Positions 1 to 64,000 of a DNA stretch of 64,000 nucleotides are shown here, piece by piece. Both the position numbers and the translations under genes were made by a program. Every line of letters starts with the position of its first letter. The first letter of the stretch is position 1. The stretch comes from Cupriavidus pinatubonensis. GTDB taxonomy: Bacteria; Pseudomonadota; Gammaproteobacteria; Burkholderiales; Burkholderiaceae. The notes under the pieces were generated by a model. It did no database searches and was not told the DNA's origin. It saw only the letters and a list, made by a program, of their open reading frames with translations. The stretch spans positions 2,604,001 through 2,668,000 of the forward strand of contig NZ_CP080767.1 in NCBI RefSeq assembly GCF_019602855.1. The letters run 5' to 3'.

Positions 1-154
1 CGGCAAAGTGCACGGAAAGCGCGGAATGATCGAATTTGGTGACGGTGGCGATACCGGACTTGCCGGCAACCAGGTTGGCCCAGCCTTCGGCAACCGTGTT
101 TCCGACCGGAGACACAAGGCCAAGCCCAGTGACAACGACGCGACGACGGCTCAC
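1..154 (-). CDS. fabF: beta-ketoacyl-ACP synthase II, N-terminal part (cut by window edge)
   Basis: Only the first 51 codons are present; the gene runs off the left edge. The reading begins at a GTG (152-154) and gives [18 protein letters not shown], the usual N-terminus of FabF, the condensing enzyme that elongates acyl-ACP with malonyl-ACP in fatty acid synthesis. The catalytic Cys-His-His residues lie outside the window. Its position directly downstream of acpP matches the conserved fabH-fabD-fabG-acpP-fabF order. GTG is chosen because the frame has no nearer ATG and the homology begins exactly there. Identity is strong despite truncation. Confidence 0.92.
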
Positions 155-271
155 TATGATTTCCTACGGGTGCGTGATGCAGGATCAGGGACACGTGCCG
201 CCAAGATCGCGGACCCGAGGGTCAGCGGCGCGCGGTACGTGCCTTGATTCTGCGTCTTCGAACAGACGAAA

Positions 272-326
272 GCCACAGAAAACAGCGAGGCGCGACCGAA
301 CGGTGCGCCCACCCGCCTTCTGTGGC
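272..326 (-). other. long hairpin between acpP and fabF
   Basis: Arms 272-280 and 318-326 form a perfect 9-bp stem (GCCACAGAA/TTCTGTGGC) with further GC-rich pairing inside. On the minus strand it follows the acpP stop by about 22 nt. There is no run of T after it, so it is more likely an mRNA processing or stability element that separates the very abundant acpP message from fabF than a full terminator. That role is inference. Confidence 0.5.
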
Positions 327-348
327 TCGGAATTCAGAAACGACTGGC

Positions 349-588
349 TTAGGCCTTGACGTGCGCGGTGGCGTAGTCGATTGCCTGCTGCACGGTCGTG
401 ATCTTCTCGGCTTCCTCATCAGGAATTTCCATGCCGAATTCATCTTCCAACGCCATCACGAGTTCAACCGTGTCCAGCGAGTCCGCACCGAGATCGTTCA
501 CGAACGACGATTCGTTCTTGATGTCTGCCTCGGCCACGCCAAGCTGTTCTGCCACGATTTTCTTGACGCGTTGTTCGATATTGTCCAT
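349..588 (-). CDS. acpP: acyl carrier protein
   Basis: A 79-residue acidic protein, the standard length for AcpP, which carries growing acyl chains on a 4'-phosphopantetheine arm in the cytosol. The attachment site is visible as GADSLDTVE with the modified Ser at residue 37. The start [18 protein letters not shown] matches the family exactly. It lies between fabG and fabF as in most proteobacteria, with a 169-bp gap to fabG that may carry a separate promoter for its high expression. No anomalies. Confidence 0.98.
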
Positions 589-757
589 GTAACCCTCCAG
601 GGAAGTTCGACAAAAAGTGGGCGCATTTTAGCAGGTTTGGGGCGTCAGAAATGCCGCCTGCCAAGCTTTGCAAGAATCGCGCCCGATTGGTTCGGAAAAC
701 TACGACTTCAGGCAGCTTCTTCCGGCTTCTGCACCGAACGATCCGCCCAAAAACTCA

Positions 758-1507
758 TTAATTCATGTACATGCCGCCGTTCACATGCAGCGTGGTGCCG
801 GTGATATAGGCGGCTTGCGGACCAGCCAGGAAAGCGACCGCATTGGCAATATCTTCCGGCTGGCCCAGGCGGCCAAGTGGAATCTGCTGCTTGAGCGAAG
901 CATGCTGCTCTTCCGACAGCGCCTTGGTCATGTCGGTATCGATAAAGCCCGGCGCGACGCAATTGACGGTCACGTTGCGGCTGCCGATCTCGGCAGCCAG
1001 CGAACGGGTCATCCCGGCCACGCCGGCCTTGGCCGCCGAGTAGTTCATCTGGCCGGGGTTGCCCACCGAGCCGACCACCGAAGTGATGTTGATGATTCGG
1101 CCCTGGCGTGCCTTCATCATCGGGCGCAGCACCGCGCGCGACAAACGGAACACGGAAGTCAGGTTGGTCTGGATCACGGCGAGCCAGTCCTCATCCTTCA
1201 TGCGCATGGCGAGCTGGTCCTGCGTGATGCCGGCATTATTGACCAGCACGCCGATGCCGCCGTGGGTCTTCACGATCTCGTCGATCAGCGCGTCGCAGGC
1301 TGCCGCGTCATTGACGTTCAGCACTGCACCCTTACCCTTCAGCCCGTCGGCGCCCAGGTATTCGGTGATACCCGCTGCACCGGACTCGCTGGTAGCGGTG
1401 CCGATCACCGTGGCGCCCTGACGCGCCAACTCCAGCGCGATGGCGCGGCCAATGCCACGCGAAGCGCCGGTGACCAGTGCGACCTGGTTCTCGAGAAGTT
1501 TGGTCAT
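758..1507 (-). CDS. fabG: 3-oxoacyl-ACP reductase FabG
   Basis: A 249-residue short-chain dehydrogenase that reduces 3-oxoacyl-ACP with NADPH in the fatty acid elongation cycle. The Rossmann nucleotide motif TGASRGIG is at residues 13-20 and NNAG at 90-93. The catalytic tetrad is N115, S143, Y156 and K160 (MNYSAAKAG). The open frame extends further upstream, but the ATG at 1507 gives the canonical start MTKLLENQVALVTG, so I use it. It sits 26 bp downstream of fabD in the fab operon. Confidence 0.97.
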   Translation of the reverse strand: MTKLLENQVALVTGASRGIGRAIALELARQGATVIGTATSESGAAGITEYLGADGLKGKGAVLNVNDAAACDALIDEIVKTHGGIGVLVNNAGITQDQLAMRMKDEDWLAVIQTNLTSVFRLSRAVLRPMMKARQGRIINITSVVGSVGNPGQMNYSAAKAGVAGMTRSLAAEIGSRNVTVNCVAPGFIDTDMTKALSEEQHASLKQQIPLGRLGQPEDIANAVAFLAGPQAAYITGTTLHVNGGMYMN

Positions 1508-1533
1508 GCTAATTATCCTTTTCTTGCGTTCGC

Positions 1534-2463
1534 TTACTTCAGCAGCGCCAGGGTTTCCTGCAGCGAGGCCGGATCGAACACCGCGCCGCCGGTCAGGCTG
1601 CCGTCGATACGCTTGGTCATGCCGGCCAGGACCTTGCCCGGGCCGCATTCGATCACGTGCGTGACGCCTTCGGCGGCCATCTTCTGCACGCACTCCACCC
1701 AGCGCACCGGCGCGGCGGCCTGGCGAACGAGCGCGTCCTTGATCGCTTCCGGATCGTTGACGATGGCGACGTCCACGTTGTTGACCAGCGGAATGGTCGG
1801 TGCCGAGAACGTCAGGCCGGCCATGCGCTCGCGCAGGCGGTCCGACGCCGGCTTGAGCAGCGACGAGTGGAACGGCGCCGACACCGGCAGCGGCAGCGCA
1901 CGCTTGGCGCCCTTGGCCTTCGCGACTTCGCAGGCCTTCTCGACGCCGGCCTTGCTACCAGCGATCACGACCTGCGACGGTGCGTTGAAATTGACGGCCT
2001 CGACCACGCCAGCAGCCGACGCTTCGGCGCAGGCAGCACGCACGTCATCGTCGGACAGGCCCAGGATGGCGGCCATGCCGCCCTGGCCCACCGGCACCGC
2101 CTCCTGCATGGCTTGTGCACGGAAACGCACCAGCGGTACGGCTTCGGCGAACGGAATCACGCCGGCCGCGACCAGTGCCGAGTATTCGCCCAGGCTGTGG
2201 CCAGCCACCATTGCGGGCGCCGGACCGCCGGCGTCGAGCCATGCGCGGTAGACCGCCACGGCGGCGGTCAGCATGACCGGCTGCGTGTTGGTGGTCAGGT
2301 TCAGTTCTTCAGCCGGGCCTTCGGCGATCAGGCGGCCGATGTCCTGGCCGAGTGCCGTCGAAGCTTCCTCCAGGGTAGCGCGCACCACGGCGTTGTCGGC
2401 GAACGCATTGAGCATGCCGACCGACTGCGAGCCCTGGCCAGGAAATACGAATGCAAATTTCAT
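1534..2463 (-). CDS. fabD: malonyl-CoA:ACP transacylase
   Basis: A 309-residue enzyme that moves malonyl from CoA to ACP, supplying the extender unit for FabH and FabF. It begins MKFAFVFPGQGSQSVGM, the family signature, and has the nucleophile motif GHSLGEYSALVAAG (Ser90), the acyl-binding Arg (R115) and the later His in SAPFHSSLL. Length is typical. It lies between fabH and fabG in the same direction. Confidence 0.98.
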   Translation of the reverse strand: MKFAFVFPGQGSQSVGMLNAFADNAVVRATLEEASTALGQDIGRLIAEGPAEELNLTTNTQPVMLTAAVAVYRAWLDAGGPAPAMVAGHSLGEYSALVAAGVIPFAEAVPLVRFRAQAMQEAVPVGQGGMAAILGLSDDDVRAACAEASAAGVVEAVNFNAPSQVVIAGSKAGVEKACEVAKAKGAKRALPLPVSAPFHSSLLKPASDRLRERMAGLTFSAPTIPLVNNVDVAIVNDPEAIKDALVRQAAAPVRWVECVQKMAAEGVTHVIECGPGKVLAGMTKRIDGSLTGGAVFDPASLQETLALLK

Positions 2464-2531
2464 CGGAGTGCAATCCTAGATTTGAATACCGGTAGCCGCG
2501 CGTCCGGTCTCGCCCGCCGCGCCGGCTGTCG

Positions 2532-3512
2532 TTACATGCGCAGCAGCGCAGCGCCCCAGGTGAAGCCCCCGCCCACGCCTTCCATCAGCACGGTCTGGCC
2601 GGGACGGATGCGGCCGTCGCGCACCGCGGCATCCAGTGCCAGCGGAATTGACGCGGCCGAGGTATTGCCGTGTTCGTGGACGACCGCAATCATGCGCTCG
2701 GCGGGCAGGCCGAGCTTGCGCGCGGTGCCCTGCATGATGCGGATATTGGCCTGATGGGGAATGAGCCAGTCGATCTGCTCGGGCTGGATCTCGGCCGCCG
2801 CCATGGTTTCGCGCGCGACCTTGTCTAGCACGGTCACGGCAAGCTTGAACACTGCCTGGCCATCCATGTGCAGGAAAGCATTGCCTGCGATCGCGCCGCC
2901 GTGGACGTTGCCCGGCACGCACAGGATGCCCACATGGCTGCCATCGGAATGCATGGCCGTCGACAGGATGCCGGGCTCGTCGGATGCCGACAGCACGACT
3001 GCACCGGCGCCGTCGCCAAACAGCACACAGGTCGTACGGTCGTTGAAGTCCAGGATCCGCGAGAACACTTCGGTGCCAATCACCAGCACATTGCGGTGCG
3101 AACCACTGCGGATGAACTTGTCGGCCGTGGCCAGCGCATACACGAAGCCCGAGCACACCGCTTGCAGGTCGAAGGCGGCGCACTGGTTATTGATGCCCAG
3201 CTTGTTCTGGATGATGCACGCGGTGCTCGGGAACACGAAGTCTGGCGTCGACGTCGCGACCAGGATCAGGTCGATGCTCTGGCGGTCGATGCCAGCCGCT
3301 TCGATCGCCTGCTCGGCCGCCTTGACGGCCAGGTCGCTGCTGGCCACGTCCGGGTCGGCCCAGTGGCGTGCCGAGATGCCGCTGCGCGAGAAGATCCACT
3401 CGTCGCTGGTCTCGATGCCCTTCTCGGCCAGTTGCGCCGTCAGATCCTGGTTGGTCACACGCCGCGGGGGCAAGTAGCTCCCGGTACCGATGATTTTTGC
3501 GTACTTGGTCAT
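2532..3512 (-). CDS. fabH: beta-ketoacyl-ACP synthase III
   Basis: A 326-residue condensing enzyme that starts fatty acid synthesis by joining acetyl-CoA to malonyl-ACP. The catalytic triad is visible: Cys120 (QAVCSGF), His253 ([10 protein letters not shown]) and Asn283 ([10 protein letters not shown]). The start [16 protein letters not shown] is canonical. It lies 53 bp downstream of plsX and 68 bp upstream of fabD, the widespread plsX-fabH-fabD order. No irregularities. Confidence 0.98.
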
Positions 3513-3565
3513 GTAGTGTCGGATCGATTTGTCCGTATGGCAGCCTCAGGCGCCGGCCCGATGCA

Positions 3566-4642
3566 TCAGGCGGCGCGGGTGCTGGGGTGCGGGGTCGGGG
3601 CTGTCTCCGGGCTGGCCGGCGCAGCGCCCGCAGCGCTGGTCTTGTCGGCAAATGCCCTTGCTATGCGTTCGATGACGCCGTTCTTGGCGGCATCATACCC
3701 GCGTTTGATCGCCCATTCAAAAGAATGGGCATCCGCCGACCCGTGGCTCTTGATCACCAGACCGCGCAGGCCGAGCAGCGAGGCGCCGTTGTAGCGCGCC
3801 GGGTCGAGCCGCTTGGCCAGCCGCGACAGCACCGGCATGGCAATGCCCGCAAGCAGCTTGGTGAACCAGGAACGCGTGAATTCTTCCTTGATCATGCCGC
3901 CGATCATCTTCGCCAGGCCCTCGGTGCTCTTGAGCGCCACGTTGCCGACGAAGCCGTCGCAGACGACGATATCGGTCGTGCCCTTGAAGATGTCGTTGCC
4001 TTCCACGTTGCCGTGGAAATTGAGTTCCGAGGCGCGCAGCAACTCACCGGCGCGCTTGACCACCTCGTTGCCCTTGATGACCTCTTCGCCGATGTTGAGC
4101 AAGCCTACCGTCGGGTGTTCCTTGTGGTCCACCACGGCCACCATGGCCTCGGCCATGCGCGCGAATTGGAGCAGGTGCTCCGGCTCGCAGTCCGCGTTGG
4201 CGCCGAGGTCCAGCACCGTGGTGCCCCAGCCCTGCTCGTTCGGAATCGTGGTGGCAATGGCCGGGCGCTCGATGCCTTCGAGCGTCTTCAGCACATAGCG
4301 CGATACCGCCATGAGCGCGCCGGTGTTGCCTGCGGAAATGCACGCGCCGGCCAGGCCTTCCTTGACCTGGGTCACCGCGACCCGCATCGAGGAATCCTTC
4401 TTCTTGCGCAGTGCCACTTCCACCGGGTCATCCATGGTGATGACCTCGGTTGCCGGCACGACGCTGACGCGCGGATGATCCTGCGCGCGCAGCTTTTTCA
4501 GCTGCGCCTGGATGGCGTCGGGCAGACCGACCAGCACCACCGCGGCATCGTCGTGGCTGGCGAGAAAACTGATCGCTGCCGGGACAGTCACGGAAACGCC
4601 GTGGTCGCCGCCCATGCAGTCGATAGCGATTTTGATCGTCAT
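3566..4642 (-). CDS. plsX: phosphate acyltransferase PlsX
   Basis: A 358-residue protein that makes acyl-phosphate from acyl-ACP for the PlsY step of phospholipid synthesis, a peripheral membrane enzyme. The N-terminus [15 protein letters not shown] and the internal [20 protein letters not shown] are hallmark PlsX sequences. The C-terminal 30 residues are a Pro/Ala/Thr-rich tail that is longer than in the E. coli enzyme. It is preceded by rpmF, with an intrinsic terminator in the gap. Confidence 0.97.
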
Positions 4643-4706
4643 TGTTCCGGATACGGATTACGCATCGGCGCCGGCAAAAAGCCGGTGCGCGTCCCGAGCG
4701 CCCAAC

Positions 4707-4737
4707 AAAAAAGCGGCAACGATCTTGCCGCTTTTTT
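4707..4737 (-). terminator. intrinsic terminator between rpmF and plsX
   Basis: A perfect 7-bp GC-rich stem (GCGGCAA/TTGCCGC) with a 5-nt loop is flanked by six A on one side and six T on the other, so it could act in both directions. On the minus strand it follows the rpmF stop by about 57 nt. It probably lets part of the transcription continue into plsX while making rpmF the most abundant product. Confidence 0.85.
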
Positions 4738-4793
4738 GTTTCTGATCTACAGGCATGCGCGAGCGAGACGCAATGTCACGCCGAACGAAGCGA

Positions 4794-4973
4794 TCAGTCG
4801 TTCTTGGTCTTGATGACCTTGCGACCACGGTAGTAGCCGTTCGGGCTCACGTGGTGACGCAGGTGGGTTTCGCCGGTGGTCGGCTCAACGGCCAGCGGGG
4901 CGACCGACAAGTGGTCGTGCGAACGATGCATGCCGCGCTTGGACGGCGACTTCTTGTTCTGTTGAACAGCCAT
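4794..4973 (-). CDS. rpmF: 50S ribosomal protein L32
   Basis: A 59-residue basic protein beginning [20 protein letters not shown], the standard L32 sequence of beta-proteobacteria, and ending in KVIKTKND. It belongs to the large ribosomal subunit. It sits between yceD and plsX, the classical coupling of rpmF with lipid genes. I see no four-cysteine zinc motif, so this is the zinc-free form. The start ATG is at 4971-4973. Confidence 0.97.
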
Positions 4974-5093
4974 GATGACTCCTTCGAGAATTTTTCAATA
5001 TTAACACACGCACCCTGCACTAGGCGTAGCCGGGGCCCGGCCGGATGCTTCAACCACTACCTGCAAGACCTTGCGTCGTGCCGCATCGCGGCA

Positions 5094-5699
5094 TCAGTGC
5101 TTGGTCTTCAGGCCGGCCAGCGCCGCGAAGGGCGATGGCCGCTTTTCCTCTTCTTCGGGTGCAGCCTCAGGCTCCACCTCGCCGTCCACGCCCGTCACGA
5201 GACTCTCGTGCACGGTCGGGCAGACGGCATGCTTGGGTGCCGCCGGCAATGCCAGCAACACCTCATCTTCAATCAGTTCCAGCAACGAAAACCGCTTCGA
5301 GCCAGCGATTGCATCGAGCTCGTCGTCATCCATCGGCGCGGCATCGGCCGCTTCCTCGCTGGAGAAAACCTCGAAGCGCATTGACGTGGCAACAGGCTCG
5401 GCATAGGCCGCCAGGCAACGCTGGCAATCCAGCCAGACCTGGCCATTCACTGCGAGTTCCAGGAACAAGCGCTGCACCATCGGCGCGCCGGGCTCGGTGG
5501 CCTCTTCATGCACGAAGCCGGTAGCCGTATAGGTGAATACCTCGTCGGGCGCAGAAGCTGGCGCTTGCGCGGCCGTCTCGGCTAAGATGCGCGGCAAATC
5601 CCGCACCGCCACCTCGCCGGCTGCGCTGCTGCCTTTGCGGCAGAACGCAAAGAGATCTAGCTCGCGCAGGTCGATCGGCTGGGTCATATTGCTGCTCAT
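5094..5699 (-). CDS. yceD: YceD family (DUF177) protein
   Basis: A 201-residue protein of the YceD/DUF177 family. The family is found upstream of rpmF across bacteria and is linked to 23S rRNA accumulation or processing; the biochemical activity is not settled. The conserved WLDCQRCLAAY segment, with the CxxC pair typical of the family, is near the middle, and the C-terminus is rich in Glu and Pro. An in-frame second Met gives MTQPIDLRELDLFAF at 5687 as an alternative start. It is the first gene of the yceD-rpmF-plsX-fab transcript, served by the promoter at 5777-5806. Confidence 0.92.
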   Translation of the reverse strand: MSSNMTQPIDLRELDLFAFCRKGSSAAGEVAVRDLPRILAETAAQAPASAPDEVFTYTATGFVHEEATEPGAPMVQRLFLELAVNGQVWLDCQRCLAAYAEPVATSMRFEVFSSEEAADAAPMDDDELDAIAGSKRFSLLELIEDEVLLALPAAPKHAVCPTVHESLVTGVDGEVEPEAAPEEEEKRPSPFAALAGLKTKH

Positions 5700-5776
5700 G
5701 CTTGGCTCGCCACACCCAGGGCCCGCCGCCTGACCGGCAACAAGGCAACCGATATTCGGATGCAGCTAAACGCGCG

Positions 5777-5806
5777 ATTATAAGATGAAATCTGCCCTGT
5801 GGTCAA
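5777..5806 (-). promoter_or_regulatory. sigma70 promoter for yceD-rpmF-plsX-fab operon
   Basis: Read on the minus strand there is TTGACC (5801-5806), an 18-bp spacer and a perfect TATAAT (5777-5782). It lies about 78 bp upstream of the yceD start, and no other good candidate is visible in the yceD-yceF gap. The same AT-rich patch offers a weaker outward TATAAG for yceF on the plus strand. Confidence 0.8.
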
Positions 5807-5855
5807 AGGCCTTGCCTGCATTGCCCATGGAATTCCTGTTCCGCTTCAATCACTT

Positions 5856-6455
5856 ATGACTTCAACACCGCTTCCCAGGCTGATCCTGGGCTCCAGTTCC
5901 CCCTATCGGCGCGAGTTGCTCGAACGGCTGCGCCTGACTTTCGAGGTGGCGGTGCCCGATATCAATGAAACCCCTCTGGCCGGCGAGTCGCCGGAAGCCA
6001 CCGCGCTGCGTCTCTCGTTGAACAAGGCTCAGGCCATCGCACAGCGGCACCCGGACGCCCTGATCATCGGATCGGACCAGGTCCTGACGCTCGATGGCCG
6101 GCAGATGGGCAAGCCCGGTTCCCATGACAAGGCCCGGGAACAACTGCGCCTGATGCGCGGACGCACGGCCACATTTCATTCGGCGCTGTGTCTGCTAGAT
6201 GGCCGCACCGGCCAGTCGCAGCTTGCCGATGTGCAGACCCGCGTCACCATGCGCGACCTCACCGATGCCGAAATCGACGCCTACCTGCGTCTGGAAAAGC
6301 CGTACGATGTCGCCGGCAGCGCGAAGTCGGAAGGCCTGGGCATTGCCCTGCTGTCGCGCGTCGAGTCGGATGACCCCACCGCGCTGGTCGGCCTGCCCTT
6401 GATCGCACTCACGTCGATGCTGCGTCAGTCCGGTTACCCCTTCTTTGCCGCATGA
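5856..6455 (+). CDS. yceF: Maf-like nucleotide pyrophosphatase YceF
   Basis: A 199-residue Maf-family protein. The start chosen gives [20 protein letters not shown], with the nucleotide-binding S-S-S-P-x-R signature at residues 13-18; the longer upstream open frame is not Maf-like. Other conserved pieces are [13 protein letters not shown] and AGSAKSEG. It resembles E. coli YceF more than YhdE, so the likely substrate is 7-methyl-GTP, which the enzyme removes from the nucleotide pool. It diverges from yceD as in enterobacteria. Its stop overlaps the start of the next methyltransferase gene by 4 bp (ATGA). Confidence 0.93.
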
Positions 6456-7201
6456 GCGGTACGCATACGATGAGCGGCACTCTTTATCTGATCCCCAACA
6501 CCCTCGGCAAGCGCGACGAAGCCGACCCGCTGCCCGACGTCATCCCGGCCGGCGTCCAGCAGATCGCCGCGAAACTGGACTATCTCGTCGCAGAAAACGC
6601 CAAGACCGCTCGCGCCTTTCTGAAGAAGCTGGGCGAAACATGCCCGCTGGCGCGCCCGATCCAGCAGATTGAAATCCGCGAACTGAACGTCAATACCCGT
6701 ACCGATGCGCTGGCCGACCTGCTCGCCCCGCTGGCGACAGGGCGCGACGGCGGCCTGCTTTCCGAAGCCGGCGTGCCCGCCGTGGCAGACCCGGGTGCCG
6801 AACTGGTGCGGCTGGCCCACGCACGCGGCATCCGCGTGCGCCCGCTCGTCGGACCGAGTTCGATTTTGCTCGCTGTGATGGGATCCGGGCTGAACGGCCA
6901 GAGCTTTGCCTTCAACGGCTACCTGCCGGTGGAGCCGGACGAGCGTGCGAAGCGGCTGCGTGAACTGGAACAGCATTCGCGCAAGTTCCGCCAGACGCAG
7001 GTGTGGATCGAAACCCCTTACCGCAATGGCCCGCTGCTTGATGCGCTGCGCCAGCACTGTGCCGGCACGACGCTGCTGTCAGTTGCCGTGGATCTCACGC
7101 TGCCCACGGAGACCATCGTCACTCTGCCACTCTCGGACTGGCGGCCGGACCGGCTGGACCTGCACAAGCGCCCCGCCATCTTTTCGCTGCTTGCGGGCTG
7201 A
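6452..7201 (+). CDS. RsmI-like SAM-dependent methyltransferase (tetrapyrrole methylase fold)
   Basis: A 249-residue protein beginning [19 protein letters not shown]; a second in-frame ATG is 6 codons in. The segments [19 protein letters not shown] and [19 protein letters not shown] are typical of the tetrapyrrole (corrin/porphyrin) methylase superfamily, to which the 16S rRNA 2'-O-methyltransferase RsmI belongs. The N-terminus differs from true RsmI, so this looks like the RsmI-like paralog often found beside maf in beta-proteobacteria. Substrate unknown. It overlaps yceF by 4 bp, indicating co-translation. Confidence 0.85.
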
Positions 7202-7227
7202 AATACAAGGCAAACAGAAAAGAGGAA

Positions 7228-7251
7228 GGCTCCCGAAAACATCGGGGAGCC
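7228..7251. terminator. hairpin between convergent genes
   Basis: GGCTCCC (7228-7234) pairs with GGGGAGCC (7244-7251) with a short A-rich loop. It lies in the 65-bp gap between the rightward methyltransferase and leftward sppA, where a bidirectional terminator is expected. No good T run follows on either strand, so efficiency is uncertain. Confidence 0.5.
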
Positions 7252-7266
7252 CCGCTGTATTGCCTG

Positions 7267-8451
7267 TTACCGCATGCCCTGCATCCCGGTGCTCCAGAGC
7301 ATCGTTTTCATCGCCGCCGTGCCCACGGCCGCGCCAAAACGCTTGGCCACGCGTTCGGCGATGTTCTCCTTGACGGTGTAGTCGACGATGTCCTCGGCCT
7401 TGAACAGGTCGCGTGCGACGTAGTCAGCACTGCCCAGCCCGTCCGCCAACCCCAGTTCGACACTGCGCTCGCCCGACCAGAACAGCCCCGAGAACAACTC
7501 AGGATCGCTCTTGAGGCGATCGCCCCGCCCTTCCTTCACTACATCGATGAACTGCTGATGGATTTCCTTGAGCATCGTCTCGGCATAGGCCTTCTGCCGC
7601 GGCACCTGCGGAGAGAACGGATCGAGCATGCCCTTGTTGGCACCCGACGTATACAGACGGCGCTCGACGCCGAGCTTGTCCATCAGACCCGTAAAGCCGA
7701 AGCCATCCATCAGCACACCGATCGAGCCGACGATGCTGGCCTTGTCGACGTAGATCTTGTCAGCCGCCGCCGCCACGTAGTAGCCGCCCGACGCGCAGAT
7801 TTCTTCCACAACCACGTAGAACGGCTTGGACGGATACAGCGTACGCAGCCGATGGATTTCATCATTGATGATGCCGGCCTGCACAGGCGAGCCGCCCGGC
7901 GAGTTGATCTTGAGAATCACGCCGGCCGCATTGCTGTCGGCAAACGCAGCCTGCAGCGATGCGTTGATCGATTCCGCGCTGGCCGGTGTCCCGGCAGCGA
8001 TTTCGCCGTCCAGCGAAACCATGGCGGTATGGCGGCCAGATCCGATCCCGCTGTCGCCCTTGAAATCGAACACCGCGAAGAAGACCACCAAAAGGATACC
8101 CAGCACGGCAAAGCGGAAGAAAATGCGCCAGCGCCGCGCGGCGCGCTGTTCGCGCAGCGTCGCCATCAGCACCTTCTCAAGCACATCGCGCTCCCAGCCC
8201 GCGCCGCCGCCCACCGGCGTGCTGGCCTTGCTGCCCTCCAAGCGCGCCTTGCGCTCGCCCGCCTCGCGGCGCGCGGCATCGTCGGCGGCTCTCAGTTCGC
8301 GTTCGAGCGGATAGTCGGCCTTGTGAGCCGTCTCCAGACGTTCCGATTCGCCGTTACTGCCCGTGCCTTCCGGCGCTGCCGCCGGGCTGGCCACCCCGTG
8401 TTCATCCGGCTGACCCGATTCGCCAAGCGGCGGTTTCTGCTGTTCTGTCAT
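7267..8451 (-). CDS. sppA: signal peptide peptidase SppA (S49 family)
   Basis: A 394-residue, single-domain S49 protease that degrades cleaved signal peptides at the inner membrane. Residues 1-105 are a polar, charged N-terminal extension, and one transmembrane helix spans about 108-130 (FAVLGILLVVFFAVF). The catalytic Ser is S221 in CASGGYYVA, and the general-base Lys is K273 (SGANKGML), with the 52-residue spacing seen in short SppA proteins. The oxyanion region INSPGGS is at 182-188. It lies downstream of the Rieske protein gene with a 57-bp gap. Confidence 0.93.
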   Translation of the reverse strand: MTEQQKPPLGESGQPDEHGVASPAAAPEGTGSNGESERLETAHKADYPLERELRAADDAARREAGERKARLEGSKASTPVGGGAGWERDVLEKVLMATLREQRAARRWRIFFRFAVLGILLVVFFAVFDFKGDSGIGSGRHTAMVSLDGEIAAGTPASAESINASLQAAFADSNAAGVILKINSPGGSPVQAGIINDEIHRLRTLYPSKPFYVVVEEICASGGYYVAAAADKIYVDKASIVGSIGVLMDGFGFTGLMDKLGVERRLYTSGANKGMLDPFSPQVPRQKAYAETMLKEIHQQFIDVVKEGRGDRLKSDPELFSGLFWSGERSVELGLADGLGSADYVARDLFKAEDIVDYTVKENIAERVAKRFGAAVGTAAMKTMLWSTGMQGMR

Positions 8452-8508
8452 GCAAGTGGCTCGTGGAAAGGCTCTTGGAATGGCTGGTGCGACAGCACCC
8501 TGGCCAAG

Positions 8509-8913
8509 TTACGCGTTATCCGCCGTGTCGGCCGGATGATATGGCGCTTCGGGCACCCAGAATACATTGCCGTCACGCTCTTCGATCCGCAGTTTGGCCA
8601 GGGAAGCACCCCGGCACGGGCCGCCAACGCACAGTCCGCTATCAGGCTCGTACATCGCCCCATGTGTCGCACAGATCAAGTATAGGCCCGAGGACTCGAA
8701 AAACTGACCCTCCAGCCAGTCCAGCTCCATGGGCACGTGGGCGCACTGATTCAGGTAGCCGTGCACGGCGCCGTCGAAACGCACCGCGAACGCGCCAACC
8801 TGGCGCGTGTTGAGTTCAACGGTGAAGCGCACGCCGGACCCGCCATCCACCAGCGCATCAGCCGGGCACAGAAACCGGGCGGCCGCCATGCCTTCAATAC
8901 CGGACTCAGGCAT
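8509..8913 (-). CDS. small Rieske [2Fe-2S] protein
   Basis: A 134-residue soluble protein with one Rieske cluster motif: C57-A-H59 and C81-A-T-H84, a 21-residue separation typical of Rieske ferredoxins. There is no signal peptide or membrane anchor, so it is cytosolic. Electron partners are unknown; it is encoded between sppA and a HAD phosphatase, an arrangement shared by many Burkholderiales, and no oxygenase subunit is nearby. The ATG overlaps the end of the upstream HAD gene by 8 bp, so the two are translationally coupled. Confidence 0.88.
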   Translation of the reverse strand: MPESGIEGMAAARFLCPADALVDGGSGVRFTVELNTRQVGAFAVRFDGAVHGYLNQCAHVPMELDWLEGQFFESSGLYLICATHGAMYEPDSGLCVGGPCRGASLAKLRIEERDGNVFWVPEAPYHPADTADNA

Positions 8914-9565
8914 TCGCCAGCAACCATTCGGTCAGGTCGCCGATCGACCCCGCGCAGTGCAGCGGGGTCATTGCACGCAAGGAATCTTCGGGATGCGCAC
9001 CATAAGACACGCCGATGCCATGAGCGCCGGCATTGGCTGCCATCTGCAGGTCGTGAGTCGTATCGCCGATCATGACGGTGCGGCCCATGTCCTGGCCGAG
9101 TTCCCGCGTGAGCTCCTGCAGCATGGCCGGGTGCGGCTTCGAGAAGGTTTCGTCCGCGCAGCGCGTGGCATCGAACCACTGGGTCAGGCCGCTGGCGGCC
9201 AGCGCGCGTTGCAGCCCGACTCGGGTCTTGCCCGTTGCGACACCAAGGAAATAGTGCTCCCCGTGCAGGGCTTCGAGCATCTCTCGCACGCCGGCAAACA
9301 GCACCAGCTCGGCATCGCGCGTCAGAAAGTGATAGCGATAGCGCTCGGCAAGACGCGGATAGTCAGACGGATCCAGCGTCGGCACGGCATAGGACAGCGC
9401 GTCCTTGAGGCCCAGGCCGATGACGTGGCTCGCAGCGCTGTCATCGGGCACCGGCAGGCCCAGGTCCTTGCTGGCCAGCTGGATGCACTTTGCGATGGTC
9501 GGGGTGGAATCCATCAGGGTTCCATCCCAATCGAACACGATCAGGTCAAATTGTTGCCTGGCCAT
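8906..9565 (-). CDS. HAD-IA family phosphatase (phosphoglycolate phosphatase-like)
   Basis: A 219-residue HAD hydrolase. The nucleophile motif FDWDGTLMDS places the catalytic Asp pair at D12 and D14; GVATGK is motif II and VMIGDTTHDLQMA is motif IV. The ATG at 9565 gives MARQQFDLIVFDWDGTL; the frame is open further upstream but lies inside rluC. The similarity is to Gph and pyrophosphatase-like HADs, and the substrate cannot be fixed from sequence. It overlaps rluC by 20 bp and the Rieske gene by 8 bp, so rluC-HAD-Rieske-sppA looks like one operon. Confidence 0.88.
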   Translation of the reverse strand: MARQQFDLIVFDWDGTLMDSTPTIAKCIQLASKDLGLPVPDDSAASHVIGLGLKDALSYAVPTLDPSDYPRLAERYRYHFLTRDAELVLFAGVREMLEALHGEHYFLGVATGKTRVGLQRALAASGLTQWFDATRCADETFSKPHPAMLQELTRELGQDMGRTVMIGDTTHDLQMAANAGAHGIGVSYGAHPEDSLRAMTPLHCAGSIGDLTEWLLANA

Positions 9566-10610
9566 TGGTTTCCTTGTTGGCTGGGTAGGCACCCGGCTTC
9601 GGAGTGCCCTGATTGCTCTGGCTGCGCAATTGTTGCAGGAATCCGGTGCATTCGTCCGGCAGTGGCGCCGCCACCACAAGAGGCTCGCGCGTACCCGGAT
9701 GGACAAACGTCAGCCGGTGCGCGTGCAGGAACATGCGCTTGATGCCCGGCCGCGCGCCGGCGCGGGCCAGTTGCTTGTTGAGCGCGAAGTCACCGTATTT
9801 TTCGTCGCCAATGATCGGATAGCCCGAATGCGCCAAGTGCACGCGGATCTGATGCGTGCGGCCGGTCTTCAGTTCCGCCTCCAGCAGCGTGAAGCCGGGA
9901 AATGCCTCGACCCGGCTGAATACGGTATGCGAGGGAAGGCCATCTTCCTGGACGCGGACCCGGCGCTCGCCGTCCGGCGTACTGTACTTATATAGAGGCA
10001 GCTTGACGTGCTGGCGGTTGTTGGGGAATTCGCCGGCCACGCAGGCAAAGTAGCGCTTGTCCATGCTGTTGCCGCGGATCTGCTCGTGCAGGTCGACCAG
10101 CGCCGAGCGCTTCTTGGCCAGCACCAGGATGCCCGACGTCTCGCGGTCGAGTCGATGAACCAGTTCGAGAAACTTGGCCTGCGGCCGCGCCTTGCGCAGT
10201 TGTTCGATGACGCCGAAAGCCACCCCGGAACCGCCGTGGACGGCCACGCCGGCCGGCTTATTGATGACCAGCAAGTGCGCGTCCTCGAACAGCACCGGAA
10301 AGTCGGCTGCCGGCACGGGATGCCGCGTCGTTTGTGAAGGTTCCGCCACCCGCATCGGCGGAATACGCACGACATCCCCGATCTGCAGCCGGTAGGTAGC
10401 ATCGACGCGCCCCTTGTTGACGCGAACCTCGCCCGAGCGCAGCACCCGGTAGATATGGCTCTTCGGCACCCCCTTGGAAACCTTCAGCAGGAAGTTGTCG
10501 ATACGCTGCCCTTCGGCGCCTTCGTCAATCGTGACATACGCCACCTGGGGGCCCGCGGGCGCAGACTTTGTCCCTGTTTCAATTTGATGGCGTAACTCAT
10601 TCATTTTCAA
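9546..10610 (-). CDS. rluC: 23S rRNA pseudouridine synthase RluC
   Basis: A 354-residue RluA-family enzyme that makes pseudouridines in 23S rRNA (positions 955, 2504 and 2580 in E. coli). An S4 RNA-binding domain covers about residues 35-95, and the catalytic motif HRLDRETSG is at 152-160 with catalytic Asp155. Two starts compete: TTG at 10610, which has GAGG at good spacing, and ATG two codons later at 10604. It is divergent from rne, the same pairing seen in E. coli, with a long shared intergenic region. Confidence 0.94.
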   Translation of the reverse strand: MKMNELRHQIETGTKSAPAGPQVAYVTIDEGAEGQRIDNFLLKVSKGVPKSHIYRVLRSGEVRVNKGRVDATYRLQIGDVVRIPPMRVAEPSQTTRHPVPAADFPVLFEDAHLLVINKPAGVAVHGGSGVAFGVIEQLRKARPQAKFLELVHRLDRETSGILVLAKKRSALVDLHEQIRGNSMDKRYFACVAGEFPNNRQHVKLPLYKYSTPDGERRVRVQEDGLPSHTVFSRVEAFPGFTLLEAELKTGRTHQIRVHLAHSGYPIIGDEKYGDFALNKQLARAGARPGIKRMFLHAHRLTFVHPGTREPLVVAAPLPDECTGFLQQLRSQSNQGTPKPGAYPANKETNGQATI

Positions 10611-11376
10611 TATAATTTCCTCGCTGATCCGGCCAATGACCGGTAGCGCAAGACCTGTGTAAGCGATTTATCGCATTTTACACTTGGGGCTGCCGCCAGC
10701 CCTTCCGTCTCCCGCTTATTCGCGTAACCCGCAAAGCGCCAGACGGGCAAATGGCGGCAAAGCAGCACGCGCGCAGTTGCCGGCGCGCAGGAAGTCGCCC
10801 ATAGGTGGCTTCGGCAAGGCCGGCAATTACGTGGGAACAAAGTGTTCAGGTAATACAGAATTCAAAGGCGGATGCCACGTGGCATCCGCTTCGGTGAGAG
10901 AAAGTCCCGCCGCACCGGGAAACGGTGCCGGCCGGCAGGCGGTGCCTGCCCCCTGACTAGATACACCGGCGCCCGGTCGCAGAACTCCAAGAAGTAGTAG
11001 GTGCGCCCGCCAGGAGATGTCAGGTGGCAAATGGCCGCAGTGCCGTGTCCGAAAAACTTGCTCTTTGACGCGCCCAGGCCTTCCGTGGCCGGCCGCGATG
11101 CCGCCGGCGCCAGTTGTGCCGGCCCCGCATCGCCACCGGCATCCGGGAACGCGCCGGATGTCTGCGACAAGAGCAGCAGCCGGTGTTCTCTCCCGCCACG
11201 CGGACGTCCTCCCGGCGTCGTCGCCTTTCTTTCACCCGCGCCCAGCCGGTTGTGTTCCAACGCAATCTGGCGCTTTTCGGCAATTCTCGCGCCTCGCTTC
11301 GCTCCCTTGCGTGCTTCATCGATAGCCGCGGACACCGCTTGACGGTGAATCCGCGACACTGGAGTGAGGTATTGCG
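10611..11376 (+). other. long rluC-rne intergenic region: RNase E leader
   Basis: This 766-bp stretch between divergent rluC and rne holds no gene I can support; open frames here lack family features and plausible starts. On the rne side there are three consecutive perfect hairpins: 10868-10889 (22-nt palindrome GCGGATGCCAC/GTGGCATCCGC), 10912-10928 (GCACCG/CGGTGC) and 10934-10950 (GGCAGGC/GCCTGCC). A long structured 5' leader is what autoregulated rne mRNAs have in enterobacteria, so an analogous role is a reasonable inference. No clear promoter consensus was found. Confidence 0.55.
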
Positions 11377-14300
11377 ATGAAACGCATGCTGTTCAACGCG
11401 ACGCAACAGGAGGAGTTGCGCGTCGCCATCGTCGACGGTCAGAAGCTGATCGATATCGACATCGAAACTGCCGGGCGCGAACAGCGCAAGGGCAACATCT
11501 ACAAGGGTGTCATCACCCGCATCGAACCCTCGCTGGAAGCCTGCTTCGTCAACTACGGCGAAGAACGCCACGGCTTCCTGCCGTTCAAGGAAGTGGCCCG
11601 CGCCTTCTTCAAGGAAGGCATCGATGTGCGCAACGCGCGCATCCAGGACGCCCTGCACGAAGGCCAGGAACTGATCGTCCAGGTCGAGAAGGAAGAGCGC
11701 GGCAACAAGGGCGCGGCCCTGACTACGTTCATCTCGCTGGCTGGCCGCTACCTGGTGCTGATGCCCAACAACCCGCGCGGCGGCGGCGTGTCGCGCCGCA
11801 TCGAGGGCGAAGATCGCCAGGAACTGCGTGAAACCATGTCGCAGCTGCAGGTACCGGACGGCATGAGCATCATCGCCCGTACCGCCGGCATCGGCCGCTC
11901 GGCCGAGGAACTGCAGTGGGACCTGAACTACCTGCTGCAACTGTGGAAGGCCATCGACGGCGCCGCAGGCGACAACAAGGCCCCGCTGCTGATCTACCTG
12001 GAATCGAGCCTGGTGATCCGCGCGATCCGCGACTACTTCCAGCCGGATATCGGCGAGATCCTGATCGACACCGACGAGATCTACGAACAGGCCCGCGCGT
12101 TCATGAGCGTGGTGATGCCTGACAACATGAACCGCGTGAAGAAGTACCGGGACGACGTGCCCCTCTTCTCGCGCTTCCAGATCGAACACCAGATCGAGTC
12201 GGCGTACTCGCGCATGGTCATGCTGCCGTCGGGCGGCGCCATCGTGATCGACCACACCGAAGCCCTCGTTTCCGTGGACGTGAACTCGGCCCGCGCCACC
12301 AAGGGCGCCGACATCGAGGAAACCGCGCTGCGCACCAACCTCGAGGCCGCCGACGAAATCGCCCGCCAGTTGCGCCTGCGCGACCTGGGCGGCCTGATCG
12401 TGATCGACTTCATCGATATGGAGTCGGGCAAGGCCCAGAAGGATGTCGAAACCCGCCTGAAGGATGCGCTGCGCCACGACCGTGCGCGTGTGCAGATGGG
12501 CAAGATCAGCCGCTTCGGCCTGATGGAGCTGTCGCGCCAGCGCCTGCGCCCGTCGCTGTCGGAGGGCTCGCACATCACTTGCCCGCGCTGCAATGGCACG
12601 GGCCATATCCGCGATACCGAATCGTCCGCCCTGCAGGTGCTGCGCATCATCCAGGAAGAGGCGATGAAGGAAAACACCGCCGCCATCCACTGCCAGGTGC
12701 CGGTGGAGGTTGCTGCCTTCCTGCTGAACGAGAAGCGTCAGGAAATCAACCTGATCGAACTGCGCTTCAAGGTCAACGTGCTGCTGATCCCGAACAAGCA
12801 TCTGGAGACGCCGCACTACAAGCTGGAGCGCTTGCGCCACGACGATCCGCGCCTGGAAGAAGGCATGGCCAGCTACCGCATGGCCGAAGCCGCCGCCAAG
12901 GAACTGGAGGCGGACACCAGCTACAGCGCCCGCAAGAAGGAAGACGCCAAGCCGCGCCAGGAAGCCGCCGTCAAGGGCATCACCCCGGAGCAGCCGGCGC
13001 CCGTGTCGGTGCCGCGCCCCGAGCGCGCGCCGCGCCAGGAAGCCGCTCCTGTGGCGCCGCCGGTCCCGGCTACCAAGCCCGTGGAAAGCGGCGGTTTCAT
13101 CGCCTGGCTGAAGGGTCTGTTCGGCGCACGCCCGGCTGCACCGGTCGTCGTGGAGCCGGCCAAGCCGGCCGCCAGCGAGGCGCGCAGCGCCGATGGCCGT
13201 CGTGAACGCGGCCAGCGTGGCGAAGGCCGTGGCCAGGGTCAGCGCGGGGACCGCGCCGAGCGTGGCGAACGTACCGAACGTGCCGAACGCGGTGAGCGTG
13301 GCGAGCGCGGCGAACGCCAGCGCGGCGATCGCGGCCCGCGTGGCGAGCGCGTCGAGCGCCAGGGCGGCGAGCGTGCCGAACAACGCGAACAGCGTGAGCC
13401 GCGGGAACAGCGCGAGCCGCGTGGCGAGCGCCAGGGCCGCCAGCCGCGTCAGGGTGAACAAGCGACTCCGGCGCTGGCTCGCCAGCCTGAAGCCGCACAG
13501 GGCGAACGTGCCGAGGCGCGCCAGGAAGGCCGCCGCGACCGCAACCAGGAGCGCCGTGAACGTCAGCGGGAACGCCAGCGTGATCGCGGCGACGCACGGG
13601 AAACCGAAGCCGGCGAAGCCGTGCCGGCTGAAGCGGTAGCCGCCATTCAGGCCGCCGCCAGCCTGCCGGAAGCCGCGTTCGAAGACACCCAGCCGGCCGG
13701 CCAACGCGCTGAACTGCCGGAAGGCGCGGAAGCCGTGACCGAAGGCGGCGAAGGCGAGGAACGCCGCCGCCGCAACCGCCGCGGTCGCAACCGCTATCGC
13801 CGCGAACGCGACGACTCGGTGCAAGGCACGCAGGATGACGCCGAGGACACCACGTCCGCCGAGGTCGTGGCAGATGCCGCACAAGCCGTCGCCGTCGAAG
13901 CCAGTGCCGCCCCGGCCGTGGCGGCCCCGGTGGCCGACGAGCGTGAAGTGGAACCTGTCGCGCTGGCCGCTGAAAAGCCGGCCCAAGCCGTGGAAGCTGT
14001 CGCTGCCCCTGTTGTCACCGTGACTGAAGTGGCTGCCCAACCGGCTATGACGCAGGTGGCGGCGCCGGTGGTTGCCGAGGCCCCGGCTGTCGAAACTGCA
14101 CCGGCTGTCATCCCGGCCGTGACCATGGCCGAGCCGGCACCGGCTCCGCAAGCGGCACCGATCGAACCGGCCGCACCGGCGGTGCAGCCTGCCGCAGCCG
14201 AGCCTGTGGCGGTCGAAGTGGCTATCGCAGCGCCTGCCGTCCCGGTTGCCGCGCCTGTGACCACCGTTGCCGCTGCTGCGGCCAGTCCGTCGACCCAGTC

Positions 14301-14514
14301 GCTGGAAGGTCTGCAGCCGATGCTGGCAACGGCCGGCCTGGAATGGGTCAGCACGGACAGCGAAAAGCTGCGTGCCGCGCAGGAAGCGGCTGCTCGCATC
14401 GTTCCGGCGCCGCGCGTGCCGCGTGAACGCAAGCCGCTGCCCCCGCTGCCGGAAGGCCCGATGGTCCTGGTCGAGACCAGCGCCCGCGAAGTCGAGAAGG
14501 CTGAGCAGCACTAA
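11377..14514 (+). CDS. rne: ribonuclease E
   Basis: A 1045-residue endoribonuclease that starts mRNA decay and processes rRNA and tRNA at the inner membrane. The N-terminal catalytic half has an S1 RNA-binding domain (about 37-120), the metal-binding catalytic D301 and D344, and the Zn-link CPRC (C402, C405). The C-terminal half from about residue 520 is low complexity: a Gly/Arg/Glu-repeat block (about 600-740), then a Pro/Ala/Val-rich tail. These are the expected disordered RNA-binding and partner-docking regions. The start [20 protein letters not shown] is canonical. A strong terminator follows. Confidence 0.97.
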
Positions 14515-14540
14515 GCACCACATCCGCGTCAGTGGAGAAT

Positions 14541-14572
14541 AAAAGGGGACGGCCGAGGCCGTCCCCTTTTTT
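14541..14572 (+). terminator. rne intrinsic terminator
   Basis: GGGGACGGCC pairs with GGCCGTCCCC across a 2-nt centre and is followed by six T, 30 bp after the rne stop. A strong classic rho-independent terminator. Confidence 0.93.
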
Positions 14573-14681
14573 CGTGCATGGGCAATCCCGATGCCGGTGG
14601 CCCGCCTCGGCTAGAATGGCACCAGAATGCATCCGGTTCCCCCGAGCCTTGCTCGCCGGAGGCATCGCCCACCCACAGGCC

Positions 14682-15806
14682 ATGACCGACACCGTCATTC
14701 CGATCTTCGACCTGCGCGATCATCGCTACCGCTCGATGACGCCCAGCATCCCCGAAACGCTGGTCGAGCCTTCCGGGCTGGTCGCCGATACCCGTGCGCG
14801 GCCGCTGCACGACCTGCGCATCTCGGTGACGGACCGCTGCAATTTCCGCTGTGTGTATTGCATGCCGAAGGAAGTCTTCGACAAGGACTACACCTTCCTG
14901 CCGCATTCGGAGTTGCTGAGCTTCGAGGAAATCGAACGCACCGCGCGCCTGTTCGTGAGCCTTGGCGTCGAGAAGATCCGTCTGACCGGCGGCGAACCAC
15001 TGTTGCGCAAGAACATTGAGAAGCTCGTCGAAATGCTCGCGCGCATCGACACCGTCTCGGGCAAGCCGCTGGACCTGACGCTGACGACCAACGCGTCACT
15101 GCTCGCGCGCAAGGCGCAGTCGCTGCGCGATGCCGGCCTGCGCCGCGTGAGCGTGAGCCTCGACGCCATCGATGACGTCACCTTCCGCCGCATGAACGAT
15201 GTGGACTTTGCCGTGGCCGATGTGCTGCACGGCATCGAGACCGCTCAGGCCGTTGGGCTGGCGCCGATCAAGGTCAATATGGTGGTCAAACGCGGCACCA
15301 ACGATGCCGAGATCGTGCCGATGGCGCGCCACTTCCGCGGCAGCGGCATCATCGTGCGCTATATCGAGTTTATGGATGTCGGCGCCAGCAACCACTGGCA
15401 GATGGATGAAGTGCTGCCGTCCGCCGAGGTGGTTCGCCGCATCGACGAAGTTTTTCCGCTGGAGGCCGTTCAGGCGAACTACGCCGGCGAAACCGCCGAG
15501 CGCTGGCGCTACCGCGATGGCGGCGGGGAGATCGGCGTGATCTCCAGCGTGACGCACGCGTTCTGCGGCGACTGCAGCCGCATCCGGCTGTCCACCGAAG
15601 GCCGCCTCTACCTGTGCCTGTTCGCGACCGAAGGCTATGACTTGCGCGCACTGCTGCGCGGCGACTACAGCGACCTGCAGGTTGCGAATGCGATCGCGCA
15701 GGTCTGGCAGGGCCGCACCGACAATTACTCGGAGCAGCGCAGCAACCCGGCGGTACGGCAGGCGCGCGCCGAGCGCAAGATCGAAATGTCATACATCGGT
15801 GGATGA
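14682..15806 (+). CDS. moaA: GTP 3',8-cyclase MoaA
   Basis: A 374-residue radical SAM enzyme for the first step of molybdenum cofactor synthesis, turning GTP into the 3',8-cyclo intermediate with MoaC. The radical SAM cluster motif is C53-NFR-C57-VY-C60, and the second cluster motif is [10 protein letters not shown] with a later LCLF Cys. The chain ends in YIGG; the C-terminal Gly-Gly is a known functional tail of MoaA. The ATG at 14682 gives the family-like start; the longer open frame would include the rne terminator. mobA follows after 22 bp. Confidence 0.96.
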
Positions 15807-15828
15807 CCCGCCGACCTCCCTTCCTCCG

Positions 15829-16428
15829 ATGATTGCACGCGACGACATTACCGGCCTGATCCTCGCAGGCGGCAGGGGCAGCCGCATGGGCGGCACGGAC
15901 AAAGGCCTGCAGCCCTTGCGCGGCACGCCCATGGCCATGCACACGATGATGCGCCTGACGCCGCAGACCGGTGCGCTGATGATCAACGCGAACCGGAACC
16001 TGGCAGCCTACGAGTCTTTCGGCGTACCGGTGGTGACCGATTCGGTGCCGGACTTCGCCGGCCCGCTGGCCGGCATGCTGGCCGGACTGGAGCAATGCCA
16101 GACCGGCTGGATGGTCACCGCGCCATGCGATTCTCCGTTCCTGCCGGCAGACCTCGTACCGCGGCTTGCCCAGGCCATCGAAGCCGAAGGCGCGGAGCTG
16201 GCCATCCCGGTCACCGTGGATACGGATGGCCGCCGCCAGCTCCAGCCGGTGTTCTGCCTGATGCCGGTCAGCATGCTGGACGACCTGATTGCCTACCTGA
16301 ACGGCGGCGGGCGCAAGATCGAAACGTGGGCCACGTCGCACCGGCTGGCGGAAGTCCTGTTCGATGACGCTGGCGCCTTTGCCAATATCAACACTCTCGA
16401 CGAGCTGCGCACGCACGAAGCCGGCTGA
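15829..16428 (+). CDS. mobA: molybdenum cofactor guanylyltransferase MobA
   Basis: A 199-residue nucleotidyltransferase that attaches GMP to molybdopterin to form MGD. The GTP-binding signature LILAGGRGSRMGGTDKGLQ is at residues 10-28, and TAPCDSPFLPADL carries the metal-binding Asp. The ATG at 15829 is picked because the homology starts right there. It sits 22 bp after moaA and 15 bp before moeA, all co-directional, forming a Moco operon. Confidence 0.95.
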   Translation: MIARDDITGLILAGGRGSRMGGTDKGLQPLRGTPMAMHTMMRLTPQTGALMINANRNLAAYESFGVPVVTDSVPDFAGPLAGMLAGLEQCQTGWMVTAPCDSPFLPADLVPRLAQAIEAEGAELAIPVTVDTDGRRQLQPVFCLMPVSMLDDLIAYLNGGGRKIETWATSHRLAEVLFDDAGAFANINTLDELRTHEAG

Positions 16429-16443
16429 ACGCCCGTTCCCACC

Positions 16444-17733
16444 ATGCCATCCCTGCAATCCGTCATTTCCTGCCTGTCCGACTACGATCCCACCGCCCTG
16501 CCCGTGGACCAGGCCAACCGCATCATCGGCGAAGTGGTCGAACCCGTGCGCGGCATCGAGCAAGTGCCGATCCGCAGCGCGCTGGACCGCGTGCTGGCCG
16601 AGGACATCATCTCGCCGATCGATGTCCCCGCTCACGACAACTCGGCAATGGACGGCTACGCGTTCGCCAGCAGTGCACTGCTGGCCGCCGATGCAGGACA
16701 AGTGGAACTCGAAGTCGTCAGTACCGCATTCGCGGGCGGCGGCTTGAGCAGCCAGCCGGGCGCGAGCCAGGCCGTGCGGATCATGACCGGCGCCGTCATG
16801 CCGGATAGCTGCGATACCGTCGTGCCGCAGGAATTCGTCGACGTGTTGGCAGACGGCAGCCGGATCCGCTTTGCCGCGGACACTGTGCGTGCCGGCGACA
16901 ACCGCCGCCTGCGCGGCGAAGACCTCGCGCGCGGCCAGTCCGCGCTGCAGGCCGGCCGTATCATCCAGCCTGCCGACCTGGGCCTGCTCGCCTCGCTCGG
17001 CTTCGCCGAGGTACGCGTGCGCCGTCGTTTGCGCGTGGCGTTTTTCTCGACCGGCGACGAGCTGCGCTCGATCGGCGAGCCGCTGGACGCCGGTTGCGTC
17101 TACGACTCGAATCGCTACACGCTGCACGGCATGCTGCGGCGCCTGAATGTCGATCTGATCGACATGGGCGTAGTGCGCGACGACCCCGCGGCGCTGGAAG
17201 CCGCGTTCCGCACGGCCTGCGAGACGGCCGATGCGGTGATCACCTCGGGCGGCGTCTCGGTCGGCGAAGCCGACTATACCAAGCAGATCATGGCCAGCCT
17301 CGGCGATGTCACGTTCTGGAAGATTGCGATGCGCCCCGGGCGGCCGATGGCGTTCGGGCGGATCGCTTCGGGCGGGCGCGACGCGCTGCTCTTCGGCCTG
17401 CCGGGCAACCCGGTCGCCGTCATGGTGACCTTTTACCATTTCGTGCGCGCCGCGCTGCATCGACAGATGGGCGCCAACGTGCCGCCGCTGCCGCTGATGC
17501 GCGTGCGCAGCGCCCAAGCCATCCGCAAGAAGCCCGGCCGCACCGAATACCAGCGCGGCATACTTGCGCGCGCCGATGGCGGAGAGTGGGAGGTGCGCAT
17601 CACCGGGCAACAGGGCTCCGGCGTGCTGCGCTCGATGAGCGAGGCCAACTGCTTCATCGTGCTGGCCCATGAACAGGGTGCGGTCCGGGCCGGCGACATG
17701 GTCGACGTGATGCTGTTCGACGGGCTGGTCTGA
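16444..17733 (+). CDS. moeA: molybdopterin molybdenumtransferase MoeA
   Basis: A 429-residue enzyme that inserts molybdate into adenylylated molybdopterin. Conserved MoeA pieces are VPAHDNSAMDGYA near residues 60-73, FFSTGDEL, ITSGGVSVGEADY and FGLPGNPVAVMV. It is somewhat longer than the E. coli enzyme (411 residues), mostly at the N-terminus. It completes the moaA-mobA-moeA run; the other moa genes are not in this window. Confidence 0.96.
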   Translation: MPSLQSVISCLSDYDPTALPVDQANRIIGEVVEPVRGIEQVPIRSALDRVLAEDIISPIDVPAHDNSAMDGYAFASSALLAADAGQVELEVVSTAFAGGGLSSQPGASQAVRIMTGAVMPDSCDTVVPQEFVDVLADGSRIRFAADTVRAGDNRRLRGEDLARGQSALQAGRIIQPADLGLLASLGFAEVRVRRRLRVAFFSTGDELRSIGEPLDAGCVYDSNRYTLHGMLRRLNVDLIDMGVVRDDPAALEAAFRTACETADAVITSGGVSVGEADYTKQIMASLGDVTFWKIAMRPGRPMAFGRIASGGRDALLFGLPGNPVAVMVTFYHFVRAALHRQMGANVPPLPLMRVRSAQAIRKKPGRTEYQRGILARADGGEWEVRITGQQGSGVLRSMSEANCFIVLAHEQGAVRAGDMVDVMLFDGLV

Positions 17734-17880
17734 AGGACGCACGCCCACCCCGATCTGTCGTTTTTGCGCCGCATATTGATGCCTGCCGCCGAGCCGCGGC
17801 AGGTGAAATGCACGCCACCTCTCTGCCGGACTATGCTTGCGTCCGGGCAATCGCTACACTTGCCGCACGATTTTGAAACA

Positions 17881-18180
17881 ATGTCCTCCCCCGTCATGAA
17901 TCAGGAGATTGCCTACCTCCACCCGGTCAAGACCGCCCGCGCGCTGGTGCTGGTCTACCTGTGCTTTTCGGTGCCGATCGTCTCGCTGGGCCTGTTTGTC
18001 GCGTTCGTCCGCTACGGCGACCTGCCCGGCATTACCGTGTTCAGTGCATTGATCCTGAACGCGCTGATCGGATTCGGGCTGCTGTGGCTCGCCTGCAAAG
18101 CCTACAACTGGGTCGCCGCGCGTTTTGGCGGCATCGAAGTCCACGTACGCGAACTCGCTCCCGAAGAAGCGGAGCACTGA
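17881..18180 (+). CDS. small two-helix membrane protein, unknown function
   Basis: A 99-residue protein I do not recognise. Two hydrophobic segments are clear: LVLVYLCFSVPIVSLGLFVA (about 23-42) and VFSALILNALIGFGLLWLAC (about 52-72). A short polar N-terminus and a charged C-terminus ending EEAEH lie on either side, suggesting an inner-membrane hairpin with both ends on the same side. A second in-frame ATG (MNQEIAYLHP) is 5 codons in. It follows moeA by 147 bp in the same direction and converges on rmuC; a link with Moco synthesis is not shown. Confidence 0.7.
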   Translation: MSSPVMNQEIAYLHPVKTARALVLVYLCFSVPIVSLGLFVAFVRYGDLPGITVFSALILNALIGFGLLWLACKAYNWVAARFGGIEVHVRELAPEEAEH

Positions 18181-18222
18181 TCAGCCCCCCGAAGGCCGGC
18201 GCGCATCACGCGCCGACCGGTC

Positions 18223-19689
18223 TCAGCCGCCTGCGTCTTCCGGCACCTCGGGCACGGCCGTGCCCAGTAACTGCTGCGCAGCCTCGCCAGGCAAAGCCTC
18301 TACCGTCCGCAGCTTGCGCGCCATCTGGCGCGTGCGAACCTCGGCCTGCTCGATATTCCGCGCCGCGCGTTCGAGCGTATCGCGGGTCTTGGCCAACACT
18401 TCCCCGAACTTCCCGAATTCCGTCTTCACGGCGCCCAGCACTTCCCACACCTCGCTCGACCGCTTTTCCAACGCGAGCGTACGGAAGCCCATCTGCAGGC
18501 TGTTGAGCAAGGCCGTCAGCGTCGTCGGCCCCGCCACCGTCACGCGGTAGTCGCGCTGCATGACGTCCGTCAGCCCAGGCCGGCGCAACACTTCAGCATA
18601 CAGGCCTTCGGTCGGCAGGAACAGGATCGCGAAGTCGGTCGTGGCCGGCGGCGACAGGTACTTCTCCGAGATGGCCTGCGCCTCGCGCCGCAGTGCCACT
18701 TCGAGTTCGCGGCCAAAGGCAGCCACGCCGTCGACATCGCCACGCTCCTGGGCATCGAGCAGCCTCTCGTACTGTTCCTTGGGGAACTTGGCGTCGATCG
18801 GCAGCCACACCACGCCCTGTGCGGGATCCTTGCCCGGCAGACGGATGGCAAACTCTACGCGTGCGCCCGAGTTGCGCACAGTTTCCACATTCTTGCCGTA
18901 CTGATCCGGCGTCAGCATCTGTTCGAGCAGCATTTCTAGCTGCACCTCGCCCCACGTGCCGCGCGACTTCACGTTGGTGAGCACCTTCTTCAGGTCCCCC
19001 ACGCCCTGCGCGAGCATCTGCATCTCGCCAAGACCGCGATGCACCTGTTCGAGCCGCTCGGAAACCAGCTTGAACGATTCGCCAAGCCGCTGCTCCAGCG
19101 TCGCATGCAGCTTCTCGTCGACGGTCCGACGCATCTCGTCCAGCTTGGCGGCATTGTTCGCCTCGATATCGCGCAGCTTCTGCTCGAGCGTCGCGCGGAC
19201 TTCCGCCAACCGGCGTTCGTTGGCTTCCGACATCTGCGCAAGCTGCTGCTGCAGGCCGTCGCCAAAGCGGCGCAGCGACACCGCCTGCTCGTCACGCGCC
19301 TGCTGCCCCTGCAGCAGCAGGTTCTGCCTGACGTGTTCGAGCTGCTGCGTGTTCGATTCCGTCAGCTTGGCGAGCTGCTGGGCAAAGGTGTCGATCTGGT
19401 TGTTCTGCAGCGTTGCGATGCTGGTCAGTTGCGACGACAGCGTCTGCTGGAAGCGCAGCATCTGCTGGGCAGACTCCGAACGGCCGCCGCGCGCGGCTTC
19501 GGCCACGTCGTTGCGCAGTTCGCGCTCGAGCCGCTCCATGCCGCGCTGGCTATCGGTTCGAGTATCGGCAAGCTCGCGCATCAGCTCGTCAGCCGCGGTA
19601 GGTGTCGCCTGCTGGCGCAGCAGCAGAACGACAAGCAGGGCGAGCGCCAGCAGCGCTACGCCCAGCGTCAGCAAGGGAATCCAGGTCAT
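18223..19689 (-). CDS. rmuC: DNA recombination protein RmuC
   Basis: A 488-residue RmuC-family protein, implicated in limiting inverted-repeat recombination and proposed to be nuclease-like. An N-terminal membrane helix (LLTLGVALLALALLVVLLL, about 6-25) is followed by a long Gln/Glu/Arg-rich coiled coil (about 35-230). The conserved RmuC domain contains the segments LPGKDPAQGVVWLPIDAKFP and GPTTLTALLNSLQMGF. The start MTWIPLLTLG is the only one that keeps the helix. It lies just downstream of a hydroxyacid dehydrogenase gene, 10 bp away. Confidence 0.94.
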   Translation of the reverse strand: MTWIPLLTLGVALLALALLVVLLLRQQATPTAADELMRELADTRTDSQRGMERLERELRNDVAEAARGGRSESAQQMLRFQQTLSSQLTSIATLQNNQIDTFAQQLAKLTESNTQQLEHVRQNLLLQGQQARDEQAVSLRRFGDGLQQQLAQMSEANERRLAEVRATLEQKLRDIEANNAAKLDEMRRTVDEKLHATLEQRLGESFKLVSERLEQVHRGLGEMQMLAQGVGDLKKVLTNVKSRGTWGEVQLEMLLEQMLTPDQYGKNVETVRNSGARVEFAIRLPGKDPAQGVVWLPIDAKFPKEQYERLLDAQERGDVDGVAAFGRELEVALRREAQAISEKYLSPPATTDFAILFLPTEGLYAEVLRRPGLTDVMQRDYRVTVAGPTTLTALLNSLQMGFRTLALEKRSSEVWEVLGAVKTEFGKFGEVLAKTRDTLERAARNIEQAEVRTRQMARKLRTVEALPGEAAQQLLGTAVPEVPEDAGG

Positions 19690-19699
19690 GAGTAAAACT

Positions 19700-20695
19700 T
19701 CAGCGGCGATGCCCCATCACGGCAGGGTCGATCACCGAAGGCGGATGGCCGGCATTGGGACCGGCGTCGAGCGCGGCGATCAGGTTGTCCGCGGCCAGCA
19801 TCGCCATGGCGCGGCGCGTCTTCTCGGATGCGCTGGCGATGTGCGGCGTCAGCACCACGTTCGACACGGTCAGCAGGTCCGGATGGACATCGGGCTCGCC
19901 TTCGAACACGTCGAGGCCTGCGGCAAAGATGCGGCGAGTCTTGAGCGCATGGGCCAGCGCCTCGTCATCGACGATACCGCCGCGCGCAAGGTTGACCAGC
20001 GTGGCCGTCGGCTTCATCTGGGTCAGCTCCGTGGCGCCGATGGCATGGTGGCTTTCCGGCCCGTATGGCAGCACCAGCACCAGGTGATCGGACTGCTGCA
20101 GCAACTCGGCCTTGCTCACATAGCGCGCGTTGAGCGCGCGCTCGGTCGCCTCGGGCAGCTGGCTGCGGTTGTGATAGAGCACGGTCATGCCAAACCCGGC
20201 CGCGCGGCGTGCGAGCGCCTGGCCGATCCGCCCCATGCCGAGGATACCCAGCGTGCTGCCGTACACGTCCATGCCGACCAGCATGTCGTAGCTCCACCGC
20301 TGCCACCTGCCATCGCGCAGGTAGTGCTCGGACTCGGTCACGCGGCGCGCGGTGGCCATCAGCAGCGCCCAGCCGAAGTCGGCCGTGGTCTCCGTCAGCA
20401 CATCGGGCGTATTGGTGGCGACGATGCCCGCCGCCGTCAGCGCGGGGATGTCGAGGTTGTTGTAGCCGACCGCCATATTGCAGACGGCACGCAGGTCGGG
20501 CAGTGCGGCGACCACGCCGCCATCGATGCGGTCGCCAGCGTTGGTGAGCACGCCCGCCTTGCCGGCCAGACGCGCCTTGAGCGCCGCAGCGTCGAGTACG
20601 ACATCCTGCTGGTTGTCGTCGACCTCGAAGTACTGCGCAAGATGGTCGATGACATCGGGAAAAATGGCACGGGTGACAAGAATGGACGGCTTCAT
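19700..20695 (-). CDS. D-isomer 2-hydroxyacid dehydrogenase (glyoxylate/hydroxypyruvate reductase type)
   Basis: A 331-residue NAD(P)-dependent dehydrogenase. The cofactor loop is GMGRIG (153-158), and the catalytic residues of the family are R238 (NLARGGIVDD), E267 and H285 (TPHIASAS). The Arg-rich HNRSQL after the nucleotide loop (NRS in place of an acidic residue) suggests NADPH preference, as in GhrB-type glyoxylate/2-ketogluconate reductases. The exact substrate is not certain. The ATG at 20695 gives MKPSILVTRAIFP; the gene starts 5 bp after the antiporter stop, so they share a transcript. Confidence 0.9.
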   Translation of the reverse strand: MKPSILVTRAIFPDVIDHLAQYFEVDDNQQDVVLDAAALKARLAGKAGVLTNAGDRIDGGVVAALPDLRAVCNMAVGYNNLDIPALTAAGIVATNTPDVLTETTADFGWALLMATARRVTESEHYLRDGRWQRWSYDMLVGMDVYGSTLGILGMGRIGQALARRAAGFGMTVLYHNRSQLPEATERALNARYVSKAELLQQSDHLVLVLPYGPESHHAIGATELTQMKPTATLVNLARGGIVDDEALAHALKTRRIFAAGLDVFEGEPDVHPDLLTVSNVVLTPHIASASEKTRRAMAMLAADNLIAALDAGPNAGHPPSVIDPAVMGHRR

Positions 20696-20699
20696 GGCA

Positions 20700-22124
20700 T
20701 CACACACGGAAAAAGAGGAACGTCATCACCAGGAACAGCGGCAACAGGATGGAGCCAGACCATAGCATGTAGCCGAAGAAACTGGGCATGCGCAGGCCGC
20801 GGTTTTCTGCGATGGCCTTCACCATCAGGTTCGGCGCATTGCCGATATAGGTATTGGCGCCCATGAACACCGCGCCGGCCGAGATCGCGGCAAGTGTCGA
20901 CGCGTCGCGTGTCATCAGCGTGGCGGCGTCGCCACCGCCGGTATTGAAGAACACGAGGTAGGTCGGCGCATTGTCCAGAAATGAAGAAAGTATGCCGGTT
21001 GCCCAGAAGTACATGCTGTCGACGGGCTGACCGTGGGCATCGCTCACGGCCCGCACCACGACGGCGAACGCACCATCGGTACCCGCCTTGAGCATGGCGA
21101 TGACAGGAATGATTGTCAGGAAGATGCCGGCAAACAGCTTGCCCACCTCAAGAATCGGCTCCCAGCTGAACTCGTTGCCGCTGCGCGCGGTGTGCGGCGT
21201 CACCAGCAGCGAGACGATCGCCACCACCACGAGCAGTACGTCGCGCACCGCCGCCTGCAACGGCACCTCGGTACCGAGCACGTCGAACGAAATGCCAGGC
21301 TTCCACAGGCCGCTCATCAGCACCAGTCCCACCACCGCGAGCAACAGCACGAAATTGATCTTGCCTTCAATGCGGATGCCCCGCGTGTCTGGCGTCGGAT
21401 CGCTGCGCTCGGGCAGCGCTTCTTCCTTGTTGAGGAAGTAGTGGCGATCGATCAGGTAGAAGATCGCAAGCAGCGCGGCACACAGGAACAGCGTCTCTGG
21501 AAGGATATTGCGCATGGTCCAGAAGAAATCCACGCCTTGCAGGAACCCCAGGAACAGCGGCGGGTCGCCGAGCGGCGTCAACGCCCCGCCCGCATTGGCC
21601 ACGAGAAAGATGAAGAACACGACCACGTGGGCCACATGGCGGCGGTTGTCATTGGCGCGCAGCAGCGGACGGATCAGCAGCATGGCCGCGCCCGTTGTAC
21701 CCATGAAGCTGGCCAGCAACGTACCCAGCGCCAGGATGCCGGTATTGAGGCGCGGCGTTCCATGCAGGTTGCCGCGCACGCAGATGCCGCCAGCAACGAT
21801 ATACAGCGCCGCGATCAGCGCGATGAACGGGATGTACTCGCCGAGCAACGCATGCACAGCACTTGCCAGCGCTGCATGTATGCCGAATACGGCGGCAAAC
21901 GGCAGCAGGAACAGCAGGCCCCAGACCGCCGCGATCTTGCCGTAGTGGTGGTGCCAGAACCGCGGCGCGAGCAGCGGGACCAGCGCGATCGACAGCAACA
22001 CGCCGGCGAACGGCAACCCCCACCAAGCGGACAGGGTCGCGCCGTCGACGTCGGCGGCGTGGGATAGCGAAGGAACGATGGCCAGCATTGCCGGCAGCGG
22101 CAACAGCACGCGGGCGCGTTGCAT
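20700..22124 (-). CDS. sodium:proton antiporter / citrate-transporter-like membrane protein
   Basis: A 474-residue polytopic protein with about 11-12 hydrophobic segments and an N-terminal LLPLPAMLAIVPSLSHAADV that looks like a cleavable signal. Conserved features are GTTGAAMLLIRPLLRAN, NAGGALTPLGDPPLFLGFL, SSFLDNAPTYLVFFN and IGNAPNLMVKAIAE, the half-repeat signatures of the ion transporter superfamily (CitMHS/NhaD-like). Such proteins are usually annotated as sodium:proton antiporters; the transported ion is unproven. The ATG at 22124 is chosen over a longer frame because AAGGAGAG lies 8 bp upstream. Confidence 0.85.
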   Translation of the reverse strand: MQRARVLLPLPAMLAIVPSLSHAADVDGATLSAWWGLPFAGVLLSIALVPLLAPRFWHHHYGKIAAVWGLLFLLPFAAVFGIHAALASAVHALLGEYIPFIALIAALYIVAGGICVRGNLHGTPRLNTGILALGTLLASFMGTTGAAMLLIRPLLRANDNRRHVAHVVVFFIFLVANAGGALTPLGDPPLFLGFLQGVDFFWTMRNILPETLFLCAALLAIFYLIDRHYFLNKEEALPERSDPTPDTRGIRIEGKINFVLLLAVVGLVLMSGLWKPGISFDVLGTEVPLQAAVRDVLLVVVAIVSLLVTPHTARSGNEFSWEPILEVGKLFAGIFLTIIPVIAMLKAGTDGAFAVVVRAVSDAHGQPVDSMYFWATGILSSFLDNAPTYLVFFNTGGGDAATLMTRDASTLAAISAGAVFMGANTYIGNAPNLMVKAIAENRGLRMPSFFGYMLWSGSILLPLFLVMTFLFFRV

Positions 22125-22276
22125 CAGATGGGCTCTCCTTTTGACAGTGCACGTGGCCGGCATTACCGCAGCGGAGTTTCCCCTGCGGCAATGCCGGCGC
22201 CTCGCGCGTGAACATGCCAGTGTAAATCAGGCGCCACTGCGTCCCGCGCGGCGCCGGCCGGACAGGCGCGGCGAGA

Positions 22277-22963
22277 TCAGGCCTGGTCGACCAGGATCAC
22301 GTGGACGCGGTACGGCCCGTGAGCACCGAGCACGATGGTCTGCTCGATGTCGCCGGTACGCGACGGACCGCTGATGATATTGGTTGCGCGCGGCAGCTCG
22401 CCGCGTTCGCTGCGCACCAGTGCAAAAGCGTCTTCGAGGCTGTCGACGATGCGCGATACGGGCACCACGGCGATATGCGTTTCGGGCAGCAACGCGGCCG
22501 AGGCAAACGTTTCGGGCCCAGACAGCAGCATCAGCGAACCGGTTTCGGCAATGGCGCAGAAGCAGCCGGTAATGCCGACCAGGTCACCATGGTCGTGATC
22601 GGCCTGTGGATCGCGCACCGGAGGCCGGCATTCGACCGTCATGCCGCTTTCCTGCCATGGCAGCGCGCCGAACGCATCCCACGCCACGGCGCGATGCGCG
22701 AGGTTCAGGCTGTCGAGGAAGCACACCGTTGCGGCAGGCACGTCGTCGAGCGTGGCAACGCGATCGACTGTGGAAGCCATGCGCTGCGCCCAATCCATGA
22801 ACGCTTCGGTACGGTCCGGCCGAGGCGTCGGGCGCGGCCCCTGCGGATGGCGCGCCAGATAGTCGGCCACGGCCTCGCGTTCGCCGCTGGTCACCTTGGG
22901 CGAACGCCCCTGCGCGGCGCGGATACGGGCAAAGATGCGATCACGGGCGTTGTTGGTTTCCAT
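22277..22963 (-). CDS. LutC/YkgG family LUD-domain protein
   Basis: A 228-residue LUD-domain protein. LutC works with the iron-sulfur proteins LutA and LutB in L-lactate oxidation. Conserved segments are GITGCFCAIAETGSLML and GPSRTGDIEQTIVLGAHGP, the latter near the C-terminus. The partners lutA and lutB are not within at least 20 kb on either side, so this is an orphan copy in the window. It lies between pncB (92 bp upstream) and the antiporter gene (152 bp downstream). Function as a lactate enzyme subunit is inference. Confidence 0.85.
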   Translation of the reverse strand: METNNARDRIFARIRAAQGRSPKVTSGEREAVADYLARHPQGPRPTPRPDRTEAFMDWAQRMASTVDRVATLDDVPAATVCFLDSLNLAHRAVAWDAFGALPWQESGMTVECRPPVRDPQADHDHGDLVGITGCFCAIAETGSLMLLSGPETFASAALLPETHIAVVPVSRIVDSLEDAFALVRSERGELPRATNIISGPSRTGDIEQTIVLGAHGPYRVHVILVDQA

Positions 22964-23055
22964 ATGGCTTGGACAGGTTCAGAAAATGCGGTGCGATGCA
23001 CGCCATTATAGAGACGCACCCTACCGCGCCCGTCTCTCCGAGCCGCTGAAAATGG

Positions 23056-24234
23056 CTACGCGGACGCCTTAACGTCGAATACCTGACGCAGGTAGGCCAG
23101 GTAGCCGGGGTCGTCGCACATGGTCTTTTCCGGGGTATCCGACAGCTTGGCCACCGGCTGGCCGTTGCAGCGGACCATCTTGATGACGATCTGCAACGGC
23201 GTGTAGCCGAGGTCGTTGGTCAGGTTGGTGCCGACGCCGAATGCCAGCTTGCAGCGGCCATGGAACCGCTCGTACAGCTCGATCACGCGCGGGATATCGA
23301 GGCTGTCGCTGAAGATCAGCGTCTTGCCGAGCGGATCGACACGATTGGCCGCGTAGTGCGCGAGCATCTTCTCGCCCCACAGGAACGGGTCACCGGAATC
23401 ATGCCGAACGCCATCGAACAGCTTGCAGAAAAACAGATCGAAGTCCCGCAGGAACGCGTCGAAGCCGTAGGTGTCCGACAGCGCGATGCCCAGGTCGCCA
23501 CGGTATTCGCGCGCCCAGTTCTCCAGCGCGAATACCTGTGAGTCGCGCAGGCGCGGACCCAGTGCCTGGCACGCCTGCAGGTACTCATGGGCCATGGTCC
23601 CCAGCGGCACCATATTGTGCCGGTATGCAAAAAGCACGTTGCTGGTGCCGGCCAGTTGCGCCCCCAGCGTCTTGCGTGTCGCCAGCAGGATTTCCTCCTG
23701 CCAGTCGCGCGAGAAGCGCCGGCGCGTGCCATAGTCGGCAATCACGCAGTCGCGGTACTTCGGCGCCCGCAGCAGCGTCAGCTTCTGTTCCAGCCGGCGA
23801 CGCCCCTCGGCGAAGTCCGGCTGCGGCTGGGTGGCCCGGAAATAAACCTCGTTGACGATGGCCAGCAGCGGCACCTCGAACAGGATCGTGTGCAGCCACG
23901 AGCCGCGGATCGCAATCTCGATTTCACCATTGCCCTGCGGCGCCGGCTCGATCGACACGTATTTCTCGTTCAGGTGGAACAGCGCGAGGAAATCGACGAA
24001 ATCGCTCTTGATGAAGCGCATGCTACGCAGGTAGGCAAGTTCGTCATCCGAGAAGCGAAGGCTGCACAGGTGGGCCACTTCCGCGCGGATCTCGTCGACA
24101 TACGGAGTCAGGTCAACATCCGCGTTCCGGCACTTGAAGCGGTACTCGACCTGGGCCTGCGGGAAATGGTGCAGCACCACCTGCATCATCGTGAACTTGT
24201 ACAGGTCGGTGTCGAGCAGGGATTGGATGATCAT
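23056..24234 (-). CDS. pncB: nicotinate phosphoribosyltransferase
   Basis: A 392-residue enzyme of NAD salvage that joins nicotinate to PRPP. The start [20 protein letters not shown] is the family hallmark. The phosphorylated His lies in [15 protein letters not shown], and the PRPP-binding region includes [17 protein letters not shown] and IFSDSLD. Length fits the E. coli-type enzyme (400 residues). It is the first of the leftward group that includes the LUD protein. Confidence 0.97.
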
Positions 24235-24318
24235 AACGGGCCAGACGGCGATGCCGGTTCAGGCACACATGCTAACCGAAGTCCGCGCTTGCCGGCGGGC
24301 GTGCGCCAGGATGGCAGT

Positions 24319-24864
24319 TCAGCCGCCATCGAGAAAAGGTTGTGGACGCCGGAGGACCCGAGCGCCTTGCACGCACCACAGGGGGCGCCCGTCGGTGGCC
24401 TGGCACGACACCAGCGTAGCCGACGCGCGCGGCACGTGTACGGGCAACGGATCGGCGAAGGCACCATTCTCGGCCATGATGCGCTCGGAATAAACCTGCC
24501 GTCCCGAACGTTGGAAGGTCAGCACCTGCACCATCTGCCCCGCTTCTGGCTGGAGCTCGGGCCCGCACGGCAACAGGCCGGCTCGCCCGCAACTGGCCAT
24601 GGCATCTCCGGCGGGGGCCCGCGTGACGCTGAAGCTTTCCCAATCGAAGCTCGTCAGTGCCGCCAGCGTCACCGGCTGATCTGACCGCGTGCGCCAGGCC
24701 ACCAGCCGGGATACCACGCTATCGGCCATGGCCGGCTCGGACAATGTCTGCGCAGTCGCAGCGGGCGCAGTTCCCAGCATATGGAGCGCGATTAACCCGT
24801 ACAGCGTCAGGCGAAACACCCGCTTCCCGAACCCCGACGAACCAAAGCGCTGCTGGCAAGGCAT
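24319..24864 (-). CDS. exported protein of unknown function
   Basis: A 181-residue protein I do not recognise. The ATG at 24864 is chosen because AGGAGAAG lies 6 bp upstream. The N-terminus has a positive stretch, the hydrophobic segment LTLYGLIALHMLG and a likely signal-peptidase I site after APAATAQ (about residue 39), so it is predicted periplasmic or secreted. The mature part has four Cys (in MASCGRAGLLPCG and LVSCQATDGRPLWC), consistent with two disulfides. The repeated pattern of charged and aromatic residues suggests a small beta-rich domain. Confidence 0.65.
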   Translation of the reverse strand: MPCQQRFGSSGFGKRVFRLTLYGLIALHMLGTAPAATAQTLSEPAMADSVVSRLVAWRTRSDQPVTLAALTSFDWESFSVTRAPAGDAMASCGRAGLLPCGPELQPEAGQMVQVLTFQRSGRQVYSERIMAENGAFADPLPVHVPRASATLVSCQATDGRPLWCVQGARVLRRPQPFLDGG

Positions 24865-25190
24865 GGTGAGCTTCTCCTGGTGGACCACGACGGCGGACGC
24901 GGCGCGCAAAGTGCTTCCGGCACCATGGCATCGTGCCAGTACTGCACAGCCTGGCACAGACCTGTTCGCAATCAAATATACATAAAGAAATAAGAAAACT
25001 ATCTGATCCAGCTATATAGACCCGCTATTCTTGCCAGAAGGCTCGGATACAATATCGGCTTCTGAAAGGCCACGGCACTCGCTCGTCCCGTGCAGCTCGC
25101 CCTCGGCGGACATGCACGGCCGTGCGCTGACATATAAGTGGCCGAAACCAGTTTCCCATTCAAAAGCCGACCCGTTTTCCTGGAACCGAA
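24865..25190. other. AT-rich divergent promoter region upstream of fdxA
   Basis: This 326-bp gap separates the leftward exported-protein gene from rightward fdxA and has no supported gene. The part 24970-25030 is strikingly AT-rich for this genome (TATACATAAAGAAATAAG). A TACAAT hexamer at 25048-25053 could be the fdxA -10 box, with only a poor -35 match. The fdxA leader is then about 130 nt. Confidence 0.45.
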
Positions 25191-25514
25191 ATGACTCACG
25201 TTGTCACCGAATCCTGCATCCGTTGCCGCTACACAGACTGCGTTGACGTATGTCCGGTGGATTGTTTCCGTGAAGGCCCGAATTTCCTGGCCATTGACCC
25301 GGATGAGTGTATCGACTGCGCCGTGTGCGTGGCCGAATGCCCGGTGAACGCCATTTACGCCGAGGAAGACGTTCCGGGCGACCAGCAGCAGTTCATTGAC
25401 CTGAACGCCGAGCTGGCGCGCAACTGGCCGTCCATCACCAAGACCAAGGCCCCGCTGGCCGAGGCCGAAGAGTGGAAGGACGCGACCGACAAGCTGCAAT
25501 ACCTGCAGCGCTGA
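25191..25514 (+). CDS. fdxA: seven-iron ferredoxin FdxA
   Basis: A 107-residue ferredoxin with one 3Fe-4S and one 4Fe-4S cluster. The nine cysteines C9, C12, C17, C21, C25, C40, C43, C46 and C50 match the Azotobacter FdI pattern shifted by one: C9/C17/C50 for 3Fe-4S, C21/C40/C43/C46 for 4Fe-4S, and C12 and C25 free. The C-terminal half is the typical acidic FdI extension. It is followed after 74 bp by a ferredoxin-NADP reductase, its probable redox partner. Confidence 0.97.
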
Positions 25515-25588
25515 GCTGACTAGAAAGCCGTCCCCACGCGCTTTCCGCAATGCCGGGCACGCGGTGCCCACAACGTATCAGGACGATT

Positions 25589-26695
25589 ATGGACTTGAGC
25601 ATTCCCAATCCCGTTGCCGACACGACGAAGGCCGCTGACGCCGGTACCGCTGGCGGCCAGCCGCTGGAAATCGATGCGCTGATTGTCGGTGCCGGCCCGG
25701 TCGGGCTGTTCCAGGTGTTCGAGCTGGGCCTGCTCGAAATCAAGGCGCACGTCATCGACTCCCTCAAGGTGGTCGGCGGCCAGTGCGTCGAGCTGTATCC
25801 GGACAAGCCCATCTACGATATCCCGGCCGTGCCGAGCTGCACCGGCCAGGAACTGACCGACAACCTGCTCAAGCAGATCGAGCCGTTCGGCCCCACTTTC
25901 CACCTGGGACAGGAAGTCGCCGTGGTCGAGCGCCGTGATGACGGCCGCTTCTTCGTCGAGACCTCGCTCGGAACGCGCTTCATCACGAAAACCATCTTCA
26001 TCGCCGCGGGCGTGGGCTCGTTCCAGCCGCGTACGCTGAAGGTCGACGGCATCGACAAGTTCGACGGCAAGCAGCTGTTCTACCGCGTCAAGGATCCGAG
26101 CCGCTTCCACGGCCGCAACCTGGTGATCGTCGGTGGCGGCGACTCCGCCCTTGACTGGACGCTGGACCTGGTTGGCAAGGCCGAGTCGGTGGTGATGATC
26201 CACCGCCGCGACGGCTTCCGCGCCGCGCCGGCATCGGTCGCCAAGATGAAGGAACTGTGCGAACAGATGGAAATGCAGTTCCTGGTCGGACAGATCGGCG
26301 GCTATGAAGAAAAGGACGGCGTGCTCACCGAGATCAAGGTGACCGGCGCCGACGGCGTGACCCGCCGCCTGCCGGTGGACGACGTGCTGGTGTTCTTCGG
26401 CCTGTCGCCGAAGCTCGGCCCGATCGCCGAGTGGGGCCTGGACCTGGAACGCAAGCAGATCAAGGTGGACACCGAGAAGTTCCAGACCAATATCCCGGGC
26501 ATTTTCGCGGTGGGCGACATCAACACCTACCCCGGCAAGAAGAAGCTGATCCTGTCTGGCTTCCACGAGGCCGCACTGGCCGCGTTCGGTGCTGCGCCGT
26601 ATATCTTCCCGGAAAAGAAGATCCACATGCAGTACACCACCACCTCGCCGAAGCTGCACAAGGTGCTTGGCGTGGAATCGCCGGTGTTCGACTGA
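25589..26695 (+). CDS. ferredoxin-NADP reductase, thioredoxin-reductase-like
   Basis: A 368-residue flavoprotein. FAD binding is shown by [17 protein letters not shown] near residues 33-49 and NADPH binding by [16 protein letters not shown] in the middle; a second FAD motif [19 protein letters not shown] is near the end. The CxxC redox pair of true thioredoxin reductases is absent, which marks the YumC/TrxR-like FNR group. The ATG at 25589 gives [13 protein letters not shown]; the N-terminus has an extra ~25 residues relative to short family members. fdxA lies just upstream. Confidence 0.93.
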
Positions 26696-26722
26696 TCACG
26701 GCGCGACCCGCCGCGATCGAAG

Positions 26723-26756
26723 AAAAAGGCCGCCGAAATGGCGGCTTTTTTCTTTT
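26723..26756 (+). terminator. terminator after the ferredoxin reductase gene
   Basis: GCCGCC (26729-26734) pairs with GGCGGC (26740-26745) around the 5-nt loop GAAAT and is followed by TTTTTTCTTTT. It begins about 28 bp after the stop. Confidence 0.92.
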
Positions 26757-26784
26757 GGCTGTAAGTCCGGCGCGCCGCTATAAT
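26755..26784 (+). promoter_or_regulatory. upstream sigma70 promoter for tRNA-Asn
   Basis: TTGGCT (26755-26760), an 18-bp spacer and a perfect TATAAT (26779-26784). It starts just inside the T tract of the preceding terminator and would give a precursor with about 160 nt of 5' leader. Confidence 0.6.
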
Positions 26785-26905
26785 GCGGCCTCGCTGTTGG
26801 ATGCGACGCTGCGGAGAGCCAAACAGGCCTTCTCTGCACAGCGCCCGCGGCAGCCAGTCATCTCGCCATTACAAACCGGCGGCAACAAAAAGATGCCGAA
26901 GGGTA

Positions 26906-26935
26906 TTGACGAAGGAATGAGAAGCTGGCTATAAT
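26906..26935 (+). promoter_or_regulatory. main sigma70 promoter of tRNA-Asn
   Basis: TTGACG (26906-26911), an 18-bp spacer and TATAAT (26930-26935), so the -10 ends 15 bp before the mature tRNA. Near-consensus strength is expected for a stable RNA. Confidence 0.85.
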
Positions 26936-26950
26936 TTCTTTCTCTGCTGT

Positions 26951-27026
26951 TCCCCGATAGCTCAGTCGGTAGAGCGCCGGACTGTTAATCCGTAGGTCCC
27001 TGGTTCGAGCCCAGGTCGGGGAGCCA
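26951..27026 (+). tRNA. tRNA-Asn (anticodon GTT)
   Basis: A 76-nt cloverleaf including an encoded CCA end (27024-27026). The acceptor stem is TCCCCGA (26951-26957) with TCGGGGA (27016-27022), discriminator G at 27023. The D arm has CTCAGTCGGTAGAG, the anticodon loop ACTGTTAATC with GTT at 26984-26986, and the T arm GGTTCGAGCCC. Two promoters lie upstream and a terminator downstream, so it is a single-gene unit. Confidence 0.97.
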
Positions 27027-27042
27027 TCCGATACAAGACGAA

Positions 27043-27069
27043 GGCCGATGCGAAAGCATCGGCCTTTTT
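27043..27069 (+). terminator. tRNA-Asn terminator
   Basis: GGCCGATGC pairs with GCATCGGCC around a GAAA tetraloop and is followed by TTTTTCTTTTT, 17 bp after the tRNA. Confidence 0.94.
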
Positions 27070-27192
27070 CTTTTTCTCACTTCAGCGAGCTTGCGGCACT
27101 TTCCGCATCGTTGCGATCGAAGTAGCGCCCAGGCAGCGGCATTGGAGTCGCCTTTACGCCCTCCCCCCGCATTAAGAGCCCATCCAGACGTT

Positions 27193-27575
27193 TCAGAACG
27201 TCTTGCTGATCGACGCCCATGCCGTCGCCTTGCCCATGTAATTTCCCCTGGCATTGGTATAGACGGTTTTGTCGGCATTCGTGTCGATATACGCCGCCAC
27301 CGACACCGAAAAGCCCTTGCCCAGGTCCTTGGTCAGGCCTAGCTTCCAGTCCGTGTACGAGACGCATCGGTGATCTGCACCTTCTGGTAGCCCACGTGCG
27401 CGTTCAGCGTCAGTCCCCACACATTGAGCGGCACGTTCGCCGACAGGTCGGCATACCAGCTGTGCTTGCTGTCGGCAAACCCGAACAGGTTCGTCGGCGC
27501 GTAGGAGTATTTCAGGAACACTGGGCCATAGCCGATGCCCGCGTACAGCTCGGTGGAAGTGATTGCAATAAAAAG
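27193..27575 (-). pseudogene. remnant of a TIGR02001-type outer-membrane protein gene
   Basis: Two minus-strand frames together spell the C-terminal part of a beta-barrel family (TIGR02001/Gcw_chp): YAGIGYGPVFLKYSYAPTN and LTLNAHVGYQKVQITDAS in one frame (to about 27360), then YTDWKLGLTKDLGKGFSV through WASISKTF and a stop in the other. One lost base near 27358-27362 explains the shift. The N-terminal portion, including the signal peptide, is missing: recognisable sequence starts about 13 bp after the kdpE stop. It is therefore both truncated and frameshifted. The family assignment is from memory of conserved patterns. Confidence 0.7.
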
Positions 27576-27587
27576 CGCTGCGCTGCC

Positions 27588-28283
27588 CTACCCTGCAAAT
27601 CGGTAGCCTACGCCGACTTCAGTGAGCAGATGCGCTGGCTGCGCAGGGTCTGCCTCGAGCTTGTGACGCAGATGGCCCATGTAGACGCGCAGGTACTGGC
27701 TGCTCTCGGAATGCGATGGTCCCCAGACCTCCCGCAGCAACTCGCGGTGCGTCATCACCTTGCCGCGATGCGCGATCAGCACCGATAGCAGGCGGTATTC
27801 GATCGGCGTCAGGTGCACGGGCTCTCCGGCACGCGTGACCATGCGGTTGGCCAGGTCAACTTGCACCTCGCCAAAGGCGATCTGCGCAGAGCCGTGCGGG
27901 TTCGACCGCGCATGGCGGCGCAGCAGCACGCGCAGTCGCGCCACCAGTTCGCCAACGCCGAACGGTTTGGTCAGGTAGTCGTCGGCGCCGGCATCCAGCG
28001 CGCCGATCTTGTCTTCTTCTGCACTGCGCGCCGACAGCACCAGCACCGGCACTTCGGTCCAGGTGCGCACTTCACGGATCAGGTCAACGCCATCGCCGTC
28101 GGGCAGGCCAAGATCGAGGATCACCAGGTCGGGCTGGCGCGTGCCGGCCTCGATCAGCCCGCGCTTGAGCGAATCGGCCTCGCGCACCGTGCAGCCCTCG
28201 GCCTGCAGCGCCGCACGCACGAAACGGCGGATATGAGGTTCGTCCTCGACGAGCAGCACCGTGGGCGAAAACTCGAAAGGCAT
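27588..28283 (-). CDS. kdpE: KdpE response regulator
   Basis: A 231-residue OmpR-family regulator. The receiver domain carries acidic EDE near residue 14 and the phosphoacceptor D57 (VILDLGLPDGDG); a winged-helix DNA-binding domain occupies about 130-231 and ends KLEADPAQPAHLLTEVGVGYR. With KdpD it switches on kdp transcription at low potassium or high osmolarity. The ATG at 28283 has GGAG 8 bp upstream; an in-frame GTG three codons earlier is less well placed. It is the last gene of the kdp run. Confidence 0.95.
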   Translation of the reverse strand: MPFEFSPTVLLVEDEPHIRRFVRAALQAEGCTVREADSLKRGLIEAGTRQPDLVILDLGLPDGDGVDLIREVRTWTEVPVLVLSARSAEEDKIGALDAGADDYLTKPFGVGELVARLRVLLRRHARSNPHGSAQIAFGEVQVDLANRMVTRAGEPVHLTPIEYRLLSVLIAHRGKVMTHRELLREVWGPSHSESSQYLRVYMGHLRHKLEADPAQPAHLLTEVGVGYRFAG

Positions 28284-28317
28284 CTGTTGCACTCCATCTA
28301 TGTGTGTCCGCGCGGAT

Positions 28318-31173
28318 TTATGCGGGAATGTCCGCGGCTTCGGGCTCGATCACCGGCGGATTGCCGCGCGGCAAGGCCACTATGAATCGTGCACCGATGC
28401 CAGCCCCTGCCGTGGCAGCATCGCGCACAGGCTCGACCCAGATCCGTCCGCCATGCGCCTGCACGATCGCGTCGCAGACGGCAAGGCCCAGGCCCACGCC
28501 GGTTGTCACCGATTCACGTTCACCGCGCGTGAACTTCTCGAAAATCTGCCGTTCGCTGCCGGGGGGCACGCCGGGGCCATCATCTTCCACCACGAGGCGC
28601 ACCTCGTCGTCCACGACCTCCGCGCGGATGCGGATTTCGGTTCCGGCAGGCGTGTACTTGGCGGCGTTCTCCAGCAGGTTGCACAGCACGCGATCCATCA
28701 GCACGGCATCGCACTCCACCAGCGGCATCTTGTGCAGATCCGCCACCGCGACACGATGTCCGACAAGCGCATCGCGCAAGGCTCCAAGCGCCGCGCCAAC
28801 AAGCTCCTCGAACGACTGCCACTCCTTCTGCATGCGCACGTCCCGCCCTTGCAACCGCGCCATGTCGAGCAGGTTGACGACCATCGTGCTCATGCGCCTG
28901 GCCTGGTCACGCATCGCCGAGACCGTATCCGCTACGCGCGGCGCGAGCGGCGGATCGCCGCGCTGCAGGGTCTCGGCCATGCCGATCAGGCTGGTCAGCG
29001 GCGTGCGCAGGTCATGCGACACCGCGGCCAGCAGCGAACTGCGCAACCGCTCCGACTCCATCGACAACAGCGCCCGCTGCGCGACGTCCACGTAGTGCAG
29101 CCGTTCGATGGTGATGGCGATCAGCGTCGCGAATACATCGACCTGGCGCCGCAGTGCCGGCTGCGCAAATGCGCGCCACGCCTGCGGCTCGACGGCCAGC
29201 ACGCCACGCGTCTGCATCGGCGCCTTGAGCGGCAGGTACAGCACGGTACCGGCCGGCAGCGTATGGGTGCCTGTGCCGGCCGGCTGGCCATGGTCGAACA
29301 CCCACTGCGCGAGCACGCGGTCGATCGCGTCGCTGTGCCCGCCGGCCTGTCCCTGCGTATCCACCACAGGCGGCAGCAGCCGGCCGTCCGGTCCGACGAG
29401 GAAGAATGCCGAGCGTGCGTCGAAGGCCGCGCGCAGGAAGCGGCTGCCAATCGAGACGATCTGCTCGTTCATCAGGGCCGACGACAGTTCGCGCGCGAGC
29501 TCGTACAGCGTGCGCGCATCGGTCTCGCGTTGCACCGCGACTTCGGCCTGTTCGCGCAGTCCGGCCGTGAGCTGACCGATGACCAGGCCCACCGACAGGA
29601 GCACCAGGAAGGTCAGCAGGTACTGCACGTCGCTCACGCTAAACGACATTCGCGGGGGCACGAAGAAGAAATCGAATGCGCCCACGGCAACTACCGAGGC
29701 CAGTGCCGCCGCCGCGCGGCCATGGCGCAGCGCCACGCCGACCACCGCCACCAGGAACAGCATGGCGATGTTGACAAGGTCGAACCACGGCCGTGCGAGC
29801 ATCGACACTGCCGTCGCGCCGGCGCACCACGCAATGGCCCACAGGTACGACTGCATGCGCACGCGACGCTCCTGTGCGTGCGCGGCCTCGCTTTCCTCGA
29901 GCGGGATCGGCGCGCTGGCGGGCTTGACGTCTACGCGCGTGGTATCAGCCGCGACGCGTATCACGTCGATCTCCGGGCACGCGGCCGACAGAGCATCGGC
30001 AAAGCTCTTGCGGCCGAACAGCCATGCGCGCGCGCCCAGGAATGGAGATAGTACCCAGGCCAGTAGCGAACGCCCCTGCATCAGCAGCGAGTCATCTTCG
30101 CGCCGCCATCGCGTCGGCGTGCGGCCAAGCACGACCTTGGTCAGGTTGTGCCGCCGGACATAGCCGGCCACCGCCTGCACCATGTCGCTGCCGGCCAGCG
30201 TCTCGGTGCGCGCGCCGAGTTCCTCGGCCAGCCGCATCGCCGACTCCAGCCGCACGCGCTCGGCATCGGGGACAGACGCCAGTCGTGGCGCCGCTACCGT
30301 GATCACATGGCAGTCGCAATCGAGCTGGCCGGCCAGCCGGCGCGCGCTTCTGACGACCTGCTCGGCATCGCTGCCAGTGCCGATGCAGGCGAGCACCGCC
30401 TCGCGCGTGCGCCACACCGACTGGATCGATTCGGCGCGGCGATAGGCACGCACATCGTCATCGACACGGTCCGCGGTACGGCGCAATGCCAGTTCACGCA
30501 GGGCAATCAGGTTGCCCTTGCGGAAGAAGTTGCGCACCGCATGGCGGGCCTGCTCGGGCAGGTAGACCTTGCCTTCACGCAAGCGCCGCAGCAACTCGTC
30601 GGCCGGCAGGTCAACGAGGATCACTTCGTCGGCGCCGTCGAACACGGCGTCCGGCACGGTTTCCCAGACGCGAATGCCGGTAATGCCGCCGACGGCTTCA
30701 TTGAGGCTGTCCAGGTGCTGCACGTTGACGGTCGTCCAGACGTCGATGCCAGACGACTGCAGTTCCTGGATGTCCTGCCAGCGTTTCGGGTGGCGGCTGC
30801 CCGCAGCATTGGAATGGGCCAACTCGTCGACGAGAACCAGCGCCGGACGACGCGCCAGCGCACCGTCGAGATCGAACTCCTTGAGCACGCGGTCGCGGTA
30901 CGGCACGTCCTTCATGGGCAGGCGCTCGATGCCATCGATCAGTGCCTCGGTCTCGGCGCGGCCATGCGTCTCGACCACGCCGATGACCACGTCCACGCCC
31001 TGCTCTCGCAGCGACCGCGCCGCGGCAAGCATGGCAAAGGTCTTGCCCACGCCGGCCGAGGCACCGAAATAGACGCGCAGCTTGCCACGCGCGGCGCGCG
31101 CGCCCTCCTCCTGCATGCGTTGCAGCAGGGTGTCCGGATCCGGACGTTCGGCGGGAGATCGCATTTCGGGCAT
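28318..31173 (-). CDS. kdpD: KdpD potassium sensor histidine kinase
   Basis: A 951-residue inner-membrane sensor. Domain order: N-terminal KdpD domain (about 20-240) with the Walker-like GASAGVGKTFAML, a UspA-like domain (about 260-390), four closely spaced membrane helices (about 435-530), a GAF-like domain (about 545-690), HisKA with the phosphorylated His in AAVSHDLRTPLTSLIG, and an ATPase domain with DDGPGVPPG and GVGLGLAV. It is slightly longer than the E. coli protein (894). It lies between kdpC and kdpE, 34 bp upstream of kdpE. Confidence 0.96.
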   Translation of the reverse strand: MPEMRSPAERPDPDTLLQRMQEEGARAARGKLRVYFGASAGVGKTFAMLAAARSLREQGVDVVIGVVETHGRAETEALIDGIERLPMKDVPYRDRVLKEFDLDGALARRPALVLVDELAHSNAAGSRHPKRWQDIQELQSSGIDVWTTVNVQHLDSLNEAVGGITGIRVWETVPDAVFDGADEVILVDLPADELLRRLREGKVYLPEQARHAVRNFFRKGNLIALRELALRRTADRVDDDVRAYRRAESIQSVWRTREAVLACIGTGSDAEQVVRSARRLAGQLDCDCHVITVAAPRLASVPDAERVRLESAMRLAEELGARTETLAGSDMVQAVAGYVRRHNLTKVVLGRTPTRWRREDDSLLMQGRSLLAWVLSPFLGARAWLFGRKSFADALSAACPEIDVIRVAADTTRVDVKPASAPIPLEESEAAHAQERRVRMQSYLWAIAWCAGATAVSMLARPWFDLVNIAMLFLVAVVGVALRHGRAAAALASVVAVGAFDFFFVPPRMSFSVSDVQYLLTFLVLLSVGLVIGQLTAGLREQAEVAVQRETDARTLYELARELSSALMNEQIVSIGSRFLRAAFDARSAFFLVGPDGRLLPPVVDTQGQAGGHSDAIDRVLAQWVFDHGQPAGTGTHTLPAGTVLYLPLKAPMQTRGVLAVEPQAWRAFAQPALRRQVDVFATLIAITIERLHYVDVAQRALLSMESERLRSSLLAAVSHDLRTPLTSLIGMAETLQRGDPPLAPRVADTVSAMRDQARRMSTMVVNLLDMARLQGRDVRMQKEWQSFEELVGAALGALRDALVGHRVAVADLHKMPLVECDAVLMDRVLCNLLENAAKYTPAGTEIRIRAEVVDDEVRLVVEDDGPGVPPGSERQIFEKFTRGERESVTTGVGLGLAVCDAIVQAHGGRIWVEPVRDAATAGAGIGARFIVALPRGNPPVIEPEAADIPA

Positions 31174-31236
31174 GGTCAGCTGCGCCGCCCGGCGTGGGGG
31201 CAGCCGCAGTCAGATTGTGCCACGCGCACCGCGTGC

Positions 31237-31863
31237 CTATTTGCCCGATGCCGCATCCAGCGCCAGGTTCAGTTTGAGCACGTTGACGCCTGGGGCACCC
31301 AGCACCGCCAGCCGGGGCGATTCCATGTTCGCCTTGATCAGATCCTGGACCTTTTCGAGCGGCAGGCTACGCAGCCGCGCGACGCGCGGCGCCTGGTAGT
31401 CCGCCGCAGCGATGCTGATGTGCGGATCGAGACCGCTGCCGGAGGCGGTGACCAGATCCACCGGCACCGCTGCCTTGTTGTCAGGATCCGCCGCACGCAA
31501 CGCATCGATGCGCGCACGTGCCGCATCGGTCAGCGCCGGGTTGGTCGGCCCAAGGTTCGAACCGGCCGACGCTCCGGCGTTGTACGGCATTGGCGCGGTG
31601 GCCGACAGGCGACCCCAGAAGTACTTCGGGTCCGAGAACGACTGGCCAATCAGCGACGAGCCCACTGCCTTGCCGTCCCTGACGATCAACGAGCCGGCTG
31701 CCTGCTCCGGAAACACGGCTTTCGACACCGCCGTGATCACGCCGGGGTACAACAGCCCCGTCACCAGCGACAGCACGACGAAAACCACCGCCACGGGCCG
31801 CAACAGTCCGCCTTGCAGCGGTGCCGCCGGCGCGGATTGCGTGGATTGCGCTTGCATATTCAT
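31237..31863 (-). CDS. kdpC: potassium-transporting ATPase subunit KdpC
   Basis: A 208-residue subunit with a single N-terminal membrane helix ([21 protein letters not shown], positions about 21-41, shown here in part) and a periplasmic domain. KdpC is required for assembly and activity of the KdpFABC pump. Conserved segments are [16 protein letters not shown] and [11 protein letters not shown] second Met (MQAQSTQ) is two codons in. It follows kdpB by 26 bp and precedes kdpD by 63 bp. Confidence 0.95.
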
Positions 31864-31889
31864 GAGTTCCTCTCAATGCAGGAATAGGG

Positions 31890-34109
<2,220 letters not shown>

Positions 34110-34128
34110 GCGTTTCTCCGCAATACGC

Positions 34129-35946
34129 TTACTTGGCAATCGCCGTCACCGCGCCCTGCAGCTGCTCGGCGACGGGTCCCAGTGCCAGGGCCGGGACATA
34201 CGTCAGCGCACCCACCAGCAGCACCGAGCCGACCAACAGCACCACGAACAACGCGCCGTGCGTGGGCATGGTGCCGCCCGTCACCGGCAGCCGTTTCTTC
34301 GCCGCGAGCGAGCCGGCCAGCGCGAGGACCGGGATGATGATCCAGAAGCGGCCAAACCACATGGCCGCGGCCAGCAGGGTGTTGTAGAACGGCGTGTTGG
34401 CGGACAGGCCTGCAAAGGCGCTGCCGTTGTTGTTGGCCGCCGAGGACAGTGCATAGAGGATCTCGGAGAAGCCGTGCGTGCCGGGGTTGAACACGCCCGC
34501 CCTGCCCGCCTCCGTCATCACCGCGATCGACGTGCCGACCAGCACCAGCAGCGGCGTGACGAGGATGGCCACCGCGGTCATCTTCATCTCGTAGGCTTCG
34601 ATCTTTTTGCCGAGGTACTCGGGTGTACGGCCGATCATCAGGCCGGCGATAAACACGGCCAGCACCGCGTACACGAGCATGCCGTACAGGCCGGAGCCGA
34701 CGCCGCCGAACACGACTTCGCCAAGCTGCATCAGCAGCATCGGCACCAGCCCGCCGATGGCGGTGAACGAGTCATGCATGGCGTTGACCGCACCGCACGA
34801 GGCCGCCGTGGTGATGGTGGCGAACAGTGCCGACGCCGCCATGCCGAAGCGCGTTTCCTTGCCCTCCATGTTGCCGCCGGCCTGCAGTGCCGATACAGCG
34901 TGGTCCACCGGGAGGCCGGATAGCGCAGCATTCACCTGCAGCTCGGAAATGGACGTCACGCAGGCCATGGCGATGAAGATCACCGTCATCGACGCGAGCA
35001 CCGCCACGCCCTGGCGCCGGTCCTTCACCATCTCGCCGAACGTAAAGCACAGCGCTGTGGGGATCAGGAAGATGGCCAGCATCTGGATCAGGTTGGTGAG
35101 CGCGGTCGGGTTCTCGTAGGGATGCGCCGAGTTCGCGTTGAAGAAGCCGCCACCATTGGTGCCGAGCATCTTGATCGCTTCCTGCGAGGCCACCGGACCC
35201 ATTGCCAGCGTCTGCTTGTCCGTCTTCAGGTCTTCGGTGACCGGCTTGCCTTGCGCGTCGAGCACCGGCTGTCCGGCCGCATCCACCTTGGGCTGGCTGT
35301 ACTCGACCGGCGTCACCAGGCTGACTTCCTTGTAGCTGTCGAAGTTCTGGATCACGCCCTGGCTGACCAGCGCGAGCGCGATCACCGTCGAGATCGGCAC
35401 CAGCACATACAGCGTGCTTCGGACTATATCGACCCAGAAGTTGCCGATGGTCGCGCTGCTCTGCCGCGCGAAACCGCGGATCAGCGCGAACACCACGGCA
35501 ATGCCCGTCGCCGCGGAGAAGAAGTTCTGCACGGTGAGCGCCAGCATCTGCGTCAGGTAGCTCATCGTCGATTCGCCCGCGTAGCCTTGCCAGTTCGTGT
35601 TGGAAACGAAGCTGATGGCGGTGTTGAAGGCCGAGTCCGGCGTCACCGCGCCAACGCCCTGAGGGTTGAACGGCAGATAGGCCTGCAGCCGCTGCAGGGC
35701 GTAGACCACGATCACGCCAAGCAGGTTGAACGCCAGCACGGCGATCGTGTACTGCTTCCATCCCATCTCGGCATCGGCGCGCACGCCGGCGAGCCTGTAG
35801 ATCACGCGCTCGAACGGACGCCCCCATGCGGTCAGCTTGTAGCTGCCATCTTCCATTGCCCGCCGCATATAGCGGCCGAGAAACGGACCTGCGGCGAACA
35901 GGATCGCCAGATACAGGGCCAGCAGGCCCAGGAACTCGTTCGACAT
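34129..35946 (-). CDS. kdpA: potassium-transporting ATPase potassium-binding subunit KdpA
   Basis: A 605-residue channel-like subunit with about ten membrane helices and four degenerate selectivity-filter loops, for example [14 protein letters not shown] and [12 protein letters not shown]. The start [17 protein letters not shown] is canonical. A ~30-residue insertion containing [16 protein letters not shown] is seen around residue 225. Its ATG overlaps the kdpF stop by one base (TGATG), so the two are translationally coupled. Confidence 0.96.
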
Positions 35947-36035
35947 CAGAATTTCTCCGGGCGGAAGAGCGCGATCAGAAGGTAGATGAAAATCAGCGCG
36001 GCGAGCGCGCCGCTCAGCAGGTCAGCCCAGTCCAT
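35946..36035 (-). CDS. kdpF: KdpF small membrane subunit
   Basis: A 29-residue single-helix protein, [18 protein letters not shown] followed by [11 protein letters not shown], matching the KdpF pattern: one membrane helix and the terminal L-x-x-P-E-x-F motif. KdpF stabilises the KdpABC complex. Its start overlaps the stop of the upstream small ORF (TGATG at 36033-36037) and its stop overlaps the start of kdpA, so it is coupled on both sides. Confidence 0.95.
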
Positions 36036-36217
36036 CACATCCCCCTGTCGGCAGCGCTGTGCTTGCCAGGCGCTGCGTGGTAGTGAACATCGCCGTGCTG
36101 TGTGCCGGCATCTGGTGCCTGGCTGCCCAGCGCATCGCAGAGCCGCAGCAGTGCCGCGGTGGCGGCGGCGAATACGATCAAGGCGATCAGAAAAACTCCG
36201 TCCATGACTTCTGCCAT
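36035..36217 (-). CDS. small membrane ORF coupled to kdpF
   Basis: A 60-residue ORF beginning MAEVMDGVFLIALIVFAAA; an alternative ATG is at 36205. One membrane helix (about 8-25) is followed by LLRLCDALGSQAPDAG and a His-rich polar tail (HGDVHYHAAPGKH). The stop TGA overlaps the kdpF ATG, so it is almost surely translated as the first gene of the kdp operon. Short ORFs with a membrane helix and an R-L-C-acidic-x-L motif occur upstream of kdpF in other bacteria as I recall, but no function is known to me. A role in pump assembly or regulation is only inference. Confidence 0.7.
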   Translation of the reverse strand: MAEVMDGVFLIALIVFAAATAALLRLCDALGSQAPDAGTQHGDVHYHAAPGKHSAADRGM

Positions 36218-36287
36218 CCGTGAGTATTTGGTGTCTGGCAGCTTATGGATCGGGCGCTAAAAACGGGGTAGAAAGTGGCGCAAGCGG

Positions 36288-36304
36288 TATAAAGAACGCA
36301 TAAA
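36288..36304 (-). promoter_or_regulatory. candidate KdpE-binding direct repeat
   Basis: On the minus strand TTTATG (36299-36304) and TTTATA (36288-36293) form a direct repeat with an 11-bp period. This matches the known arrangement of KdpE operators, two TTTAYA half-sites one helical turn apart. It lies 71 bp upstream of the first kdp-operon ORF. No clean -35/-10 pair is visible downstream, as expected of an activator-dependent promoter. Confidence 0.6.
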
Positions 36305-36478
36305 GACGGGCGCGTTGCCGTGCTCGTCGATGCCGCGCTTCGGTATCGCCGGACGCAGTCGCCGGTTCTCGCGTATCATCGGCGCCGCGCCCGCAAGAGC
36401 TCGACGAATTGATGTGCAGCGAGCGTCGCAACCCGTTTCCGGAAGACCCGCTCACCGCTGCCTTGTTGCGGCACATTC

Positions 36479-36508
36479 TTGACATTTGCGTCGTATACGT
36501 GCCATAGT
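36479..36508 (+). promoter_or_regulatory. sigma70 promoter of rpsU
   Basis: A perfect TTGACA (36479-36484), an 18-bp spacer and CATAGT (36503-36508), the only strong candidate upstream of rpsU. Transcription would begin about 225 nt before the start codon. Confidence 0.7.
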
Positions 36509-36741
36509 TACGGGCGTATAGCTTTTTACGGAAACCGGTACTGCCAGGCTCCCGCTGTTCAAGGAACCCGGCGCTATCAGCCCCTGACACTGGTTGCACG
36601 GACTCACAGGTCCACATCTTTCAGGTTCGCGGGGGTGCACCAGGGCAAATCGCTCCTCGTGCAATACCAGCTGCTCCGGCGGCCGCAGTTTCCCCCTCGT
36701 TTGAACCAGCCGCATGTGCGGCACTCCCCTAAAGGACTGAA

Positions 36742-36954
36742 TTGACTAAGATCGTCTTGAAACCCGGTGAGCCGGTTGAAGTTGCAATGCGTCGCTTCCG
36801 TCGCGCGATTCTGCAGACCGGCCTGATCGTCGAACTGAAGAGCCGCACGGCCTACGAAAAGCCGACGACCGAGCGCAAGCGCAAGAAGAAGGCTGCCGAA
36901 GCGCGCCTGCGCAAGCGTCTGCGCATGCAAATGCTGCCGAAGAAGCTCTACTGA
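36742..36954 (+). CDS. rpsU: 30S ribosomal protein S21
   Basis: A 70-residue very basic protein, [20 protein letters not shown] in its N-terminal part and [14 protein letters not shown] at the end, the S21 family. The start codon is TTG (36742), decided by AGGA 8 bp upstream and by the alignment of the N-terminus; no ATG fits. The Lys/Arg-rich centre ([13 protein letters not shown]) is typical. It is a single-gene unit with its own promoter and terminator. Beta-proteobacteria often carry a second rpsU, not in this window. Confidence 0.95.
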
Positions 36955-36971
36955 TTCGGTTTCGCGCTCAG

Positions 36972-37002
36972 AAAAAACCGCCAGCATGCTGGCGGTTTTT
37001 TT
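36972..37002 (+). terminator. rpsU terminator
   Basis: A perfect palindrome CCGCCAGCATGCTGGCGG (36978-36995) with six A before and seven T after, 23 bp after the rpsU stop. A strong terminator that could also act in reverse. Confidence 0.93.
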
Positions 37003-37123
37003 ATGCCTGGAAGTCGACTGGCTGACCGGCGCGCAATGGTGCAGTGCATCACAGGTCATGCGCGGCGATGACCGGCATAATGGCGGATATTGCGCCCCGC
37101 CGGCGCGCCTACCGGTTCCTGCC

Positions 37124-38035
37124 TTGACTGCCATCCTCGAGTTGCGCAAGGTGCGCAAGCAATACGGCGACACGGTTGTCGTCAACGATCTGGATCTGCA
37201 GGTGCACCGTGGCCAGTGCTTCGGCCTGCTCGGCCCCAACGGCGCTGGCAAGACCACCACGCTGCGGTTACTGCTGGGCCTGACCACGCCGGCAGGGGGC
37301 TCGCTGACGCTATGCGGAGAGCCGATTCCCGAGCGCGCGCCGCAGGCACGCATGCGCGTCGGCGTGGTTCCGCAGTTCGACAATCTCGATCCGGACTTCT
37401 CCGTCATCGAGAACCTGCGCATCTTCGGCCGCTACTTCGGCCTGTCCTCTGCCGTGATCGAACGCCGCGTGCCGGCCCTGCTGGAATTCGCCCGGCTCGA
37501 AAACCGCGCCAACGCCCAGGTGCGCGACCTGTCCGGCGGCATGCGCCGGCGCCTGACCGTGGCGCGTGCGCTGATCAACGACCCGGACCTGCTGATCATG
37601 GACGAGCCCACGACCGGGCTCGATCCGCAGGCCCGCCACCTGATCTGGGAACGGCTGAAGTCGCTGATGGCCAGCGGCAAGACCATCCTGCTGACCACGC
37701 ACTTCATGGAAGAGGCCGAGCGCCTGTGCAATTACCTGTGCGTGATCGATGGCGGCCGCAAGATTGCCGAAGGCAAGCCACACGACCTGATCGACAGCCA
37801 GATCGGCTGCGATGTGGTCGAGGTCTATGGCGATGAACTCGACACGCTGCGCGGCAGCCTGACACCGCTGGCCGAGCGCACCGAAATGAGCGGCGAGACG
37901 CTCTTCTGCTACGTGCGCGAGCCAGCCCCGCTACTCGCCGCCCTGCATGGCCAGAGCGGCGTACGCTACCTGCACCGTCCGGCCAACCTCGAGGACGTGT
38001 TCCTCAAGCTGACCGGCCGCGAGATGAGGGACTGA
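37124..38035 (+). CDS. ABC exporter ATP-binding protein, NodI family
   Basis: A 303-residue ABC ATPase: Walker [13 protein letters not shown], signature [15 protein letters not shown], Walker [14 protein letters not shown] and the switch His in [11 protein letters not shown]. The C-terminal domain ([14 protein letters not shown]) is that of NodI/DRA-type exporters. The start TTG at 37124 aligns with the family N-terminus ([15 protein letters not shown]); an ATG at 37058 is a longer alternative without visible support. The permease gene follows after 1 bp. No nod genes are near, so this is the housekeeping paralog rather than a symbiosis gene. Confidence 0.88.
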
Positions 38036-38036
38036 C

Positions 38037-38906
38037 ATGAGCGAACAGGATCCGCGTCCGGACACGGCAACTGCCGCAGCGACGCAAACCCGCACCCGCA
38101 ACGGCAACGCCGCATCGGCACAGCACTATCCGCAGCCACTGCTGCCGCGCAATCTGCGCAACTGGATGATGGTCTGGTACCGCAACTACATGGTGTGGAA
38201 GAAGCTGGCCATCCCGTCAATGATCGGCAACCTGGCCGATCCGATGATCTACCTGTTCGGCCTTGGCCTCGGACTCGGCCTGCTGGTCGGGCAAGTGCAC
38301 GGCGTGTCGTACATCGCCTTCCTCGCCGCCGGCACCACGGCATCGAGCGTGATGATGTCGGCGAGCTTCGAATCGATGTACTCGGCGTTCTCGCGCATGC
38401 ACGTGCAGCGCACGTGGGAAGCGATCATGCATGCGCCGCTGACGCTCGGCGACGTGGTGCTCGGAGAGATCCTGTGGGCCGCCAGCAAGGCGGTGCTGTC
38501 GGGGCTGGCGATCATGCTCGTGGCCGGGGCGCTCGGCTATGCGCACATGCCGGGCGCGCTGCTGGCACTGCCGGTGATCGTGCTGGCGGGCATCACGTTC
38601 GCGAGCCTGGCGATGATCGTCACGGCGCTGGCCCCCGGCTATGACTTCTTCATGTTCTACCAGACGCTGGTGATGACGCCAATGCTGCTGCTCTCGGGCG
38701 TGTTCTTCCCGCTCGAACAGTTGCCCGAAGGCGCTCGCGCGGCGACCAATGTCCTGCCGCTCGCGCATGCGGTTGCACTGATCCGTCCGCTGATGCTGGG
38801 GCGGCCGATCGACAATGCCGGGTTGCATATTGCCGTGCTGATGGCCTACGGCATTGTTGCCCTGGTGCTTTCGCTGGTACTGTTGCGGCGCCGCTTGCTG
38901 CGCTGA
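38037..38906 (+). CDS. ABC-2 type permease, NodJ family
   Basis: A 289-residue inner-membrane permease with about six helices and a polar Thr/Ala-rich N-terminal tail of roughly 40 residues. Segments such as GTTASSVMMSASFESMYSAF, TWEAIMHAPLTLGDVVLGE and SGVFFPLEQLPE mark the NodJ group of ABC-2 exporters. It pairs with the ATPase 1 bp upstream. The export substrate in non-symbiotic bacteria is unknown to me. Confidence 0.88.
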   Translation: MSEQDPRPDTATAAATQTRTRNGNAASAQHYPQPLLPRNLRNWMMVWYRNYMVWKKLAIPSMIGNLADPMIYLFGLGLGLGLLVGQVHGVSYIAFLAAGTTASSVMMSASFESMYSAFSRMHVQRTWEAIMHAPLTLGDVVLGEILWAASKAVLSGLAIMLVAGALGYAHMPGALLALPVIVLAGITFASLAMIVTALAPGYDFFMFYQTLVMTPMLLLSGVFFPLEQLPEGARAATNVLPLAHAVALIRPLMLGRPIDNAGLHIAVLMAYGIVALVLSLVLLRRRLLR

Positions 38907-38977
38907 GCTTCGCAGGCGGCCGGTTGCCGGGGCCCGATGTCCTGGCGCCTATTTACGTGCCCACCGGGCAGCCTTGC

Positions 38978-39247
38978 ATGCCGTTTTCGTTTTCCGGTTT
39001 TCCCCGACCCTCATACCGCGTCGCCGCACGGCTAGTCGCGATCGCAACAGGCGCCTTGCTGGCAGGATGCAGCGTCGTTGGGGCGACCATTGCGGTAGGC
39101 AGCGCTGCCGTTTCCACCGTGACAACGGTGGGCTCCGCAGCCGTCAGTGTCGCTTCGACGGCGGTGGAAACCACTTACGACGTGACCAAGGCCGGCGTCA
39201 AGGCCGTGGCTGGCAGCGATAACGCAGCACCAGCCCAGACGCCCTGA
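38978..39247 (+). CDS. small putative lipoprotein
   Basis: An 89-residue protein with a lipoprotein signal: basic start, hydrophobic LVAIATGALLAGC with the lipidated Cys at about residue 31, then SVVGATIAVGSAAVSTVTTV. The mature part is rich in Val, Ala, Ser and Thr with a repeated VGSAAVS unit, suggesting an amphipathic or beta-rich chain. The ATG at 38978 is chosen because it opens directly into the signal. It lies 71 bp after the permease gene in the same direction; any link with the exporter is inference. Confidence 0.7.
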   Translation: MPFSFSGFPRPSYRVAARLVAIATGALLAGCSVVGATIAVGSAAVSTVTTVGSAAVSVASTAVETTYDVTKAGVKAVAGSDNAAPAQTP

Positions 39248-39276
39248 GCCGGCACTATCCTTCCGCGGCTGTCGTC

Positions 39277-40482
39277 TTACTCGCCGAGCCCGCGCAGCAG
39301 ATCGGCCTTCAGATCGGCCACCGTCTCAAGTCCCACCGCCAGGCGGATCAGGCCTTCACCGACACCCGCAGCTGCCTTGGCCTCCGGACTCACACGCGCG
39401 TGCGTGGTCGTGTACGGATGGGTAATCGTCGTACGCGTATCACCGAGATTCCCGGTGATCGAGCACAAGCGCGTGTTGTCGATCACGCGCCAGGCATTCG
39501 CACGCTGCTGCTCGGGCGTCGCACCCTTGAGCTCGAACGACACGATCGCGCCACCACCGCTCTGTTGACGCATGGCGATCTCATGCTGCGGATGCGACTT
39601 CAGCGCGGGATGGAACACGCGTGCCACTGCCGGATGCGATTCCAGGAACTCGGCGAGCGCCAGCGCATTGGCAGAATGCCGCTCCATGCGGATGGCCAGC
39701 GTCTCCATGCCCTTGAGGAGCACCCACGCGTTGAAGGCCGACAGCGTCGGACCCGCGGTACGCACGAACGGGAACACCTTGCCCATGATGAAATCGTGCG
39801 AACCGACTACCGCGCCGCCGAGCACACGGCCCTGCCCGTCGATATGCTTAGTGGCCGAATGCACCACGATGTCGGCGCCAAACTTGATCGGCTGCTGCAG
39901 CGCTGGCGAACAGAAGCAGTTGTCGACGATCAATTGGGCGCCGGCGTTGTGCGCGATGTCGGCCACGGCCGCGATGTCCGCTACCTCGGTCAACGGATTC
40001 GACGGGGTCTCCAGGAAGAACAGCTTCGTGGTCGGTCGCACTGCCGCGCGCCAAGCGTTCAGATCGCCCGGGTCGACGAAGGTCGTCTCGACGCCGAACT
40101 TCGAGAAAATGTTCCCGAACAGCGTCATGGTCGACCCGAAGATCGCGCGCGAGCTCACCAGGTGGTCGCCCGCCTGCATCAGCGACATCACCACCGACAG
40201 GATCGCGCTCATGCCCGACGCGGTCGCCATGCACGACTCCGCGCCTTCCAGCGCCGCCAGGCGCGACTGGAACATCGAGACGGTCGGGTTGGTGAAGCGC
40301 GAGTAGGTGAAGCCCTCTTCCGAGTTGGCGAAGCGTTCCGCGGCTTCGGCGGCGCTGTGGAAGCAGAAGCTCGAGGTCAGGTACATCGCCTCGGAATGCT
40401 CCATGTATTCGCTGCGCAGCGTGCCGGCGCGCACGCCAAGGGTATCGATGCCAAGCGATTCAGGATTGAGCGGTTGGTTCAT
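39277..40482 (-). CDS. metZ: O-succinylhomoserine sulfhydrylase
   Basis: A 401-residue PLP enzyme of the Cys/Met metabolism family that makes homocysteine directly from O-succinylhomoserine and sulfide. The PLP lysine is K212 in VHSATKHIDGQGRVLGG; SRFTNPT and ASGMSAI are conserved cofactor contacts. The ATG at 40482 gives MNQPLNPESLGIDTLGVRAG. It lies downstream of purF on the same strand, a pairing common in beta- and gamma-proteobacteria, but separated by two hairpins and a terminator, so it may be controlled on its own. Confidence 0.95.
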   Translation of the reverse strand: MNQPLNPESLGIDTLGVRAGTLRSEYMEHSEAMYLTSSFCFHSAAEAAERFANSEEGFTYSRFTNPTVSMFQSRLAALEGAESCMATASGMSAILSVVMSLMQAGDHLVSSRAIFGSTMTLFGNIFSKFGVETTFVDPGDLNAWRAAVRPTTKLFFLETPSNPLTEVADIAAVADIAHNAGAQLIVDNCFCSPALQQPIKFGADIVVHSATKHIDGQGRVLGGAVVGSHDFIMGKVFPFVRTAGPTLSAFNAWVLLKGMETLAIRMERHSANALALAEFLESHPAVARVFHPALKSHPQHEIAMRQQSGGGAIVSFELKGATPEQQRANAWRVIDNTRLCSITGNLGDTRTTITHPYTTTHARVSPEAKAAAGVGEGLIRLAVGLETVADLKADLLRGLGE

Positions 40483-40551
40483 GCTGGTGGCGCGGTCGTA
40501 CCCGCGCGAATGCAGTGGTCTCGACAAGCCGGCGGCAAACGGCCGGCCATG

Positions 40552-40591
40552 AAAAAAGCCCGTGCGATCGGAGAGTCGGATCGACGGGCTT
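40552..40591 (-). terminator. intrinsic terminator in the purF-metZ gap
   Basis: On the minus strand AAGCCCGT (40584-40591) pairs with ACGGGCTT (40556-40563), with an inner GATC/GATC pairing, followed directly by a run of T (40557-40552). It ends about 70 bp before the metZ start, so it acts either as the purF terminator or as an attenuator in the metZ leader. Confidence 0.8.
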
Positions 40592-40611
40592 GCGTATTCT
40601 GCGGATACCTA

Positions 40612-40643
40612 GGGATTTCACGGCGGCTGCGCCGGAATTTCCC
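40612..40643 (-). other. structured hairpin in the metZ leader
   Basis: GGGA/TCCC outer pairs (40612-40615 and 40640-40643) enclose a CGGCG/CGCCG stem (40621-40625 with 40630-40634). It lies 20 bp upstream of the terminator at 40552-40591 on the minus strand. I could not match it to a known riboswitch class by eye. Confidence 0.45.
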
Positions 40644-40710
40644 TTCTGACGGCTATCTCTTTAGCTGTTTCGGGCAGGACCCGCGTCCGCAAGCTGACTC
40701 TCAAATCGAC

Positions 40711-40733
40711 GCCCGGCCATGTTACGGCCGGGC
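40711..40733 (-). terminator. hairpin after purF
   Basis: GCCCGGCC (40711-40718) pairs with GGCCGGGC (40726-40733) with a 7-nt loop, 36 bp after the purF stop. Only GATTT follows on the minus strand, so it is a weak terminator or an mRNA 3' end protector. Confidence 0.55.
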
Positions 40734-40768
40734 CTCGCATTCGTCAACGCGCACGGACGCGGCGCGGC

Positions 40769-42295
40769 TTACTCGTTGCCGCCCGAACGCTGCAGGTGCA
40801 GTTGCGAGCGCTCCATGTCTCCGGTGCCTTCGCGATCAGCCAAGCTGCGCGCCGTTTCCAGGCGATCCAGGTAGGCCTCGTCGATGTCGCCGGTAACGTA
40901 GCGGCCATCGAAGCACGACGCGTCGAAGTCGTTCAACGCGGGGTTGATGTCGCGTACAGCCTGCTTCATCGCTTCCACGTCCTGGTACACCAGCTTGTCG
41001 GCGCCGATGATCTTGGCGATCTCTTCGTGCGTGCGGCCATGGGCCACCAACTCGCTGCGCGTCGGCATGTCAATGCCGTACACGTTCGGGTACTTCACCG
41101 GCGGCGCGGCCGAGGCGAAGATGACCTTGTTGGCGCCGGCGTCGCGCGCCATCTGCACGATCTCGAACGACGTGGTGCCGCGCACGATCGAGTCATCGAC
41201 GATCAGCACGTTCTTGCCCTTGAACTCGACGGCCATCGCGTTGAGCTTCTGGCGCACCGACTTCTTGCGCACCGCCTGGCCCGGCATGATGAAGGTGCGG
41301 CCCACGTAGCGGTTCTTGAAGAAACCTTCGCGATAGCCCACGCCCAGCCGGTTGGCTACCTGCATGGCGGCCGGGCGGCTGGAATCGGGAATCGGCATGA
41401 CCACGTCGATGTCGCCGGCCGACACTTCCTGGCGGATCTTTTCGGCCAGGTAGTCGCCCATGCGCAGGCGGGCGTCATAGACGGGCACGCCATCGATGCA
41501 CGAATCCGGACGGGCCAGGTAGACGTACTCGAAGATGCACGGCGTCAGCACGGGGTTGTCCGCGCACTGCTTGCTGTACAGCTTGCCGTCGAGGTCGATG
41601 AAGATGGCCTCGCCGGGCGCCACGTCGCGCTCCATGCGATAGCCGATGCCTTCCAGCGCCACCGACTCCGACGCCACCATCCATTCCTTGCCGGTGGGCG
41701 TGTCCACGCTGCCAAGACTCAGCGGGCGGATGCCGAACGGATCGCGCACGGCAAGCATGCCGTAACCGGCGATCTGCGCGGCAATGGCGTACGAGCCCTT
41801 CACGCGGCGGTGCATGCCGGAAACGGCCTTGAAGATCGTTTCCGGATCCAGCGCCATGCCCTGGCTCGCGCGCTGCAGTTCGTCAGCGAGCACATTGAGC
41901 AGCACCTCGGTATCCGAGTGCGTATTGATGTGGCGGCGGTCGCGGCGGAACATTTCCTCGCGCAGTTGCTGCCAGTTGGTCAGGTTGCCGTTGTGGGCCA
42001 GGATGATGCCATACGGCGCATTGACGTAGAACGGCTGTGCCTCTTCTTCGCTGGAGGCGGAGCCCGCGGTCGGGTAACGCACCTGACCGATGCCGGCGGT
42101 GCCCGGCAGGCCGCGCATATTGCGGGTCCGGAACACGTCGCGCACGAGGCCGTTGGCCTTGTGCATGTGGAAAGTACTGCCGTTGGCGGTGGCGATGCCG
42201 GCAGCATCCTGTCCGCGGTGTTGCAACAACAGCAGGCTGTCGTAAATCAATTGGTTGACGGGCGAGGTAGAGACCGCGCCGACGATACCGCACAT
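40769..42295 (-). CDS. purF: amidophosphoribosyltransferase
   Basis: A 508-residue enzyme for the first committed step of purine synthesis (glutamine plus PRPP to phosphoribosylamine). The nucleophilic Cys2 follows the initiator Met (MCGIVGAVS). The glutaminase domain covers about 2-235, and the PRPP loop VLIVDDSIVRGTTS is near 365-378. It is next to cvpA (100 bp), the classical cvpA-purF pairing. Confidence 0.98.
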   Translation of the reverse strand: MCGIVGAVSTSPVNQLIYDSLLLLQHRGQDAAGIATANGSTFHMHKANGLVRDVFRTRNMRGLPGTAGIGQVRYPTAGSASSEEEAQPFYVNAPYGIILAHNGNLTNWQQLREEMFRRDRRHINTHSDTEVLLNVLADELQRASQGMALDPETIFKAVSGMHRRVKGSYAIAAQIAGYGMLAVRDPFGIRPLSLGSVDTPTGKEWMVASESVALEGIGYRMERDVAPGEAIFIDLDGKLYSKQCADNPVLTPCIFEYVYLARPDSCIDGVPVYDARLRMGDYLAEKIRQEVSAGDIDVVMPIPDSSRPAAMQVANRLGVGYREGFFKNRYVGRTFIMPGQAVRKKSVRQKLNAMAVEFKGKNVLIVDDSIVRGTTSFEIVQMARDAGANKVIFASAAPPVKYPNVYGIDMPTRSELVAHGRTHEEIAKIIGADKLVYQDVEAMKQAVRDINPALNDFDASCFDGRYVTGDIDEAYLDRLETARSLADREGTGDMERSQLHLQRSGGNE

Positions 42296-42395
42296 GCCAT
42301 GCTCCCAGGAAAGGCTTTGAATCAGGGGCGCAGCCCGGTCCTGAGGACAGGGCCTGCGTTTCGTACCGGCCAGGCATCGGTGCCGGGCCTCAGTG

Positions 42396-42893
42396 TCATG
42401 TCTTGACGTACTTCGCCAGCTCCGGTGGCAGCCATGGTTTCAGCGATTCCATAGCCTGCATCACATAGGGGCGGCTCAACGCGTCGCGCCAGAATTCCTC
42501 TTCCGGCAATTTCGTCAGTCCGGCCAGCGTGACCAGCAGCATCACGATCAGCGCGCCGCGCAGCAGGCCGAACACCAGGCCGAGTCCGCGGTCCGCCGGC
42601 TTCAGGCCGGTGCTTTCCAGCAGCTGGCCGACCACCGTGCCCGCCAGCGCCGCGCCGATCACCGTGCCGATCAGCAAGGTCACGAAGCCCAGCGCGTGGC
42701 GCGCGATCTCGCCGCCGGGCAGCGATTCCGGCATCCATCCGGCGGCCACGCCACCAAACCGGTAGGCAACCCAGAACGCCACCACCCAGCCGATCAGCGA
42801 CAGCACCTCGCGGACCAGTCCGCGCAGCACGCCGATCAGGCCGGAAGCAAGCAGGATGAAGACGACAGCGTAGTCGAAGAAAGTCGGCTGCAT
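42396..42893 (-). CDS. cvpA: CvpA family membrane protein
   Basis: A 165-residue inner-membrane protein with four hydrophobic segments, starting MQPTFFDYAVVFILLASGLI and including LIGWVVAFWVAYRFG and GLVFGLLRGALIVML. CvpA is needed for colicin V production in E. coli and has been linked to envelope stress; its biochemical role is unclear. The ATG at 42893 opens directly into helix one. It lies between dedD and purF, 35 bp after dedD. Confidence 0.94.
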   Translation of the reverse strand: MQPTFFDYAVVFILLASGLIGVLRGLVREVLSLIGWVVAFWVAYRFGGVAAGWMPESLPGGEIARHALGFVTLLIGTVIGAALAGTVVGQLLESTGLKPADRGLGLVFGLLRGALIVMLLVTLAGLTKLPEEEFWRDALSRPYVMQAMESLKPWLPPELAKYVKT

Positions 42894-42928
42894 CGTTGCA
42901 GGCGGCCGCATCGCGCGGCCACGCAGGC

Positions 42929-43666
42929 TTACTGTTCCACCACCTTCGACGCGAGCCCGGTCGCGCGTACGCGCTTGTCGGCGGCGTCGGCGGCATCACG
43001 GTCGTTGAAGGGGCCCGCGCGCAGCAGGATACGCTCGCCGTCAGCCAGGACTTTCCGTTCGACATACGCCGGCACCTTGCTCGCCTTGAGCTTGGCCAGC
43101 CAGTTCTTTGCCCTCTCTTCCGAAGAGAAAGCGCCAATCAGGATCAGGTACTTGCCGCTGCCTTGCGGCTTGGCATCCGCCGTCTTGGTCTCGGCGGGCT
43201 TGGTATCGGTACGTGCCGCGGGCTTGTCCGCGGCGGGGGCCGGCTTTGACGGCGCGCTGACCACTTCTTCGCCAGCGTCGAGTGCTTCCGCGGTGTCGCC
43301 CCGAGCCTGCTGGGACTGCGGCGCCGGCGGCAACGGATCCGCCTTGCGGGCTTCAACCTTCGGCTTCTGTGCACCCTGGCCGCCTGTGACTTTCACCGAC
43401 ACATCGTCGGACACCGGGCGCGGCTTGGTTTCGAAGATGATGGGCAGCACGATGACCGCGGCCACCACCAGCACCACGGCACCGATCAGGCGGCGGCGTG
43501 CGCGCTGCTTCTGCGGAAATTCGGGATCCAGCGTGTCGTCGGCATATTCCTCCGCGAGTCGACGCGACGAGGCGATGCCTGCACCAGGGTCGGTACGCTG
43601 CCTGCGCGTACGCTCGGGTGCCGGGTCGTTGCCCTTGCGGGAAGAAAACAGCGAAAGCAGGCCCAT
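42929..43666 (-). CDS. dedD: SPOR-domain protein (DedD/FtsN-like)
   Basis: A 245-residue bitopic protein: a short cytoplasmic part (1-70), one membrane helix (LIGAVVLVVAAVIVLPIIF, about 71-90), a Pro/Ala/Lys-rich periplasmic linker, and a C-terminal SPOR domain (about 170-245: YLILIGAFSSEERAKNWLAK) that binds denuded septal peptidoglycan. DedD helps cell division. The ATG at 43666 opens into MGLLSLFSSRKG. The folC-dedD-cvpA-purF order matches E. coli. Confidence 0.88.
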   Translation of the reverse strand: MGLLSLFSSRKGNDPAPERTRRQRTDPGAGIASSRRLAEEYADDTLDPEFPQKQRARRRLIGAVVLVVAAVIVLPIIFETKPRPVSDDVSVKVTGGQGAQKPKVEARKADPLPPAPQSQQARGDTAEALDAGEEVVSAPSKPAPAADKPAARTDTKPAETKTADAKPQGSGKYLILIGAFSSEERAKNWLAKLKASKVPAYVERKVLADGERILLRAGPFNDRDAADAADKRVRATGLASKVVEQ

Positions 43667-43769
43667 AGATTGGTTCGGTGCGGCGGCCGTCGGATTCGCT
43701 CCGTGCCGGCCGCTGGTTTGTCGCTCGATTGCCGCGAACTTGTGCCGCACTTTCGTGTGCGGCGCTGCG

Positions 43770-45080
43770 CTAGTTTGCCTGAGTGGCGCGGTATGCCATT
43801 ACGCCGGCAACGGTATAGAACGATCCGAAGACCAGAATTCTATCATTCTCGGTCGCTCTCTCGATGGCATCGCGGTAAGCGGCTTCGGGGCTGGAAAAAC
43901 AGGCCGCCGTGGCATCCGGCCCCGGCTGGAAACCGCCCTCTTCGAGCTTCTGCAGCAAATCGGCGGCAGTTGCCGCGCGCTCGGTCGGCAGGTCGCACAG
44001 GCACCAGTGATCCACCTTGTCGGCCACCTGGCGCAGGACACCCGCGAGATCCTTGTCCTGCATGGCGCCGAACACCGCGTAGGTGTAGCGGAAGAAGCCC
44101 ATGTTTTCCAGGTTCTGGCCCAGCGTGGCGGCCGCATGCGGGTTATGCGCCACGTCGAGGATCACCGCCGGGCGTCCCGGAAGCACCTGGAAGCGCCCGG
44201 GCAGCTCCACGAAGGCCAGGCCGTTGCGGACTTCCTGCGCACTCACGGGCAACTGCGCACGCATCGCCTGCAGCGCTGCCAGTGCAGCCGAAGCGTTCAG
44301 CAATTGATTCGCGCCGCGCAACGCCGGATAGCCAAGCCCGTTAAGCTTGCGCTCGCGTCCGCTCCAGTCCCACTGTTGGCGCTCCTGGCCCTTGGCGGCC
44401 TGGTGGCGGAAATCGCGCCCGACCAGCCACAGGTCGGCGCCGATCGCCTCGGCATGGTCGATCAACGACTGTGGCGGCACCGGATCGCCACAGATCGCCG
44501 GCACGTCCGGACGGAAAATGCCAGCCTTCTCGAAGCCGATCTTCTCGCGCGTGTCGCCGAGGTATTGCGTGTGGTCGATATCGACGCTGGTGATCACGGC
44601 ACAATCCGTATCGATCACGTTGACCGCATCGAGTCGCCCACCCAGGCCCACTTCCAGGATCATCGCGTCCAGCCCGGCCGCCGCGAACATATGGATGATC
44701 GCCAGCGTGGTGAACTCGAAATACGTCAGGCTGATCGGGTCTGCAAAGCTGGTGCGGGCACGCTCCACGGCCTCGAAGTGCGGCAGCAGTTGCGCATCCG
44801 TCGCCATCTCGCCATTGAGGCGCGCGCGCTCGTTGAACGTCACCAGATGCGGTGAGGTATGGCAGCCCACCTTGTAGCCGGCTTCCAGCATGATGCGCTC
44901 CAGCATGGCGCAGGTCGAGCCTTTGCCGTTGGTACCGCCGACCGTGAACACCACGGCATCAATGCGCAGGCCCAGCGCTTCCTTGACGCGCGTGATACGG
45001 GTCAGGCCCATGTCGATGCCCACGGGATGGGCGGTTTCGAGATGGGCGAGCCATTCGGGAAGGTTGTGGAAGACAGGCAT
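43770..45080 (-). CDS. folC: bifunctional folylpolyglutamate/dihydrofolate synthase
   Basis: A 436-residue ATP-dependent ligase that forms dihydrofolate and adds glutamates to folate. The P-loop TVGGTNGKGSTCAMLE is near residues 46-61; TSPHLVTFNERARLNG and ILEVGLGGRLDAVN are FolC signatures, and LDVAHNPHA is in the C-terminal domain. It follows accD after a terminator and precedes dedD by 103 bp. Confidence 0.97.
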   Translation of the reverse strand: MPVFHNLPEWLAHLETAHPVGIDMGLTRITRVKEALGLRIDAVVFTVGGTNGKGSTCAMLERIMLEAGYKVGCHTSPHLVTFNERARLNGEMATDAQLLPHFEAVERARTSFADPISLTYFEFTTLAIIHMFAAAGLDAMILEVGLGGRLDAVNVIDTDCAVITSVDIDHTQYLGDTREKIGFEKAGIFRPDVPAICGDPVPPQSLIDHAEAIGADLWLVGRDFRHQAAKGQERQQWDWSGRERKLNGLGYPALRGANQLLNASAALAALQAMRAQLPVSAQEVRNGLAFVELPGRFQVLPGRPAVILDVAHNPHAAATLGQNLENMGFFRYTYAVFGAMQDKDLAGVLRQVADKVDHWCLCDLPTERAATAADLLQKLEEGGFQPGPDATAACFSSPEAAYRDAIERATENDRILVFGSFYTVAGVMAYRATQAN

Positions 45081-45163
45081 GAAGGGGGGTGGAAATGCTT
45101 TGCTTCTAGATTTGGCCAGCCGGCCTGAAAGTCAAGGCCGGAGCTGACATTGCCTCGGCGCCA

Positions 45164-45199
45164 GGAAAAGCAAAAGGCGCGTCAACCGCCCGCGCCCTT
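45164..45199 (-). terminator. accD terminator
   Basis: On the minus strand GGCGCG (45191-45196) and CGCGCC (45176-45181) pair around a 9-nt loop, followed by TTTTGCTTTT. It begins about 22 bp after the accD stop and lies 84 bp before folC. Confidence 0.8.
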
Positions 45200-45220
45200 G
45201 CCTGTGCCATCCGGCCGCTC

Positions 45221-46093
45221 TTACGCGACCGCGTCCGCCGGCTGCTTCTGCAGCAGCGCAAGCAACTGCGCCAGCTCGGCGCGCAGCTTGCGGCGGTCGA
45301 CGATCATGTCGATGGCGCCCTTCTGCAGCAGGAATTCGGCGCGCTGGAAGCCTTCCGGCAGCTTTTCGCGCACGGTCTGCTCGATCACGCGCGGGCCGGC
45401 AAAGCCGATCAGCGCCTTCGGCTCGGCGATCACGACATCGCCGAGGAACGCGAAGCTGGCCGACACGCCACCCATGGTCGGGTCGGTCAGCACGCTGATG
45501 AAAGGCAGCTTCGATGCCGAAAGCTGGTTCAGCATCGCCGTGGTCTTGGCCATCTGCAGCAGCGACAGCAGGCTTTCCTGCATGCGCGCACCGCCCGTGG
45601 CGGTAAAGCAGATGAACGGCACCTTTTGCTCGAGCGCCGCCTGGGCGCCACGCACGAAGCGCTCGCCGACCACGGAGCCCATCGAGCCACCCATGAACTC
45701 GAACTCGAAGCAGCTCGCCACCACCGGAATGGTGTGGATCGCACCGCCCATCACGACCATCGCATCGGTCTCGCCGGTCTCGTCCATGGCGGCCTTGATG
45801 CGGTCGGGGTACTTCTTGCTGTCCTTGAACTTGAGTGCGTCCACCGGCACGATTTCCTGGCCGATTTCATAGCGGCCTTCGGCGTCGAGCAGCGCGTCCA
45901 GGCGCGCGCGCGCGCTGATGCGCATATGGTGGTCGCACTTCGGGCAGACGTGCAGGTTGGCCTCGACGTCGGTCCGGTACAGGGTGGACTCGCACGACGG
46001 GCACTTGACCCACAACCCCTCGGGAATGCCCTTGCGGGTACGGGGGTCGGTCTGTTGAATCTTGGGAGGCAGGAGTTTATCCAACCAGCTCAT
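45221..46093 (-). CDS. accD: acetyl-CoA carboxylase carboxyltransferase subunit beta
   Basis: A 290-residue subunit that, with AccA, transfers CO2 from biotin to acetyl-CoA. The N-terminal zinc ribbon has C31-PS-C34 and C50-PK-C53. The carboxyltransferase domain includes [12 protein letters not shown] and [18 protein letters not shown]. It follows trpA after 191 bp on the same strand, the trpA-accD-folC order widespread in proteobacteria. Confidence 0.98.
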
Positions 46094-46284
46094 GAAAGCT
46101 CCTTTCGGATGACTGCCGCTCGCGATGCGCGACTTGCGCTACGCATTGGCCCGGTGAAACCGGAGGAACGGCAGGGAATCAACCCGAGAATTTACCATGC
46201 CGGCATGGTTCGGCCGAAGCAGAACACGCATGGCGCGCAGGCTCCGGCACTTTTTCGCCACCATCAGGCAGCCAACTCATCACT

Positions 46285-47082
46285 TCAGGCGTCCAGCGCC
46301 TCGCGAATTCCGGCGATGAACGCACGCAGCGATTCTACCGCGTGGCCGCGCGGCGCATCTTCGAGCAGCTGAACCAGCCGGCTACCGATCACCACGGCGT
46401 CCGCCACGCTGCCGATCGCGCGTGCCGTCTGCGCATCACGGATGCCAAAGCCCACGCCAACAGGCAGGTTCACGTGCTTCTTGATCAGTGGGAGGCGTGC
46501 CGCGACACTGTCGAGATCCAGCGTGGCCGAACCGGTCACGCCCTTGAGCGAGACGTAGTAGACATAGCCGCTCGCCACCTTGCCAACGGCCTCGATGCGC
46601 GCATCCGTCGAAGTCGGCGCCAGCAGGAAGATCGGATCGATGCCGTTGTCGCGCATCAGCACGGCGAACGACTCGCACTCTTCCGGCGGATAGTCGACCA
46701 CGAGCACGCCGTCCACGCCAGCAGCACCAGCGGCCTTGGCAAATGCGGCCTCGCCCATGCGCTCGATCGGGTTGGCATAGCCCATCAGCACGACCGGCGT
46801 ATCGGCATTGGTCTGGCGGAATTCACGCACCCACTGCAGCACCTGCGTGAGCGACACGCCATTGGCGAGCGCGCGCTCGGAGGCGCGCTGGATCACCGGG
46901 CCATCGGCCATCGGATCGGAGAACGGCACGCCGAGCTCGATCACGTCGGCGCCGCCGGCAACGAGTGCGTGCATCAGGTCCACCGTCAGCCCCGGTTCCG
47001 GGTCGCCTGCGGTAATGAACGGAATCAGGCCCTTCTTGTTCTGCGCGGCGAGAGCCGCGAATGTCTTCTGGATGCGTGACAT
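46285..47082 (-). CDS. trpA: tryptophan synthase alpha chain
   Basis: A 265-residue TIM-barrel enzyme that cleaves indole-glycerol phosphate and channels indole to TrpB. Catalytic residues are E49 ([11 protein letters not shown]) and D60 ([10 protein letters not shown]). The start [20 protein letters not shown] is canonical. Its ATG begins 1 bp after the stop of the DNA methyltransferase gene. Confidence 0.97.
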
Positions 47083-47083
47083 A

Positions 47084-47998
47084 TCAGGGAATCAGGTGAG
47101 GCAGCTGCGCCGACGAATCCTCGTCATTGGCAGCCGCCGATGTTGGGTTGCGGTCCGCCTCGGACCTGGCCAGTTGCGCGGCCGCGGCCACACGCCCGCG
47201 CGCCACCTCGACATACTCGGGATTGATCTCGAAGCCCGCGAAGCGCCGGCCATGGCGCAGGCACGCCACCGCGGTAGTGCCGCTGCCCGCGAACGGGTCC
47301 AGCACCAGCCCGCCCGGCGGGCAGCTCGACAGCACCATGCGCTCGACGATTTCCAGCGGCTTCTGCGTCGGGTGATTGGCGCGCTCGGGATCCTGGCGGT
47401 GGATGCGCGAGATGCTCCACAGGTCCTTCGGGTTGTAGCCCATCTCGAGCCACTTCTTGCCCTCGAAACGCGGGCGGCTGCGCGCCTTCTTGGTCTCCGG
47501 GTCGTACGGAATTCGCACCGGGTCCAGGTCGAAGTAGTAATCGCGCGCCCTGGCGAAGAAGCCGATGTTGTCGTGCACCGACGAATACTTGCGCGTGGTG
47601 CCGCCCATGCTCGGCACGCGACGGTCCCAGATGATCTCGTTGATCATCGTCAGGCGGCGCTTGAGCATCACGAACAGCTCCGGCGAATACTGCCACGTGC
47701 AGAACAGGTACAGGGTGCCCTTCGGCGCCAGCTTTGGGCAGACGGCATCCATCCAGCGCTCGGACCATTCGAGGTAGGCATCGCCCGACAGCAGGTCGGA
47801 ATCATTGCCGTAGTCCTTGCCCAACCCATAGGGCGGATCGGCGACGACAAGGTCGACCGAGCCGTCCGGCAGGCGTGCAATGCCTTCGAACATGTCTTCC
47901 TGGAACAGCTGCAGCGCAGGCGCGTCCGGCGCACCGGGCAGGTCCGAAGCCCCGCCCAGGGCCAGCTCCGACGGTACGGAAGGTGGCAGCGCGCGCAT
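47084..47998 (-). CDS. DNA (adenine/cytosine-N4) methyltransferase, beta class, inside the trp operon
   Basis: A 304-residue SAM-dependent DNA methyltransferase. The catalytic motif [12 protein letters not shown] is at residues 54-63 and the SAM-binding motif I FAGSGTT at 236-242 after the target-recognition region, the beta-class order. The DPPY form favours N6-adenine or N4-cytosine methylation. No restriction enzyme gene is near, so it is an orphan. It overlaps the trpB stop (TGATG) and ends 1 bp before trpA, so it is fully built into the trp transcript. As I recall, Ralstonia carries a similar enzyme linked to GTWWAC methylation; specificity here is untested. Confidence 0.9.
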
Positions 47999-49191
47999 CA
48001 GAGCTTGAGCCCCGAGCGTTCGGCGACGGTGTGCATGTCCTTGTCGCCGCGGCCGGACAGGTTCACCAGCAGCAGCTTGTCCTTGGGCAGTGTCGGCGCG
48101 AGCTTGCACGCGTAGGCGATCGCATGGCTCGATTCCAGCGCGGGGATGATGCCCTCGATGCGGCAGCAATCGTGGAAGGCCTTGAGCGCCTCCTCATCGG
48201 TGATCGGCACATACTGCGCGCGGCCGATGTCCTTGAGCCACGCGTGCTCGGGACCGACGCCCGGATAGTCCAGACCGGCCGACACCGAATGCGTCTCGAT
48301 GATCTGCCCATTTTCGTCCTGCAGCAGGTAGGTGCGGTTGCCATGCAGCACGCCCGGCGTACCGCCGATCAGTGCCGCTGCATGGCGCCCCGTGTCCAGC
48401 CCATCGCCGGCGGCTTCGACACCGATCAGCTGGACGTCCTTGTGCTCGATGTACGGATAGAAGATGCCCATTGCATTCGAGCCGCCGCCCACGCAGGCGA
48501 TCACGGCATCCGGCTGGCGGCCAGTCATCTCGGGCATCTGCACCTTGGCTTCCTCGCCGATCACGCACTGGAAATCGCGCACCATCATCGGGTACGGGTG
48601 CGGGCCGGCCACGGTACCAATGATGTAGAACGTGGTCTCGACGTTGGTCACCCAGTCGCGCATCGCTTCATTGAGCGCATCCTTGAGCGTGCGCGAGCCA
48701 CTTTCCACCGGAACGACGGTCGCGCCGAGCAGCTTCATGCGATAGACGTTCGCGGCCTGGCGCTTGACATCCTCGGAGCCCATGTAGACCACGCACTCCA
48801 TGCCGAAGCGTGCGGCGATAGTGGCCGTGGCAACGCCGTGCTGGCCGGCGCCGGTCTCGGCGATCACGCGCTTCTTGCCCATGCGCTTGGCCAGCAGTGC
48901 CTGGCCGATCACGTTGTTGATCTTGTGGGCGCCGGTGTGGTTCAGGTCCTCGCGCTTGAGGTAGATCTGCGCGCCGCCGAGCAGCTCGCTCCAGCGCTGC
49001 GCATGATAGATCGGCGACGGACGGCCGACGAAGTGCTTCAGCTCGCGGCGGAATTCGGCGTCGAACTCGGCGTCTTGCTGGTAATGGGCATAGGCCTCGC
49101 GCAACTCATCGAGTGCGTGGACCAGCGTCTCGGAGACGAAGGTGCCGCCATAGGGGCCGAAATGGCCACGGGAATCGGGCAGGTCGTACAT
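47998..49191 (-). CDS. trpB: tryptophan synthase beta chain
   Basis: A 397-residue PLP enzyme that condenses indole with serine. The PLP lysine is K90 in [13 protein letters not shown]; the phosphate loop GGGSNAMG and the C-terminal NLSGRGDKD are conserved. The ATG at 49191 gives [20 protein letters not shown], the family start; the longer frame is not homologous. Its stop overlaps the methyltransferase start. trpF lies 122 bp upstream. Confidence 0.97.
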
Positions 49192-49313
49192 GTCTGGGCT
49201 CTTCAGGTCAGCGGCCTTGCCTCGCGGGCAAGGGCGCAAATTTTGACTGCGATGCGAGCGGCGCTACTGCAATTCGCCGGGGCCATGGTGAAGGGGCCGA
49301 TCTTGCGACCGCT

Positions 49314-50030
49314 TCATCCTGCCTCGGCACTGCGGACTGCGCGCACGAACGCGGCGATGCGGGCGTGGTCCTTCACGCCCTTGGCGGCCTCGACTCCGCT
49401 GCTGACATCCACAGCGTAGGGCCGCACGCGTTCAATCGCGCCAGCGACGTTTTGCGCGTTCAACCCACCACTCAAAACGATGCGAGGAGCGCCGTTTGCG
49501 TTCGGGTTGCCGGGAGACGGATGGTTGGAAGCAAGCCATGCCGGAGGGATCAGGGTCCAGTCGAAGACGTGGCCGCCGCCGCCATAGCCCTCGACGAAAG
49601 CGTCGAGCAGCAAGCCAGCGGCATCGCGGTATTGACCGGCGAATTCTACCAAATCGAGCCCTGGCCGCACACGCGCCGCGCGCAGAAAAGGCAGGCGGCA
49701 GCGCTGGGCGGTCTGGGTGCAGGACTGCGGGGTCTCGTCGCCGTGGAACTGGAGCATCGTAAGGGGCACACGCTCGGCGACGTGGGCCACGTCTTCCATC
49801 TCGGCATTGACGAACAGGCCGACCACGGACACGAACGGCCCCGCGACCTCGGCAAGTTCCGCTGCGCGGGCCAGATCCACATAGCGCGGACTGGGCGGAT
49901 AGAACACCAGCCCGATCGCGTCAGCACCCGCGTCAACCGCGGCGCGGACGTCGTCCTCGCGCGTGAGGCCGCAGATCTTGATGCGGGTGCGGGCCGGTGC
50001 CGCGGCGTCGGCACGCTCAGGCTGCGTCAT
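49314..50030 (-). CDS. trpF: phosphoribosylanthranilate isomerase
   Basis: A 238-residue TIM-barrel isomerase in tryptophan synthesis. [15 protein letters not shown] carries the catalytic Cys, QFHGDETP is conserved and the catalytic Asp lies in VFDWTLIPP. It has about 17 extra N-terminal residues ([16 protein letters not shown]). It overlaps truA by 14 bp. The early trp genes (trpE, trpG, trpD, trpC) are not in the window. Confidence 0.95.
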
Positions 50031-50838
50031 GGCGGAATACTCCGTGGAACAGGCTGGCGGATGGGTCCGCCACCGGAATCTTGTAAGCCTCAGGATACTT
50101 CACGTCCGCGAGGTAGAGACCGTCCGGCATGAAGGTGGGCGCTGCGAGCTTGCGATCACGGGCGGCGAGCACTTCGGCCAGCCATTCCGGCGGATAGCGT
50201 CCGCGCCCTACCGCCACCAGGCAACCCATCAGGTTGCGCACCATGTGATGCAGGAAGGCGCTCGCGCGGAAGCGCAGGAAGACCCAGTTGCCGTCCGCCT
50301 TCAACGTCACGTCATACATGGTCTTGACCGGTGACTTGGCCTGGCACTCGGCCGCACGGAACGACGAGAAATCCTGCTCGCCAAGCAGGCAGCGCGACGC
50401 GGCCTGCATGGCATCCACGTCAAGCCTCTGGCCCGGCGGCAACATAAGGTACCCGGCCCGGCCATGCGCGAGTGGCACGCGGTGCGGGCCAGTGTAGAGC
50501 GCGTAATAGTACATTCGCTCAAACGCCAGGAAACGCGCATGGAAACTCTCGTCGACCGGCCGAGCCCATTGCAGCGCGATCGACGGCGGCAGGAAAGCAT
50601 TGATGCCGCGCACCCATGAGAACGTGGTGCGATCCAGCGTCGTGTCGAGATGGATCACCTGCCCCAGCGCATGGACGCCGGCATCAGTGCGCCCGGCAAC
50701 GGTCGTCAACAGGCGCACGCCCGCGAAGCGCTCGATGGCGTCTTCGAGGTAATCCTGCACGGTGTTGCGATGCGGCTGCGACTGCCAGCCCGAAAAGGCG
50801 GCACCGTCGTAGTGGAGGCCGATGGCGATGCGGTTCAT
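50017..50838 (-). CDS. truA: tRNA pseudouridine(38-40) synthase TruA
   Basis: A 273-residue enzyme that makes pseudouridine in tRNA anticodon arms. The catalytic Asp is D52 in [15 protein letters not shown], and the start [19 protein letters not shown] is canonical. It overlaps trpF by 14 bp, and a strong terminator lies only 27 bp upstream of its start. Confidence 0.97.
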
Positions 50839-50865
50839 GGAGCGGGAAACTGGCCTGCGATGGCC

Positions 50866-50905
50866 GACAAAAACAAATGCGCCGGAAGGGACGCTTCCGG
50901 CGCAT
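50866..50905 (-). terminator. terminator between fimV and truA
   Basis: A 12-bp perfect stem (ATGCGCCGGAAG at 50877-50888 with 50894-50905) and 5-nt loop is followed on the minus strand by TTTGTTTTTG. It is 50 bp after the fimV stop and 27 bp before the truA start. Confidence 0.92.
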
Positions 50906-50955
50906 CACTTCGGGCCGCGGCATGACTGCCGCCTGCCCGGATCGTCGATGATAAC

Positions 50956-53796
50956 TCAGACCACCTCAAGCAGCAGCGAACGCGCCTCCGCCTGCAGGTC
51001 GTCCTGCGACTGCTCCACGACTTCCTGCAGCAGCTCGCGCGCCCCTTCCTTGTCGCCGATCTCGATATAGGCGCGGGCCAGGTCCAGCTTGATCTGCATG
51101 TCGCGCCCACCGTCCATGCCGTCTGTCGACAGCGTGCTCGGCGAAACGCCCGGCGTGGTGTCGGGACCGGTGTCGCCCAGGGCGGCCAGATCGATCGGCT
51201 CTGGCAGTTTGCCGTCCCGGATCATGGTCGGCGAAGGAAGCTGCGTGGTCGCATCGGCTTCGTCCCTGGACTCGGTGGCGGCGTCGGCATTGAAGTCGAG
51301 CGAGAGGCCCGACATGTCGAATTCCATCATGCGAGAGCGGGTCGGCGTGTCCAGCCGGGGCACGTCTGCGAGGGTGTCGTCACCGTCGACCGGCAGCGTC
51401 AGGTCCAGGTCACCGTCGAACTTCGCTGCAGGCTCCAGCGGTGCGTCGGCGCGCATGGCGGTGTCGCTGAAGACCAGCGACGCCGACTCCGGCGCAATGA
51501 TCGGATCACCAGCCGCCGGTGCCGGGAAGGCATCCAGCGGCAGCGCCAGATCACCCAGCGAAGGTTCGCGCGGCGCCACGGCCGGATCGTGCGACGGGTC
51601 CTGCGTGCGCCACTGGTCCGACGCCGGCGTGGACGTTTCCGGCCCGCTGCTCGTGTCCGGCGACACCGCCAGGTACAACGCATTGCCCGCATCGAGTGCG
51701 CGCCCCATTTCCGCGGCCTTGAGCCATTCCGCCCCTTGTCCGCCGGTCTGGGCGAACATCTCTTCTGCAATCACGCGGAAACCTTCCACATCCTGACGAT
51801 TACTGTAAATCTCCAGGAGCTTGAGCCGGATCGGCTGCTGCTCCGGGTCCTTCTCGAGCGCTTCACGCAGGATCTCTTCCGCCTGCACGTCGCGCCCGTA
51901 GGCGATATAGACCTCCGCCTCGGCGAGCGGGTCGACCTCGCTGGCTTCCGGCATGTTGTTGCCGATGCGGAAATCCGCGCCGAACACGCTGTGCTGCGAC
52001 GTGTCCACGCTCTGCCCGCCGGCTGCACCGAACAGCGAATTGGCGCCGGCCATCACGGTGCTTTCCTGCGACAGGATGGAGTCACCGAAGGCTCCGCCAT
52101 CCGCCGACTTCTGCTGCTGGCGGCGACGGTAGATCGCATAGCCGCCAAGCAGCGCCACCAGCAGGCCACCACCGGGCAACAGCATAGGATTGGCCAGCAG
52201 ACCGTCGAGGAACGACGGCTCCGGCGCCGGCTCGGCCTGGACCACGACCGGTGGACGCTTGGGTGCGGGCGCTGCAGCCTGTGCAGTGCTGGCACCGGCA
52301 ACCGGTGCCGAGGCAGCCGGAGTAGCCGGACTAGTAGCCACCGCAGCGGTTGCCGCCGCTGCAGCCTGGGCCGGCGCGGCACTTGCGGCATCGACTTGTG
52401 CCGTCGGTGTGGCCGGTGCGGCCTGGGCCGGTGCATCAGTCTTAGGCGGTTCGGCCGCGACCACGGTCGGCGCCTTGGCTTCCGCCGGCGCAGCCTTTTC
52501 CGCCCTGCCCTTGTCGGCCGCAGCGGCCTGGTTAGCCTGGTTGGCCTGGTTGGCCTGGGATAGCTTGGCGATCTCGCTGTTCTTCAGCTCGAGCAGCTTC
52601 TGCATGTCGCCAACGTTCTTCTGCAACTGCGCCAGCCGCGATTCGGCTTCCTTCAGTTGCCGGTCGCGCGCGACGTTTTCCTCGGCCTGCGCGGTGGCAT
52701 TAGCCTGGCCCGCGCGCTCGCCCTTGCTCAGCTTGAGTTCGTTCTGCGGACCAGCGGCCGGAACGGCCTGGTCCTGCACGCGCGCCGTGACATTGCCCGA
52801 CTGCTGGCGCCCGCTGTCCGCCTCGACCGACTTCGCCGCGGCAGCACCAGCCAGCCGGCTGCGGTACGCGTCAAAGCCCTGCGTACGGGCCACCACCTCG
52901 CGGCGAGCGGCCTTGGGCGTGAGCGACTGCGCCTGCTGGCGCGAAGGCACCTGCAGCACCGTGCCGGATTTCAGGCGGTTGATATTGCCGCCGATGAAGG
53001 CATTAGGATTATTGCGGTACAGCGCGACCAACATCTGATCGAGTGATACGCCCTCCTGATCGAGCAGCGCATCGTTGGCGATCGACGACAGCGTGTCCCC
53101 GCGCTTGACCGTGTACGCTCCGCTTGCCGGTGACTCGCCCCCGGTGACAGCCTGAGCCGCGTGGCTACGACGACTGGCGGGCTGCCTCGCGGGCCTTGCG
53201 GCCTGCGCCTGCGCTTGGGCAGCGGGCTGCGTGCTCTGGGCGGCAGCCGGTGCGGGTTCCTGCAATGGCACCGGCGCCGGTGCGGCAGCCGGCGAGGCAT
53301 CCGGCGTGGCGGCCTGCACGACCGTCGCCGGCGAGAAAGTCTGGTTGGAAGGCTTGGCCCCGGCGGGGTCAAGCAGGAAAGTATAGGCCCGCGACACCTT
53401 GCCGCTGGACCAGCTCATGTCGATCAGAATATCGACGAACGGCTCGCTGATCGGCTGGCTGGACCGGACCTTGGCCACGTAGCTGCCATTGGGACGGCGC
53501 TCGATATCGAGTCGCAAGCTGCTCACGGCCGGCAGATACGTCAGCCCCGCGCTTGCATACGCCGCCGGCGAGGCCAGCTTGACGTTCAATCCCGCTGCCT
53601 CTTCGGCAGTCACCCCGCTGATGTCGATCTCCGCCTGCAGCGGTTGCCCCAGATTCGACTGTACCCGCAATTGCCCGAACCCCGCGGCATACGCAGCTGG
53701 CTGCGCAAGCAGCAGCCCGAGAGCCGTGACGGCCAGCGTTGACCAGCGCTGACGGACGGTTGGCGCATTCTTCCGGCGATGTTGGCTCACACTCAC
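50956..53796 (-). CDS. fimV: FimV-like peptidoglycan-binding hub protein
   Basis: A 946-residue FimV family protein, linked to type IV pilus assembly and polar organisation. Signal-like N-terminus (TLAVTALGLLLAQPAAYAAG), a FimV N-terminal domain (about 37-145), an Ala/Pro/Gln-rich linker, a LysM-type domain (about 230-290: YTVKRGDTLSSIAND), a coiled coil (about 365-415), a membrane helix (about 550-570) and an acidic cytoplasmic region with TPR-like helices, ending in the FimV C-terminal motif (IKLDLARAYIEIGDKEGARE). It carries an ANQ repeat in the coiled coil. Confidence 0.92.
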   Translation of the reverse strand: MSVSQHRRKNAPTVRQRWSTLAVTALGLLLAQPAAYAAGFGQLRVQSNLGQPLQAEIDISGVTAEEAAGLNVKLASPAAYASAGLTYLPAVSSLRLDIERRPNGSYVAKVRSSQPISEPFVDILIDMSWSSGKVSRAYTFLLDPAGAKPSNQTFSPATVVQAATPDASPAAAPAPVPLQEPAPAAAQSTQPAAQAQAQAARPARQPASRRSHAAQAVTGGESPASGAYTVKRGDTLSSIANDALLDQEGVSLDQMLVALYRNNPNAFIGGNINRLKSGTVLQVPSRQQAQSLTPKAARREVVARTQGFDAYRSRLAGAAAAKSVEADSGRQQSGNVTARVQDQAVPAAGPQNELKLSKGERAGQANATAQAEENVARDRQLKEAESRLAQLQKNVGDMQKLLELKNSEIAKLSQANQANQANQAAAADKGRAEKAAPAEAKAPTVVAAEPPKTDAPAQAAPATPTAQVDAASAAPAQAAAAATAAVATSPATPAASAPVAGASTAQAAAPAPKRPPVVVQAEPAPEPSFLDGLLANPMLLPGGGLLVALLGGYAIYRRRQQQKSADGGAFGDSILSQESTVMAGANSLFGAAGGQSVDTSQHSVFGADFRIGNNMPEASEVDPLAEAEVYIAYGRDVQAEEILREALEKDPEQQPIRLKLLEIYSNRQDVEGFRVIAEEMFAQTGGQGAEWLKAAEMGRALDAGNALYLAVSPDTSSGPETSTPASDQWRTQDPSHDPAVAPREPSLGDLALPLDAFPAPAAGDPIIAPESASLVFSDTAMRADAPLEPAAKFDGDLDLTLPVDGDDTLADVPRLDTPTRSRMMEFDMSGLSLDFNADAATESRDEADATTQLPSPTMIRDGKLPEPIDLAALGDTGPDTTPGVSPSTLSTDGMDGGRDMQIKLDLARAYIEIGDKEGARELLQEVVEQSQDDLQAEARSLLLEVV

Positions 53797-53979
53797 CTTA
53801 TGCTCCGTTATGTTTTAGTAGCGATAGAAACCCGACCCCAAAGCATTCACTCCGGCCAGCGGGCATTCTAGTGTGCCTCTCACCGGATTGCGCAAGCGTG
53901 CCGACGGAGGGCCGGCAAGCGGTCGCATGCCGGCGTATTGTGACGCATCGCCCGAAAAAATAGGCGTTCAGATGTAACA

Positions 53980-54001
53980 ACGCCGCGCACGGGCGCGGCG
54001 T
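53980..54001 (-). terminator. hairpin after asd
   Basis: ACGCCGCG (53980-53987) pairs with CGCGGCGT (53994-54001) around a 6-nt loop, 76 bp after the asd stop. The minus-strand sequence after it is TGTTAC, a poor T tract, so it may be a weak terminator only. Confidence 0.45.
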
Positions 54002-54076
54002 CACGGACAAAGCTGTTGTTTCTGTTGCCTGGCTGCAACGAAAGCCTCCAGGCATCAGCAACGTCGCTCCCCGGGA

Positions 54077-55213
54077 TCAGGACTCGATCAAAATGCGCAG
54101 CATACGGCGCAGCGGCTCGGCCGCGCCCCACAGCAGCTGGTCGCCAACCGTGAAGGCCGACAGGTACTCGCCGCCCATCTGCATCTTGCGCAGGCGCCCG
54201 ACCGGAATGGTCAGCGTGCCCGTCACGGCAGCCGGGGTCAGGTCGGTCATACTGGCTTCACGCGTGTTCGGCACCACCTTGGCCCACTGGTTGGCCGCCG
54301 CGAGCATGCCTTCGATCTCGTCCAGCGGCACGTCCTTGCGCAGCTTGATGGTCAGCGCCTGCGAATGGCAGCGCATGGCGCCAATGCGCACGCACAAGCC
54401 GTCGACGGCGATCGGCGTGGCGCCGGTCGCACCCAGGAAGCCTTCGCCGCGACCCAGGATCTTGTTGGTCTCGGCGCCGCCCTTCCATTCTTCCTTCGAC
54501 TGGCCGTTGCCCAGGTCCTTGTCGATCCAGGGAATCAGATTGCCGGCCAGCGGCACGCCGAACTGCTTGGTTTCTTCGGCGGACAGGCCATGCTGCGTCG
54601 CCAGGATCTGGCGGTCGATTTCCAGGATGGCCGATGCCGGGTTATCCAGCAGCGACTTGACCGATGCGTTCAGCGTACCGAACTGCGTCAGCAGTTCGCG
54701 CATATGCTGCGCACCGCCGCCCGAGGCGGCCTGGTAGGTCATCGAAGTCATCCACTCGACCAGGTCGGCCTGGAACAGGCCGCCGAGGCCGATCAGCATG
54801 CAGCTGACCGTGCAGTTGCCGCCGATGAAATTCTTCACGCCCTTGGACAGGGCATCCTTGATCACACCCTGGTTCACCGGATCCAGCACGATGATGGCAT
54901 CGTCCTTCATACGCAGCGACGAAGCCGCGTCGATCCAGTAGCCCTTCCAGCCCGCTGCGCGCAGCTTCGGGAAGACTTCGTTGGTATAGTCGCCGCCCTG
55001 GGCGGTCAGCACCACGTCGCACTTCTTCAGCGCGTCGATGTCGTTGGCATCCTTGAGCGTGGTTTCGTTCTTGGCCATGGCGGGCGCCTTGCCGCCGGCA
55101 TTGGACGTGCTGAAGAAGACGGGCTCGATATGGTCGAAATCACGCTCTTCCTGCATGCGCTGCATCAGGACGCTGCCGACCATTCCCCGCCAACCGACGA
55201 GACCTACAATCAT
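54077..55213 (-). CDS. asd: aspartate-semialdehyde dehydrogenase
   Basis: A 378-residue enzyme that reduces aspartyl phosphate to aspartate semialdehyde, the branch point to Lys/diaminopimelate, Met, Thr and Ile. The NADP loop is [14 protein letters not shown] (residues 8-21); the catalytic Cys is C134 in [10 protein letters not shown], the gamma-proteobacterial-type motif, and the catalytic His lies in [17 protein letters not shown] lies 6 bp before the ATG. A 43-codon Thr/Ile-rich ORF sits 90 bp upstream on the same strand. Confidence 0.97.
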
Positions 55214-55237
55214 GATTTACCTCGGATGTGATTTTTA

Positions 55238-55286
55238 CTTCCCCGCCATTTTCCTCGCCCGGCGTGGCTGCGCGGGGAAGACGGGC
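55238..55286 (-). promoter_or_regulatory. two competing helices upstream of asd
   Basis: Helix B is a 9-bp stem, CTTCCCCGC with GCGGGGAAG (55272-55280 and 55238-55246). Helix A is GCCCG/CGGGC (55282-55286 and 55257-55261). Each crosses the other, so they exclude each other or form a pseudoknot. Both lie between the Thr/Ile-rich ORF and the asd ribosome binding site, the place for an attenuation switch. No T run follows helix B. Confidence 0.5.
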
Positions 55287-55303
55287 AGGCACGACGAACG
55301 GAT

Positions 55304-55435
55304 CTAGGCGATCGCGGTTTTAATAATCGTTTTAATCGTCGTTGCGGTCTGGCCGAGCGAAATCGTGCCGACCGGGCCGCGGGTAACGGTCAGGGCAGCA
55401 ACAGCAGTCAGGGTGGACTGGGAAAATCGGGCCAT
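55304..55435 (-). CDS. 43-residue Thr/Ile-rich small ORF, candidate leader peptide of asd
   Basis: The ORF starts at ATG 55435 (MARFSQSTLTAVAALTVT) and ends GQTATTIKTIIKTAIA then TAG. Ten of 43 residues are Thr and five are Ile, and the last 14 codons before the stop hold five Thr and four Ile. Thr and Ile are end products of the pathway asd feeds. It lies between the leuB terminator and asd, 90 bp upstream of asd, and shows no protein-domain likeness. I see no clear Shine-Dalgarno sequence; a TAGACT box lies only a few bases upstream, so a leaderless start is possible. Expression is unproven. Confidence 0.5.
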   Translation of the reverse strand: MARFSQSTLTAVAALTVTRGPVGTISLGQTATTIKTIIKTAIA

Positions 55436-55488
55436 TCGCAGAGTCTACACGATTTTGCGGCGGTGCCGCAGCGTGGAAAATCGGGGAC

Positions 55489-55522
55489 AAATAAAAGAAA
55501 AGGCGCTGCAGCGCAGCGCCTT
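55489..55522 (-). terminator. leuB terminator
   Basis: AAGGCGCTG and CAGCGCCTT (55514-55522 and 55500-55508) pair around a 5-nt loop, followed on the minus strand by TTCTTTTATTT. It starts 14 bp after the leuB stop, so asd needs its own promoter. Confidence 0.92.
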
Positions 55523-55536
55523 TTCCGGATTGTGAC

Positions 55537-56604
55537 TTACAGAGCGGCCAGTACGGCCTCGCCCATTTCGCGCGTGCCGACCTGCTTGCAGCCCGGCGTC
55601 AGGATGTCGCCGGTGCGATAGCCCTGTGCCAGCACCTTCTTCACGGCGTTCTCGATGCGGTCGGCCTGTTCGGCCTTGTTCAGCGAGTAGCGCAGCATCA
55701 TCGCCGCCGACAGGATGGTCGCCAGCGGATTGGCGACGCCCTTGCCCGCGATGTCCGGGGCCGAACCGTGCGACGGCTCGTACAGGCCCTTGTTGTTCGC
55801 ATCAAGCGAGGCCGACGGCAGCATGCCGATCGAGCCGGTCAGCATCGCGGCCTCGTCCGACAGGATGTCGCCGAACATATTGCCGGTGACGATTACATCG
55901 AAGCTCTTGGGCGCCTTGACCAGCTGCATCGCGGCGTTGTCGACGTACATGTGCGACAGCTCGACGTCCGGATACTCCTTGCTGACATCGATCACGATGT
56001 CCTTCCAGAACTGAAAGGTCTCGAGCACGTTGGCCTTGTCGACGCTGCACAGCTTCTTGCCGCGCTTGGCCGCGGCCTGGAACGCCACATGCGCGATGCG
56101 GCGGATTTCCGGCTCGCTGTAGCGCATGGTGTCGAAACCTTCGCGGGCGCCCTTGAACAGGCCGTCCGGCGCCTCACGCACGCCGCGCGGCTGGCCGAAG
56201 TAAATGTCGCCATTCAGTTCGCGCACGATCAGGATGTCCAGGCCCGCGACCAGTTCCGGCTTCAGGCTCGATGCGCCCGTCAATTCCGGATAGCAGATCG
56301 CCGGGCGGAAGTTGGCGAACAGCTGCAGGTGCTTGCGCAGGCCCAGGATGGCCTGCTCGGGGCGCAGCGCGCGCTCCAGGCTGTCGTACTTCCAGTCGCC
56401 CACGGCGCCGAACAGGATGGCATCGGCTTCCTTGGCCAGCTTCAGCGTGTTCTCCGGCAGTGGGTGGCCTTCGGCCTCGTAGCCGGCGCCGCCCACCGGG
56501 GCGGTTTCCATCTCGAACTTCTCGTCGAGCGCGTTCAGGACCTTGACGGCCTCGGCAACGATTTCCGGACCGATGCCGTCACCTGGCAGGACTGCGATCT
56601 TCAT
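55537..56604 (-). CDS. leuB: 3-isopropylmalate dehydrogenase
   Basis: A 355-residue enzyme of leucine synthesis that oxidises and decarboxylates 3-isopropylmalate with NAD. The start [20 protein letters not shown] is the family hallmark; catalytic Lys and Asp lie in [10 protein letters not shown] and [14 protein letters not shown], and [14 protein letters not shown] is conserved. The ATG at 56604 is preferred over a longer frame. It follows leuD after 35 bp. Confidence 0.98.
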
Positions 56605-56639
56605 GCTGTGTTTTCCTTGTTTGATTTCCGCTGTGGCGT

Positions 56640-57290
56640 TCAGCCGACCACGCGGTTGTTCAGCCACGGCATCTTCGCCACGCGCTCGGCTTCATAGCTC
56701 TTGATCTTGTCGGCATGGCGCAGGGTCAGGCCGATATCGTCAAAGCCATTCAGCATGCAGTACTTGCGGAACGGGGCGATGTCGAACTCATAGCCCTGGC
56801 CCGACGGCGTGAGCACGACCTGCTTGTCCAGGTCGATGGTCAGCTTGTAGCCGTTGAACGCGTTGGTCTCGTTGAACAGGTGGTCGATTTGCTGCTCGCT
56901 CAGCACCACCGGCAGCAGGCCGTTCTTGTAGCAGTTGTTGAAGAAGATGTCGGCGAAGCTCGGCGCGATCACGGCGCGGAAGCCGTATTGCGAGAGCGCC
57001 CACGGCGCATGTTCGCGCGAGCTGCCGCAGCCGAAGTTGCGGCGCGCGAGCAGGATCGACGCACCCTGGTAGCGCGGCTGGTTCAGCACGAAGTCCGGGT
57101 TCAGCGGACGCTTGCTGTTGTCCATGCCGGGCTCCCCGACGTCCTTGTAGCGCCATTCGTCGAACAGGTTCGGGCCGAAGCCGGTGCGCTTGATCGACTT
57201 CAGGAACTGCTTCGGGATGATGGCGTCGGTATCGACGTTCTCGCGGTCCAGCGGCGCCACGAGGCCGCTGTGTACAGTGAACTTGTCCAT
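56640..57290 (-). CDS. leuD: 3-isopropylmalate dehydratase small subunit
   Basis: A 216-residue subunit that forms the isopropylmalate isomerase with Leu[15 protein letters not shown] and [14 protein letters not shown] are the signature segments. The start [20 protein letters not shown] is typical. It follows the entericidin gene by 10 bp. Confidence 0.98.
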
Positions 57291-57300
57291 GTCTCTTTCC

Positions 57301-57429
57301 TTACTTCTTGGCCGCGCGCTCGAGCGAGCTGCCGGCGGCCTGCGTGTCCTTGCCCAGACCGGCCATGGTGTTGCAGCCGGCCAGTTGCAGCATGCCGAAG
57401 CATGCCAGCAGAGCGATCAGGGTTCTCAT
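57301..57429 (-). CDS. entericidin-like small lipoprotein between leuC and leuD
   Basis: A 42-residue protein, [19 protein letters not shown] then [20 protein letters not shown]. The lipobox LAGC places the lipidated Cys at residue 19, and the mature NTxxGxGKDxxxxGxxLE pattern is the entericidin EcnA/EcnB signature. These small lipoproteins are linked to stress-induced lysis in enterobacteria. Its ATG is 14 bp after the leuC stop and it ends 10 bp before leuD, so it is inside the leucine operon. Confidence 0.88.
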
Positions 57430-57443
57430 CTGCAGCACTCCGC

Positions 57444-58853
57444 TCAGCCGAGCTTGCGGATGTCGACGAAGTGGCCTTCGATGGCGGCCGCGGCGGCCAT
57501 CGCCGGGCTCACCAGATGGGTGCGGCCACCCGCGCCCTGACGGCCTTCGAAGTTGCGGTTCGACGTGGACGCGCAGCGCTCGCCCGGCTCCAGGCGATCG
57601 GCATTCATCGCCAGGCACATCGAGCAACCCGGCTCGCGCCATTCGAAGCCTGCGGCCTTGAAGACCTTGTCGAGCCCTTCGCGCTCGGCCTGTTCCTTGA
57701 CCAGGCCCGAACCCGGCACGACCATCGCCAGCTTCACGTTCGAAGCCACCTTGCGGCCCAGCTTCTGCACCACCCACGCGGCGGCGCGCATGTCTTCGAT
57801 GCGGCTGTTGGTGCAGGAACCGATGAACACCTTGTCCACGTTGATGCTTTCCATCGGCACGTTGGGCTGCAGGTTCATGTACTCGAGCGCGCGCTCCATG
57901 GCGTTGCGCCTGGTCGGGTCCTTTTCCTTTTCGGGATCCGGCACGCGGTCTTCGATGCTGACGACCATTTCGGGCGACGTGCCCCAGGTCACCTGCGGGC
58001 GGATGTCCTCGGCACGCAGCTCGATCACCTGGTCGAAACTGGCGCCGGCGTCCGAATGCAGCGTGCTCCAGTAGGCCACGGCCTGGTCCCACTCTACGCC
58101 CTGCGGCGCATACGGACGACCCTTCACGTATTCCAGCGTGACATTGTCCACGGCCACCAGCCCCGCACGTGCGCCGGCTTCGATGGCCATGTTGCAGACC
58201 GTCATGCGGCCTTCCATGGTCAGGTCGCGGATGGCCGACCCGGCGAATTCGATCGTGTAGCCGGTACCGCCGGCCGTGCCGATCTTGCCGATGATGGCCA
58301 GCACGATGTCCTTGGCGGTGCAGCCGCGCGGCAGCTTGCCTTCCACCTTGACCAGCATGTTCTTGGCCTTCTTGCCCAGCAGCGTCTGCGTGGCCAGCAC
58401 GTGCTCGACTTCCGACGTACCGATGCCATGCGCGAGCGCACCGAATGCACCGTGCGTGGAGGTATGCGAGTCGCCGCACACCACCGTCATGCCCGGCAGC
58501 GTGGCGCCCTGCTCCGGCCCGATCACGTGCACGATGCCCTGGCGATGATCGTTCATCTTGAACTGGGTGATGCCGAAACTGTCGCAGTTTGCGTCCAGCG
58601 TATCGACCTGCAGCTTCGACACCGGGTCGGCGATACCTTCGCTGCGGTCAGTGGTCGGCACGTTGTGGTCCGACACCGCCAGGTTCGCGCTGATGCGCCA
58701 CACCGGACGCTCTGCCATCTTCAGGCCTTCGAACGCCTGCGGGCTGGTCACTTCATGCAGCAGATGACGGTCGATGTAGAGCAGCGTAGTGCCGTCTTCC
58801 TCGACGTGGACGGTGTGGTCATCCCAGAGTTTGTCGTAGAGCGTCTTGGCCAT
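57444..58853 (-). CDS. leuC: 3-isopropylmalate dehydratase large subunit
   Basis: A 469-residue aconitase-family subunit that isomerises 2- to 3-isopropylmalate using a 4Fe-4S cluster. The cluster Cys are in IGSCTNSRI and [11 protein letters not shown], and [14 protein letters not shown] is conserved. The ATG at 58853 gives [20 protein letters not shown]. It is the first gene of leuC-ecn-leuD-leuB. Confidence 0.98.
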
Positions 58854-59024
58854 GATGCATGGGGCGGCCAGCGTGCCATTCCGGCGGAAATGGCGCACGG
58901 TACCGCGCAAGTAGTTTGCAGGGATCTTTGTGTGGTCCGGCCGCCTCGTTACCGGGGCAGGACACGGCGACGGCAACCGCGATGATGACGCTGGAGGCCG
59001 TCGGAAGCGAGCGCTTTTTGCAAT

Positions 59025-59040
59025 GCTTGACTTCTCAAGC
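59025..59040. promoter_or_regulatory. inverted repeat upstream of leuC
   Basis: GCTTGACTTCTCAAGC has 6-bp perfect arms around a 4-nt centre and contains a T-N10-A spaced core. It could be an operator, for example for a LysR-type regulator, or an mRNA hairpin near the 5' end of leuC. No regulator gene is nearby. Confidence 0.4.
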
Positions 59041-59136
59041 GATTATGCCATGGGTGAGGCGCCGGCCTGCCCCGGCACAGCCTTGCGCTGCGCCGCGATT
59101 GGCGAAAGGGGGCTTTCGTGGATGGCGAAAGCCATA

Positions 59137-59165
59137 CCGTCGCCCCCGCGACGCGGGAACGACGG
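59137..59165. repeat. REP-like palindrome after livF
   Basis: CCGTCG (59137-59142) pairs with CGACGG (59160-59165), and CCCGCG (59145-59150) pairs with CGCGGG (59152-59157). The pattern TCGTTCCCGCG...CGCGGG resembles the dispersed intergenic palindromes common in proteobacterial genomes. Only one copy is in the window. It may protect the livF mRNA 3' end. Confidence 0.45.
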
Positions 59166-59172
59166 CATGGGA

Positions 59173-59873
<701 letters not shown>

Positions 59874-59874
<1 letters not shown>

Positions 59875-60659
59875 CAGTCCTCTCCCAGGTAGGCCTTGAT
59901 CACGCGCGGGTCGTTGCGCACTTCCTCGGGCTTGCCGATCACGATCGGCTTGCCGTGCTCCATCACCAGGATGCGGTCGGACACGCCCATCACCAGGCTC
60001 ATGTCGTGCTCGATCAGCAGCACGGCGATGCCGTACTCCTTGCGCAACTGGTCGATGAGCTGCGACAGCTCGATCTTCTCTTGCGGGTTCAGGCCCGCAG
60101 CCGGTTCGTCCAGCATCAGCAGGCGCGGCTTCGTGATCATGCAGCGCGCGATCTCGAGCCGGCGCTGGTGACCGTACGACAGCGTGCCTGCCTCTCGGTT
60201 GGCAACCTTGGTCAGGCCCATGCGCTCCAGCCATTCGGCGGCACGCTCCAGCGCTTCACGTTCGGCGCGGCGATAGGCCGGCGTCGCGAACAGTCCGCGC
60301 AGGATGCCCGCCTGCACCTGCAGGTGCTGCGCGACCAGCAGGTTCTCCACCACGGTCAGGTTCTTGAACAGGCGGATGTTCTGGAACGTGCGCACCAGGC
60401 CCTTGCGCGCCACCATATGGCTCGGGAGGCCGGCGATGGCATGGCCGTCCAGCGTGACCTCGCCCGCCGTCGGCTTGTAGAAACCGCCGACGCAGTTGAA
60501 CACCGTGGTCTTGCCGGCGCCATTCGGGCCGATGATCGCGAAGACCTCGTCGCGCCTGACATCGAACTCGATGCCATCCACCGCCAGCAGGCCGCCGAAG
60601 CGCATCTGCAGGCCGGAAACTTTCAGCAATTCCGCATTTGCATTCATCGCCGTACTCAT
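59874..60659 (-). CDS. livG: branched-chain amino acid ABC transporter ATP-binding protein LivG
   Basis: A 261-residue ATPase: Walker [13 protein letters not shown], signature [13 protein letters not shown], Walker [14 protein letters not shown] and switch His in [11 protein letters not shown]. The start [20 protein letters not shown] overlaps the livM stop (ATGA), and its stop overlaps livF. Another Met is four codons in. Confidence 0.94.
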
Positions 60660-61933
60660 CGGGGAAGCTCCACGTGCGGACGGCTCGCGGGCAGCAGGCC
60701 CTGCGGACGCCACATCATCATCAGCACCATCACCAGGCCGAAAATCAGCATGCGGTATTCGGCGAAACCGCGCGCCACTTCGGGCAGCACGGTCAGCAGG
60801 ATCGCGGCGAGGATCACGCCCAGCTGCGAACCCATGCCGCCCAGCACCACCACGGCCAGCACCAGCGCCGATTCGATGAAGGTGAACGATTCCGGATTGA
60901 CCAGTCCCTGGCGGGCCGCGAAGAACGCGCCGCCGATGCCCGCGAACGCCGCCCCCAGCGTGAACGCCGACAGCTTGATGCGGGTCGGGTTCATGCCCAG
61001 CGATCGGCACGCGATCTCGTCCTCGCGCAGCGCTTCCCACGCACGGCCCATCGGCATGCGGATCAGGCGGCTGGTTACGAACAGCGTGAAGCCCACCAGC
61101 AGCAGCGCGAGCAGGTACAGGAAGATCACCATGTGCTCGCCCTTGTAGTCCAGCCCGATCAGCTCATGGAAAGTGCGTGCGCCTTCGACGGTGGCGCTGC
61201 GCGCCATCTCGAAGCCGAATACAGTGGGCTTCGGAATGCCCGAGATTCCGTCCGGGCCGCCGGTGTACTCGGTCAGGTTGCGCGCGAGCAGGCGGATGAT
61301 CTCGCCGAAGCCCAGCGTCACGATGGCCAGGTAGTCACCGCGCAGGCGCAGCACAGGGAAGCCGAGCAGGAAGCCGAAGGTGGCAGACATCGCTGCAGCA
61401 ATCGGCAGGCATTCCCAGAAGCCGAGGCCGAAGTACTGGTTCAGCATGGCGTAGGTATAGCCACCCACGGCGTAGAAGCCCACGTAGCCAAGGTCCAGCA
61501 GTCCGGCGAAGCCGACCACGATATTCAGGCCAAGCCCGAGAATCACGTAGATCAACGCAAGCGTCGCCACATCCACCGCACCGCGCGAGCCGAAGAAAGG
61601 CCACACGAGGCCCACGACCAGCAGCACCCACACCGCCGCGCGCTGCTGGCCGACGCCGAGTTGCGGCATGGCCGGCATGCGCACGGCGCTGCCGGCACGC
61701 GACAGCAGCGGCTTGAACAGCTGGAACAGGAAGACCGCCGCCACGGCGATCCACACCGGCCGCCAGTGCGGCTCCAGCACGACCTTGTAGCCGTCCAGCT
61801 TGAGTTGCAGGCCGAGCACGGGAATGGTCAGGATGGCCGTCATCACCGCGGCCACCACGGCATTCTTCAGGGATTGCCCTGCGGGCAGGGCAGAAGCCCG
61901 GTTTGCGGGCATTGCAGAAGTCCGGTTTGTCAT
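60656..61933 (-). CDS. livM: branched-chain amino acid ABC transporter permease LivM
   Basis: A 425-residue permease with about ten membrane helices. The conserved loop [18 protein letters not shown] contacts the ATPase. The N-terminal ~30 residues are polar. It is translationally coupled to livG and follows livH by 12 bp. Family permeases also serve urea or aromatic acids, so the substrate is not fixed by sequence. Confidence 0.92.
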
Positions 61934-61945
61934 GTCGCGTCTCCC

Positions 61946-62872
<927 letters not shown>

Positions 62873-62933
62873 GGGGGGAAGCCTCAGGAAGTCGAAGCCC
62901 GGATGAAAGCCCGCGCCGAAGCCCGATAGCGGA

Positions 62934-62967
62934 CCATCCCGCGGCCCCTTGTGGAGGCGCGGGATGG
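62934..62967 (-). terminator. hairpin between the binding protein and livH
   Basis: CCATCCCGCG (62934-62943) pairs with CGCGGGATGG (62958-62967), a 10-bp stem with a 14-nt loop, 20 bp after the binding-protein stop. No T run follows, so it probably stabilises the abundant upstream message or partially terminates, as often seen after binding-protein genes. Confidence 0.6.
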
Positions 62968-62987
62968 CTACGAAGGAAAGGCCGGGA

Positions 62988-64000
62988 TCAGTTGGCGGCG
63001 GTCTTGCTGGCGTCCTTGTGCCAGGTGTAGACCACGAACTTGAAGGACTTCAGGTCGCCCTTGTCGTCGTACTCGACCTTGCCGATCGGGGTCTGGAAGG
63101 CGTTCTTGTGCATGTACGCCGCGACCTTGGTCGGATCGGTGCTCTTGGCGCCGGCGATGGCGTCGCCGAGGATCTTGACGGCGGCGTAGGACGGCATCTG
63201 GAACGGGCCGTTGGCATCACGCTTCTTGTCGGCGAACGCCTTCACCAGGCCTGCGTTGGCAGGGTCGGCCGAGAAGTCGGCCGGCAGCGTCACCAGCATG
63301 CCTTCGGAAGCCGGGCCCGCAATCGCGGTGACGTCCTTGTTGCCCACGCCCTCGGGGCCCATGAACGTGGCCTTCACGCCCTGCTCGCGCGCCTGGCGCA
63401 TCAGCAGGCCCATTTCCGGGTGGTAACCGCCGAAGTAGACGAAATCCACGCCCTGCGACTTCAGCTTCGTGATCACGGCGGAGTAATCCGAATCGCCGGC
63501 GTTGATGCCTTCAAACAGCGCCACCGGGATCTTGGCGGCTTCCAGGTCCCTCTTCACCGAGGTAGCGATGCCCTGGCCGTAGGACTGCTTGTCGTGCAGC
63601 ACGGCGACCTTCTTCGGCTTGACCTTGCTGATGATGTACTGGGCGGCAGCCGGGCCCTGCTGGTCATCGCGGCCGATGGTGCGGAAGATGAACTTGCGCT
63701 TTTTCGCTTCGGTCAGTTGCGGTGCGGTGGCCGACGGCGTGACCATCACAATGCCTTCGTTCTCGTAGATATCCGAAGCCGGGATGGTCGAGCCCGAGCA
63801 CACATGGCCAATGACGTACTTAATGCCCTGGCTGACGATCTTGTTGGCCACGGCCACGGCCTGCTTCGGCTCGCAGGCATCATCCATCATCACCGCCTCG
63901 AACTTGTTGCCGCCGGCACCACCGGCTGCGTTGATCTGTTCAATGGCGGTCAGCGCACCGGCCTTGACCATATCGCCATACTGCGCCACGGCGCCGCTCA
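62988..64000 (-). CDS. livJ: branched-chain amino acid ABC transporter substrate-binding protein (5' end cut by window edge)
   Basis: The frame stays open to the right edge, so the N-terminus with the signal peptide is outside. The visible 337 codons begin SGAVAQYGDMVKAGALTA and include GNKFEAVMMDDACEPKQAV, HVCSGSTIPAS, the periplasmic LivJ/LivK type I binding fold, and end VYTWHKDASKTAAN. It captures Leu/Ile/Val or related ligands for LivHMGF. Which of the ligand variants it is cannot be told. Confidence 0.92.
   Translation of the reverse strand, partial: SGAVAQYGDMVKAGALTAIEQINAAGGAGGNKFEAVMMDDACEPKQAVAVANKIVSQGIKYVIGHVCSGSTIPASDIYENEGIVMVTPSATAPQLTEAKKRKFIFRTIGRDDQQGPAAAQYIISKVKPKKVAVLHDKQSYGQGIATSVKRDLEAAKIPVALFEGINAGDSDYSAVITKLKSQGVDFVYFGGYHPEMGLLMRQAREQGVKATFMGPEGVGNKDVTAIAGPASEGMLVTLPADFSADPANAGLVKAFADKKRDANGPFQMPSYAAVKILGDAIAGAKSTDPTKVAAYMHKNAFQTPIGKVEYDDKGDLKSFKFVVYTWHKDASKTAAN

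Follow-up and report, generated by a model that had tools for sequence, protein, structure and literature searches.

The asd gene of Cupriavidus, encoding aspartate-semialdehyde dehydrogenase, like that of many of its relatives, is preceded by what comparison of sequences marks as a real and conserved leader, and no earlier description either of it or of other control of asd in these beta-proteobacteria was found in the open-licence literature. That comparison demonstrates a conserved reading frame, its amino-acid composition, the fixed position of a -10-like hexamer before it, its fusion in some bacteria to the end of LeuB and, directly 3′ of its stop codon, a hairpin, P2. There is a high probability that asd is controlled by an attenuator that the translating ribosome reads. 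The most surprising features are the form fused to LeuB and the probable start of the free-standing mRNA at the initiation codon itself.

The reading frame and its occurrence

The window, by which is meant the whole 64,000-nucleotide stretch that was analysed, comes from a genome of 7.5 Mb in 4 contigs, and among named asd loci the closest match to its asd, with 99% identity, is from Cupriavidus. The order on the minus strand is leuB (55537..56604), a strong intrinsic terminator 3′ of it revealed by a terminator scan (55496..55526), the leader ORF (55304..55435; 43 codons with an ATG start; translation MARFSQSTLTAVAALTVTRGPVGTISLGQTATTIKTIIKTAIA) and then, 90 nt after the leader stop codon, the presumed regulated gene, asd (54077..55213), with its Shine-Dalgarno, GAGG, at 55220..55223. 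The initial annotation had picked out this ORF on the asd strand between the leuB terminator and asd, had counted 10 Thr and 5 Ile codons in it, and had read its last 14 codons (55307..55348), the presumed sensing stretch, as T-A-T-T-I-K-T-I-I-K-T-A-I-A; all of this the sequence bears out. What it overlooked is the enrichment of Lys, the hexamer and the structures 3′ of the stop codon.

Lys joins Thr and Ile as an enriched leader residue. In the 33 distinct Cupriavidus tails the fractions of Thr, Ile and Lys are 0.40, 0.25 and 0.15, while they are 0.12, 0.07 and 0.00 in the ORF outside the tail and 0.05, 0.04 and 0.05 in five genes of the window; the three residues together come to 0.80, 0.19 and about 0.14 respectively. 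The codons are also distinctive, with AAA used for 67 of the 68 Lys in these tails, as against 3% of 109 in the window genes, and ATT for 75 of the 116 Ile, as against 10% of 100. Elsewhere in the window’s family AAA is strongly preferred (135 to 9); in Comamonadaceae-type loci there is little or no such preference (35 to 19 and 50 to 48). It counts against taking these choices as a mark of attenuation that AAA and ATT could instead be used because they leave the stretch free of structure. Asd stands ahead of the point where the pathway divides towards Lys, Met, Thr and Ile, so that Lys, Thr and Ile all come from reactions after it, and several end products may thus be sensed by the leader. 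In any case, a short ORF enriched in codons for products of the pathway, as looked for in an attenuator, lies directly upstream of asd.

How widely is such a frame found? A locus was counted where the asd strand had a frame that was open for 15 codons or more, measured between stops, and ended 45–200 nt before asd, and where its last 12 residues included at least three that were Thr or Ile and at least six that were Thr, Ile or Lys. By this rule the leader is present in 59 of the 59 loci of the genus, in 82 of 100 from other genera of the window’s family (f1 below), with 18 lacking it, and, in the family termed Comamonadaceae-type from its named relatives (f49), in 91 of the 108 located loci, 48 of them fused to LeuB and 43 separate, with 17 having none. 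For other families of the order the count was 0 of 22 loci, with one further locus not located; these were the ones among the 30 best matches of a single search, and they cover few families. On the opposite strand, which served as control, 1 of 368 loci from all groups meets the rule, and set against this the 59 of 59 in the genus exceeds chance.

The figure of 82 in 100 is no family-wide rate, because the sample favoured genera already known to have the leader: the 100 were drawn from 254 family genomes outside the genus with an asd match, 30 being chosen to span 21 genera, of which 8 have the leader, and the other 70 being mostly from genera already known to be positive. Included in the 82 are two loci, L292 and L293, with an odd region after the stop codon, which were dropped from the later structure and promoter counts. 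The Comamonadaceae-type sample was of 111 loci, from 116 genomes with an asd match, and in 3 of the 111 the asd start was not located; that family has two divergent types of asd, roughly 85% and 70% identical to the query, and the leader occurs ahead of either type. Among all 80 named loci there are 18 with a separate leader, 15 with a fused one, 46 with none and 1 with too little upstream sequence; the 38 from L010 to L047, mostly Oxalobacteraceae with two Pandoraea, have none.

Within the genus a DNA search with the gap between leuB and asd matched 59 of 60 genomes, the sole miss being a genome that is 54% complete. The 51 distinct Cupriavidus ORFs, taken from the 59 loci and nine named ones (two sets that may overlap), are 38–50 in length, varying by whole codons. 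Their N-terminal part drifts and their tail stays near ATTIKT(I/T)xK, with a one-residue difference in a few loci; in L134 and L135 the tail pattern is partly missing and the Thr/Ile run is retained. The initial annotation had proposed a Thr/Ile attenuation leader for asd, to be judged by a Thr/Ile run kept amid drifting sequence in Cupriavidus, Ralstonia and Burkholderia, and the comparison across relatives supports that reading. The run is kept in Cupriavidus, in three named Paraburkholderia and in further genera, and an ORF broken or lacking Thr/Ile codons, which was named as telling against the proposal, did not turn up in any of the genus loci. As no record among the 80 named loci carries the name Ralstonia or Burkholderia, that part of the comparison rests on other members of the family and on Paraburkholderia.

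Other searches delimit the element. A model of it, taken to E values up to 1, gave no second copy in its own genome, the sole match being at asd, and there is no Thr/Ile-rich short ORF in the 420 nt upstream of hom. The R2 search of 250 genomes of the order yielded six strong matches, each from f49 and with E no worse than 9e-19; the remaining matches had E 9e-5 or worse, and none of the six of these inspected is before asd. One weak match, L395, has a loosely Thr/Ile-rich frame inside a coding region, not before asd. A protein search with the leader peptide returned five proteins including the query’s own, two of them labelled hypothetical. Two small genomes of genus g7 may be mentioned: the leader is retained in the 1.2-Mb reduced genome G065 (L193), and in the 1.1-Mb genome G125 (L292) the stretch between leader and asd is interrupted by inserted sequence that contains a long, almost perfect inverted repeat.

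A probable leaderless start and the form fused to LeuB

In the window the hexamer TAGACT (55442..55447, minus strand) stands 6 nt before the leader ATG, a position that is conserved, and transcription is predicted to start at or near 55435. When such a hexamer is defined as TAnnnT with four or more of its six positions matching TATAAT, 5–9 nt upstream of an in-frame ATG, it is present in 177 of the 183 free-standing leaders (68/68, 81/83 and 28/32 by group), and in eight other 5-nt intervals, as control, the corresponding numbers are 0–2, 0–14 and 0–3. The commonest hexamers vary by group, being TAGACT in one, TATATT and TAGACT in another and TACAAT in the third. Because of that spacing the mRNA probably begins at the ATG, i.e., initiation would be leaderless, and this would account for the missing Shine-Dalgarno, the initial annotation having seen no clear one. 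Matches of at least 4 nt to AAGGAGGT precede just 2 of the 183 leaders, whose starts were for this count chosen by the hexamer, as against 181 of 183 asd genes. A published account of C. metallidurans puts leaderless starts at 4.67% of primary transcription starts (PMC7563307).

The hexamer precedes an in-frame ATG in only 7 of 51 LeuB-fused loci. In the fused form the leader makes up the C-terminal end of LeuB. Examples are AITKKTITG and AITTTTKTIKS, and tails of this kind occur in named Variovorax, Xenophilus, Roseateles, Methylibium, Paucibacter and Pelomonas and in many other genera; in a Variovorax LeuB of which 358 residues were submitted, the Pfam domain stops at residue 347. The LeuB of the window has no Thr/Ile tail, its last residues being AVLAAL. 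When the fused state was mapped on a tree of 58 Asd proteins, which does not stand for the phylogeny of the species, the best tree called for 7 changes of state and the well-supported branches for at least 5. Within a single genus both forms occur, in genomes G366 (fused, L202) and G672 (separate, L315). On balance we consider it probable that the leader has more than once been joined to, or parted from, the 3′ end of leuB, with about the last 10 residues of LeuB acting as a gauge of Thr, Ile and Lys, with the free-standing form leaderless, and mostly with no classical terminator. The fused form leads to a prediction, namely that the tail would be dispensable for catalysis yet needed for control of asd. 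In fused loci L049, L052, L058 and others an A-rich and then a U-rich stretch lies between the hairpin and asd, adjoining the Shine-Dalgarno.

Folds after the stop codon and the proposed control of asd

The stretch after the leader stop codon is strongly conserved. P2 (55256..55300, minus strand) begins 3 nt after the stop and is the minimum-energy fold of the first 60 nt. It was assessed in an alignment for the window’s family of 38 rows, i.e., the window plus 37 kept of 148 at less than 93% similarity, and in a Comamonadaceae-type one of 71 rows, for which 74 were kept of 83 and three long sequences then dropped. In the former, 91.6% of P2 cells are paired (19–49% for slid controls), and six pairs with 15 cells are changed on both sides compared with 2.6 and 3.7 in shuffles, none of 500 being as high, though slid controls have up to 9 such cells. 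In the latter, 92.3% are paired (slid controls up to 49%) and 9 cells are changed on both sides compared with 2.4 in shuffles and up to 6 in slid controls, but one slid control, and 20 of 500 shuffles, equal the count of 4 pairs so changed. In neither alignment are there more pair types than in shuffles. P2 is supported by this covariation, best in the window’s family, and for P2 as for P3, the fold considered next, covariation is support and not proof, because related sequences can exceed shuffles without structure. In the first 52 nt after the stop, Comamonadaceae-type sequences are stabler than shuffles (mean z -3.7 and -3.4), and stability in the window’s family is moderate (-2.0 and -1.3).

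The competing downstream fold, P3 (arms CTTCCCCGC and GCGGGGAAG, 55238..55280, minus strand), overlaps P2 in sequence, has no U-tract after it and, as modelled, is less certain and weakly supported. In the window’s family (38 rows) 96.1% of its cells are paired, with slid controls reaching 67%, but the three changes on both sides, of one cell each, are equalled by slid controls; a short version in the Comamonadaceae-type alignment has 93.0% paired and 6 such cells compared with 1.4 in shuffles, one slid control also having 6. The predicted minimum-energy fold of the window over 70 or 90 nt is a third arrangement, neither P2 nor P3, in which the same 3′ G-rich arm pairs further upstream, and it contains P3 only with 30 nt of asd added. 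In the window’s twin locus L081, P3 is computed to be the more stable, the ensemble locked into it having -41.6 kcal/mol as against -34.6 for P2. L193 has at the place of P3 a hairpin in which both arms are replaced by A/T-richer sequence that still pairs, and its relatives L291–L293 have no clear P3.

A pause hairpin, P1, was also considered and set aside. Its possible 5′ arm GCAACGACGA (55336..55345, minus strand), in Ala-Thr-Thr-Ile codons, is complementary to 55289–55297, where the possible 3′ arm TCGTCGTGC overlaps the 5′ arm of P2 on the same strand, and pairing is possible in Cupriavidus. However, P1 shows no covariation in the alignment for the window’s family, and synonymous codon choice gives no clear signal, the energy being below that of random draws in 31/37, 29/69, 20/32 and 24/45. 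At the stop codon of Comamonadaceae-type loci the last codon and the following base appear linked, AGC going with T in 10 of 10 and GGC with C in 19, T in 14 and A in 1, which is suggestive only, as 15 of 59 distinct ends were not scorable and kinship was not corrected for. A scan of window positions 50000–60000 with Rfam models gave one match, weak, unrelated and below the gathering score: 50842–50905 resembles Pseudomonas sRNA P17 with 20 bits, where the gathering score is 45, probably by chance.

How might such a leader set asd? By analogy with known attenuators we infer that the leader is translated, that ribosomes stall on it, and that a switch follows in a given direction. A promoter just 3′ of the leuB terminator would start the transcript at or next to the leader ATG, and translation of the ORF would begin without a Shine-Dalgarno. 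Poor charging of Thr-, Ile- or Lys-tRNA would slow the ribosome within the last 14 codons, or, in many Comamonadaceae-type bacteria, within a sensing tail that would make up roughly the final 10 codons of leuB. With its 5′ arm then free, P2 could fold, block P3 or a close alternative, and allow asd expression. With good charging the ribosome would reach the stop codon and cover that arm, the downstream fold would form and asd expression would fall.

By what means would expression fall? In the enterobacterial thr operon the downstream hairpin serves as an intrinsic terminator, but that textbook kind of transcription attenuation is improbable here. A hairpin with a T-rich run after it is found in 11 of 32 distinct free-standing Comamonadaceae-type sequences and more rarely in other groups (Cupriavidus 2/26, other f1 3/56, fused 6/47), each of these being higher than the mean for shuffled sequences (2.2 for the first, then 0.5, 0.7 and 2.8). 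However, 22 of 161 distinct sequences is all that this amounts to, and with the U-tract absent from 139 an intrinsic terminator is unsupported as the general output; what comes after P3 in the window is TAAAAATC, and the only terminator that the scan gives is the one after leuB. The scarcity of U-tracts favours Rho-dependent attenuation, to which we lean for this step while granting it somewhat less than an even chance. Rho would load onto a C-rich stretch beyond the stop codon after the ribosome had left the leader, unless P2 hid that stretch, and in the first 40-odd nt after the stop C does exceed G on the RNA strand; yet C-rich 5′ arms are trivially expected from hairpins, and P3 would also hide part of that stretch. 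Terminators that are mostly missing are also what would be expected were the folds to set ribosome access to asd, as happens with SecM or Erm leaders, and in the window P3 ends 24 nt before the asd ATG. Such translational control is nevertheless doubtful, as in the 78 sequences that passed a motif filter the predicted access to the asd start does not differ consistently between the P2 and P3 states, being higher with P2 in 19 of 27 from Cupriavidus but only 14 of 51 others, and sequestration of that start gives no consistent signal.

Could the conservation have a cause other than attenuation? Among close pairs in Cupriavidus silent changes number 574 where 371 are expected, a count that is not independent because pairs overlap, and this is what a small protein with its own function would give. 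That is very unlikely nonetheless, for in other genera of the family the excess is slight (101 where 92 are expected), the N-terminal part varies in sequence and length, and the feature that the groups share is the tail, which occurs also as the tail of LeuB. Harder still to credit is a structured RNA or riboswitch with an incidental ORF. Though the conservation 3′ of the stop and the covariation of P2 would suit it, frame and amino-acid composition are kept across groups, the fused tail is read as part of LeuB, and ten loci matched no Rfam family at the gathering score.

Likeness to known leaders and meaning

Attenuation in proteobacteria was reportedly the subject of a comparative survey in 2004. 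The thrL of enterobacteria is a short ORF with a run of Thr and Ile codons ahead of a gene of the aspartate family and with RNA hairpins after it. The asd leader resembles it, and ribosome-mediated attenuators generally, in having a short ORF with a Thr/Ile run before an aspartate-family gene and then hairpins, but differs in the gene, in the addition of Lys, in the probable leaderless start, in mostly being without a U-tract terminator and in having no Rfam match. In the SecM–secA pair a gene is controlled by the C-terminal end of the protein encoded before it. The fused leader is like it in that the end of an upstream coding sequence would be the sensor; however, SecM is a dedicated arrest protein, whereas LeuB is an enzyme and the signal would be tRNA charging. 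The asd RNA motif, RF01732, is likewise named for asd, but it is listed for Lactobacillales, which belong to another phylum (PMC2864571), and its covariance model matched none of the ten loci at the gathering score. The uORF attenuator of Corynebacterium ilvB (PMC11109978) is like the asd leader in being rich in codons for the products of its pathway, and has competing stems, but it belongs to another pathway and another phylum and has an intrinsic-terminator stem.

If the interpretation is true, a gauge of several end products, carried on a leaderless mRNA and capable of being attached to the end of a metabolic enzyme, would add to present knowledge of attenuation.
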